33,927 nt of DNA. Source: a virus. The translations under genes were made by a program, and so were the position numbers. The stretch lies in the IMG/VR virus record IMGVR_UViG_3300037493_005408, positions 1 to 33,927 of that record. The stretch is one strand, 5' to 3'. The notes below the pieces were generated by a model. That model had not been told where the DNA came from. It worked only from the letters and a program-made list of their open reading frames with translations, and ran no database searches. This document shows positions 1 to 33,927 of this stretch, piece by piece. Every line of letters begins with the position of its first letter. Position 1 is the first letter of the stretch.

Positions 1-127
1 AGTTGGCTTTATTTGTTTGCCGTCTATGGCATCGCTTATGGCGGTGCGGCTTTTAATTAAGGTTTCGTTTATAAAAAGTATATTTAAACTCATATTTTAT
101 TTTTTACGTGTTACTACTTTTACATCC
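1..127. repeat. Left copy of the 127-bp identical end repeat
   Basis: This segment is identical to 33801-33927. A perfect end overlap of this size, exactly 127 bases, is what a de Bruijn assembler with k=127 leaves on a circular contig, so it most likely shows circularity or circular permutation and not a physical terminal repeat. Positions 1-93 hold the first 31 codons of the DUF6712-like connector gene (complete at 33324-33893), and 97-127 hold the last codons of the portal gene. Confidence 0.95.
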
Positions 128-2091
128 CATCTATGACGGCAATATGGTCTATGGTTGCCGTTAGGCTCGGTAAACCAACCGCCGCGTCTATCCCAAACCG
201 AGTAACCAAGGCGCTCGCTTATGTTCTCAATGTCGGCGCGGCTCCAAAGTTTGGTGTCTGCTAGTTGTAGCATACGTGCGCAAAATGGTCTATTTTTATC
301 GTCCCTTGGCCCATTATAAGTATATCTTAAAAGGACTTCGGTCGTTGTGGTCTTGTCGCCACCAGGAATGGTTCTTAAAGGTTGTACCAATTCACGTACA
401 ATGGGCGAATAGTTAGGGTTCAATATATTCATTGCGCTACCTATCACGCTCAAATAACCTTCGGTTTGTAGGGCTTTTAAGGCGGTATTTATGGCACTTA
501 CTTCCTTGCCTAGTACTATTGCCATTGTTTGCGGTGTAACGCGCTTATCCTTGCTTATAAGGTCTAGGACGTTGGCTTTAAGTTTGTTTATTTCGGCGTC
601 GGCAAATTGCTCAAAGTTCTTAGCTTCAAAGGTATCAACTACATCAAAGTCGTTAACGTGGTCGCCACATGCGGCAAACTCATTTAAAAGTATTTCGTCT
701 TGTGTTTCGGCAAAGGCTTGCATCTCGGTTGTAGGATCTTCATCAATGCCTAAAAATGTGTTCACATCGGCGTCGGTAAATCCAAAGCCACTTTTAAGCA
801 TTAGGCTAGCTTGTTGCTTATTAATTTTACCGCTACCAAATTGGCGTACTATACGCATCACGTTTTGGTATTGGCGTCCGCTTAAATTCTTTATAGCGTC
901 GTTTGCTTGCATTGGTTGCGCTACCGCAGTAGTGCTACCACTTGCAGCCGGTGCCGTCATTTCAACTTGTAAGCCTAGCTTTTCGCGTATTTCATCACGC
1001 GTCATATTGGCACTCAATACGGCCTCGCTAAATTCAAAGCTAAGTGGCTCTACTGGTGTAATAGTATGTTCGCCAGGAATACCGGCTAAATTCATAATCT
1101 TAGTAAAGGTTTGCTCGTGTTCTTGTTGGCGCTCGTTTACGTAAGTATTTTGGAAAATTTGGTAAGCGTCGCGTATTTCATTACGTGCGCCTAATTGCCC
1201 TTCGGTCTTGATACCAAATAAAGTAGGGCTTGTAACTTGATGGCAAGCAAAAATCTCTTGCTGAATCAAATTATTAATATTGGTAAAATCTTCTTTTGTT
1301 AAACTTGTTTCGCCTAGGTCTATAATATCTACGGCGTTTTCTTTACTTGGGTTAAATGCTATTACTACGCGGTCGCCGTCGTGGTTGGCAAATTTGCGTT
1401 TTAAATCGCGTTCAACTTCTTCTTGTTCTTCTTCTTGTGGTAGGCCGTTGTTAAAATTAATTAATTTAGTAGCAACAAAGTTATGCTTTGCATTGCCTAA
1501 AATATGTCGGCTTACTTGGATATCACTTTCAATATAGTTAAGTCCTTGGAAGTAACTAGGCAAAGGATAAATATCACTCTTAGGGTTGTATTGCTTTACA
1601 AATAATATTTGTACGCCATTATTTTCGTTTAAATTAAAGGCTGGGTATTCGCGCGCCTTTTCTTTAAAGTCGCTTAGTTCCCAGTCGTCCTTAATATAGA
1701 ACTTTTTTAAATCTTTGCTAGCACGTACCTTTTGGAACTCTATGTGGTACACCTCGGCAATATTGCCTAGCGCGTTCCATAGCACTTGCAAGTAAAAGCC
1801 ACCATGTAATTCATCGTCCAGGATAGAACGCTTTAAAATTTGGTTCCAAGTTTCGCCTTGGCTATTGGCTTTCTTTTCTATATCTTCAAAGCCCTTGCCA
1901 AAAATATAATTCACTTTGCCTTTTACAATAGCGCCATGCTTTGGACTTTCGCCAAAAAGACTTATTAAATAATTTGAGTAATTGTTGCGGTCGCCAAACT
2001 CTACATAATTTTTACCTTTCTTTTCTTCAAATTTAGGTTGTAATGCTTGGTCAAATTCTACTTTTACTAGTTGATATTGTTTATTCACCAT
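97..2091 (-). CDS. Portal protein fused to a MuF-like C-terminal domain
   Basis: This 664-residue protein forms the capsid-vertex ring through which DNA passes. The first 390 or so residues look like a Bacteroidota-phage portal, with motifs such as YSNYLISLFGESPKH and a conserved QEIFACHQVTSPTLFGI segment. A low-complexity Ala/Ser/Thr linker follows near residue 385. A helix-turn-helix-like stretch (KRVTPQTMAIVLGKEVSAI) lies near residues 520-540. The last 60 residues (NRPFCARM, then WDRRGGWFTEPNG and PYCRHRW) resemble the C-terminal part of Mu gpF-like minor head proteins. The ATG overlaps the end of the upstream gene (2081). Portals alone are usually 450-550 residues, so the extra length fits a portal plus minor-head fusion. 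The portal role is well supported; the MuF role is inferred. Confidence 0.85.
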   Translation of the reverse strand: MVNKQYQLVKVEFDQALQPKFEEKKGKNYVEFGDRNNYSNYLISLFGESPKHGAIVKGKVNYIFGKGFEDIEKKANSQGETWNQILKRSILDDELHGGFYLQVLWNALGNIAEVYHIEFQKVRASKDLKKFYIKDDWELSDFKEKAREYPAFNLNENNGVQILFVKQYNPKSDIYPLPSYFQGLNYIESDIQVSRHILGNAKHNFVATKLINFNNGLPQEEEQEEVERDLKRKFANHDGDRVVIAFNPSKENAVDIIDLGETSLTKEDFTNINNLIQQEIFACHQVTSPTLFGIKTEGQLGARNEIRDAYQIFQNTYVNERQQEHEQTFTKIMNLAGIPGEHTITPVEPLSFEFSEAVLSANMTRDEIREKLGLQVEMTAPAASGSTTAVAQPMQANDAIKNLSGRQYQNVMRIVRQFGSGKINKQQASLMLKSGFGFTDADVNTFLGIDEDPTTEMQAFAETQDEILLNEFAACGDHVNDFDVVDTFEAKNFEQFADAEINKLKANVLDLISKDKRVTPQTMAIVLGKEVSAINTALKALQTEGYLSVIGSAMNILNPNYSPIVRELVQPLRTIPGGDKTTTTEVLLRYTYNGPRDDKNRPFCARMLQLADTKLWSRADIENISERLGYSVWDRRGGWFTEPNGNHRPYCRHRWDVKVVTRKK

Positions 2092-2452
2092 TGTAAGTTT
2101 TAAATTCGTTATCTTGATTATTGTACTCTACCGGCGTAAATGCAGTTGAATCATGTAAATACATAAATCCTTGTTCAACTATATTGCCGCTCGAAGCCTC
2201 GTTGGTATTACTAGAACTTGCTTGCTCACGTATTCTATATCGCCAAGTTCCACTTTCTTGGGTATTAAATGTAGCTTGTAAACAAAGTACATCTTGGTAC
2301 CTAGCATCGGTGCTTATATTGGTTCCCACAAATTTAACTATATTTTCGTTAGCACTGGTAAAAATAAATAAATAATATGGGTTAGTTAATGTTGCCAACT
2401 CAAGGCCGGTAAATATTAAGTTATTGTTTTGTCCTTTATAAATATGCAACAT
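2081..2452 (-). CDS. Small putative virion protein between tube-like protein and portal
   Basis: A 123-residue protein starting MLHIYKGQNNN. I chose the ATG at 2452 because the GTG at 2482 sits inside a terminator hairpin. The protein is beta-strand-like (FTGLELATLTNPYYLFIFTS), ends in a polar tail, and its stop codon overlaps the portal start. Proteins of this kind are common beside portals of Bacteroidota phages, where they are usually annotated as structural or hypothetical. I do not recognise a defined domain. A head or neck decoration role is an inference from position only. Confidence 0.7.
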   Translation of the reverse strand: MLHIYKGQNNNLIFTGLELATLTNPYYLFIFTSANENIVKFVGTNISTDARYQDVLCLQATFNTQESGTWRYRIREQASSSNTNEASSGNIVEQGFMYLHDSTAFTPVEYNNQDNEFKTYNGE

Positions 2453-2467
2453 AAGGTCTATAAATTT

Positions 2468-2497
2468 AAAAACCCTACCCACTTATTGTAGGTAGGG
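2468..2497 (-). terminator. Hairpin terminator before the portal pair
   Basis: On the minus strand a 7-bp perfect stem (CCCTACC/GGTAGGG, plus-strand arms 2473-2479 and 2491-2497) with an 11-nt loop is followed by five T. It lies between the stop of the tube-like gene (2541) and the ATG of the next gene (2452). It could lower expression of the portal genes relative to the capsid and tube genes. Confidence 0.65.
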
Positions 2498-2540
2498 CGT
2501 AATTAAATAACTGCTTTACTTTTTAAATAATTGGCTAAAA

Positions 2541-3059
2541 TTAACCAGCAGTCTCAAGCGCTAGGCCTACTGCACTAGAAACTTGTAAGAAATCATCCGG
2601 CTCAACGCCAGTCAATGTAATATTGTATCCGTTACGATCGCCCGCACCAGTACCACTACCATTCTCGGTAGAAGCTAAGTAAAGGCCATTGCCTTTGCCA
2701 TACATGCGGTAGTTTCCGTCCATGTCTAAAGTTACAACCATTAACTTAGCCTTAGCTAAAGTGCGTACCACGTTTGCGGTAGTGCTATCTCTTTTGTTTA
2801 ATGGGAATACTACTTGATGGGTATAGAACAATGATCCATTTTCTTCGGATCCGGTTGCGTTTGAATTTGTATTTGCTACGGCACGTGGTATATCGAATTT
2901 GTAAAAACGCTTACCAGATGCCTTAGTGATGCCGGTTACTAAACCGCTCACTTCAGTTACACCGCTTATATTACCAAACTCGGCAACATAAACAGATTTA
3001 ATTCCCCCTATATTTTCGCGGCAATCAATAGTAAAGCCGCTTGTTATTGCGCATGGCAT
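2541..3059 (-). CDS. Putative tail tube protein
   Basis: A 172-residue beta-rich protein. It contains AEFGNISGVTEVSGLVTGI near the N-terminus and a glycine-rich DGNYRMYGKGNGLYL segment followed by YNITLTGVEPDDFLQV near the C-terminus. This layout (an N-terminal strand pair and a late 'L.G.E..D...V' strand) resembles tail tube or other major virion proteins of Bacteroidota phages. The gene lies alone between two hairpin terminators just after the major capsid gene, which fits a highly expressed virion protein. The tube assignment rests on family resemblance and length. A head decoration protein is the main alternative. Confidence 0.5.
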   Translation of the reverse strand: MPCAITSGFTIDCRENIGGIKSVYVAEFGNISGVTEVSGLVTGITKASGKRFYKFDIPRAVANTNSNATGSEENGSLFYTHQVVFPLNKRDSTTANVVRTLAKAKLMVVTLDMDGNYRMYGKGNGLYLASTENGSGTGAGDRNGYNITLTGVEPDDFLQVSSAVGLALETAG

Positions 3060-3072
3060 ATTAAAAAAGTTT

Positions 3073-3104
3073 AAAAAAAAGGCGGCGTTTTTTGCACCGC
3101 CTTT
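3073..3104 (-). terminator. Strong intrinsic terminator after the major capsid gene
   Basis: On the minus strand the stem AAAGGCGG/CCGCCTTT (8 bp, plus arms 3078-3085 and 3097-3104) closes an 11-nt loop and is followed by a run of eight T. It sits in the short gap between the capsid stop (3124) and the next ATG (3059). This is the clearest minus-strand terminator in the genome. Confidence 0.85.
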
Positions 3105-3123
3105 CTTTGGTTAAATATTAGAA

Positions 3124-4083
3124 CTAGATAGTTGACTTAAACTTTACACAAAATTGTGTGTAAGCTACGTTAACTCCTAATTTGAAAGCTACTCTATAAC
3201 GAACCTCGTTATTATCTTTTGAATACCAGATAGTGTAATTATCTTCTTCAGCTTCTAAGTCAAACGCCATAGCGATGTTAGACAAAGTTGTTGCGTAGAT
3301 ATCGCCAGTGCCATTCAATCCGTTTACTGCTACTAACTTCGCGTTAGTTCCAGGGATAACGAACATTCTATCAGCGCTACCATCAACTTGGTAGTTGTAT
3401 AAATTCAATGCTTGGTAAGCTAAAACTGCTAATCTATAAGCATCAAAACCTACAAAAATATGTAAATCTTCAGCGTCAATGATTTCAACTGGGATAGCTT
3501 TGTAAACACCTTGTAAAGCAGATACAATGTTAGTAGAAGTCAAAGTTGAAATAGGCGCACCAGATACATATCCAGATACGTTTGCATCAACCGGAGAACC
3601 AGCATCAATCAACTTAATTAAGCCATTGAAACGCTTTAAGTTTTCGCTAGCTGAATCAGTATCGCCTTGCCAAATTCCTACTTCTAATTGCTTAGCAATA
3701 GTCTTGTTTTTTTGTTCAGCAAACTTAGTTTGGAACTCAGCCCATCCAAAATCTTCGTAAGTAGAACCCGCTCTTAAAGCCTCTTGAGAGAAGTAAGCTT
3801 CAAAATCTTTAGGGCAAATTGCTTCTTCGATTTTGATTTTACCAACTGTCACTGTCGCTTGGCTTAAAGTAGTTGTACCACTTGCATTCCAACCGCAAGC
3901 ATCAGCTTGGAAGTTTGCGTTTGTAGCAAGTTTAGGAACCGCTACCGCAGATTTAGTCTTAGGTAATAAGATACCACCAGACTTGATTAATTCTTGTGTT
4001 TTCGCAGAGAAAACCGCTTCGGTCAATAAAGGTGCAATCTGTTGTTTAGTATATGCACTTATGCCTGAAAATGATAATGCCAT
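3124..4083 (-). CDS. Major capsid protein (HK97-fold likely)
   Basis: A 319-residue protein, preceded by scaffold and protease genes in the usual maturation order. It begins MALSFSGISAYTKQQ and has an N-terminal helical arm (IAPLLTEAVFSAKTQELIKSG). A hydrophobic beta-rich core follows, with KIKIEEAICPKDFEAYFSQE, then LHIFVGFDAYRLAVLAY and MFVIPGTNAKLVAVNG. It ends with EVRYRVAFKLGVNVAY, typical of the P-domain strand of HK97-type capsids in this phage group. Its codons are more uniform than those of most neighbours (GCT, GAA, AAC used often), which would fit high expression. The capsid role is well supported; the fold is inferred. Confidence 0.87.
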   Translation of the reverse strand: MALSFSGISAYTKQQIAPLLTEAVFSAKTQELIKSGGILLPKTKSAVAVPKLATNANFQADACGWNASGTTTLSQATVTVGKIKIEEAICPKDFEAYFSQEALRAGSTYEDFGWAEFQTKFAEQKNKTIAKQLEVGIWQGDTDSASENLKRFNGLIKLIDAGSPVDANVSGYVSGAPISTLTSTNIVSALQGVYKAIPVEIIDAEDLHIFVGFDAYRLAVLAYQALNLYNYQVDGSADRMFVIPGTNAKLVAVNGLNGTGDIYATTLSNIAMAFDLEAEEDNYTIWYSKDNNEVRYRVAFKLGVNVAYTQFCVKFKSTI

Positions 4084-4100
4084 TTTTATTAAATTTTAAA

Positions 4101-4697
4101 TTATGAACAAATTGATTTTGAGAAATTTTCAAACTCGGCCTTTGCATCTAATTTTTGATCAGCAAAAGCATTGCTTGTTTTTACGCTTGCATCTGGTGTA
4201 CCTTGTGGCGCTTCAACTAGCATCTTGCTAATTTGCATAAGGCCTTCAATTACTTTATTTGCTTGCGTTAATTTTGTTTCGTATGCTGCAAACTTTTCTT
4301 CGTATGCTGCAAATTTTTCGTTTGTTGCGTTTTCAAAAGCCGCAAACTTTGCGCTCATGTCTTCGTCTTCAACAACTGGTGCAACTTCTTCGGTAACTGC
4401 TGGCTTAATTTCCATGATAGCGCCGTTATCGCCTAAAACGATAATTGTGCCATCTTCTAATTTATGCTCGCCTACTGGCGCTGGCATACCTTCGATAGTT
4501 ACAACACCACCAACGGCTAATTCGGTAACTTGTACCATAGTGCCATCAGCTAATTTAGCGTCCATCATTTTAACAGCCATTTCTGGAGTACCAGATACGG
4601 GCGCCATTTCCGGAGCCACTGCAAAAGATTGATCTTCTTTTACTAATTCAACAAAAAATTGTTGAACTTTTTCTAAGATTGTTTGTGCGTCTTTCAT
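4101..4697 (-). CDS. Putative capsid scaffolding protein
   Basis: A 198-residue acidic protein immediately upstream of the major capsid gene and downstream of the protease gene. The N-terminal half has a short beta-rich region (GTMVQVTELAVGGVVTIEG, then LEDGTIIVLGDNG) similar to phage proteins found at this locus. The middle is a predicted coiled coil with a tandem EKFAAYE/EKFAAYE repeat, and the C-terminal part is polar and disordered-looking. Position, acidity and coiled coil point to assembly scaffold, probably removed by the adjacent protease. It could instead be a scaffold-like domain retained in the head. Confidence 0.65.
   Translation of the reverse strand: MKDAQTILEKVQQFFVELVKEDQSFAVAPEMAPVSGTPEMAVKMMDAKLADGTMVQVTELAVGGVVTIEGMPAPVGEHKLEDGTIIVLGDNGAIMEIKPAVTEEVAPVVEDEDMSAKFAAFENATNEKFAAYEEKFAAYETKLTQANKVIEGLMQISKMLVEAPQGTPDASVKTSNAFADQKLDAKAEFENFSKSICS
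4278..4319 (-). repeat. Two tandem 21-bp repeats in the scaffold coiled coil
   Basis: Positions 4278-4298 and 4299-4319 differ at a single base and encode consecutive copies of a KFAAYEE/KFAAYET heptad. A weaker third copy lies immediately upstream in the gene (the KFAAFEN segment). The unit is exactly seven codons, so copy number changes would lengthen the coiled coil without a frameshift. Confidence 0.85.
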
Positions 4698-4719
4698 ACT
4701 TCTATATATATTATTTTAG

Positions 4720-5322
4720 TTAAATAGGTACTTTTAGTAAATCTGCTAGTTCGGCTAGCTTTTGTTCGGCGTAGTTAAGAGTCTTCTTTTCGGTTGGGTA
4801 TTCAAAGTAACCTTCTACCGAAAATCCTTTTACTTTGCCTTGTTTAATTAGTTGCCATGCTTGTTCGTTTTCTACGTAAAAGCTACCAAACCATGATCCG
4901 TCGTTGGCATCTTCAAAACCAGCCATGGGCGCAATGCCTCGGGCTTTGTCAACTAAAAAACTTTCAAACATTATAAGTCCGTCAAGTTGCATATCTTGAT
5001 CGTGCATTAAATTAACATTGCCTTGGTAGCCTTTTTTGCTAAACTTAATCGCGATATCTTTTATAGTATCAGCGCTAAAGGTTACAAAATGCTCGCCAAA
5101 CTTCTTATTGTTTCTATAAATAGGTTTGTCTGCTAACATTAACGGACCGCTTATAATGTGTTTGTCTTCGTCTTGTATGGCAAAACTTTGGCCGTAATTT
5201 TCTTCGCTAAACGCTATAAAATCACGTTGTATTGCCGGCTTGTCAACAAGCGCTATAAACGATACCTCGGCATCGTCTTGTAATTCTTCTTGTATCTTTA
5301 GTTCGTAAATAGGTAAATCCAT
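4720..5322 (-). CDS. Putative prohead maturation protease (XkdF-like)
   Basis: A 200-residue protein resembling the XkdF family (PF14550), which often carries the head maturation protease at this position. The N-terminus (IYELKIQEELQDDAEVSFIALVDKPAI) is the usual opening of that family. Possible catalytic residues are His in NLMHDQD and Ser in KGFSVEGYF, the same His...Ser order as S78-type phage proteases. It precedes the scaffold and capsid genes, as expected for the enzyme that processes both. The catalytic residues are proposed from motif position only. Confidence 0.75.
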   Translation of the reverse strand: MDLPIYELKIQEELQDDAEVSFIALVDKPAIQRDFIAFSEENYGQSFAIQDEDKHIISGPLMLADKPIYRNNKKFGEHFVTFSADTIKDIAIKFSKKGYQGNVNLMHDQDMQLDGLIMFESFLVDKARGIAPMAGFEDANDGSWFGSFYVENEQAWQLIKQGKVKGFSVEGYFEYPTEKKTLNYAEQKLAELADLLKVPI

Positions 5323-5356
5323 AGTAATAAATATAAAATTATTGCTTTGTGTACTT

Positions 5357-7345
5357 TTAGTTTATTCGGGCCGCGCGGTTAAGTCTTGCCGTACGTTCTT
5401 GGTTATTACTAATGTCGCTTTCTATTACGTAGGCTCTACCCCCGCTACCCCCCATTTGGTTAACTTGCTCTGGGTTTAAATTAGTTGTTTGAGGCGTTGG
5501 CGACAATGGCGCGCTTGCTGAAACCCCAACGCTTCCGCCACTATCGGATCCGGCACCGGCAGTAGAAGGTGCCGCCTTGCTTTTACCGGCCGAAAGTATT
5601 GCCGCAATTTGTGCCGCACCGGCAACACCGGCGCCAACCGCTTGCGCAATGGTATTGGCTTTAGATATTCCCTTACCGACTATTGCACCGGTTACGGCCG
5701 CCTTACCACTAGCAATTTGTGCGGCTGCTAAGCCTTGCATTCCTGGTATAAAAGCGCTTGCTATACCTACGCCGATAGTTGCGTTACCCGCCGCAATAGC
5801 CTTATTGTACTCGGCTTGTTGTTGCCTACCACTTAATAAAATTGCTCCTATACTTGAAGCGGTTGCAATAGCTACTTGCGCAATTCCAAAAGCCTTAGCC
5901 AAGTCGCTACCTTGTCCAAGAACTTGCGATAAGTTACCAATGCTTGACGCAATGCTATTACCTAAAGTAACCCAGCTTTCGCCTATTGCAATATTGGTAG
6001 CGAATGCAGTATCTAGTCTTTTTTGTTCTAGGTCGTTAATTTCTTGTTGTTGCTTATAATAAAAAGCGTTCCATTCTTCTTGCGCTTTAAATCTTTCGTC
6101 AATTACTTTTTGTTGTTCATCACTATTCTTTTTATCTATTGCTATTTGCTTATCACTTAGTTCTATTTTTTTAGCAACGTATTCAGTGTCTGCGTCTATT
6201 AATTCGGCTTGAATGCCTTTGTATTCAACGCTATCTTTTTTAAATAGCTTTTGCTTTTTTTCTAGGTCTTCTTTTTTTAATTGGTAGCTTTTTTCTCCGA
6301 AGGTTTTTTCTATATCAAGTTTTTGTTGTTCATTTTCTGCGGTAGCAAGCGTTTCTTGTTTTAAATTTTTTAATCTTGATTCGCTTATTTTATTATCGGT
6401 ATCTAAATTTTTTAATTTATCCTGGAATGCTTTGTCTGCTATTTCTTTTCTTTTGCTAGCTTCTTCCTTTTCAATGCTAGTAATTTGTCCTTGAGTACGT
6501 TTAGAAATTTTTGCACTTTGTGCGCCAGCATCTTCAGCGGCAATAATAAGCGCATCAATACCGGCAAGTTTTTCTTTGTCAATATTCTTCATGCCCATAA
6601 GTTCGGCACGTGCTATCTTTAAATTTTCTAAAGTTCCGGTACGTATAACCTTTAAAACATTTTCACGCGCGCCAAGTTCAAGTGCAAGTTGTTCTAGTAA
6701 TAAAGTTGCCCTTTGCTTATTTATTGCTATTACTTTGTCGGTTTCTTCTTTTTCAATACGTGCGGCTTCTTTTAATGCGGTAATCCTTTCTTTAATAGGT
6801 CTATTTGCATCCGCAGCAATTTCGCGCGCTTCTTGTAGGCGTCTATTTGCTTCGGCGGTTGCTAAAGCCGAATTGCGTTGCGCATCTTCTAAGTCGTCCA
6901 GGGCTTCGGTAATTTCGCCAAAACGTTCGCTTGTTGCTTTGCTTGAAATACCCAAAGCGTCAAGTGCAACTATTAAACCATTGTTTACAAGTTCGGTAAA
7001 TTGTATAAAGCCGTCAATTAATGGTGTAAGTATTTTAGTTATAAACGTAGTAAATATCCCGCTTAAAATCCCAAAGGATTTACCTAGCGCATCGCTTACG
7101 CCTTCCATCTTTTTAAATGGTTGGAATAATGCCGTTACCACTCCCACTAGCGTAGTAACTACCGCAATAATTGGGTTGGCCCTAATTATATTTAAAGCGT
7201 TGTTAAATAAGTTAGCGGCGTCGCTTGCCTTTTTTGCAGCGGGCGATAAGCTACCTAATTCCTTACCTAATTCCCCTACCGATTTACTGGCACCCGAGGT
7301 ATCAACCTCAATTTTGGCGCCTATTATTTTTGTCTTTTTTGCCAT
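5357..7345 (-). CDS. Tail tape measure protein
   Basis: A 662-residue protein that sets tail length and occupies the tail lumen. The N-terminus reads MAKKTKIIGAKIEVDTSGA. A hydrophobic double segment follows near residues 55-130 (NPIIAVVTTLVGVVTAL, then GILSGIFTTFITKILTP). Residues 140-440 are almost entirely charged coiled coil. A second hydrophobic Ala/Gly-rich zone (about 450-590) precedes a low-complexity Ser/Ala/Gly linker. It ends with a RAYVIESDISNNQERTARL-like tail that is a hallmark of tape measures in Bacteroidota phages. At 662 residues it suggests a tail near 100 nm under the usual 0.15 nm per residue rule. Confidence 0.88.
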   Translation of the reverse strand: MAKKTKIIGAKIEVDTSGASKSVGELGKELGSLSPAAKKASDAANLFNNALNIIRANPIIAVVTTLVGVVTALFQPFKKMEGVSDALGKSFGILSGIFTTFITKILTPLIDGFIQFTELVNNGLIVALDALGISSKATSERFGEITEALDDLEDAQRNSALATAEANRRLQEAREIAADANRPIKERITALKEAARIEKEETDKVIAINKQRATLLLEQLALELGARENVLKVIRTGTLENLKIARAELMGMKNIDKEKLAGIDALIIAAEDAGAQSAKISKRTQGQITSIEKEEASKRKEIADKAFQDKLKNLDTDNKISESRLKNLKQETLATAENEQQKLDIEKTFGEKSYQLKKEDLEKKQKLFKKDSVEYKGIQAELIDADTEYVAKKIELSDKQIAIDKKNSDEQQKVIDERFKAQEEWNAFYYKQQQEINDLEQKRLDTAFATNIAIGESWVTLGNSIASSIGNLSQVLGQGSDLAKAFGIAQVAIATASSIGAILLSGRQQQAEYNKAIAAGNATIGVGIASAFIPGMQGLAAAQIASGKAAVTGAIVGKGISKANTIAQAVGAGVAGAAQIAAILSAGKSKAAPSTAGAGSDSGGSVGVSASAPLSPTPQTTNLNPEQVNQMGGSGGRAYVIESDISNNQERTARLNRAARIN

Positions 7346-7363
7346 TTTATTTTTAATTATTTA

Positions 7364-10300
7364 TTAACAATCGCCACATGCTTCAATAGGTGCGGCATTG
7401 TTTGCGGTTCCGTTTCTTCTAAATTTTCTATATTTAAAAACTCCGTCAATTCTTTGTTGTACCCAAAAGTCATCATCAGTAAGCATATCCGACCAAACGG
7501 CTCCAGGTAAACTAATTAACTGCGTAGCATTGCATAAGTTAGTACCTACTACTTGTATCGAAATTGAGCCGTATTCGCCACCGGCGCATACCTCGGTAGA
7601 TCCTACAAGAGAAAGTTTACCAGTAAAAGTTGCGGTAGTATATCCGCACGTAGGCGAATTAGCTTCAATTAAAGTACCTATGCCATGATTGCCATAAGTA
7701 GAAGAACAAGGGTTGTTGTCTATTGTTCTTTGGTATAAATCATAGCCCATACAAATAGTATTAGCTCCATCGTTTACAAAATTTGGTGCGGTATTACAAT
7801 TTCCGCTTGTTGGCGCCGTACTACCCACATTGCTTCCGTTTACTTGATAGTTTTGATAAGTAGCCGAGCAAATATTCAAATCACGATACACTAAATAGTT
7901 TGTACAACCTACGCAAGTATTGTATGCTTGACTTACCCAGTTAGCATCGTAGTTACATGAATTATCCTCGGGAGCGGTTGCGCCTTGGTCTTCGCCACCT
8001 ACGTAATAACGCAAGTAAGTAAGCGAACAAGGGTTTGTATTTCTATAAACTAAATATTCGGTACAATCCCAGCATGTAGTATAAAGTTGACTTGTTAAAA
8101 TTGGCGATCCGTTACAAGCACCATTTGTCGGAGCGGTATTTCCAACGTTTGCACCATTAACAAAATAATTGTTGTAAGTAGCCGAACAAGGGTTTGTATC
8201 TCTATAAACTAAATAGTTTGTACAAGCCGAACAAGTGTAATATGCCTGACTTGTTAGCGTTTGTGTAACATTACAATTCCCGCTTGTTGGCGCCGTGCTA
8301 CCAACGTCAACCCCGTTTACTTGGTAATTATTGTAACTAGAAGAACATACATTTGTGTCCCTATAAACTAAATAGTTAGTACAACTTACGCAAGTATTAA
8401 AACCTTGGCTAGTCCAAACTGGCGAATAATTACAATCGCCGTTTGTTGGTGCGGTTGTCCCTACGTTTATGCCGTTTACTTGATAATATCTATAAGTAGC
8501 CGAACAAGGGTTTGCATCCCTATAAACTAAGTAAGTAGTACAAGCGCTACATGTATTGTAACCTTGACTTACCCAGTTAGCGGTAAATACACAATCGCCG
8601 TTTGTTGGTGCGGTAGCGCCAACGTCTATTCCGTTTACATAGTAATTATTATAAGTAGTGCTACAAGGGTTTGTATTTCTATAAACTAAGTAAGTAGTAC
8701 AAGCGCTACATGTATTATAAACTTGGCTTGTTAAAATTGGATTGATATCACAACTTCCAAAGGTAGGAGGCACCGCGCCTATATTAGTTCCGTTTACTTG
8801 ATAATTTTCATAAGTAGCCGAATACGGATTCACATCTTGATAAACTTGATAAGTAACACAACTACTACAAGTAGTTTGTCCGTATAGTTGCCAGCTTGCA
8901 GTTGTATCTACTACGCTACTTGTTTTGTCAATAATGCGTAAAAGTTCAACTTTAGTAAGTTCGTCCATTCCGGCTTGATAGTCTATTACTCTACTTAATT
9001 TATACAAGCCACCATCTAAAAAAATAAGTTTACTAAAATCTAGGTTATAAATATCAATTTCGTTTAGTTTAAACATACCCGTTACTAAGCGACTATCTTT
9101 GCTTGTAATTTCGGACATGTAACCTAAATAGTAAGTATTAAATAAATTAGCGCTAGGATAGGAAGTAGGTGTAAAAAATATTTCTAGTGGTGCGCCAAAG
9201 TTTAAATCTATTGTTGGTGTGGTAGGGTTATCAACGTGTCCAAAATAACCATAAGCAGTTAATGCAGCGGACCAGTTACCGGATCCGTCTTGCTTTTTTA
9301 TGCGCCAAGAAGCTACGCCGGTAATTTTTTTAATCATTCCTATACGTATCTTGGAATCCATCCTATCCTCAACTACGTTATTGTTACTTAGTTTATAAAT
9401 AGCTGGGTAAACCTTATCGGTTCCGGCTTTTTTTACCATTACGCTAGGCGCAAAAATTATCCCAACTTCTTCCGAATCTTTATTAAATTCATAAGTAGTA
9501 TCGTAAACGCGGTCAGCATAGCCCTCGTTAAAAACCTTTTGATAGTTTTCGTTGTAAAAGTCATTGTCTTCAGTATATTTTAAATTGTAGTAACGAGCGT
9601 TTAGTTCGCTCATTGGTTTTATTTTTATAGGCTTTGACCTATCTATTTTGTCCGACCAGTCTATAATATTTGCCGTAAAATAATTTTGATACGGCTCAAT
9701 TATTAAATGGTTTCGTTTTGTTTTATCTTCTACTACCATTAAATTAAACATCTTCATTATGCTAGTAAAGAAGTCTTTTAAAAATATACCTTTTGGAATT
9801 GTATCGTTTACACTTATTGCGTCGTCGTGGTTAAAGGTAACGTAAGTAGCTACGCCGTTTATAGTAATATTTCCGCTATCTATGTTCACTGTTGTATATA
9901 AACCAAGGCTTGCATTTCTTGGCCCAGACCATGCAATTTTTAAAGTATCGTTTTGGTTAAAAGTAACTTCGTTAATTACTATGCTTAAATCAAAATTCGT
10001 TTGCGTTGTAATTTGGCTACCTATTACAACCCCATTTTTTATTACTTTAAAAGTTACGGATCCGGCTCTAGTATAAGTAATGCTATCTTTTATAGTTACG
10101 TTAAAAGCACCGGTTAAAGGCGTGGCGCTATTATAAGTAAAAACATTATCGTCAATGTTGGCAATAAAATTACCGCTAGTTGTAATTGTTGGGAATGCAA
10201 TTAATACGTCGTTGTCTATATCGTTTACATAGGTTTCGGCTCCGGTGCTTGCTGCAAATGAAGTATTGCTTTTTTTACTAAACTCTTTTTGGTTATTTGG

Positions 10301-10990
10301 TATTATTAGCGTTTTAAAAAAAGTGCTATTTAAAAACACCGATTCATAAGTATAGTCAGTGTCTTCAAACATTTTGTCAATGTATTGCTTTACAAAAAAA
10401 GAAGGTCTAAACGTATTAAGTTTAAAGTCTATTTTATTATCGCTATTTGCTCCGTAGTCTATTAATGGGTAAAAATATCCACTACCATAACCGGCGCTAT
10501 TGTTTGCGCCACGTGTACCGCTTACTTCCCAGCTTTGGGTAATATTGTCCGAAGTGTAATTATGGTTGTACCCGCTAAAGTCTAAATCTTCAAGGCGTAA
10601 ATTCCCTAAGGTATTTATAAAGCTACCTAATTCGCCAATAATAGCGCACTCGTATTCTACGCCACCATTATCGCGGATAATTTCAAGTAAGCGCAAATGC
10701 CCTTTAATTATTACTAAGCCGTTAACTTCAATACGCGCGTAGGCGTTTATCATTGCGTTATAATTACCCAATACGTTTGGATCGCTTGCTAGGTAGTTAT
10801 TGGAATTATTAAGTTCAAATATATTACCAAAAATCTTATTGTTATTTGCCGTACCAGGAACTATAAGCGTTTTAGTAAAGCTAGTGCTTTTACTATCTAG
10901 GTTGCGTAAGTCGTCAATAGCAAAAGTAATTTGGTTACTTAGGTTTTGCGAAATATCTAGTTCGTTATCTTCTAAAAATATTCTAGTCAT
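7364..10990 (-). CDS. Large tail/baseplate protein with Cys-rich 53-residue tandem repeats
   Basis: A 1208-residue protein encoded just upstream of the tape measure. Residues 1-120 (IFLEDNELDISQNLSNQITFA, then TKTLIVPGTANNNKIFG) match a family of baseplate or tail-hub-like proteins common in Bacteroidota phages. The middle holds beta-rich segments (IDWSDKIDRSKPIKIKP, MSELNARYYNLKYTED). From about residue 700 the protein becomes a run of seven full 53-residue repeats and one degenerate copy, each with a CxxC near its start and two further cysteines. A final 60-residue domain ends ...PIEACGDC. The repeats probably form an extended disulfide- or metal-stabilised fibre. Receptor binding is an inference. 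Confidence 0.75.
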   Translation of the reverse strand: MTRIFLEDNELDISQNLSNQITFAIDDLRNLDSKSTSFTKTLIVPGTANNNKIFGNIFELNNSNNYLASDPNVLGNYNAMINAYARIEVNGLVIIKGHLRLLEIIRDNGGVEYECAIIGELGSFINTLGNLRLEDLDFSGYNHNYTSDNITQSWEVSGTRGANNSAGYGSGYFYPLIDYGANSDNKIDFKLNTFRPSFFVKQYIDKMFEDTDYTYESVFLNSTFFKTLIIPNNQKEFSKKSNTSFAASTGAETYVNDIDNDVLIAFPTITTSGNFIANIDDNVFTYNSATPLTGAFNVTIKDSITYTRAGSVTFKVIKNGVVIGSQITTQTNFDLSIVINEVTFNQNDTLKIAWSGPRNASLGLYTTVNIDSGNITINGVATYVTFNHDDAISVNDTIPKGIFLKDFFTSIMKMFNLMVVEDKTKRNHLIIEPYQNYFTANIIDWSDKIDRSKPIKIKPMSELNARYYNLKYTEDNDFYNENYQKVFNEGYADRVYDTTYEFNKDSEEVGIIFAPSVMVKKAGTDKVYPAIYKLSNNNVVEDRMDSKIRIGMIKKITGVASWRIKKQDGSGNWSAALTAYGYFGHVDNPTTPTIDLNFGAPLEIFFTPTSYPSANLFNTYYLGYMSEITSKDSRLVTGMFKLNEIDIYNLDFSKLIFLDGGLYKLSRVIDYQAGMDELTKVELLRIIDKTSSVVDTTASWQLYGQTTCSSCVTYQVYQDVNPYSATYENYQVNGTNIGAVPPTFGSCDINPILTSQVYNTCSACTTYLVYRNTNPCSTTYNNYYVNGIDVGATAPTNGDCVFTANWVSQGYNTCSACTTYLVYRDANPCSATYRYYQVNGINVGTTAPTNGDCNYSPVWTSQGFNTCVSCTNYLVYRDTNVCSSSYNNYQVNGVDVGSTAPTSGNCNVTQTLTSQAYYTCSACTNYLVYRDTNPCSATYNNYFVNGANVGNTAPTNGACNGSPILTSQLYTTCWDCTEYLVYRNTNPCSLTYLRYYVGGEDQGATAPEDNSCNYDANWVSQAYNTCVGCTNYLVYRDLNICSATYQNYQVNGSNVGSTAPTSGNCNTAPNFVNDGANTICMGYDLYQRTIDNNPCSSTYGNHGIGTLIEANSPTCGYTTATFTGKLSLVGSTEVCAGGEYGSISIQVVGTNLCNATQLISLPGAVWSDMLTDDDFWVQQRIDGVFKYRKFRRNGTANNAAPIEACGDC
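7646..8893 (-). repeat. Seven plus one tandem repeats of 159 bp (53 codons)
   Basis: The translated unit follows the pattern CxxCTxYLVYRDxNPCSxTY, then NNYxVNGxxVG and TAPTxGxC. The CxxC pairs are spaced exactly 53 residues apart through the array. The first copy (nearest 8893) has lost one Cys (NPYSATY), and the last (nearest 7646) is degenerate, with ICMGYDLYQ in place of the CxxC. At the DNA level the copies differ at many positions, so the array is old and not an assembly stutter. Confidence 0.9.
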
Positions 10991-10991
10991 A

Positions 10992-12215
10992 TTATCTTAA
11001 TTGGCTATACCTTGTTTGATTCATTTCTACTTCTACTTCTAGTACGCGCATTCTATTGTTTACATATTTGCTATATTCGTAATTTGTATTCCTTAAACTT
11101 ACTGGGTAATAGTAACCTTCAACTTCCATGTAAATTTGTGGGCTAGTTATTAACTCGTCAAGCCATTCGTAGTCAGCATCGGTTGGCGCGTCCATAGTTA
11201 ATTTGTATGTAAAGTTATTTTGATTTAAGTAATTAACCTTGGAACTATTGTATTTATTATTTGCATCGTAGTAAGTAACCGAACTAAGACCTAAAGTAAA
11301 GTCGCGCTTTTCGTAGCCCTTACGCATTACGTCAAGGTTTAATCTACTTGCTAAGCCAAACTTGGCGGTGTCAAACATACCAAGATTGTTCAAGAAGTGC
11401 AAATTGTAACTTTGATACTTTGGATTGCAATCTAAGTCAACTTCTAAAGTATTGGTATTGCCGAAGGCGGCAGTCTTTTGCATTAAGCAAGTTATGCCTT
11501 CTACTATACCACCGGCGGTCAAAACGCGATTGTAATACTTACTTTCTTCAATAGGTATTTGATAATACTTTGTATCGTCGGTAATAATATTACTAATTTT
11601 ATTAATTGCTATGGATCCAATATTTAATTGCACAAAACTTTTTGTACTACCAAAGCTATTTAAAATAGTTCCGGTAACTTGGTTTTGCTGGTTATAAGCT
11701 ACTAAAACAAACCTATTAATATCCTTTGCCGGAATGTAAATATTATCGCCAATGCTTGCCTTAATATTTTTAGGTCTATTGGTAAAAAATAAATTAGTGT
11801 AAGTGCTTATGTCGCTTACCTTACGTTTAAATAAAGGCGCAGTCCAGTTGTAAGCCGTAATGTTTCCGCTTGCTAAGTTTAAGTAAGTTACGCCGCTATA
11901 CTCCTCGCCAATTCTATACTGGTACGTTTGTGATATTTGCCCACTTGCGTTAGGTTCACTTACTACAAGTTCCTCTTTTGGCGTTAGCCATTCGTAGGTC
12001 ATAGTATTTCGGACGATAGGCCCAGCGTCAAAGTAGCCTCTATTGTTTATAGGCTCTGGATATAATTTAACGCGGACTTGTTGTACGCCGTTAGTATAAA
12101 CATCAAAAATGTATTTATAGTCTATTTGTCCGCTTACGTTTGTATTAAAGATATGCCAAAGCGAATCTTGTACCGAAGGCGATCCGCTAGGATATGCTAT
12201 GTTAGTTATTGCCAT
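10992..12215 (-). CDS. Putative distal tail/baseplate protein
   Basis: A 407-residue beta-rich protein ending two bases before the start of the 1208-residue tail protein. Its N-terminus (NIAYPSGSPSVQDSLWHIFN) and the LHFLNNLGMFDTAKFGL core are typical of a structural family encoded next to the tape measure in Bacteroidota phages. The C-terminus (YEWLDELITSPQIYMEVEGYY) is the most recognisable part. A motif RVxxAGGIVEGxTC occurs in the middle (YYNRVLTAGGIVEGITCLMQ) and also in the 118-residue protein at 32491. A role at the tail tip is inferred from family resemblance and position. Confidence 0.6.
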   Translation of the reverse strand: MAITNIAYPSGSPSVQDSLWHIFNTNVSGQIDYKYIFDVYTNGVQQVRVKLYPEPINNRGYFDAGPIVRNTMTYEWLTPKEELVVSEPNASGQISQTYQYRIGEEYSGVTYLNLASGNITAYNWTAPLFKRKVSDISTYTNLFFTNRPKNIKASIGDNIYIPAKDINRFVLVAYNQQNQVTGTILNSFGSTKSFVQLNIGSIAINKISNIITDDTKYYQIPIEESKYYNRVLTAGGIVEGITCLMQKTAAFGNTNTLEVDLDCNPKYQSYNLHFLNNLGMFDTAKFGLASRLNLDVMRKGYEKRDFTLGLSSVTYYDANNKYNSSKVNYLNQNNFTYKLTMDAPTDADYEWLDELITSPQIYMEVEGYYYPVSLRNTNYEYSKYVNNRMRVLEVEVEMNQTRYSQLR

Positions 12216-12858
12216 ATTTTTTGTTCATTAAGTCTATTGTAATTTGTACGTCTTCGCCTAGGGCTTCGGTCATAACGTCGTCAAAATCGGCGAACGTTTC
12301 TTCAAAAGCCAAGTCGAAGTAATGTGTTGCTTTTATACCATATTTTTTAATCATGTAAACCATTGTTGCCACTTGGCGTTCTATTAGTGTTTTTTTGTTT
12401 GCTTGTCTTAAACCTTTCTTTTCGGATCCAATGCCTAGCGCTTTGTCCTTTTTTACGCTAGCAATCTTAGCCTTTCCACTAAGTATATATTTTTTTAACG
12501 ATGCGCGTGCGTCGTCCGGCATGCCGTAGGTTTTGTACTGGTACGGGGAATCCGGCGCATTCTTGCTACTTGCAACCCCTTTAACGCCCTCGTTTGGATA
12601 ATCAAAGTAATCTAGTAGCTTGAGCGTAAATACCTTTAAATTGCCCGTATCGCTTATTTCGGCGGTCATATTTTTAAGCAATGCACCGCTTGCCGTTACT
12701 TCTTCTTGTTTGGCGTACTTGTCTATGTTTTCCAAAAATAGGGCGCCATATTGCTCAAGCACGTTGCCTATTACCCCAAATTGGGATAAGTCCTCGCCAC
12801 CAAAGTCGAAGCCTTCGCTAAGTGCTTTCTTTTGTGCGCTGCCTATGTTGATGCTCAT
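12202..12858 (-). CDS. Putative virion-associated protein, tail module
   Basis: A 218-residue protein overlapping the frameshift product upstream (12818) and the baseplate gene downstream (12215) by 14-41 bases. It begins MSINIGSAQKKALSEGFDF and carries a long helix (SQFGVIGNVLEQYGALFLENIDK), a beta pair around TAEISDTGNLKVFTLKLLDY, a Lys-rich loop and a C-terminal helix. This layout recurs at the chaperone/tape-measure boundary of related phages. Function is not known to me. A tail completion or neck role is possible. Confidence 0.55.
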   Translation of the reverse strand: MSINIGSAQKKALSEGFDFGGEDLSQFGVIGNVLEQYGALFLENIDKYAKQEEVTASGALLKNMTAEISDTGNLKVFTLKLLDYFDYPNEGVKGVASSKNAPDSPYQYKTYGMPDDARASLKKYILSGKAKIASVKKDKALGIGSEKKGLRQANKKTLIERQVATMVYMIKKYGIKATHYFDLAFEETFADFDDVMTEALGEDVQITIDLMNKKYGNN

Positions 12859-13101
12859 CTACTTGTCTTTTTTGTTTTAAATACGATAAATCGTTTAAAA
12901 ATTGTACCACCGGCAAATCGTAAACTTGGTCCAGAGTTATTCTTTCAAACTCGGCTACTTGGTGCGCGTTGTAAACCCACCCAAAATTGTCTTGAAATTC
13001 ATCCTCAACTGATTTACTCGTTTTTGGCTCGTCATCCAACTCTTGATCTGCGGTTCCAAATAGCCCTTTGTATTGGTCGTTAAACTGGCTAAGAGCGTGC
13101 A
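12818..13101 (-). CDS. Frame -1 extension of the tail assembly chaperone (GT-like C-terminus)
   Basis: This 94-codon reading frame has no ATG and begins directly at the poly-T tract. It reads LHALSQFNDQYKGLFGTADQ, then FGWVYNAHQVAEFERITLDQ and VVQFLNDLSYLKQKRQ. The latter parts match the C-terminal region normally found in a single polypeptide in related phages. It uses normal codons, unlike the overlapping tail of the upstream frame. Read after a -1 shift it would make a fusion of about 258 residues with the product of 12955-13593. I therefore list it as the second half of that gene. Confidence 0.75.
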
Positions 13102-13593
13102 AAAAAAAACCATGGCATGGTAACCATGTTTAAAGTCTGCTTGCTTAAAATCTTCGGCATACTTTTCGTGGTCTAGTACGTCGTAGGGTTCGTTTACTAA
13201 GTGCCATTTTTTCCAACTCCATTTAGTAGGCGTGCATATACTTGCTAAAATATTGTGCATGCCCATTATTGGTTCGGTCTTACTAAAGGTTAATACCTCA
13301 ATATACCTACCGGTATTAAAAGGTCTTTTTATTTCAAAGTTCAAGCGGTACCATTTGCCGTTAGCTTTTATAAGTTTTTGCGGGCTTGTAGCCATAGCCT
13401 TATCTACTTCAAGTTCAAACAAATCTTTTAGTTCTTCGCAAAGTTTGCTAAATTTTTTAATAGGCATTTGTTCAATTTCTTCTATGGTCTTACCAAGTAG
13501 CACCTGGATAATACGTTTAGTTTTGTCCAATTCGTTCTCGTCTAAATTGGATATGCTATGCAGCTTTTGGAAATTGTCAATAGTTAACTTCAT
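12955..13593 (-). CDS. Putative tail assembly chaperone (G-like)
   Basis: A 212-residue protein encoded directly after the large terminase gene. Residues 1-164 look like a real domain: a helical N-terminus (DNFQKLHSISNLDENELDKT) followed by IKKFSKLCEELKDLFE and a WKKWHLVNEPYDVLDHEKYA segment. The last 48 residues (from CTLLASL on) are the out-of-frame shadow of the downstream -1 reading frame. This is the arrangement of lambda gpG/gpGT, in which most ribosomes stop at the short product and a minority shift. A single indel in the sequence is the alternative explanation. Confidence 0.65.
   Translation of the reverse strand: MKLTIDNFQKLHSISNLDENELDKTKRIIQVLLGKTIEEIEQMPIKKFSKLCEELKDLFELEVDKAMATSPQKLIKANGKWYRLNFEIKRPFNTGRYIEVLTFSKTEPIMGMHNILASICTPTKWSWKKWHLVNEPYDVLDHEKYAEDFKQADFKHGYHAMVFFCTLLASLTTNTKGYLEPQIKSWMTSQKRVNQLRMNFKTILGGFTTRTK
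13101..13109 (-). promoter_or_regulatory. -1 ribosomal frameshift site, T_TTT_TTT
   Basis: Nine consecutive T on the minus strand are read as GTT TTT TTT TGC in the upstream frame (codons 162-165). This forms the canonical X_XXY_YYZ heptamer T_TTT_TTT in phase. Slipping back one base after codon 164 joins the frame ending at 12818. A weak TAGCC/GGCTA stem begins 10-15 bases downstream. Transcriptional slippage on T9 would give the same product. Confidence 0.7.
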
Positions 13594-13612
13594 ACGTTTA
13601 TAAGTATATTTT

Positions 13613-14800
13613 TTAAATAACGTGGTACTTGCCTACCAGCTTGTTGTCGTTTTTACATTTGTTAGCCAAGGCCAAAGCTATTACGCAATCGTCGTGGAAG
13701 CCTTGCGGTGCCGAATACCTTACGCCGGTTGGTGTAAAGGTATATTCAAAAACCTCAAGTTCGTGCTTTATAAATCCTTCGGGATAGCTTATGCTTTTAG
13801 TTTGTATGGCGTTGGATAATCCCTCAAGTAGTTGTTGCTTACTTACACTGGTAAACTTAAAGCCGGTCATATTGTTAAACTTCTTTTGTAAGTCCTCAAC
13901 TATGGCGTCGCCTACGCCAGTGCTATCAATTAGGATAGGGATATTTTTAGGTAACCTTAAAATAGTTTCTTTGGTTTGCATCCAGTCTTTTTGGAAGCGT
14001 TCAAAATGCACTACGTTACCAAGTTTATCTAAGCCAATAATAACGGTCCAGTCCACAGACTTAGCCAAGTCAATTCCGTAATAAGAAGCCACCCCACTTG
14101 ACGCCTTTGTGCAAGCGGTAATAAATTCCGAGCCGAATGGGTTTGCCGCGTTCTCCATAGGATCGGCCATGTATTCTTGTCTAAATACAACGGAAGGAAG
14201 TTGGCTTTTTGCCGCGTCAATTTCCGAGGCGTCAATGTGCGGGTTGTCATAGGTGCTAAATTTAAACGCTTCCCAGTCCGGCTCGCCACCGCGCATAAAC
14301 AAACTATAAAAATAATTTTTGCCACGTGGTGTGCTTAAAAATATTGCCTTGCCTTTGTAATCGGTAAGCGTTGGACGTATTGAATTATTCCAACCTTCTT
14401 CTAGGTTGGGTATGTAACTAGCTTCGTCAATTATAACTAGGTGGAATTTAGTTCCGCGCATGGCGTCTAAACGTTCGCCGGTAAAAAAGCGTATGGATCC
14501 ACCGGTAACAAAATCAATGAGTAAATCGGTTTCGTTCTTCTTATAAATCTTTTCGGGTAGTAGCTTGCATATTTCTTTAAAGAACATCTTACCAAGTTGG
14601 TACGTTGGCGTAATGTAAGCAATGCTTTGCTTTCTTAGTCCACATTCAATGGATATGTTTTGGCTAATTAAACTTTTACCAAACCTACGACCGCACATCA
14701 TTACACGAAAACGCGCAGCGCTATCAAGTACTTGCTTTTGTGCCTGGTGCGGTTTCTTTAATTTAATCTCAAGATTCGTACTTGATTGTAATGGTGTCAA
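13613..14800 (-). CDS. terL: Terminase large subunit
   Basis: The ATPase-nuclease that packages DNA into proheads, 395 residues, which is compact for the family. The Walker A is CGRRFGKS (residues 36-43), the Walker B is VIIDEAS (122-128), and a coupling motif LSTPRGKNY follows. The RNase H-like nuclease acids lie in YYGIDLAKSVDWT, LIDSTGVGDAI and FHDDCVIALALA. The start is uncertain. No ATG exists before the ATPase domain; a TTG at 14800, overlapping the TerS gene by 32 bases, gives the length quoted. The compact nuclease part resembles other small Bacteroidota-phage terminases. Confidence 0.95.
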   Translation of the reverse strand: MTPLQSSTNLEIKLKKPHQAQKQVLDSAARFRVMMCGRRFGKSLISQNISIECGLRKQSIAYITPTYQLGKMFFKEICKLLPEKIYKKNETDLLIDFVTGGSIRFFTGERLDAMRGTKFHLVIIDEASYIPNLEEGWNNSIRPTLTDYKGKAIFLSTPRGKNYFYSLFMRGGEPDWEAFKFSTYDNPHIDASEIDAAKSQLPSVVFRQEYMADPMENAANPFGSEFITACTKASSGVASYYGIDLAKSVDWTVIIGLDKLGNVVHFERFQKDWMQTKETILRLPKNIPILIDSTGVGDAIVEDLQKKFNNMTGFKFTSVSKQQLLEGLSNAIQTKSISYPEGFIKHELEVFEYTFTPTGVRYSAPQGFHDDCVIALALANKCKNDNKLVGKYHVI

Positions 14801-15197
14801 TATTTGTGTTTTCGGTTTGTTGCCTATCGGTCATTCCTAGTGCGTTCTTAGCGTAGAAGATTGCCTTGCCTTCGTTGGCTACTATATCGGTAGCTAAACT
14901 TTTAAACATTGCTACTATGTGCGTTGTTATTTCATAATAGGGATGGGTAGGATCTTGTCTTATTTTCCAAAGGTTCATGCGATGGTAAAATTCAAAGTTA
15001 TGCTTGCGTAACCAATGATCCAGGAAGTAATCAATAGTAGGAACGTGCCTATCTCTAATTTCTACTATTTTACCGCTACCGGTTGCCACTTCCTTTTTAC
15101 CAGCCATGCAGTCGTCGCAATATGCGTATGCCAACTCCATTAACTTGTCTTCGTCTATGTCTTTAAATTTTCTAGTTACGTGTTCTCTTGTTTCCAT
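14769..15197 (-). CDS. terS: Putative terminase small subunit
   Basis: A 142-residue protein just before, and overlapping, the large terminase gene. It has an N-terminal helical region (ELAYAYCDDCMAGKKEV), a central DHWLRKHNFEFYHRMNLWKI segment likely to form the DNA-recognition and oligomerisation helices, and a C-terminal part ending NALGMTDRQQTEN followed by a short TITIKYES tail. The ALGMTDRQ ending followed by a beta-like tail is common to small terminases of this phage group. It also overlaps the upstream glycosyltransferase gene by 22 bases. Confidence 0.75.
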   Translation of the reverse strand: METREHVTRKFKDIDEDKLMELAYAYCDDCMAGKKEVATGSGKIVEIRDRHVPTIDYFLDHWLRKHNFEFYHRMNLWKIRQDPTHPYYEITTHIVAMFKSLATDIVANEGKAIFYAKNALGMTDRQQTENTNIDTITIKYES

Positions 15198-15787
15198 ATT
15201 TTTAAATTTTTTAATCCGTTGCGATATAAATAAACATCTTCAACGTGTTGTTGCCAAAATTTGTGAACTAGGGCGCCTTTGTCCCATCCGTATTCATTAC
15301 CGCTAGCATGGGTACCTTGATGCTCGGCCTTGCAGTTCATTACATAGTAAGTATTAAATCCGGATAGTATGGCCCTCTCGCAGTAGTCCAGGTCTATTGG
15401 CCCGTAGGGAAACATGCTATCATTGAAGATGCCTATCTTATCAACTACGGCTATGCTTACAAGCCAGTTGCTTATAATGTGTTCGTTTTGTATGGTGTGC
15501 CTTACATTGTCCATACTACTTGCAACAATACCCGCATTTGGGTAAGTCTGCAATGCCTCAACCTTTTTAGCAAGCCAGTCTTGAGGTTCAATAATATCGT
15601 TAGCTAAATAAGCAATGGCGTCGTAGTTATCAACTAGGGCTACGTCAATGGCTTCGTTAAGTGCGTTGGCTATGCCTTCCTTGTTTACCTCTATGTACGT
15701 AAAAGGGTAACCCGCTTTGGCTAGGTTGTCTTTTAGTATATCTTTTGGCCTATTGCCATAAACAAGGCCCGCAATTAGTATTTTCAT
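15176..15787 (-). CDS. GT2-like glycosyltransferase
   Basis: A 203-residue protein with a GT-A-type nucleotide-sugar fold. It begins MKILIAGLVYGNRPKDIL, then GIANALNEAIDVALVDNYDA and IAYLANDIIEP, in which AND takes the place of the DxD metal site. The acceptor-side segment FPYGPIDLDYCERAILSGF resembles the ED-like motif of rhamnosyl- and similar transferases. The short length fits a bare catalytic domain with no membrane anchor. It lies between the palindrome cluster and TerS. Glycosylation of virion proteins or host surface sugars are both possible. Confidence 0.7.
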   Translation of the reverse strand: MKILIAGLVYGNRPKDILKDNLAKAGYPFTYIEVNKEGIANALNEAIDVALVDNYDAIAYLANDIIEPQDWLAKKVEALQTYPNAGIVASSMDNVRHTIQNEHIISNWLVSIAVVDKIGIFNDSMFPYGPIDLDYCERAILSGFNTYYVMNCKAEHQGTHASGNEYGWDKGALVHKFWQQHVEDVYLYRNGLKNLKIWKQENT

Positions 15788-15953
15788 ATATCCGTATTTA
15801 TCTTTTAATATCCGTATTTTGAGCCGATAATGACTTGTATTCGGCTCATATGTGTCAAAAAGTAAAGTTATTGACTTATGTTATAACATAAGTAAAGTTA
15901 TAACTTTACTTTGTCCCTTTAAAGTAACATAACAATATTTATATGTTACTTTT
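15788..15953. promoter_or_regulatory. Cluster of palindromes, hairpins and direct repeats
   Basis: This short intergenic region holds, from left to right: two identical 12-bp repeats ATATCCGTATTT at 15788-15799 and 15808-15819 (spaced exactly 20); a 7-bp hairpin GAGCCGA/TCGGCTC (15821-15847); AGTAAAGTTAT at 15861; a perfect 20-bp palindrome (15874-15893); an overlapping perfect 22-bp palindrome (15890-15911), both centred on GTTATAAC; and an 11-bp stem AAAGTAACATA/TATGTTACTTT (15921-15952) that covers the stop codon of the acyltransferase gene. Operator, replication origin and RNA-processing roles are all possible. No TAnnTTTG box was seen here. Confidence 0.85.
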
Positions 15954-16434
15954 TGTGAACATTTGGCCCTAGTTCTTTTGCCGGATTGCCCGCGTACTTG
16001 GTGTGCATCCTGGTAATAAGTTTCTTGGTTACCACCGCGCCCATACCTATCATGCAACCTTCGGCAATGTTTTGCTTTTGGTGTACCACTGCATTCAAAC
16101 CAATGTTACACTTATCGCCTACTATTGTATGCCCACCTATCTTGGCTCCGCAACTTATTGTAACGTTGCTACCTATTACGGCATCATGTCCAACGTGCGC
16201 ATGCTTAAGCATCCATACGCATTCGCCTAGGGTAGTTACGTCATCGGTGCCAGCGTCAATAGTTACGTGGCCCGTTAGTACGCATCCGTCCCCTATCTTT
16301 ACTTTGCCTATTGGCTTATCCCAATATGCTTTATGCTCGGCCGGTGCGCCTATAATGCAATAAGGCCCAATGTAAATATTATCGCCTAATTCGACGCCCT
16401 CGTAAATAATTGCAGTCGCGTGAATATTATTCAT
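15946..16434 (-). CDS. LpxA-like left-handed beta-helix acyl/acetyltransferase
   Basis: A 162-residue protein built from hexapeptide repeats: IHATAIIYEGVELGDNIYIG, then KIGDGCVLTGHVTIDAG and HVGHDAVIGSNVTISCGAKIG. The central His of the HVGHDAVIG segment matches the catalytic histidine region of UDP-GlcNAc acyltransferases. The ending KYAGNPAKELG is the usual 'GxPAK' closure of this superfamily. It is much shorter than host LpxA (about 260 residues) because it lacks the helical C-terminal domain. It probably acylates or acetylates a nucleotide sugar or a sugar residue. The exact donor and acceptor cannot be read from sequence. Confidence 0.75.
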   Translation of the reverse strand: MNNIHATAIIYEGVELGDNIYIGPYCIIGAPAEHKAYWDKPIGKVKIGDGCVLTGHVTIDAGTDDVTTLGECVWMLKHAHVGHDAVIGSNVTISCGAKIGGHTIVGDKCNIGLNAVVHQKQNIAEGCMIGMGAVVTKKLITRMHTKYAGNPAKELGPNVHKK

Positions 16435-16673
16435 AGTGCAAGTTGATCGTTAAAGGTTTTATACACGTTTACTAAGAACGTGCCAACGCATGCACCACAT
16501 CGGCTATTGTAAGTATAAATCGGATCGGCCTTTTTATACACTTGCAATAGTTCGTTTTGTACTTCGTGCGTAAAGCCTACCAGTTCGCCGGTCTTCATAA
16601 ACAAATCGTAATAATGTTTATGCTTAGATAAGACGGCCAAACTCGTTGCGTCTAGTTCTACTAATTTGCTCAT
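16431..16673 (-). CDS. Small conserved protein with a CxxC motif
   Basis: An 80-residue protein beginning MSKLVELDATSLAVLSKHKH and ending with SRCGACVGTFLVNVYKTFND. I start it at the ATG at 16673, inside the last 50 bases of the upstream glycosyltransferase gene. The CGAC pair suggests a redox or metal site. The ATG of the acyltransferase overlaps its stop (16431/16434). No function is recognised. Similar short proteins occur near glycosyltransferases and structural genes in this phage group. Confidence 0.65.
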   Translation of the reverse strand: MSKLVELDATSLAVLSKHKHYYDLFMKTGELVGFTHEVQNELLQVYKKADPIYTYNSRCGACVGTFLVNVYKTFNDQLAL

Positions 16674-17646
16674 AATTGTATTTATTTTTTGCCCACTCGT
16701 AAAGGTCATTACCCATGCGAATCCTTTCTTGTGGATTGTTTACTAAATAATGAATATGCTTGTACCAGTCTGCTTGCTTTTTAACCCAAAGTACTGGTGC
16801 CTCTTTGTCTTTGTTGTAAGGTTCTACGTCGCTACATATTACGGCCACGCGTTTGCTTGCAGCTTCCAGTATCTTTAAATTGCTTTTGCATGAATGCCAC
16901 GCGCTATCTTCTAAAGGTATTACCATTATGTCGGCATGTTCGTAGTGTACCATGTATTCGTTAGGTAGGGTTCCTTTTAACTTTCTATTGGGTATGCGCC
17001 CGCCGTTTGTAAATAGGTGCCAAAGTTTGTCCCAGTAGTATTTGCTATTTTCATCGGTATCGGTGTAACCGCCTAGCACTAACTCAATGCCCTTCATCCC
17101 TACTAAGCGTTTGAATGGGCCGTTTAGTATTCTTATGTCGTCCATGTGCGTACTACCACCGGCCCAAAAGATGCGCACCTTATCGCTTTCGTTTCTAAAG
17201 TCGGTGTACTGTTGCTCGCCCAATGGAATTGCATTTGGTAGTATTACTACGTTATTATGATATTTTTTAATCTTATCTGCTAGGCGTTCGTTTGTGCATG
17301 TAACCAAGTCGGCTGCTTGTATGTTCTTTACTACGCGTTCTTTTTGTGGCTCGTAGAATTGGAATAAAGGATGGTTAATAGGTAACTCCCAGTCATCGTC
17401 CAGGTCCATTACTATTTTCCAATGCTCTTTAGCTTCGGACCACTTATCGTCAAAAGGGCTAAAGCGGTTAAACAATAGCAAATTAAAAGGACGTTCTTTT
17501 AATATTTCTTCGGTAGGTACATTGCAGATATGGTTGTAACTATCGGGCAAAAAAGCCAACGGCATTAAAACCCTATGCCACCCGCAACCGCTTACCTTTT
17601 GCGTAATGCCTAGCACTTGTATTATTTTAGCTTCGTCCTTGTCCAC
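16624..17646 (-). CDS. GT-B type glycosyltransferase (GT4-like)
   Basis: About 340 residues. The N-terminal domain opens KIIQVLGITQKVSGCGWHRV and contains the WKIVMDLDDDWELP acidic stretch. AADLVTCTNERLADKI and NVVILPNAIPL mark the end of the first Rossmann-like half. The second half has VRIFWAGGSTHMDDI, then YEHADIMVIPLEDSAWHSCKS and NLKILEAASKRVAVICSDVEPY, the donor-binding region typical of GT4 enzymes. The start is unclear. No ATG lies ahead of KIIQVLG; a GTG at 17646 is my choice, and a TTG at 17715 is in frame. Its beginning overlaps the 42-residue gene upstream. It probably acts with the GT2-like and LpxA-like genes. Confidence 0.75.
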   Translation of the reverse strand: MDKDEAKIIQVLGITQKVSGCGWHRVLMPLAFLPDSYNHICNVPTEEILKERPFNLLLFNRFSPFDDKWSEAKEHWKIVMDLDDDWELPINHPLFQFYEPQKERVVKNIQAADLVTCTNERLADKIKKYHNNVVILPNAIPLGEQQYTDFRNESDKVRIFWAGGSTHMDDIRILNGPFKRLVGMKGIELVLGGYTDTDENSKYYWDKLWHLFTNGGRIPNRKLKGTLPNEYMVHYEHADIMVIPLEDSAWHSCKSNLKILEAASKRVAVICSDVEPYNKDKEAPVLWVKKQADWYKHIHYLVNNPQERIRMGNDLYEWAKNKYNYEQISRTRRNEFGRLI

Positions 17647-17755
17647 GATATTGCTTTGGTTTTGGTGTGTGCTTGTTATAACTTTTTTTTGCCTCGCCTT
17701 GCTTGCGTTTGCCAAATGTTAGCTTTCTATTGTCGTTGCCTTTTACTTTTGCCAT
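17627..17755 (-). CDS. 42-residue basic protein ending YRGQGRS
   Basis: The product begins MAKVKGNDNRKLTFGKRKQG and ends PKPKQYRGQGRS. It is rich in Lys and Arg and lacks acidic clusters. The ATG overlaps the preceding stop as TAATG. Small basic proteins with a TFGKR...YRGQGR pattern recur in Bacteroidota phages as far as I recall, which supports a real gene, although it overlaps the frame of the glycosyltransferase start. RNA or DNA binding is a guess from charge alone. Confidence 0.6.
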   Translation of the reverse strand: MAKVKGNDNRKLTFGKRKQGEAKKSYNKHTPKPKQYRGQGRS

Positions 17756-17988
17756 TATATAAATAATTTTTTGAAGTCATTAAATCTTAAATTAATTACG
17801 TACGAATCCTCTCCGCTTACTATTTCGGTAAACTCTTTGCCGTCCCTTATATTACCACATGCAAAGTCTATGTTAAAAAATATAAACTCTACTTCTTCTA
17901 AGTCCTGGTACTTATAACTAATGCCAAGTTCGTTAAATAAAGCGGTGTCTTCATTATGGCATAGCACCGGTAGTACAACTGGTTTCAT
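17755..17988 (-). CDS. Small conserved phage protein
   Basis: A 77-residue protein beginning MKPVVLPVLCHNEDTALFNE, followed by LGISYKYQDLEEVEFIFFNI. The pattern of an N-terminal hydrophobic strand, HNE, and a hydrophobic F/I-rich middle recurs in short proteins of related phages. I do not recognise a function. It is one base from the membrane protein upstream and overlaps the 42-residue gene downstream by the TAATG junction, so translation is probably coupled. Confidence 0.65.
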   Translation of the reverse strand: MKPVVLPVLCHNEDTALFNELGISYKYQDLEEVEFIFFNIDFACGNIRDGKEFTEIVSGEDSYVINLRFNDFKKLFI

Positions 17989-17989
17989 A

Positions 17990-18229
17990 TTATTTTATTT
18001 TTTGTCCAAGGAATCCCGCTGCAAATATAACTAAAATAAATTGGCTGAATTGTACGGGTAAAAAATAAAGCACCGCGCTTGTCCAAACACTTAAACAAGT
18101 TACGCAATCAAAAGGTTTAATTCTTTCATGGTGTGGAATGTCCCATATCTTTTTTATAAGGTAAACTATTTTGGCTACGTTAACAAAATAGTAAGCAAAG
18201 AAAAAGCCCGCTAGTAAAGTCGTTATCAT
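17990..18229 (-). CDS. Small membrane protein with a DCVTC motif (DUF1360-like)
   Basis: A 79-residue protein with one N-terminal membrane helix (LLAGFFFAYYFVNVAKIVYL), a short loop holding PFDCVTCLSVW, and a second hydrophobic stretch (AVLYFLPVQFSQFILVIFAA). The cysteine pair next to the membrane resembles the CxxCxxxW pattern of DUF1360-type proteins. It starts within the last codons of the sigma-like gene (18226/18229). It lies far from the lysis genes, so a holin role is unlikely. An envelope function is a guess. Confidence 0.65.
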   Translation of the reverse strand: MITTLLAGFFFAYYFVNVAKIVYLIKKIWDIPHHERIKPFDCVTCLSVWTSAVLYFLPVQFSQFILVIFAAGFLGQKIK

Positions 18230-18756
18230 ATATTTTTATTTTGTTTTATGCAAATATCTTTAAGTTCTTGTCTTGTTTTACGTATTACATCTTTTACATG
18301 TTTTTCGGGTATTTGGAAGTAGTCCGATACTTTTTTGCACGATCTAAGTTCAACATATTTTTTAAATAGTATGGCTTCGTGTGCTTGTAGTTCATCTTCT
18401 TTATGTTTTTGTTCTAGGCGTTTGGTAGCAATATTGGCATAGTATGGGTTAAGTTCCGGTAGTTTTTGTTGACTGCGTAGGTAGGCCATGGCTTTTTCAA
18501 TGTCGTTTTTACGGAACTTTTTATAAAATTGGCTAGTGCTACTGAATGCCATATTAGTAATAATTTTAATACTAAAACCTATTAAGCCATTAGAAGCCCA
18601 TATTTCGCTTATCTTTTCGCAATCAATACTAAGTAAGGCCAAAGCCATTTCTTGCCTTAAATCGTCTTGTAAACCCTCGGGACGCACATTTCTAATCAGT
18701 TGGTTTATCTGCGGATCTAAGTATATGCTTTCTATGTATTTATTGCAGTCTTTCAT
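18226..18756 (-). CDS. Sigma-factor-like transcription regulator
   Basis: A 176-residue protein. The N-terminal half has RPEGLQDDLRQEMALALLSI, similar to region 2 of ECF-type sigma factors, and ends FKIITNMAFSSTSQFYKKFR-like helices. The C-terminal part has a helix-turn-helix resembling region 4 (SCKKVSDYFQIPEKHVKDVI, then RKTRQELK). It has its own TATCTTTG promoter box 11 bases upstream of the ATG and lies before the surface-chemistry and late genes. This would suit a switch from early to late transcription. The late-sigma role is inferred, and the region 2 match is weaker than the region 4 match. Confidence 0.6.
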   Translation of the reverse strand: MKDCNKYIESIYLDPQINQLIRNVRPEGLQDDLRQEMALALLSIDCEKISEIWASNGLIGFSIKIITNMAFSSTSQFYKKFRKNDIEKAMAYLRSQQKLPELNPYYANIATKRLEQKHKEDELQAHEAILFKKYVELRSCKKVSDYFQIPEKHVKDVIRKTRQELKDICIKQNKNI

Positions 18757-18766
18757 AAGGTTTGTA

Positions 18767-18774
18767 CAAAGATA
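18767..18774 (-). promoter_or_regulatory. TATCTTTG promoter box ahead of the sigma-like gene
   Basis: On the minus strand TATCTTTG fits the Bacteroidota -7 consensus TAnnTTTG and lies 11 bases upstream of the ATG at 18756. The upstream 60 bases are very AT-rich. No clear -33 TTTG was found. Confidence 0.6.
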
Positions 18775-18930
18775 CTCGGTTTTTGGCTGTTTTATTCTTC
18801 CTATACTCTTTTTTTATTTATTTTATACCCCCCTTATAAATCATAAAAAATATAGTACAACGAGTACAAGTGTTATATTGTTATTATAAATTATTATAAA
18901 TCAATCAATTATATATTATAAAAATTATTT
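18775..18930. other. Extremely AT-rich intergenic stretch
   Basis: About 155 bases without a gene, the most AT-rich stretch I noticed. A run of nearly pure A/T at 18880-18930 includes two consecutive TTATTATAAA-type copies. A plus-strand CCCCCC at 18829-18834 breaks the pattern. It could be an upstream element for the sigma-like promoter or a DNA-unwinding element of an origin beside the primase gene. No conserved RNA fold was seen. Confidence 0.5.
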
Positions 18931-19050
18931 TCAACCTCGTACATTTACTATAAATCCTTGTCCTTTCCATACAAATATACCACCATTTGGGTTTTTAAGT
19001 ATCCATTTGTCAAAAGCTACCAACGGATCCAGATAAGATTTTAAACTCAT
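18931..19050 (-). CDS. 39-residue protein overlapping the end of the primase gene
   Basis: The product begins MSLKSYLDPLVAFDKWIL, followed by KNPNGGIFVWKGQGFIVNVRG. It starts at the ATG at 19050, inside the last 41 bases of the primase-helicase gene, and extends 80 bases past its stop. Composition and the balanced mix of polar and aromatic residues look like a real small protein and not a shadow frame. I know of no function. It contains a TATATTTG string (18972-18979), which here encodes codons and may or may not also act as a promoter. Confidence 0.5.
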   Translation of the reverse strand: MSLKSYLDPLVAFDKWILKNPNGGIFVWKGQGFIVNVRG

Positions 19051-21505
19051 TTTTGTTATTATTTTGTCGATTACGTAATGTTGTAAGTTTAAATCCAAAT
19101 AATTCGCTTGCAGTTTGCAAGGCTTTTTTAAATCTTATTTGGCTATAATCTTTCTTTTCTAAATCATTAATTCCTAAAAAGTTTTGGTACTCGGTTCCAA
19201 ACTCAAACCATTTATCTTTTGTTATGTCTTCAAAATAGTCCAGGAAGTCCTCGGTAAAATTAAGTTTTATATTTTTGCGGTTAATGGTTGTACTATTATC
19301 AAGTGCTGGTATTCCGGCTTCAAGGTATATTTGTACGCATTCAATCATATAATTGTAGAACCTATTCCATTCGTCGTTGTCCCAGTCGTTAAACAATGCC
19401 TTGCCACCAAAGAAGTCTAAGGGTGTATTTTTATGGTTAAAGAACGAGCTAAACTCAATTACTTTTACCCTACGTTTGCCATGCCCACCGGCATAGTTTA
19501 TAGTATAATTGGTAGTAAAGCCAAACTTTGGCGCATCGTCATAGCTAATATAAATCTCGTCCTTATTCTTTTTTTCTATGGTTACGCCTTCGGTTATCTT
19601 ACTATAAAATCCTTCAAAGTCCACGTTCTTACGGCAATCCTCTACTACAATAAGCTGGGTACTAAGTTCCACGCGTTGGAATGCAAAACTTTTATCTAAC
19701 TTAAAGTTCTTACCATCAATGCTAACTAAGTTAATAAGCTTGCCAATGGCTTTAAAAAACAAACCTTTTCCGGCACCACCGCCGGCGGCTTCGTCTTCGG
19801 TTTCTTCGGCTAGGATAACTGCGTAGCTTTTTGTAGGATCCTTATAAGTATGCAATAGGTAACCAATTAAACTAATGGCGTAGGCTTCGCGCTCGGGGTT
19901 GCTATCACTAATCTTATTAATAAACTTTGTGTATTGCACATTCTCGTAGTCCAGGTCTTGATCAACATCTATTTTGTATTGTATAACTTGGTCCTTCCAT
20001 ACGTGCATATTAATAGCGCCGTACTTAAGTAGTTCCTTTTTGTTTTTAGTTACATGTACCACGCCATTTAAAAATGGATAGTAGGCCGAATCTTTAGTGT
20101 GCTTTAAAAACTTTAAATCTATGTTAGGCATAAACTCAAATAAGGCTTTGTTAAAGTAAGCGTCGGCACCTTTATAAATAACTTCGCGTAGTCTAGTTTT
20201 ATTTATGCCGTCAAAGTTTTCGTAGGGTATGGCATCAATGTAATTAATAAGGAACTTTTTAACTTGCTCTATGTTAGTTTCCGATACAAAGTTATCTATT
20301 ACGCGGACCAGTTGGTAGTTAAGTTTTTTATCGTAGTAGTACAAATAAAAGCCACCTTCGTTACTTAGTAGGCTTATAAGTTTATAGCGGTCAATAGTTA
20401 TAACGCTTTTTATTACGGACCAAAATGTAAGCAGTTGTATGTCGTTATCGCTATCAAGTTCGTTAACTAAATTCTTTGCTTTGTTAATATCTAACTTGTG
20501 TTTTTGGCTTATGAATGCGGCTATATTATCATTGTCGATGCCTTCATCCTTTTTATTAATAAAGTCCTTTTTAATATTGTTACCAATTCGGTTACGCCCT
20601 TCGCCGTAGCCATCTTTAATAAGTTGCTTTGCAGCGTTGCTAAAGTTCCCATTATGTTCTAGGGTGGCGTAAATAGCAAATGGCTTGTAACCGCGGCCGG
20701 TTTCAAACTCAGTGCTAGTGCTAAATACTTTAAATAAGTTTAGGCCTTTGTGGTAGTCGGCCGAAATATGTGAATCAGTTTTACCAGGACGCTTTAAATA
20801 ATCGCGGTCGCCTTTGGCTTCTATCCATTGCCAACCATGGGCCTCAAGTAAACTTACTACATTACATTTGTTATTATAGTCGTCCCATGGTGTGGTAGCG
20901 TAAGCGTCGGCGTCGGCTGGTAGTTGTGTTCGGGTTTCTTTTATAACTTCGTTAAAGGATCGGCAAATAGCTAAGATGCTATCGCGTTGCTCTAGGGTTA
21001 TTACATTTACTTTAAACTCTTTTTCTTTGGTGTAACCTTCACTGGGTGGCGCTAGTACGTACCCGCCTTCGCCTCGGGTTTCTATTAGCACTACTTCTTT
21101 GGCGTGCGGGGTTTCTTTAAGTTCTTCTTTGGTAGCGTTGCGCATGGCAAGTTTTTGATTGCCTTGTACTTCCTCGCATCTATAATAAAGATGGTAACCG
21201 CCCGACTTTGTACGTACAACATATAACAAAGGTAGTAGGTCTTTTAGGGCTTCTTGCAATCTTACCCAAAGCGTACCGGTAACGTCGTACTTTAAATCTA
21301 CGTCAATAATTTCTAGGCCAGCACTAACGGCACCACCAATAATGGCAATGTTTTTAGTGCGATCATTATTAAATTGTGCGTTAATTTCTTCGGGTGTTAT
21401 TATTCTTGTTTGGTATTCCGTCCAAGGAAAAACGGCGCGTTTGTTATCGCCAATGGGTATAACTGAAAATCCTTGTTTAGTGTAGTAGTGTGCGGCTTTT
21501 ATCAT
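19010..21505 (-). CDS. Primase-polymerase fused to SF3 helicase
   Basis: A protein of 831 residues starting at the ATG at 21505, whose A is the last base of the methyltransferase stop; an earlier in-frame start lies inside that gene. The N-terminal part is a bifunctional primase-polymerase of the archaeo-eukaryotic primase type, with EIIDVD (metal acids, about 65-70) and VVRTKSGGYHLYYR (catalytic-type His, about 97-109). The C-terminal half is a D5/SF3-type helicase with GGGAGKGLFFKAIGKLI as Walker A (near 570), LIVVEDCRK as Walker B and FGFTTNYTI as sensor 1. The Walker A has Gly in place of the usual Ser/Thr. It is the replicative primase-helicase, acting with the SSB and nucleases on the other strand. 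Confidence 0.85.
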   Translation of the reverse strand: MIKAAHYYTKQGFSVIPIGDNKRAVFPWTEYQTRIITPEEINAQFNNDRTKNIAIIGGAVSAGLEIIDVDLKYDVTGTLWVRLQEALKDLLPLLYVVRTKSGGYHLYYRCEEVQGNQKLAMRNATKEELKETPHAKEVVLIETRGEGGYVLAPPSEGYTKEKEFKVNVITLEQRDSILAICRSFNEVIKETRTQLPADADAYATTPWDDYNNKCNVVSLLEAHGWQWIEAKGDRDYLKRPGKTDSHISADYHKGLNLFKVFSTSTEFETGRGYKPFAIYATLEHNGNFSNAAKQLIKDGYGEGRNRIGNNIKKDFINKKDEGIDNDNIAAFISQKHKLDINKAKNLVNELDSDNDIQLLTFWSVIKSVITIDRYKLISLLSNEGGFYLYYYDKKLNYQLVRVIDNFVSETNIEQVKKFLINYIDAIPYENFDGINKTRLREVIYKGADAYFNKALFEFMPNIDLKFLKHTKDSAYYPFLNGVVHVTKNKKELLKYGAINMHVWKDQVIQYKIDVDQDLDYENVQYTKFINKISDSNPEREAYAISLIGYLLHTYKDPTKSYAVILAEETEDEAAGGGAGKGLFFKAIGKLINLVSIDGKNFKLDKSFAFQRVELSTQLIVVEDCRKNVDFEGFYSKITEGVTIEKKNKDEIYISYDDAPKFGFTTNYTINYAGGHGKRRVKVIEFSSFFNHKNTPLDFFGGKALFNDWDNDEWNRFYNYMIECVQIYLEAGIPALDNSTTINRKNIKLNFTEDFLDYFEDITKDKWFEFGTEYQNFLGINDLEKKDYSQIRFKKALQTASELFGFKLTTLRNRQNNNKNEFKILSGSVGSF

Positions 21506-22176
21506 CAAAATAGTTTTTGTTGTTTTATATGATTGTTTATTCGTTCCATTGCTTTTTTGTAGTAGTCGGTATCTAGTTCGCATGCCGTTAAATCAAAGTT
21601 ATAATCGTGGCATGCTATTGCTATTGATCCGGAGCCTAAGTGCGTATCAAGTATTTTATCGCCAGGCTTTGCGTATTTATCAAGTATCCATTTGTATAAC
21701 GCTACTGGCTTTTGAGTTGGATGAAATCTCCCCCCCCCCCCCCCATTATTTTCAGCTAATGCTTTACCTCTTGACATACTAAAAATTCTTAATGCTTTTT
21801 TAAAAGAACTCCAGGCTAATTCTCCATCTGCTAAACTAAAATCTCTTTGTCCTTTATCCCAAATTAACCACCCCATACTAGGAGGTAAAAATTCCGTCAT
21901 ATAATTTCCACCCCAAATTACTTGATTTTTTGAAACTCTAAACAATTCATCAAAATATTCTTTGTTTGGTATTGAATTATCCCAATCGGTGTTTTTATAT
22001 AATTTCCAACCTCTACCAGCTTTACTTTTGCCGTTTGATTTTATCCTTGATAAAGCGGCTTTATTTTGTTCATTATCCGCTCCTATCCCATAAGGCGGGT
22101 CAACTATGGCTAGGTCGAAGTGCTTATCGGGATAGCGGGACATTAAGGCCATGTTATCTTCGTTGGTTATGGTCAT
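21505..22176 (-). CDS. Beta-class DNA methyltransferase with a G15 tract
   Basis: A 223-residue adenine-N6 or cytosine-N4 methyltransferase. Catalytic motif IV is DPPYG (26-30). The SAM-binding end comprises FHPTQKPVALYKWIL and ILDTHLGSGSIAIAC (motif I). The order motif IV, target-recognition region, motif I is that of the beta class. Five Gly codons at residues 145-149 are written as 15 consecutive G, at the edge of the recognition region. The segment from about residue 32 to 149 uses AGA for five of six arginines and is AT-rich, unlike the flanks. The gene overlaps VRR-NUC and the primase by ATGA/TGATG junctions. It may protect phage DNA from host restriction or mark it during replication. 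Confidence 0.9.
   Translation of the reverse strand: MTITNEDNMALMSRYPDKHFDLAIVDPPYGIGADNEQNKAALSRIKSNGKSKAGRGWKLYKNTDWDNSIPNKEYFDELFRVSKNQVIWGGNYMTEFLPPSMGWLIWDKGQRDFSLADGELAWSSFKKALRIFSMSRGKALAENNGGGGGRFHPTQKPVALYKWILDKYAKPGDKILDTHLGSGSIAIACHDYNFDLTACELDTDYYKKAMERINNHIKQQKLF
21730..21744 (-). repeat. Fifteen-base G homopolymer inside the methyltransferase
   Basis: The coding strand carries 15 consecutive G (C on the plus strand), translated as five glycines in the observed phase. Loss or gain of one or two bases would shift the frame and remove motif I. No other G or C run of comparable length was seen in this AT-rich genome. The precise length depends on assembly accuracy. Confidence 0.9.
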
Positions 22177-22421
22177 AGTTCTTGCATTTTATAAATTGTT
22201 CTTACTTCAAATCCTTGTTCTTCTAATTGTTCGTGGCGGTACTTTTGTAGTTCGCTTAGTTTACCTTTTTCGGCTTTGCATTCTATAAAGAAAGTTTTGC
22301 CGTCTTTTAATAACATTAAATCCGGCATGCCATTTTTATTGCATTGTATTATTTTTACAACGTAGTAGCCTAGTAGTTCAAAGTGCTTAATTATTTTACC
22401 TTGTAGAATACTCTCTTTCAA
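22173..22421 (-). CDS. VRR-NUC nuclease
   Basis: An 82-residue nuclease of the PD-(D/E)XK superfamily, VRR-NUC type, consisting of the core domain. GMPDLMLLKDGKTFFIECKAEKG gives the D...E-x-K site (Asp in MPDL, Glu and Lys in IECKA), and SELQKYRHEQLEEQGFEV supplies the final helix and strand. Stand-alone phage VRR-NUC proteins cut branched DNA such as Holliday junctions. The start is a TTG at 22421 inside the preceding small gene. Its stop overlaps the methyltransferase ATG. Confidence 0.85.
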   Translation of the reverse strand: MKESILQGKIIKHFELLGYYVVKIIQCNKNGMPDLMLLKDGKTFFIECKAEKGKLSELQKYRHEQLEEQGFEVRTIYKMQEL

Positions 22422-22536
22422 TAGCTTTAAGTTTTGGTTTTACTTCGTTTACAAATTTACCTTTAATCATTATAAAGATAGGTTTCTTTTTTTCTTGTAC
22501 TGGTAGTGCTTTACGCCCTCGGGTTTCTTTTTTCAT
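22396..22536 (-). CDS. 46-residue Lys-rich protein
   Basis: The product begins MKKETRGRKALPVQEKKKPI, continues FIMIKGKFVNEVKPKLKAIE and ends REYSTR. Its ATG is at 22536, six bases beyond the stop of the 3D-domain gene, and its end overlaps the nuclease gene. The ETRGRKxLPxxEKK pattern recurs in small DNA-associated phage proteins, but no defined domain is evident. Confidence 0.6.
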   Translation of the reverse strand: MKKETRGRKALPVQEKKKPIFIMIKGKFVNEVKPKLKAIEREYSTR

Positions 22537-22542
22537 TTTTGT

Positions 22543-22941
22543 TTAGATTTTTATTATTTGAATATTTGTTAATTTAGTTTGCTTATCGTTTGGGTTTATT
22601 AAAATATCAATACGGCTTTTGTATCTTTTATTCATTACGTCATGTATGTAATAAATACCATTATAAATACCGGCGTTTAATATTTTAACTTTGGTACCAA
22701 ATTTATACTTCTTTTTAATATCGCGACTAACTGCAATAATTCTATGCTTTGCTGGGTTAATACTATCCAGGACAAACCCACTAGCGGTAATGTTTGGGGT
22801 TGAATCAGTTTCCTTGGCGCTTGCAGTATATGTAGTTAATGTTACAAATTCATATAAATTAGTAACATTAATTTTATTTAATATATATCCTTTGCTTAAA
22901 GAACTAGGAATTAGTAAGATAAATAATATTATTAGTTTCAT
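22543..22941 (-). CDS. Secreted 3D-domain protein
   Basis: A 132-residue protein with a signal peptide (MKLIILFILLIPSSLSKG). The remainder matches a 3D domain (double-psi beta barrel related to MltA and resuscitation-promoting factors): LTTYTASAKETDSTP, ITASGFVLDS, RIIAVSRDI and HDVMNKRYKSRIDILIN, including the conserved Asp residues. Such domains bind or cleave peptidoglycan. It heads the leftward unit, just after the divergent promoter, and is separate from the endolysin near 29142. Early wall modification or superinfection control are possible roles. Confidence 0.75.
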   Translation of the reverse strand: MKLIILFILLIPSSLSKGYILNKINVTNLYEFVTLTTYTASAKETDSTPNITASGFVLDSINPAKHRIIAVSRDIKKKYKFGTKVKILNAGIYNGIYYIHDVMNKRYKSRIDILINPNDKQTKLTNIQIIKI

Positions 22942-22957
22942 AGTTTAGTTTTAAAAA

Positions 22958-23019
22958 TGCCCTCATAACCCATTTGGATAACCCACTACAATTATTTAAT
23001 GTTGTTTTTTATGAGGGCA
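22958..23019 (-). promoter_or_regulatory. Leader RNA with a long-range 11-bp inverted repeat
   Basis: Arms TGCCCTCATAA (22958-22968) and TTATGAGGGCA (23009-23019) are perfect complements separated by 40 bases. They lie between the leftward TATATTTG box and the 3D gene ATG, so they would form in the 5' leader. The right-hand arm on the RNA is followed by ATTTTT, as in an attenuator. A TTATCCAAA, close to a DnaA box, lies in the loop. Confidence 0.65.
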
Positions 23020-23022
23020 ATG

Positions 23023-23030
23023 CAAATATA
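23023..23030 (-). promoter_or_regulatory. Leftward early promoter box TATATTTG
   Basis: On the minus strand TATATTTG fits the -7 TAnnTTTG consensus of Bacteroidota, and the upstream bases are T-rich. It points towards the 3D/nuclease/methyltransferase/primase unit. Transcription would begin near 23016, at the first arm of the leader hairpin. Confidence 0.65.
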
Positions 23031-23077
23031 AATAAAAAAACTTTAAAAAAAATATTTTTTTATTAAAAAGAAAATAC

Positions 23078-23085
23078 TATATTTG
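23078..23085 (+). promoter_or_regulatory. Rightward early promoter box TATATTTG
   Basis: TATATTTG (TAnnTTTG consensus) lies 35 bases upstream of the SSB ATG at 23120, with an A/T-only stretch before it. It is in mirror arrangement with the leftward box 48 bases away. A clear -33 TTTG is missing. Confidence 0.7.
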
Positions 23086-23119
23086 CTCTCGTAGTATAAA
23101 ACAAACTACATTTTAAATC

Positions 23120-23707
23120 ATGGCATTATCACAATTAGGAGGTACAAACACAATCTACCTCAGTGTTGCGGACGGCAACTTAGTACGCCAACACAAACAA
23201 GCAACCGAGCGCACAACCGAGCGCATTACAAAAACCGGTAAGCTAGTTTATGAAGAAAGGTTTAAGGATCTTACTGCAAAACTAGTAAAGATTGACACCA
23301 AAGAAAATGACTACGGCAAGCAATGGCAACTTAATTTTACCGATGGCGAAGTTACTTATATAGTTTCGCTTCCGTTTAGTAGCCGTTACGCTAGTAGTTT
23401 TTTAAAAGCGTTACCAAATGTAAACTTGTATAAAGAAGTACGCTTTATGCCATGGGCCATGAAGGACAAGTTAGACGCCACTAAAACCATTACGGGTATT
23501 ACTTTGTACCAAGACGGCAATAAGATAGCGCCGGCCTATACCAAAGAAGAACCTAACGGCTTACCACAAATGACCAAAATAAAAGTAAAAGGTAAAGAGC
23601 AATGGGACGATAGCGATATGATGCTATTCCTGGAGAATATGGCAAACAATATCTTTAGCGTCTTAACTGCAACCGAACTAGAAGATAACGACGAAACACC
23701 TTTTTAG
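23120..23707 (+). CDS. ssb: Single-stranded DNA-binding protein
   Basis: A 195-residue protein, first gene of the rightward unit. The core is beta-rich (GKLVYEERFKDLTAKLVKID, then WQLNFTDGEVTYIVSLPF and VRFMPWAMKD), as expected for an OB-like fold. The last eight residues EDNDETPF form the acidic tip ending in P-F that SSBs use to recruit partner proteins. The length and the absence of classic SSB motifs suggest a divergent phage type. It is followed by a hairpin that could raise its level relative to the genes downstream. Confidence 0.75.
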   Translation: MALSQLGGTNTIYLSVADGNLVRQHKQATERTTERITKTGKLVYEERFKDLTAKLVKIDTKENDYGKQWQLNFTDGEVTYIVSLPFSSRYASSFLKALPNVNLYKEVRFMPWAMKDKLDATKTITGITLYQDGNKIAPAYTKEEPNGLPQMTKIKVKGKEQWDDSDMMLFLENMANNIFSVLTATELEDNDETPF

Positions 23708-23735
23708 TAGTGTTGGTTTTTTAAATAGCGGTTTC

Positions 23736-23766
23736 GGTAGCTTCCGTTTAAAAAGCTACCTTATTT
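23736..23766 (+). terminator. Hairpin after the SSB gene, possibly a partial terminator
   Basis: An 8-bp perfect stem GGTAGCTT/AAGCTACC (23736-23743, 23753-23760) with a 9-nt loop is followed by TTATTT. The tail is weak, so partial termination or stabilisation of the SSB mRNA 3' end is more likely than a full stop, since no new promoter is visible before 23789. Confidence 0.6.
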
Positions 23767-23788
23767 AAAAATCATAAAAAAAAATTAT

Positions 23789-23980
23789 ATGCCAGTATTA
23801 AAAATTACAAAACAAACCGATTTAATCTTTAACGAAGATAGATACTTTGTTTACATAGATAATAAGTTTATAAAAGGATTCGGCACTTTAGAACTAGCCG
23901 ACGAATTTGCAGCCAAATTAATTTCAAACGGCGGTAAGGAAAAAAATGACGAAGTAACCATTAAAGAAATTATATGCTAG
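23789..23980 (+). CDS. Small hypothetical early protein
   Basis: A 63-residue protein beginning MPVLKITKQTDLIFNEDRYF and including KGFGTLELADEFAAKLISNG. A beta-beta-alpha-like pattern is visible. The final codons overlap the start of the next gene (ATGCTAG), so translation is coupled to the PD-(D/E)XK nuclease. No function is recognised. Confidence 0.65.
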   Translation: MPVLKITKQTDLIFNEDRYFVYIDNKFIKGFGTLELADEFAAKLISNGGKEKNDEVTIKEIIC

Positions 23981-24720
23981 TAAAAACAAAACCAAACCAA
24001 TTAACGTTCGTGGACGGGCGTTTTTATACTGACACCGACGGGCAGTATTACCCAAGTGCTACCACCTTGCTTGAGGCATATCCAAAGCCTTACCAATTAA
24101 TACAATGGATGAAGGACATGGGTGCCAAGGCCGACGAAATTAGGGACAATGCTGGTAAGCGTGGAAGCGCAGTGCATCAACTTACTGAAAACTACGACGA
24201 AGGCATTGAGTGTAACTTGTTAGATGAAAACGGCAAGCCAAAACATAGCCTAGAGGAATGGGCCATGTTTGAGCGTTACGTTGATTTTAGTAAAATTCAT
24301 GCACCCGAGCATATCTTAATAGAGCAAACTTTTGTTAATGGTAAGCTAGGCTTTGCCGGTACCTTGGATCGTATTTGCCGTATTGATGGCAAAGTATATG
24401 TATTGGACATCAAAACCTCAAACGGCATTTATAATAGTTACTGGTTACAATTAGCTGCTTATAAGGAACTTTACATGGATGGCGTTCTTCATGGATCCGA
24501 CTTGCCTAATATTGACGGCGTGGCTATTTTATGGCTCAATGCCAAGACCAGGACTTACGGAAAGAATGGTGCCATACAAGGCCCAGGATGGCAAATGGTA
24601 ACCAAAGACGACACCGCCAAAGACTGGGATTTATTTAAGTCGGTGCAAAAACTTTGGCTTGCAGAACACGAGGACGATAAGCCAAAAGAATTTAGTTACC
24701 AACTATCTCATAAAAAATAG
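23974..24720 (+). CDS. PD-(D/E)XK nuclease (RecB/Cas4-like)
   Basis: A 248-residue exonuclease-like protein. The N-terminal part has YPSATTLLEAYPKPYQLIQW, and GKRGSAVHQLTENY supplies the conserved His helix. The catalytic core is GKLGFAGTLDRICRIDGKVY followed by VLDIKTSNG (Asp in TLDR, Asp and Lys in DIKTS). YWLQLAAYKEL is the QxxxY motif typical of RecB-like and lambda-exonuclease-like families. No Cas4 cysteine cluster is seen. It probably processes DNA ends for replication or recombination alongside the SSB. Confidence 0.8.
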   Translation: MLVKTKPNQLTFVDGRFYTDTDGQYYPSATTLLEAYPKPYQLIQWMKDMGAKADEIRDNAGKRGSAVHQLTENYDEGIECNLLDENGKPKHSLEEWAMFERYVDFSKIHAPEHILIEQTFVNGKLGFAGTLDRICRIDGKVYVLDIKTSNGIYNSYWLQLAAYKELYMDGVLHGSDLPNIDGVAILWLNAKTRTYGKNGAIQGPGWQMVTKDDTAKDWDLFKSVQKLWLAEHEDDKPKEFSYQLSHKK

Positions 24721-24732
24721 TAATTTTACCCC

Positions 24733-25464
24733 ATGACTACCAAAAGAAAACGATTGTATTTCGATATTGAAACAGCGCCAAACATCGGATTCTTTTGGCA
24801 GTCTGGGTTTAAATTAAACATCGGCCCGCAAAACATTATAAAAGAGCGTGCCATTATTTGCATTTGCTACAAGTGGGAAGAACAAAAAGAAACCCATGCG
24901 CTTAGTTGGGATAGTAAGCAATGCGATAAAAAAATGCTACAAGACTTTATAAAAGTCTTAAACACCGCCGACGAAATTGTAGGACACAACGGCGATAAGT
25001 TTGATCTGGCATGGGTGCGCACGCGTTGTTTGTTTCATAAGGTGGAATTATTCCCAAGTTACATAAGCATTGATACTTTAAAAGTAGCACGCGCGAAGTT
25101 TAAATTTAATAGTAATAAACTTAATTACATTGCTCAGTTTTTAGGCATTGGACAAAAGATTAAAACCGACTACGATTTATGGAAGGATATTGTTTTAAAG
25201 AAGGATAAAAAAGCAATGGACAAAATGATTAAGTATTGCAAGATGGACGTAATACTTTTAGAGAAAGTCCATAAGGCATTAAGCAATCATATTTTACCTA
25301 AGACGCATTACGGCGTAATATTTGGCGCAGATCGTGGTTCATGTCCCGAGTGTGGAAGCGACGAACTTGTAAGACACATGTCGCGCGTTATGGCCAGTGG
25401 CCTTAAAAAGATTATGTACAAATGTAAAACTTGTAATAAATTCCATAGCAAAACCGATAAGTAA
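24733..25464 (+). CDS. DnaQ/PolB-type 3'-5' exonuclease with a zinc ribbon
   Basis: A 243-residue protein. The exonuclease motifs are YFDIETAP (Exo I, residues 9-16), EIVGHNGDKFDLAWV (Exo II) and a late YCKMDVILLEKV (Exo III region), as in the exonuclease domain of family B polymerases without the polymerase. The C-terminus has a four-cysteine zinc ribbon (CPECGSDEL, then CKTCNK). The gene follows the PD-(D/E)XK nuclease after 12 bases. Proofreading or end trimming during phage replication is likely, since no phage DNA polymerase beyond the primase-polymerase is evident. Confidence 0.82.
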   Translation: MTTKRKRLYFDIETAPNIGFFWQSGFKLNIGPQNIIKERAIICICYKWEEQKETHALSWDSKQCDKKMLQDFIKVLNTADEIVGHNGDKFDLAWVRTRCLFHKVELFPSYISIDTLKVARAKFKFNSNKLNYIAQFLGIGQKIKTDYDLWKDIVLKKDKKAMDKMIKYCKMDVILLEKVHKALSNHILPKTHYGVIFGADRGSCPECGSDELVRHMSRVMASGLKKIMYKCKTCNKFHSKTDK

Positions 25465-25465
25465 C

Positions 25466-25705
25466 ATGAGCGCAAACCAAGAACAAGTAGGCGGTAATCA
25501 TTACAAACTATACAAGATTCAGCCTATTGAATTTATACAAAGCAATAGCATTCCTTTTATAGAGGGCAACGTAATTAAATATGTAATGCGCCATAAGTAT
25601 AAAAACGGCATTGAAGATTTAAAAAAAGCAAAACACTACATTGATTTATTAATACATTATGAATATGAAACTTCCCAAAAATTGGAACAAAATGAAATTA
25701 AGTGA
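25466..25705 (+). CDS. DUF3310-family protein
   Basis: A 79-residue protein from the ATG at 25466, one base after the exonuclease stop. VGGNHYKLYKIQPIEFIQSN, IEGNVIKYVMRHKYKNGIED and LKKAKHYIDLLI reproduce the 'GGxHY...iqPiefi...gniiKYv.R...KnG.eDLkKa..Yid.l' pattern of DUF3310, a phage family of uncertain function sometimes linked to nucleotide turnover. Confidence 0.88.
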   Translation: MSANQEQVGGNHYKLYKIQPIEFIQSNSIPFIEGNVIKYVMRHKYKNGIEDLKKAKHYIDLLIHYEYETSQKLEQNEIK

Positions 25706-25853
25706 GCAAGAAGTTTTTTTAGTTAAAAAACTTACCGAATTATATGACCTCGAAAATTATATAAGAAAAACATTGGCGTCAATACGCGGAGGCCAGCGCA
25801 TACATGTAGCCGACGATATAAGACCAGATGAAGACCTTTTAAAAAATGCTTAA
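25692..25853 (+). CDS. Small hypothetical early protein
   Basis: A 53-residue protein beginning MKLSEQEVFLVKKLTELYDL and ending IRPDEDLLKNA. I take the ATG at 25692, overlapping the DUF3310 stop by 14 bases; an earlier ATG at 25659 would give 64 residues. Mostly helical, no recognised domain. Its stop overlaps the ATG of the HExxH gene. Confidence 0.55.
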   Translation: MKLSEQEVFLVKKLTELYDLENYIRKTLASIRGGQRIHVADDIRPDEDLLKNA

Positions 25854-26118
25854 AATTAAGATTATATATCGCAAACTAGGTAGAGAGCAAGCCCATGGCA
25901 TGGCTAGTAGTGATGGTATTATTGAAATAGACGAACGCCTTAAAGGTAAAAAGCACCTAGAAATTTTAATACACGAGGTATTGCATTTGCTCTATCCTAG
26001 GAACTCGGAAGATACCATAATTAAAAACTCGGTAACGCTTACCCGTATTTTATGGAAGGAAGGTTATAGGCGTGTGGACCAAAAAGAAGACGAACCTTTA
26101 CAAGACGGCTTAATATAA
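25846..26118 (+). CDS. Small HExxH metalloprotease-like protein
   Basis: A 90-residue protein with HEVLH (residues 43-47) in the helix EILIHEVLHLLYP, the signature of zincin peptidases. The front half (KIKIIYRKLGREQAHGMASS) gives strands similar to minimal IrrE/SprT-like folds. A third zinc ligand is not obvious within so short a protein. Short HExxH proteins of this size recur in Bacteroidota-phage early regions. Cleavage of a host regulator is possible but not shown. Confidence 0.65.
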   Translation: MLKIKIIYRKLGREQAHGMASSDGIIEIDERLKGKKHLEILIHEVLHLLYPRNSEDTIIKNSVTLTRILWKEGYRRVDQKEDEPLQDGLI

Positions 26119-26123
26119 AAGCA

Positions 26124-26852
26124 ATGATTAGAGTAATTAATTTTAGTGGCGGTAAGACAAGCGCATTAATGACAATAATGAATTATAGAGAAGGCGACTT
26201 AGTAATATTTGCCGATACTGGTAGAGAACATGCAAAAACATATAAATTTATTAATGACTTTGAGGCCCACGAAAATATTCCAATTATTAGAGTAATGTTT
26301 GAAGGGGGTTTTAGAGGAATGCTTGAAAAAAAGAAATGGAAATTAATACCAAATAGAGTAAAGAGAGAATGCACTATTGAACTAAAAATTAAAACTGCTA
26401 AACGATGGTTAAGGGCTAATTATGGGAAACAAGATTATGAGTGGCTTGTAGGTTTTAGATCCGATGAAGAACGTAGAGTAAAAGGATATGAACAAAGACA
26501 AAAATATATAATACCAAAATTTCCTTTATATGAACAAGGTATTGACAAAGCGATGGTTAATGATTATTGGAGCAAGAAGCCATATACTTTAGAAATACCG
26601 GCAATACTTGGTAATTGTACTTTATGTTTTTTAAAAGGTAAAAATGCAATAATTAACATTTTAAGAAGCTATCCAGAACTTGCTACCGAATGGATTGAAG
26701 ATGAAGAATTTAGCAAATTGAAGGGGGCGGGGCATACATACTTTCAAGATACAACATATAAGAATTTATTAAACATAGCACAAAACGATTTATTTAAAGG
26801 GCAAGACCTTTCCGATTTAACTCCAGCTTTTAATTGTTCTTGCACATCATAA
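26124..26852 (+). CDS. PAPS-reductase-like PP-loop protein
   Basis: A 242-residue protein of the adenine nucleotide alpha-hydrolase type. The PP-loop is FSGGKTSA (7-14), followed by LVIFADTGREHAKTYKFIND, the second strand typical of PAPS reductases and DndC-like proteins. Cysteines occur in RECTIE, GNCTLCFLKGK and FNCSCTS, which could bind a cluster or carry sulfur. Its codon use (AGA for most Arg, very AT-rich) differs from genes on both sides and resembles the methyltransferase recognition segment. Likely AMP-forming activation chemistry for sulfur transfer or base modification; substrate unknown. Confidence 0.75.
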   Translation: MIRVINFSGGKTSALMTIMNYREGDLVIFADTGREHAKTYKFINDFEAHENIPIIRVMFEGGFRGMLEKKKWKLIPNRVKRECTIELKIKTAKRWLRANYGKQDYEWLVGFRSDEERRVKGYEQRQKYIIPKFPLYEQGIDKAMVNDYWSKKPYTLEIPAILGNCTLCFLKGKNAIINILRSYPELATEWIEDEEFSKLKGAGHTYFQDTTYKNLLNIAQNDLFKGQDLSDLTPAFNCSCTS

Positions 26853-26860
26853 AACTACCA

Positions 26861-28090
26861 ATGCAATTACGCGACTACCAAGTTGACATATCCGAACAAG
26901 CCATACAAATAATAAAAGACTTTGGCTTAGTCTATTTAGCTATGCAAGTGCGCACTGGTAAGACCATTACAAGTTTGCATATTGCTAGTTTATATGGTGC
27001 CAAGAAGGTTTTATTTGTAACCAAGAAAAAGGCCATTAGTAGCATCCAGGAAGATTACGATAATAGTAACTGCCTTTACGACCTAGATATTATCAATTAT
27101 GAAAGCGTGCATAAGGCCCAACAAAATTATGATCTTATTATAATTGACGAAGCCCATGCGTTAGGGCAATATCCTACGCCTAGCAATAGGACGATGGAAC
27201 TAAAAAAGATATGCACTGGTAAGCCCATTATTTATTTAAGTGGCACGCCCACGCCCGAAAGTTATGCGCAGTTATACTACCAATTTTGGGTAAGTACATT
27301 TAACCCATATAAGCTATTTAAAACCTTTTACGCATGGCATAAGGAATTTGGCATACCGGCTAAAAAATACGTATTCAATAGGGAAATTGCGGACTATTCC
27401 AAGGTAAAACAAGAACGCATCCAAATTGATACGGCGCATTTATTTTTAACCTATACCCAAGAAGAAGCTGGGTTCGAGGGCTTAGTTGAAGAAAAGATTT
27501 TATACGTCGCCATGTCGGATAAAATTAAGTGGGCCATTGGTAAAATAACCAAAGACAAACTTTTTAAAACCAAGGATGGCGAAGTAGTCCTGGCGGATAC
27601 TGCGGTTAAGGAAATGCAAAAGGTACATCAAATTTGTAGCGGATCCGTCAAGACCGAGGATGGCAATGCTTTAATGTTTGACGACACAAAGGCCAAGTTT
27701 ATAAAAGAGCGGTTTAAAGGGCAAAAGATAGCCATTTTTTACAAGTATATTGCCGAGGGCTTACAATTACGCTATACCTACGAAGCCCTCGTTTATGACG
27801 ATCCTATGGCCTTTAACGAGGCATCCGGCCCAGCGGTGTTTATAAGCCAAATACAAAGCGGGCGGGAAGGCATTAATTTAAGCACCGCCGATGCCTTGGT
27901 TATGTACAACATAGACTTTGCTGCCGTAAGTTATTGGCAATCAAGGGCAAGGATGCAGACCAAAGACCGCACCGAGGCTAGTAAGGTGTACTGGGTATTT
28001 ACCCAAGGCGGCATAGAAGATAAGATTTACAAGCTAGTGCAAAGCAAAAAAGACTTCACTTTAAGCCATTTTAAAAAAAGTTTTTTTTAA
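26861..28090 (+). CDS. SF2 (SNF2-like) DNA helicase
   Basis: A 409-residue helicase. Motif I is MQVRTGKTITS (28-38), motif II IIIDEAHA (92-99), motif III YLSGTPTPES and motif VI QSRARMQTKD. The Q-motif-like opening is MQLRDYQVDISEQA. I take the ATG at 26861; an in-frame TTG lies earlier, inside the PP-loop gene. A single compact SF2 core is usual in Bacteroidota phages, where it sits with early replication genes. A role in origin opening or recombination is inferred. Confidence 0.87.
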   Translation: MQLRDYQVDISEQAIQIIKDFGLVYLAMQVRTGKTITSLHIASLYGAKKVLFVTKKKAISSIQEDYDNSNCLYDLDIINYESVHKAQQNYDLIIIDEAHALGQYPTPSNRTMELKKICTGKPIIYLSGTPTPESYAQLYYQFWVSTFNPYKLFKTFYAWHKEFGIPAKKYVFNREIADYSKVKQERIQIDTAHLFLTYTQEEAGFEGLVEEKILYVAMSDKIKWAIGKITKDKLFKTKDGEVVLADTAVKEMQKVHQICSGSVKTEDGNALMFDDTKAKFIKERFKGQKIAIFYKYIAEGLQLRYTYEALVYDDPMAFNEASGPAVFISQIQSGREGINLSTADALVMYNIDFAAVSYWQSRARMQTKDRTEASKVYWVFTQGGIEDKIYKLVQSKKDFTLSHFKKSFF

Positions 28091-28105
28091 TTAAATAAAA
28101 ATACA

Positions 28106-28113
28106 TAGCTTTG
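28106..28113 (+). promoter_or_regulatory. TAGCTTTG promoter box before the small-gene cluster
   Basis: TAGCTTTG fits TAnnTTTG and lies 22 bases ahead of the ATG at 28136, in an A/T-rich gap after the helicase stop. It could drive the small genes and the DnaA-like gene separately from the main rightward unit. Confidence 0.55.
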
Positions 28114-28135
28114 ATTTATTAAAAACAAACAAACT

Positions 28136-28354
28136 ATGAGAAAAATTTACACCTACAAAGTAAGCGGTTATTTAATGAAAAAAAACGCTGAAACTTTTGA
28201 AATGGAAAGAAATTCTTTTGTATCTAAAGTTATTGCACTTACAAGATTAAAAGATATTGTTACTAATGAAGATAGAGAATTTTTTGAATGTGAAATTGCT
28301 TTACAATTCAAATGCGATTATTTTGAATTAGATGGATTTGAAATAAATAATTAA
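28136..28354 (+). CDS. Small hypothetical early protein
   Basis: A 72-residue protein beginning MRKIYTYKVSGYLMKKNAET and ending KCDYFELDGFEINN. Strand-rich pattern, AT-rich codons. It is first after a candidate promoter. No function is recognised. Confidence 0.65.
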   Translation: MRKIYTYKVSGYLMKKNAETFEMERNSFVSKVIALTRLKDIVTNEDREFFECEIALQFKCDYFELDGFEINN

Positions 28355-28360
28355 TCCCCC

Positions 28361-28426
28361 ATGCGTTTAGGTCGGTATCGCCTATGGAACAACCGATATA
28401 TTTTTTATTTAAAAACTTTAACATGA
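28361..28426 (+). CDS. Possible 21-residue Arg-rich leader peptide
   Basis: The frame reads MRLGRYRLWNNRYIFYLKTL plus one residue and ends in an ATGA overlap with the next small gene. A short hairpin (TCGGT/ACCGA, 28372-28396) lies inside. It may be a translated leader, a structured RNA, or chance. Confidence 0.3.
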   Translation: MRLGRYRLWNNRYIFYLKTLT

Positions 28427-28509
28427 ACAAGCAACAAAACCACAACTTTCAAGCGGTGGTAATTTTAATTGTAGTATTTTTAGTAACCGCATATCTTGAA
28501 AATATATGA
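28423..28509 (+). CDS. 28-residue single-span membrane peptide
   Basis: The product begins MNKQQNHNFQAVVILIVVFL and ends VTAYLENI, a polar start and one hydrophobic helix. It overlaps its neighbours by ATGA at both ends. Too short for most gene callers; the coupling and strong hydrophobic helix support it. Confidence 0.5.
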   Translation: MNKQQNHNFQAVVILIVVFLVTAYLENI

Positions 28510-28622
28510 TAAAAATACTACTAGAATTTTTAAAATTCTTTTTAATATCGCTACCATTAGCGCTATTACTTTACGTAACAATATCTTTAATTTATAAACT
28601 AAAGGAATATGGCAAACCATAA
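28506..28622 (+). CDS. 38-residue single-span membrane peptide
   Basis: The product begins MIKILLEFLKFFLISLPLAL, continues through a hydrophobic stretch and ends YKLKEYGKP. Its ATG overlaps the previous stop and its end overlaps the next gene by 14 bases. One membrane helix with a positive C-terminus. Function unknown. Confidence 0.55.
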   Translation: MIKILLEFLKFFLISLPLALLLYVTISLIYKLKEYGKP

Positions 28623-28791
28623 CGAATGGATTGAATTATCAATCATAGAAAAGATTGACCTTGTAGGCAAGCTAACGCACCTACTACAAAATGATATAAC
28701 CAGTTATAAAGCATTTAAAACATATATTGAATTAAGTGAACTTGCTGGATTATTTAACGAGGTAAAAATTAACAATGAAGGAAATTCTTAA
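28609..28791 (+). CDS. Small helical hypothetical protein
   Basis: A 60-residue protein beginning MANHNEWIELSIIEKIDLVG and rich in helix-forming residues (KLTHLLQNDITSYKAFKTYI). It overlaps the membrane peptide before it and the DnaA-like gene after it. No function is recognised. Confidence 0.6.
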   Translation: MANHNEWIELSIIEKIDLVGKLTHLLQNDITSYKAFKTYIELSELAGLFNEVKINNEGNS

Positions 28792-29149
28792 ATACATAAA
28801 ACTTTACACCGGATGCAATGACCACGCCTTAAAGCGTATAAGTCTTATTTTAGAAGATAAAATAACGCCCAAGGTTATTGAAAAAGTAGTAATAGTAGAA
28901 AAGTACATTAATAAAAATATAAAGCCTAAATTGACTATTGAACAATGGGCGCCAATATATTTAAAAGAAAATAACTTAACCTACGAGGAAGTTAACCAAA
29001 AATCTAGAAAGGTAGAAGTTTGCAGAATTAGAACTAAATTTTGTCGCGAAGCGTTTAAAGCTGGTTACGGATGCGCCGAACAAGCAAGATATTTGAAGCG
29101 TAACCATACCACAATACTGCATAACATACACCAAATTAAAACTAAATAA
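28775..29149 (+). CDS. DnaA domain IV-like DNA-binding protein
   Basis: A 124-residue protein. The C-terminal 60 residues match the DNA-binding domain of DnaA: KSRKVEVCRIRTKFCREAF, then the YGCAEQARYLKRNHTTILHN signature, where HTT and the following hydrophobic helix contact DnaA boxes. The AAA+ ATPase part is absent. The N-terminal half is helical with a central TPKVIEKVVIVEKYINKNI. It could bind a phage origin, compete with host DnaA, or act as a repressor. It is the last rightward gene. Confidence 0.75.
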   Translation: MKEILKYIKLYTGCNDHALKRISLILEDKITPKVIEKVVIVEKYINKNIKPKLTIEQWAPIYLKENNLTYEEVNQKSRKVEVCRIRTKFCREAFKAGYGCAEQARYLKRNHTTILHNIHQIKTK

Positions 29150-29600
29150 GTTCGTATTTACCCCCATCTAAAGCCCTTAAGACTTGGTTTCTTAGGGGTT
29201 TTTTTGTTGTGTAACTTACATGCACCCACGCCGGATTTGTAGCCGTACCATGCTCCCAAATAAGTTGATCAAACTTTAAACTTGCTTTTATATAATTAAA
29301 AATATCAGCATTTGTAATTTGGTGTGAGTGTCCGTCCATATCAATATCAATGGCTTCCCCCCTGGAATGCTGGCTATTTTTAGCGGCGCCTTTAATTAAA
29401 TTGCAAAGTTCTACCGAACGGAATCCACTACTAATATAAATTGGCACGCGGAAGTTGTTGCGTACTGGTTCAAATATATGCTCGGCTAATTGTTTAAGAT
29501 TCTCTATTTGCTCGGCGTTGGGCATATTAGTTAAGCCGGCACGCTTTGCGCTATCGGATCTAATAAGTTCGCCTAGTGTAAGGTGTTCACTAATGACCAT
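29142..29600 (-). CDS. Peptidase M15 endolysin
   Basis: A 152-residue enzyme from the ATG at 29600; an earlier start would lie inside the spanin gene. The Zn-binding set of M15 is visible: SSGFRS, HSRGEAIDID (HxxGxAxD, H78 and D85) and PAWVHVSY (second His). It cleaves cross-links in peptidoglycan. The C-terminus ends ALDGGKYELI. It overlaps the 3' end of the DnaA-like gene by 8 bases on the other strand and contains that unit's terminator. Confidence 0.9.
   Translation of the reverse strand: MVISEHLTLGELIRSDSAKRAGLTNMPNAEQIENLKQLAEHIFEPVRNNFRVPIYISSGFRSVELCNLIKGAAKNSQHSRGEAIDIDMDGHSHQITNADIFNYIKASLKFDQLIWEHGTATNPAWVHVSYTTKKPLRNQVLRALDGGKYELI
29174..29205 (+). terminator. Intrinsic terminator of the rightward unit
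   Basis: Stem CCCTTAAGA/TCTTAGGGG (29174-29182, 29190-29198), nine pairs with one G-T, loop of 7, then seven T. It lies just after the DnaA-like stop but inside the coding region of the convergent endolysin gene. Read on the minus strand it lacks a T tract, so it should be directional. Confidence 0.85.
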
Positions 29601-30070
29601 AAATAACGCTTTAAAAATATAAAACCTACTATTGCAATAATAAGCCACCAAAAACGGCGCTCGGCTTGTTGCTTGTACTTATGCTCGGTATTGTATAAAA
29701 CCTTGTAAAAACGCACGCTATCCATCAATATAGCTACTTTACGCACGTCCACTATATAGCCGGTATGAATTTTAACTATGTCCCTAGTTTTGTATATAGT
29801 TTTACCTTGCTCGGTTAGGGTTATAATATTATTAATAGTATCGCGCTTGTAGTTGGTAATAGTGTCAGTCTTGGTAATAGTATCGCTATTAAGTATAAAG
29901 GCGGTATCGTTGGCGCATGGGCGCTCTAGGGCTAAGGTGTTAAACACTCTATTACTTGCGTCCCTATTGTTTAAAACTAAGCGTTCGGCCTTGCGGATAG
30001 GATTGCACGAAATTATAAGCAACGCAACTATTGCCAAATAAATAAGTATAAGTTTATTTATGGGTGCCAT
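29573..30070 (-). CDS. Probable unimolecular spanin
   Basis: A 165-residue protein with a lipoprotein signal at the N-terminus (lipobox LIISC, Cys at residue 22) and a single membrane helix near the C-terminus (WWLIIAIVGFIFL, about 141-153). The middle is beta-strand-like (DTITKTDTITNYKRDTI, TIYKTRDIVKIHTGYIV). This topology, outer-membrane lipid anchor plus inner-membrane helix in one chain, is the definition of a u-spanin. It lies between the holin-like genes and the endolysin. Confidence 0.75.
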   Translation of the reverse strand: MAPINKLILIYLAIVALLIISCNPIRKAERLVLNNRDASNRVFNTLALERPCANDTAFILNSDTITKTDTITNYKRDTINNIITLTEQGKTIYKTRDIVKIHTGYIVDVRKVAILMDSVRFYKVLYNTEHKYKQQAERRFWWLIIAIVGFIFLKRYLWSLVNTLH

Positions 30071-30248
30071 AACGTGTATCGTGTGGGTTAAGCCAGTTTA
30101 CAATAATTGGTAGCATTGATATTACACCAGCGCTTATAACTTCTTCTAAGGTAACTTCGTAAATATTGCCTTTAGTTATTATCATAGTAAGTATTGCCGT
30201 TATGGCAACCTTTAGCCAGCTTCCGTAAATACTATTTAGGAACTTCAT
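30054..30248 (-). CDS. Putative holin-like membrane protein
   Basis: A 64-residue protein with two hydrophobic segments (KVAITAILTMIITKG and AGVISMLPIIVNWL) and a short charged tail (NPHDTRYGTHK). Its size, two helices and position in the lysis block suit a holin. The N-terminal MKFLNSIYGSWLKV is typical of small membrane proteins found before endolysins in this phage group. It overlaps the spanin and the neighbouring membrane gene. Confidence 0.6.
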   Translation of the reverse strand: MKFLNSIYGSWLKVAITAILTMIITKGNIYEVTLEEVISAGVISMLPIIVNWLNPHDTRYGTHK

Positions 30249-30423
30249 TTCGTTTTACTTTTTTAGTAGCGTTGTAATAATAACGTATGGCCATAATACC
30301 CGAAACGATTGCCACCAAACCCGCTACCATTGTTATTAATGGTTGCACTTGTGTAATGGTTAAGGTTGCGGCGGTCATGCTTACGCCGGTGTTTATTAGC
30401 GCATTGCTAGAATCTTGAGTCAT
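30232..30423 (-). CDS. Second small membrane protein of the lysis block
   Basis: A 63-residue protein with a hydrophobic middle (VQPLITMVAGLVAIVSGIMA) and a basic C-terminus (NATKKVKRNEVPK). It overlaps the holin-like gene by 17 bases. It could be the holin, a pinholin or an antiholin; the sequence does not decide. Confidence 0.6.
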   Translation of the reverse strand: MTQDSSNALINTGVSMTAATLTITQVQPLITMVAGLVAIVSGIMAIRYYYNATKKVKRNEVPK

Positions 30424-30677
30424 TATCTATTATTATAAGCATTAATGTAATCAAGATCCACATCGTACCCAAAAGAATGGTAACCCATCGGCTCCGGCCA
30501 CACCTTATATTTGCTAAAATTAGTGGCTTCTTTGTTGGGCCAAATAATATCGATGCTATACATTTGAGCGCTAGCTTCGTCTAAAAAGCCTAAAGGTATT
30601 GCAATAACATCTTCGGCTAGGGTTTGTTTTAAAGTTGACCAAGTGGCTTCGGTCATTTCGTATTTTCTAAATTGCAT
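30423..30677 (-). CDS. Small hypothetical protein between tail and lysis genes
   Basis: An 84-residue protein beginning MQFRKYEMTEATWSTLKQTL and including GFLDEASAQMYSIDIIWPNK. The stop shares a base with the next ATG. Proteins of this kind are found beside tail-fibre genes. Function not recognised. Confidence 0.6.
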   Translation of the reverse strand: MQFRKYEMTEATWSTLKQTLAEDVIAIPLGFLDEASAQMYSIDIIWPNKEATNFSKYKVWPEPMGYHSFGYDVDLDYINAYNNR

Positions 30678-30679
30678 AT

Positions 30680-32479
30680 TTATAAAGTTGTAAGGGTTGC
30701 TAATTCGGCGTTGGTTAAACGTGTTTTAAATACTAAGGTTTGTTTTATATTTGTTTGTTCTCCAGTTACACTTAAACTAGCATTACTACCAAAACCAAAA
30801 ACACTTAAAGCAGAATTAAAAGTAAAAGTTGAAGTGCCTGAAGCAACTTGCGTTCCATTAAAATAAGCCGCCCAATCTCCAGACTTATAAGCTATTGCAC
30901 ATTTTACATAATCATTAGTTAAAGCAGTATTTGTATTATTTAAAATAATAACTCCACCTCCTTGAATGTAAAATAAAAATTTATCAGGATTTACACTTAT
31001 CTCTTTACCTAATATAATAGAATTTGTAAAAGCGCCACTTGTTAATGCAATATAATTACTAGATCCATCAACCGAAGGGACTTTAAACTCAGCAAATAAA
31101 GTTCCCTCAGTTTGTCCTATTAAAGAACTTGCAGAAGTTTTATTACAAACATCCGAATTCCTAGTAACAGTCGCCGCGGTTGTTGGGATATAACTTGTAG
31201 CGTACGCGCCGGCTTCTACTTGTGCGCCCCACACATATAAGCTAGACGTTCCGTCGCCGGTGTAGTTATTGCCGTTTGCGTCATTACTATTTCTTAACAT
31301 TAAAAAAAATGCAGAACTTATAGTTGCCGTTGCGGTTGCCGTTGCTATGCAACGATACCAACCATTGCCATAGTTTTCAATTTTACCAGTAACGCTACCA
31401 GAGGACGTAGTTATTACTCCGGTTTGAATATTAAAATTAGAATTTAAAGAAACCCCAAAAGCAGTAGAGCCAAAACCAATATTAAATCTTCTATCTCCGC
31501 TTCCTTGCTTTACAAAAGCACTTATAGTATAAGTTGTACCAGATACAAAACTAAAATTTCTTTGTAAACTATGTTGACCACTTGAGCTATTTTCAATAAC
31601 TAAATCAGCATTATTATATCCATCCGGACTTATTGCTACATTACCACTAACATTAAGTGCATTCCTAGTCCAACCAGTTGTATTATCTAACATTTGACTA
31701 TAAATCATTAAATTCGTCCTTGTTGGCTCCATTAATAATTGAGGGCAAGTACTACCAAAATAGTCTAAACGTGGTAGGTTTGTAACCGGCCCTTGCGTAA
31801 CCGCTGCTGTTGTGGTATCTATATAATTTGTAGCGAAGTCGCCAGTTTGTCCTTGCGCGCGCCAAATATAAACGGAATTTGTTGTGGTTGAATTTTCGTT
31901 TTGTACCGCAGATAAAGAATCAACTAATTGAATATTTGCAGCGGTAGTAGTACCTATAAATGTAAATTGACAACGATACCAACCACCTCCAATGCTTGTC
32001 ATTGTTCCAGTACTACTAGCTCCGGCAGAAAAAGTGCCGGTAGTTAAATCAAAATTAACAAATAATGTACCCGACCTAAGCTGTATAAATGAATGTGTAT
32101 TTGCTTTAGCATATACCGAAAAAGTTTTTGCTTCATTTGTACTACTATAAACAGTTTGAATTATTAATTTAGTATTTGAAGTGCTAGAACTACCAGCTAA
32201 AGAAAATGCAGTTGTGCCAGTATTAGGGTCCGCAATGCCGGTGCCTATTGTTGTATTTGTTTTAGTCCAACTTGCATTACTAAAAACGTTTGATTGCAAC
32301 GCTAAATTTGTAATACAACGCTCAATAATACCAGCGCTATTCACTCTTGTTGCAGTATCGCCCGTTCTTGTAAAGGCCATATCGCCCGTTCCATCGGTAG
32401 GCTTTGCACTATATAAGGTGCCTACTTTATATCCGCTAGGGATAGTTATAATTGAAGCATTGTCGTAAAATGATGCCAT
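30680..32479 (-). CDS. Tail fibre/receptor-binding protein with carbohydrate-binding-like domains
   Basis: A 599-residue protein made of repeated beta-sandwich modules. It opens with MAFTRTGDTATRVNSAGIIE, a pattern common to phage fibre and carbohydrate-binding proteins. Two related domains follow, each with a GWYRC strand and a closing segment (SVYIWRAQGQTGDFATNYID; SLYVWGAQVEAGAYATSYIP). The C-terminal 130 residues (GTLFAEFKV, YKSGDWAAYFNGTQVASG) look like a concanavalin A/LamG module. Base composition varies between modules, suggesting mosaic exchange. Adsorption to host glycans is the likely role. Confidence 0.75.
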   Translation of the reverse strand: MASFYDNASIITIPSGYKVGTLYSAKPTDGTGDMAFTRTGDTATRVNSAGIIERCITNLALQSNVFSNASWTKTNTTIGTGIADPNTGTTAFSLAGSSSTSNTKLIIQTVYSSTNEAKTFSVYAKANTHSFIQLRSGTLFVNFDLTTGTFSAGASSTGTMTSIGGGWYRCQFTFIGTTTAANIQLVDSLSAVQNENSTTTNSVYIWRAQGQTGDFATNYIDTTTAAVTQGPVTNLPRLDYFGSTCPQLLMEPTRTNLMIYSQMLDNTTGWTRNALNVSGNVAISPDGYNNADLVIENSSSGQHSLQRNFSFVSGTTYTISAFVKQGSGDRRFNIGFGSTAFGVSLNSNFNIQTGVITTSSGSVTGKIENYGNGWYRCIATATATATISSAFFLMLRNSNDANGNNYTGDGTSSLYVWGAQVEAGAYATSYIPTTAATVTRNSDVCNKTSASSLIGQTEGTLFAEFKVPSVDGSSNYIALTSGAFTNSIILGKEISVNPDKFLFYIQGGGVIILNNTNTALTNDYVKCAIAYKSGDWAAYFNGTQVASGTSTFTFNSALSVFGFGSNASLSVTGEQTNIKQTLVFKTRLTNAELATLTTL

Positions 32480-32490
32480 AGTTTATTTTT

Positions 32491-32847
32491 TTAATTATAT
32501 TTTAAAAATCTTATTTTATTAGTAAAGCAAGTAAACCCTTCAACTATGCCGCCGGCAGCAATTACTCTTGTACTAAAGCTATTCGCCTCGGTTACGCTAA
32601 TAAAACCTTGCTCGGCTAAGGTTTGCATCCAAGTTCCATTTAAACTTAAACCCATAACACTTACTAAGGCTTGCTCCCACGTTCCGTTAACTACATCGGT
32701 TGCGCCCATAAATCTTGCAAGCGCTTCAATCCAAGTTCCATTAACCGGATTCATTACCCCGTTGGCCTCACATATTGCTTGTAGCCATGTGCTTTGCGTA
32801 TCGGTTACGCCGTTAAGGTTTGCAAAGTCTTGTATATATATTCCCAT
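32491..32847 (-). CDS. Small virion-associated protein with Trp repeats
   Basis: A 118-residue protein with four 16-18 residue repeats built on (N)GTWxxAL: STWLQAICEANG, GTWIEALARFMG, GTWEQALVSVMG and GTWMQTLAEQG. It ends with FSTRVIAAGGIVEGFTCF, a motif also in the 407-residue baseplate protein. It lies between the connector and fibre genes. A role as a tail or fibre adaptor is an inference. Confidence 0.6.
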   Translation of the reverse strand: MGIYIQDFANLNGVTDTQSTWLQAICEANGVMNPVNGTWIEALARFMGATDVVNGTWEQALVSVMGLSLNGTWMQTLAEQGFISVTEANSFSTRVIAAGGIVEGFTCFTNKIRFLKYN

Positions 32848-32853
32848 AGTTTA

Positions 32854-33288
32854 TTAATTTAAAGGCATATCGCACGCGTCAAAGTCCGATATTGTGTTCA
32901 TGTTAAAAGTTAATTCTACGCCACTTAAATAATCTTCAAACTTATCAAGTACAAAGTTATAAGATATATTTTCGTCAATCTCGAAGTCGTTACCGCCGTT
33001 GCGCAATTTACTTATAATGTCGGCGGCTATGCCAAGTTGATCGCTAGCTACATCTGGTTCGAACTCGGCTTCAATGCCGGCCTTATCCAAAAACCAAAGC
33101 GTAACGCTATACACTTGCTCGCGCCCTATGTTTAAACTTCCATTATTAATGGCATAGCAAGCAATAGGGTAAATAGGTTGATCACTTACAAATAGCCACT
33201 CTCTTGGCGTCGCGTTCTTCACGCTTCGTATCATTGCATGGCTTTCTAGTAGTGTCCTTATTGTTTTTATTACTTGGTTGTAAGTCAT
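32854..33288 (-). CDS. Putative tail completion/terminator protein
   Basis: A 144-residue protein beginning MTYNQVIKTIRTLLESHAMI. The VYSVTLWFLDKAG strand and the DKFEDYLSGVELTFNM end are typical of small tail terminator-like or neck proteins that follow the DUF6712-type connector in this phage group. The mix of helix and strand suits a ring-forming protein. The specific role is inferred from position. Confidence 0.55.
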   Translation of the reverse strand: MTYNQVIKTIRTLLESHAMIRSVKNATPREWLFVSDQPIYPIACYAINNGSLNIGREQVYSVTLWFLDKAGIEAEFEPDVASDQLGIAADIISKLRNGGNDFEIDENISYNFVLDKFEDYLSGVELTFNMNTISDFDACDMPLN

Positions 33289-33323
33289 TAAATTTTTGTT
33301 TTACTTTATCAATAAACTCGCGT

Positions 33324-33893
33324 TTATAACTTCGTATCTTCATAAGGGTAGTCTAGGTTTGAAAATCTTCTATTGTTATATCGTCCTAAATATATTGGCG
33401 AAGTATATGCCTTTGTTTGCGGCGCTATATCGTCAAAGCCACTTCCGTAGTCTAAATATTGCGGGAATAACTCGGCATTTTCGCGAAGGTAGTCTATAAG
33501 GCGTTGCTTATAAAACTCGCCGTTTTCCATGTACTTACGCTCTAATAGTTCAAGTTGGCCTTTACTTGGGTTGTTGCTTTCTTCGGCGCTTTTTTGTAAA
33601 ACACCTTTACTAAAAAATTGATAGCTTGTACTTACTACCATTTCGGCAATAGTAAACCAAAGTAAAGAATCGGTTACGTAGTCGTCAAGTAATGCCTTTT
33701 CGGTAAGGGTTAAATTGTCGGCATCGATGCCAGCTTGCAACCTATTGTAAAGCCCACTACCTAGGGCCGGCAAAATGTATTTATCTTGCGCTAGCTTAAT
33801 AGTTGGCTTTATTTGTTTGCCGTCTATGGCATCGCTTATGGCGGTGCGGCTTTTAATTAAGGTTTCGTTTATAAAAAGTATATTTAAACTCAT
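33324..33893 (-). CDS. Head-tail connector (DUF6712-like)
   Basis: A 189-residue, mainly helical protein. LFINETLIKSRTAISDAIDG, KPTIKLAQDKYILPALGSGL and YNRLQAG are the typical opening of the DUF6712-type adaptor family. Across the circular join it follows the portal-MuF gene by only a few bases (portal ends at 97, equal to 33897). This is the expected place for a head-completion adaptor. Confidence 0.8.
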   Translation of the reverse strand: MSLNILFINETLIKSRTAISDAIDGKQIKPTIKLAQDKYILPALGSGLYNRLQAGIDADNLTLTEKALLDDYVTDSLLWFTIAEMVVSTSYQFFSKGVLQKSAEESNNPSKGQLELLERKYMENGEFYKQRLIDYLRENAELFPQYLDYGSGFDDIAPQTKAYTSPIYLGRYNNRRFSNLDYPYEDTKL

Positions 33894-33927
33894 ATTTTAT
33901 TTTTTACGTGTTACTACTTTTACATCC
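33801..33927. repeat. Right copy of the 127-bp identical end repeat
   Basis: Identical to 1-127. It covers the start of the DUF6712-like gene (up to 33893) and the last codons of the portal gene. One copy should be dropped when the circle is closed. Confidence 0.95.

Follow-up and report, generated by a model that had tools for sequence, protein, structure and literature searches.

A poly-G tract as a candidate phase-variation switch in a solitary phage DNA methyltransferase, and the concentration of such tracts in phage methyltransferases

Does a run of 15 consecutive G in the reading frame of a phage DNA methyltransferase (MTase) act as an ON/OFF switch of DNA modification, or is it a neutral sequence that the enzyme tolerates? 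This question is raised by the stretch of viral DNA analysed here, the 33,927 nucleotides of IMG/VR record IMGVR_UViG_3300037493_005408 (hereafter the window), for which the original prediction, made from the sequence alone, had proposed a phase-variable MTase. The Fletchervirus phages of Campylobacter are said to resemble the window in carrying hypermutable coding poly-G in a phage genome, which there gives rise to mixed phage populations; the switched genes of those phages reportedly encode receptor-binding proteins, whereas the gene in the window encodes a DNA MTase, and the relatives of its MTase and of the portal protein are found in flavobacterial phages. Poly-G tracts are reportedly present in over 100 phage genera. 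Poly-G phase variation has been reported in Campylobacter phages (Sorensen et al. 2021, Cell Rep 35:109214, as related in PMC10877375 and PMC8713573). In bacteria, phase variation has been described for the MTases of restriction-modification systems and phasevarions, for example modA, modH and the H. pylori RM genes that contain G/C tracts (PMC5700931, PMC3230613, PMC12003011). As in the reading proposed here, a homopolymer or repeat within the MTase frame brings about ON/OFF methylation in these systems; however, the genes belong to the host and often have a cognate endonuclease as well as a role in regulation, whereas the window carries a solitary phage MTase located next to replication genes.

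The tract and the gene that carries it

The tract lies on the minus strand at positions 21730-21744 (C15 on the plus strand), exactly where it had been predicted, and forms codons 145 to 149 (GGGGG) of the MTase gene (21505-22176, minus strand), directly before the HPTQKP motif and the SAM-binding motif I. The claim that no comparable G/C run exists elsewhere also held: the next-longest G or C run in the 33.9-kb window has 6 nucleotides and the longest A or T run has 9, and a first-order Markov model of the window, with the tract removed, gives an expectation of 3.3e-6 for runs of at least 15 G or C. Given that GGG represents 51 of the 573 glycine codons outside the tract (9%), five GGG in a row do not reflect codon usage, which was ruled out as the source of the tract. 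Contingency loci are recognized by an uninterrupted homopolymer of about 8 or more nucleotides in a reading frame, well above background, and the G15 tract has these properties; the gene in which it lies belongs to a phage genome with portal, terminase, tail and endolysin genes.

The 223-aa product was identified as a beta-class N6/N4 DNA MTase, as originally predicted, by PF01555 (2.3e-14; 54.3 bits vs a curated cut-off of 26.7), the PHROG DNA methyltransferase profile (3.5e-42) and Foldseek, and it is ON as assembled. The order of its elements is that of the beta class: motif IV, DPPYG (residues 26-30; 22087-22101), which is invariant in 43 homologues, is N-terminal to the variable middle region (residues 32-144; 21745-22083), which contains the presumed target-recognition part, followed by HPTQKP (residues 152-157; 21706-21723) and by the C-terminal motif I, DTHLGSGS (residues 177-184; 21625-21648). 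In the alignment these motifs are invariant or nearly so. The AlphaFold model of the protein (mean pLDDT 77) matched M.BceJIV, MboIIA, CcrM and RsrI in the PDB by Foldseek; with M.BceJIV, CcrM, M.MboIIA, M.RsrI and M1.HpyAVI (PDB 8urk/9c3s, 6pbd, 1g60, 1eg2 and 5hfj) it shares the fold and the order DPPY ... HPTQKP ... motif I, at about 16-21% identity over the structural match.

The GC3 of the middle region is 0.19, compared with 0.61 upstream and 0.30 downstream, and the tract is located at its 3' border. The middle is the least conserved part of the MTase among homologues, and its base composition is unlike that of the ends; this pattern suggests that the recognition region may have been exchanged. 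According to the alignment, the glycines occupy a loop that differs freely in length and sequence from one homologue to another, and in the AlphaFold model residues 147-149 are the sole segment of three or more residues with a pLDDT below 50.

The MTase gene is flanked by two other minus-strand genes, and the three have overlapping ends. Upstream, a small VRR-NUC nuclease gene (22173-22421; PF08774, 5.4e-8; PHROG endonuclease/Holliday junction resolvase) overlaps the MTase start; downstream, the ATG of a Prim-Pol primase/polymerase gene (19010-21505; PF09250, 2.8e-18) overlaps the MTase stop codon as TGATG (21503-21507). Profile searches found no cognate restriction endonuclease in these two adjoining genes, neither of which belongs to a restriction-enzyme family; VRR-NUC is not a restriction-enzyme partner by family. 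Among annotated phages the sole relatives of the portal protein are those of the Nonlabens phages P12024L/S, and the closest annotated MTases belong to Flavobacterium phages, which makes a member of Flavobacteriia the probable host.

The consequences of slippage for this gene were deduced by translation. Tract lengths of 12, 15 and 18 preserve the frame, and any change in length that is not divisible by three gives a product of 156-166 aa without HPTQKP and motif I: the -1 frame ends at the stop codon at 21702-21704 (157 aa) and the +1 frame at 21680-21682 (165 aa). The DPPYG motif is kept in every frame state. It had been anticipated that a one-base change would remove the SAM-binding motif I, and this motif is absent from both products. 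A fusion of the OFF frames to the Prim-Pol frame was considered and ruled out, given that they stop at 21704 and 21682, before the primase frame becomes open at 21592. Since the loop is variable in length and sequence and the pLDDT at residues 147-149 is low, in-frame changes should be harmless; out-of-frame lengths, which lose HPTQKP and motif I, should abolish the enzyme. The TGATG overlap implies that a switch may also affect Prim-Pol through translational coupling, and the OFF frames could possibly lower the translation of the coupled primase.

The tract site in related and unrelated methyltransferases

A tract at the same codons was found in L018, a contig from another metagenome that belongs to a related phage (its DNA is 75% identical to that of the window in 3 kb of adjoining genes and 90% identical in the MTase; 12 of the 43 fourfold sites compared differ between the two MTases). 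It carries AAC-G12-AGA (AAC-G12-AGATTTCA), and the contig ends 8 nt after the tract. L018 lacks the genes of window positions 22177-23020 (VRR-NUC and a 132-aa ORF), and its MTase directly follows the divergent intergenic region. The remaining 79 close-homologue loci of the search have no tract at this site, and the same is true of the Flavobacterium phages 11b and lillamy (AJ842011, MN812218). The MTases of these two phages are solitary beta-class enzymes like that of the window, belong to the same family (about 59% full-length identity) and show the same motif order; unlike the window MTase they have no poly-G, and their loops read ...AQKGGSIHPTQKP and ...EDEDGKKQHPTQKP. Seven isolate-phage or database-phage relatives of tract-bearing MTases were checked and none has a G-tract. 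It had been reasoned that homologues with ordinary glycine codons would weaken the case for a switch; most homologues have no glycine run at all, and the closest one keeps the tract.

The lengths of the two tracts differ, G15 in the window and G12 in L018, and both are in frame (ON), which has a chance of 1/9 given random frames. No out-of-frame copy of the gene was seen among these two tract-bearing members; therefore, switching is not demonstrated by this gene family alone.

The site itself recurs in other MTases. When 2.9 million viral contigs were scanned for nine or more G within 12 nt before HPT[QE]KP, L082 was found, a GC-rich phage contig with G11 just before HPTQKP; another contig, L346, has G12 before QRGDHPTQKP. 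Both carry beta-class phage MTases unrelated to that of the window. In both cases the tract is out of frame and the downstream half is intact, in L082 in the other frame. L084 was discarded as a chance pattern match. The same scan of 84,980 cellular species genomes found no match.

Poly-G tracts across phage methyltransferases

The distribution of poly-G among phage genes was analyzed in IMG/VR, to which the enrichment results refer. A complete scan of the viral contigs for T-G12-A returned 84 stretches, 64 of them internal, and MTase genes were called by profile search. MTases account for 17 of the 64 internal tracts, against 5 of 800 other ORFs of the same loci (P = 1e-16); when related tracts were counted once, relatives being collapsed by eye from the flanking residues, the proportion was 6/53 (P = 1.6e-5). 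A scan for G14 or longer gave, among the matches listed, 5 of 52 internal tracts in MTases against 9 of 1040 background ORFs (P = 3e-4). As a control we scanned for G-A12-C, and among the matches listed 3/100 were in MTases; the excess of T-G12-A over this control has a P of 1e-5. G was on the coding strand in all 22 MTase tracts (17 T-G12-A plus 5 G14+ among the matches listed), and Pfam agreed on the MTase identity for the loci scanned with it. The tracts sit at different positions: ParB-linked N6 MTases have them behind VLID or ahead of DPPYN, C5 MTases behind RDRxWIVA or PCQDIS, and beta-class MTases ahead of HPTQKP.

Further G10-G15 tracts are present elsewhere in phage C5 MTases (L116:6688-6702; L275 and L286 at 3246; L283 at 3144; L278 at 3042); they lie after PCQDIS or close behind an N-terminal AGGGI, a pattern that suggests repeated independent gains. 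A type III Mod-kind DNA methyltransferase with G15 out of frame was observed in a contig classed as viral (L148:13250-14651), which may be host sequence. T-G12-A tracts that are in frame also adjoin a DNA polymerase III beta clamp domain (L355:6251-7942) and a D5-type primase domain (L320:441-1523). In several viral contigs (the end of L018, L220, L227, L228 and L387) the first or last nucleotide is no more than about 31 nt away from the MTase G-tract, as if assemblers break there.

Differences in length between near-identical phages were found in two of the MTase families. In the ParB-N6 family the tracts have 10, 11, 12 or 13 G, with G12 (ON) in five contigs and OFF lengths in six, some of which may be errors given that assembled homopolymer lengths can err by one or two. 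Identity between L389 (G11) and L394 (G13) is 99.9% over 4016 bp, and between L377 (G12) and L395 (G11) it is 99.6% over 2792 bp. In the C5 family, 11-15 G occur at one site in 18 contigs and all three frame states are represented; L216 and L217 share 99.85% identity over 3394 bp and carry G12 and G14. With errors of this size in assembled lengths, single frame calls are soft in both families, but the spread of tract lengths is hard to explain from error alone.

In the C5 family the tract length sets which frames are joined: G13 joins C5 to C5, G12 and G15 join C5 to another frame, and G11 and G14 join neither; L146, with G15, joins two overlapping frames, and the family was counted as having three frame states. 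A second open frame (MSWL...GLWRTPD...WVEWLMGW) overlaps the C5 frame in L146:5018-5847 (minus strand) and in L210-L233, and looks conserved. A single extra base beside the tract in L217 (tract at 2162) and in L215 (tract at 3497) restores the frame class of the neighbours; L217 has G14 with ACCAAG and L216 has G12 with ACAAG, which looks as though a frame shift had been compensated at another position.

Slipped-strand switching and its alternatives

We consider it probable that the G15 tract is a slipped-strand ON/OFF phase-variation switch in a solitary phage DNA MTase, with the assembled copy ON. As judged from the tract length, G15 would gain or lose bases by slipped-strand mispairing during phage DNA replication. 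Lengths in frame (12, 15, 18) would give the full enzyme, with the glycines placed, according to the alignment and the model, in a flexible loop between the helix that follows the middle region and HPTQKP; other lengths would lead to a stop codon after no more than about 20 codons, with loss of HPTQKP and of the SAM site, and an active enzyme is not expected from them. One plaque would then hold both phages making methylated DNA and phages making unmethylated DNA. This would be of benefit where unmethylated DNA is cut by the ordinary restriction of some hosts and methylated DNA by the type IV enzymes of others, or where methylation is costly, and the mixed modification would be a form of bet-hedging against host restriction, as the original prediction had put it.

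The proposal of a phase-variable MTase is favoured by the G12 of L018, by the enrichment in MTases and by the differences in length and frame between near-identical phages of other families, which together make it the best explanation; against it stand the lack of an OFF length of this gene, the fact that its G15 and G12 are both in frame, and the absence of the tract from its other close homologues, phages 11b and lillamy included.

Rather unlikely, in our judgement, is that the G-run is neutral or slightly harmful and persists in a tolerant glycine loop, where slippage resizes it and selection keeps in-frame lengths without any benefit from switching. That both members of the gene family are in frame, one codon apart, and that the loop tolerates any length in homologues would agree with this explanation. 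However, if the run were neutral, one would not expect it to be about 20-57 times commoner in MTases than in other phage genes, to recur at the same site in unrelated MTases, or to be out of frame with an intact downstream half.

An assembly or sequencing artefact, whether poly-G produced by two-colour chemistry or a chimera with its junction at the tract, is very improbable. At least 81 end-associated G14+ runs in viral contigs do look like artefacts, and the base composition shifts near the tract of the window; however, this tract is internal, keeps the reading frame, has on its two sides the halves of a single well-aligned MTase, and recurs in the independent phage L018, whose MTase matches upstream and for 8 nt beyond it. 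An artefact had been named as an outcome that would overturn the prediction, and it is unlikely because L018 has G12 at the same codons. The window also ends in an exact 127-bp terminal repeat (1-127 = 33801-33927) that points to a k=127 assembly; as expected for a circular assembly of this kind, the record would be a circular genome with an assembly overlap and a true length of about 33,800 bp, and single reads would then span the tract with unique flanks. Equally remote is an action at the RNA level, in which transcriptional or translational slippage would set a fixed ratio of full-length to truncated product per genotype, perhaps tuning the coupled primase, since long homopolymers can make polymerases and ribosomes slip and the MTase stop and primase start overlap, but it leaves the genomic length differences between near-identical phages of other families unexplained; such slippage may coexist with that of the DNA.

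Phage-encoded phase-variable MTases had been said to be rarely described, and this is right in part. No direct description of them was found in the literature searched, which consisted largely of papers free of subscription; phage poly-G phase variation as such is published for Campylobacter phages, as far as the citing articles relate it. The part that seems new, to the extent that this body of literature can indicate, is the concentration of poly-G tracts in phage MTases.

With somewhat less confidence than for the switch in this gene, we favour the view that many phage lineages have independently placed poly-G slippage switches in MTases of the beta-class N6, ParB-linked N6 and C5 types, making modification a heritable and reversible form of bet-hedging. 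If this is true, MTases would rank among the principal targets of poly-G phase variation in phages, and a phage stock would be, by design, a mixture of modified and unmodified genomes, so that the host range attained in the face of restriction would depend in part on a reversible coin-toss and not be a fixed trait. The reason why phages carry solitary MTases would become testable, because ON and OFF sister phages provide a natural comparison, and single consensus phage genomes would conceal functional variants at such tracts.
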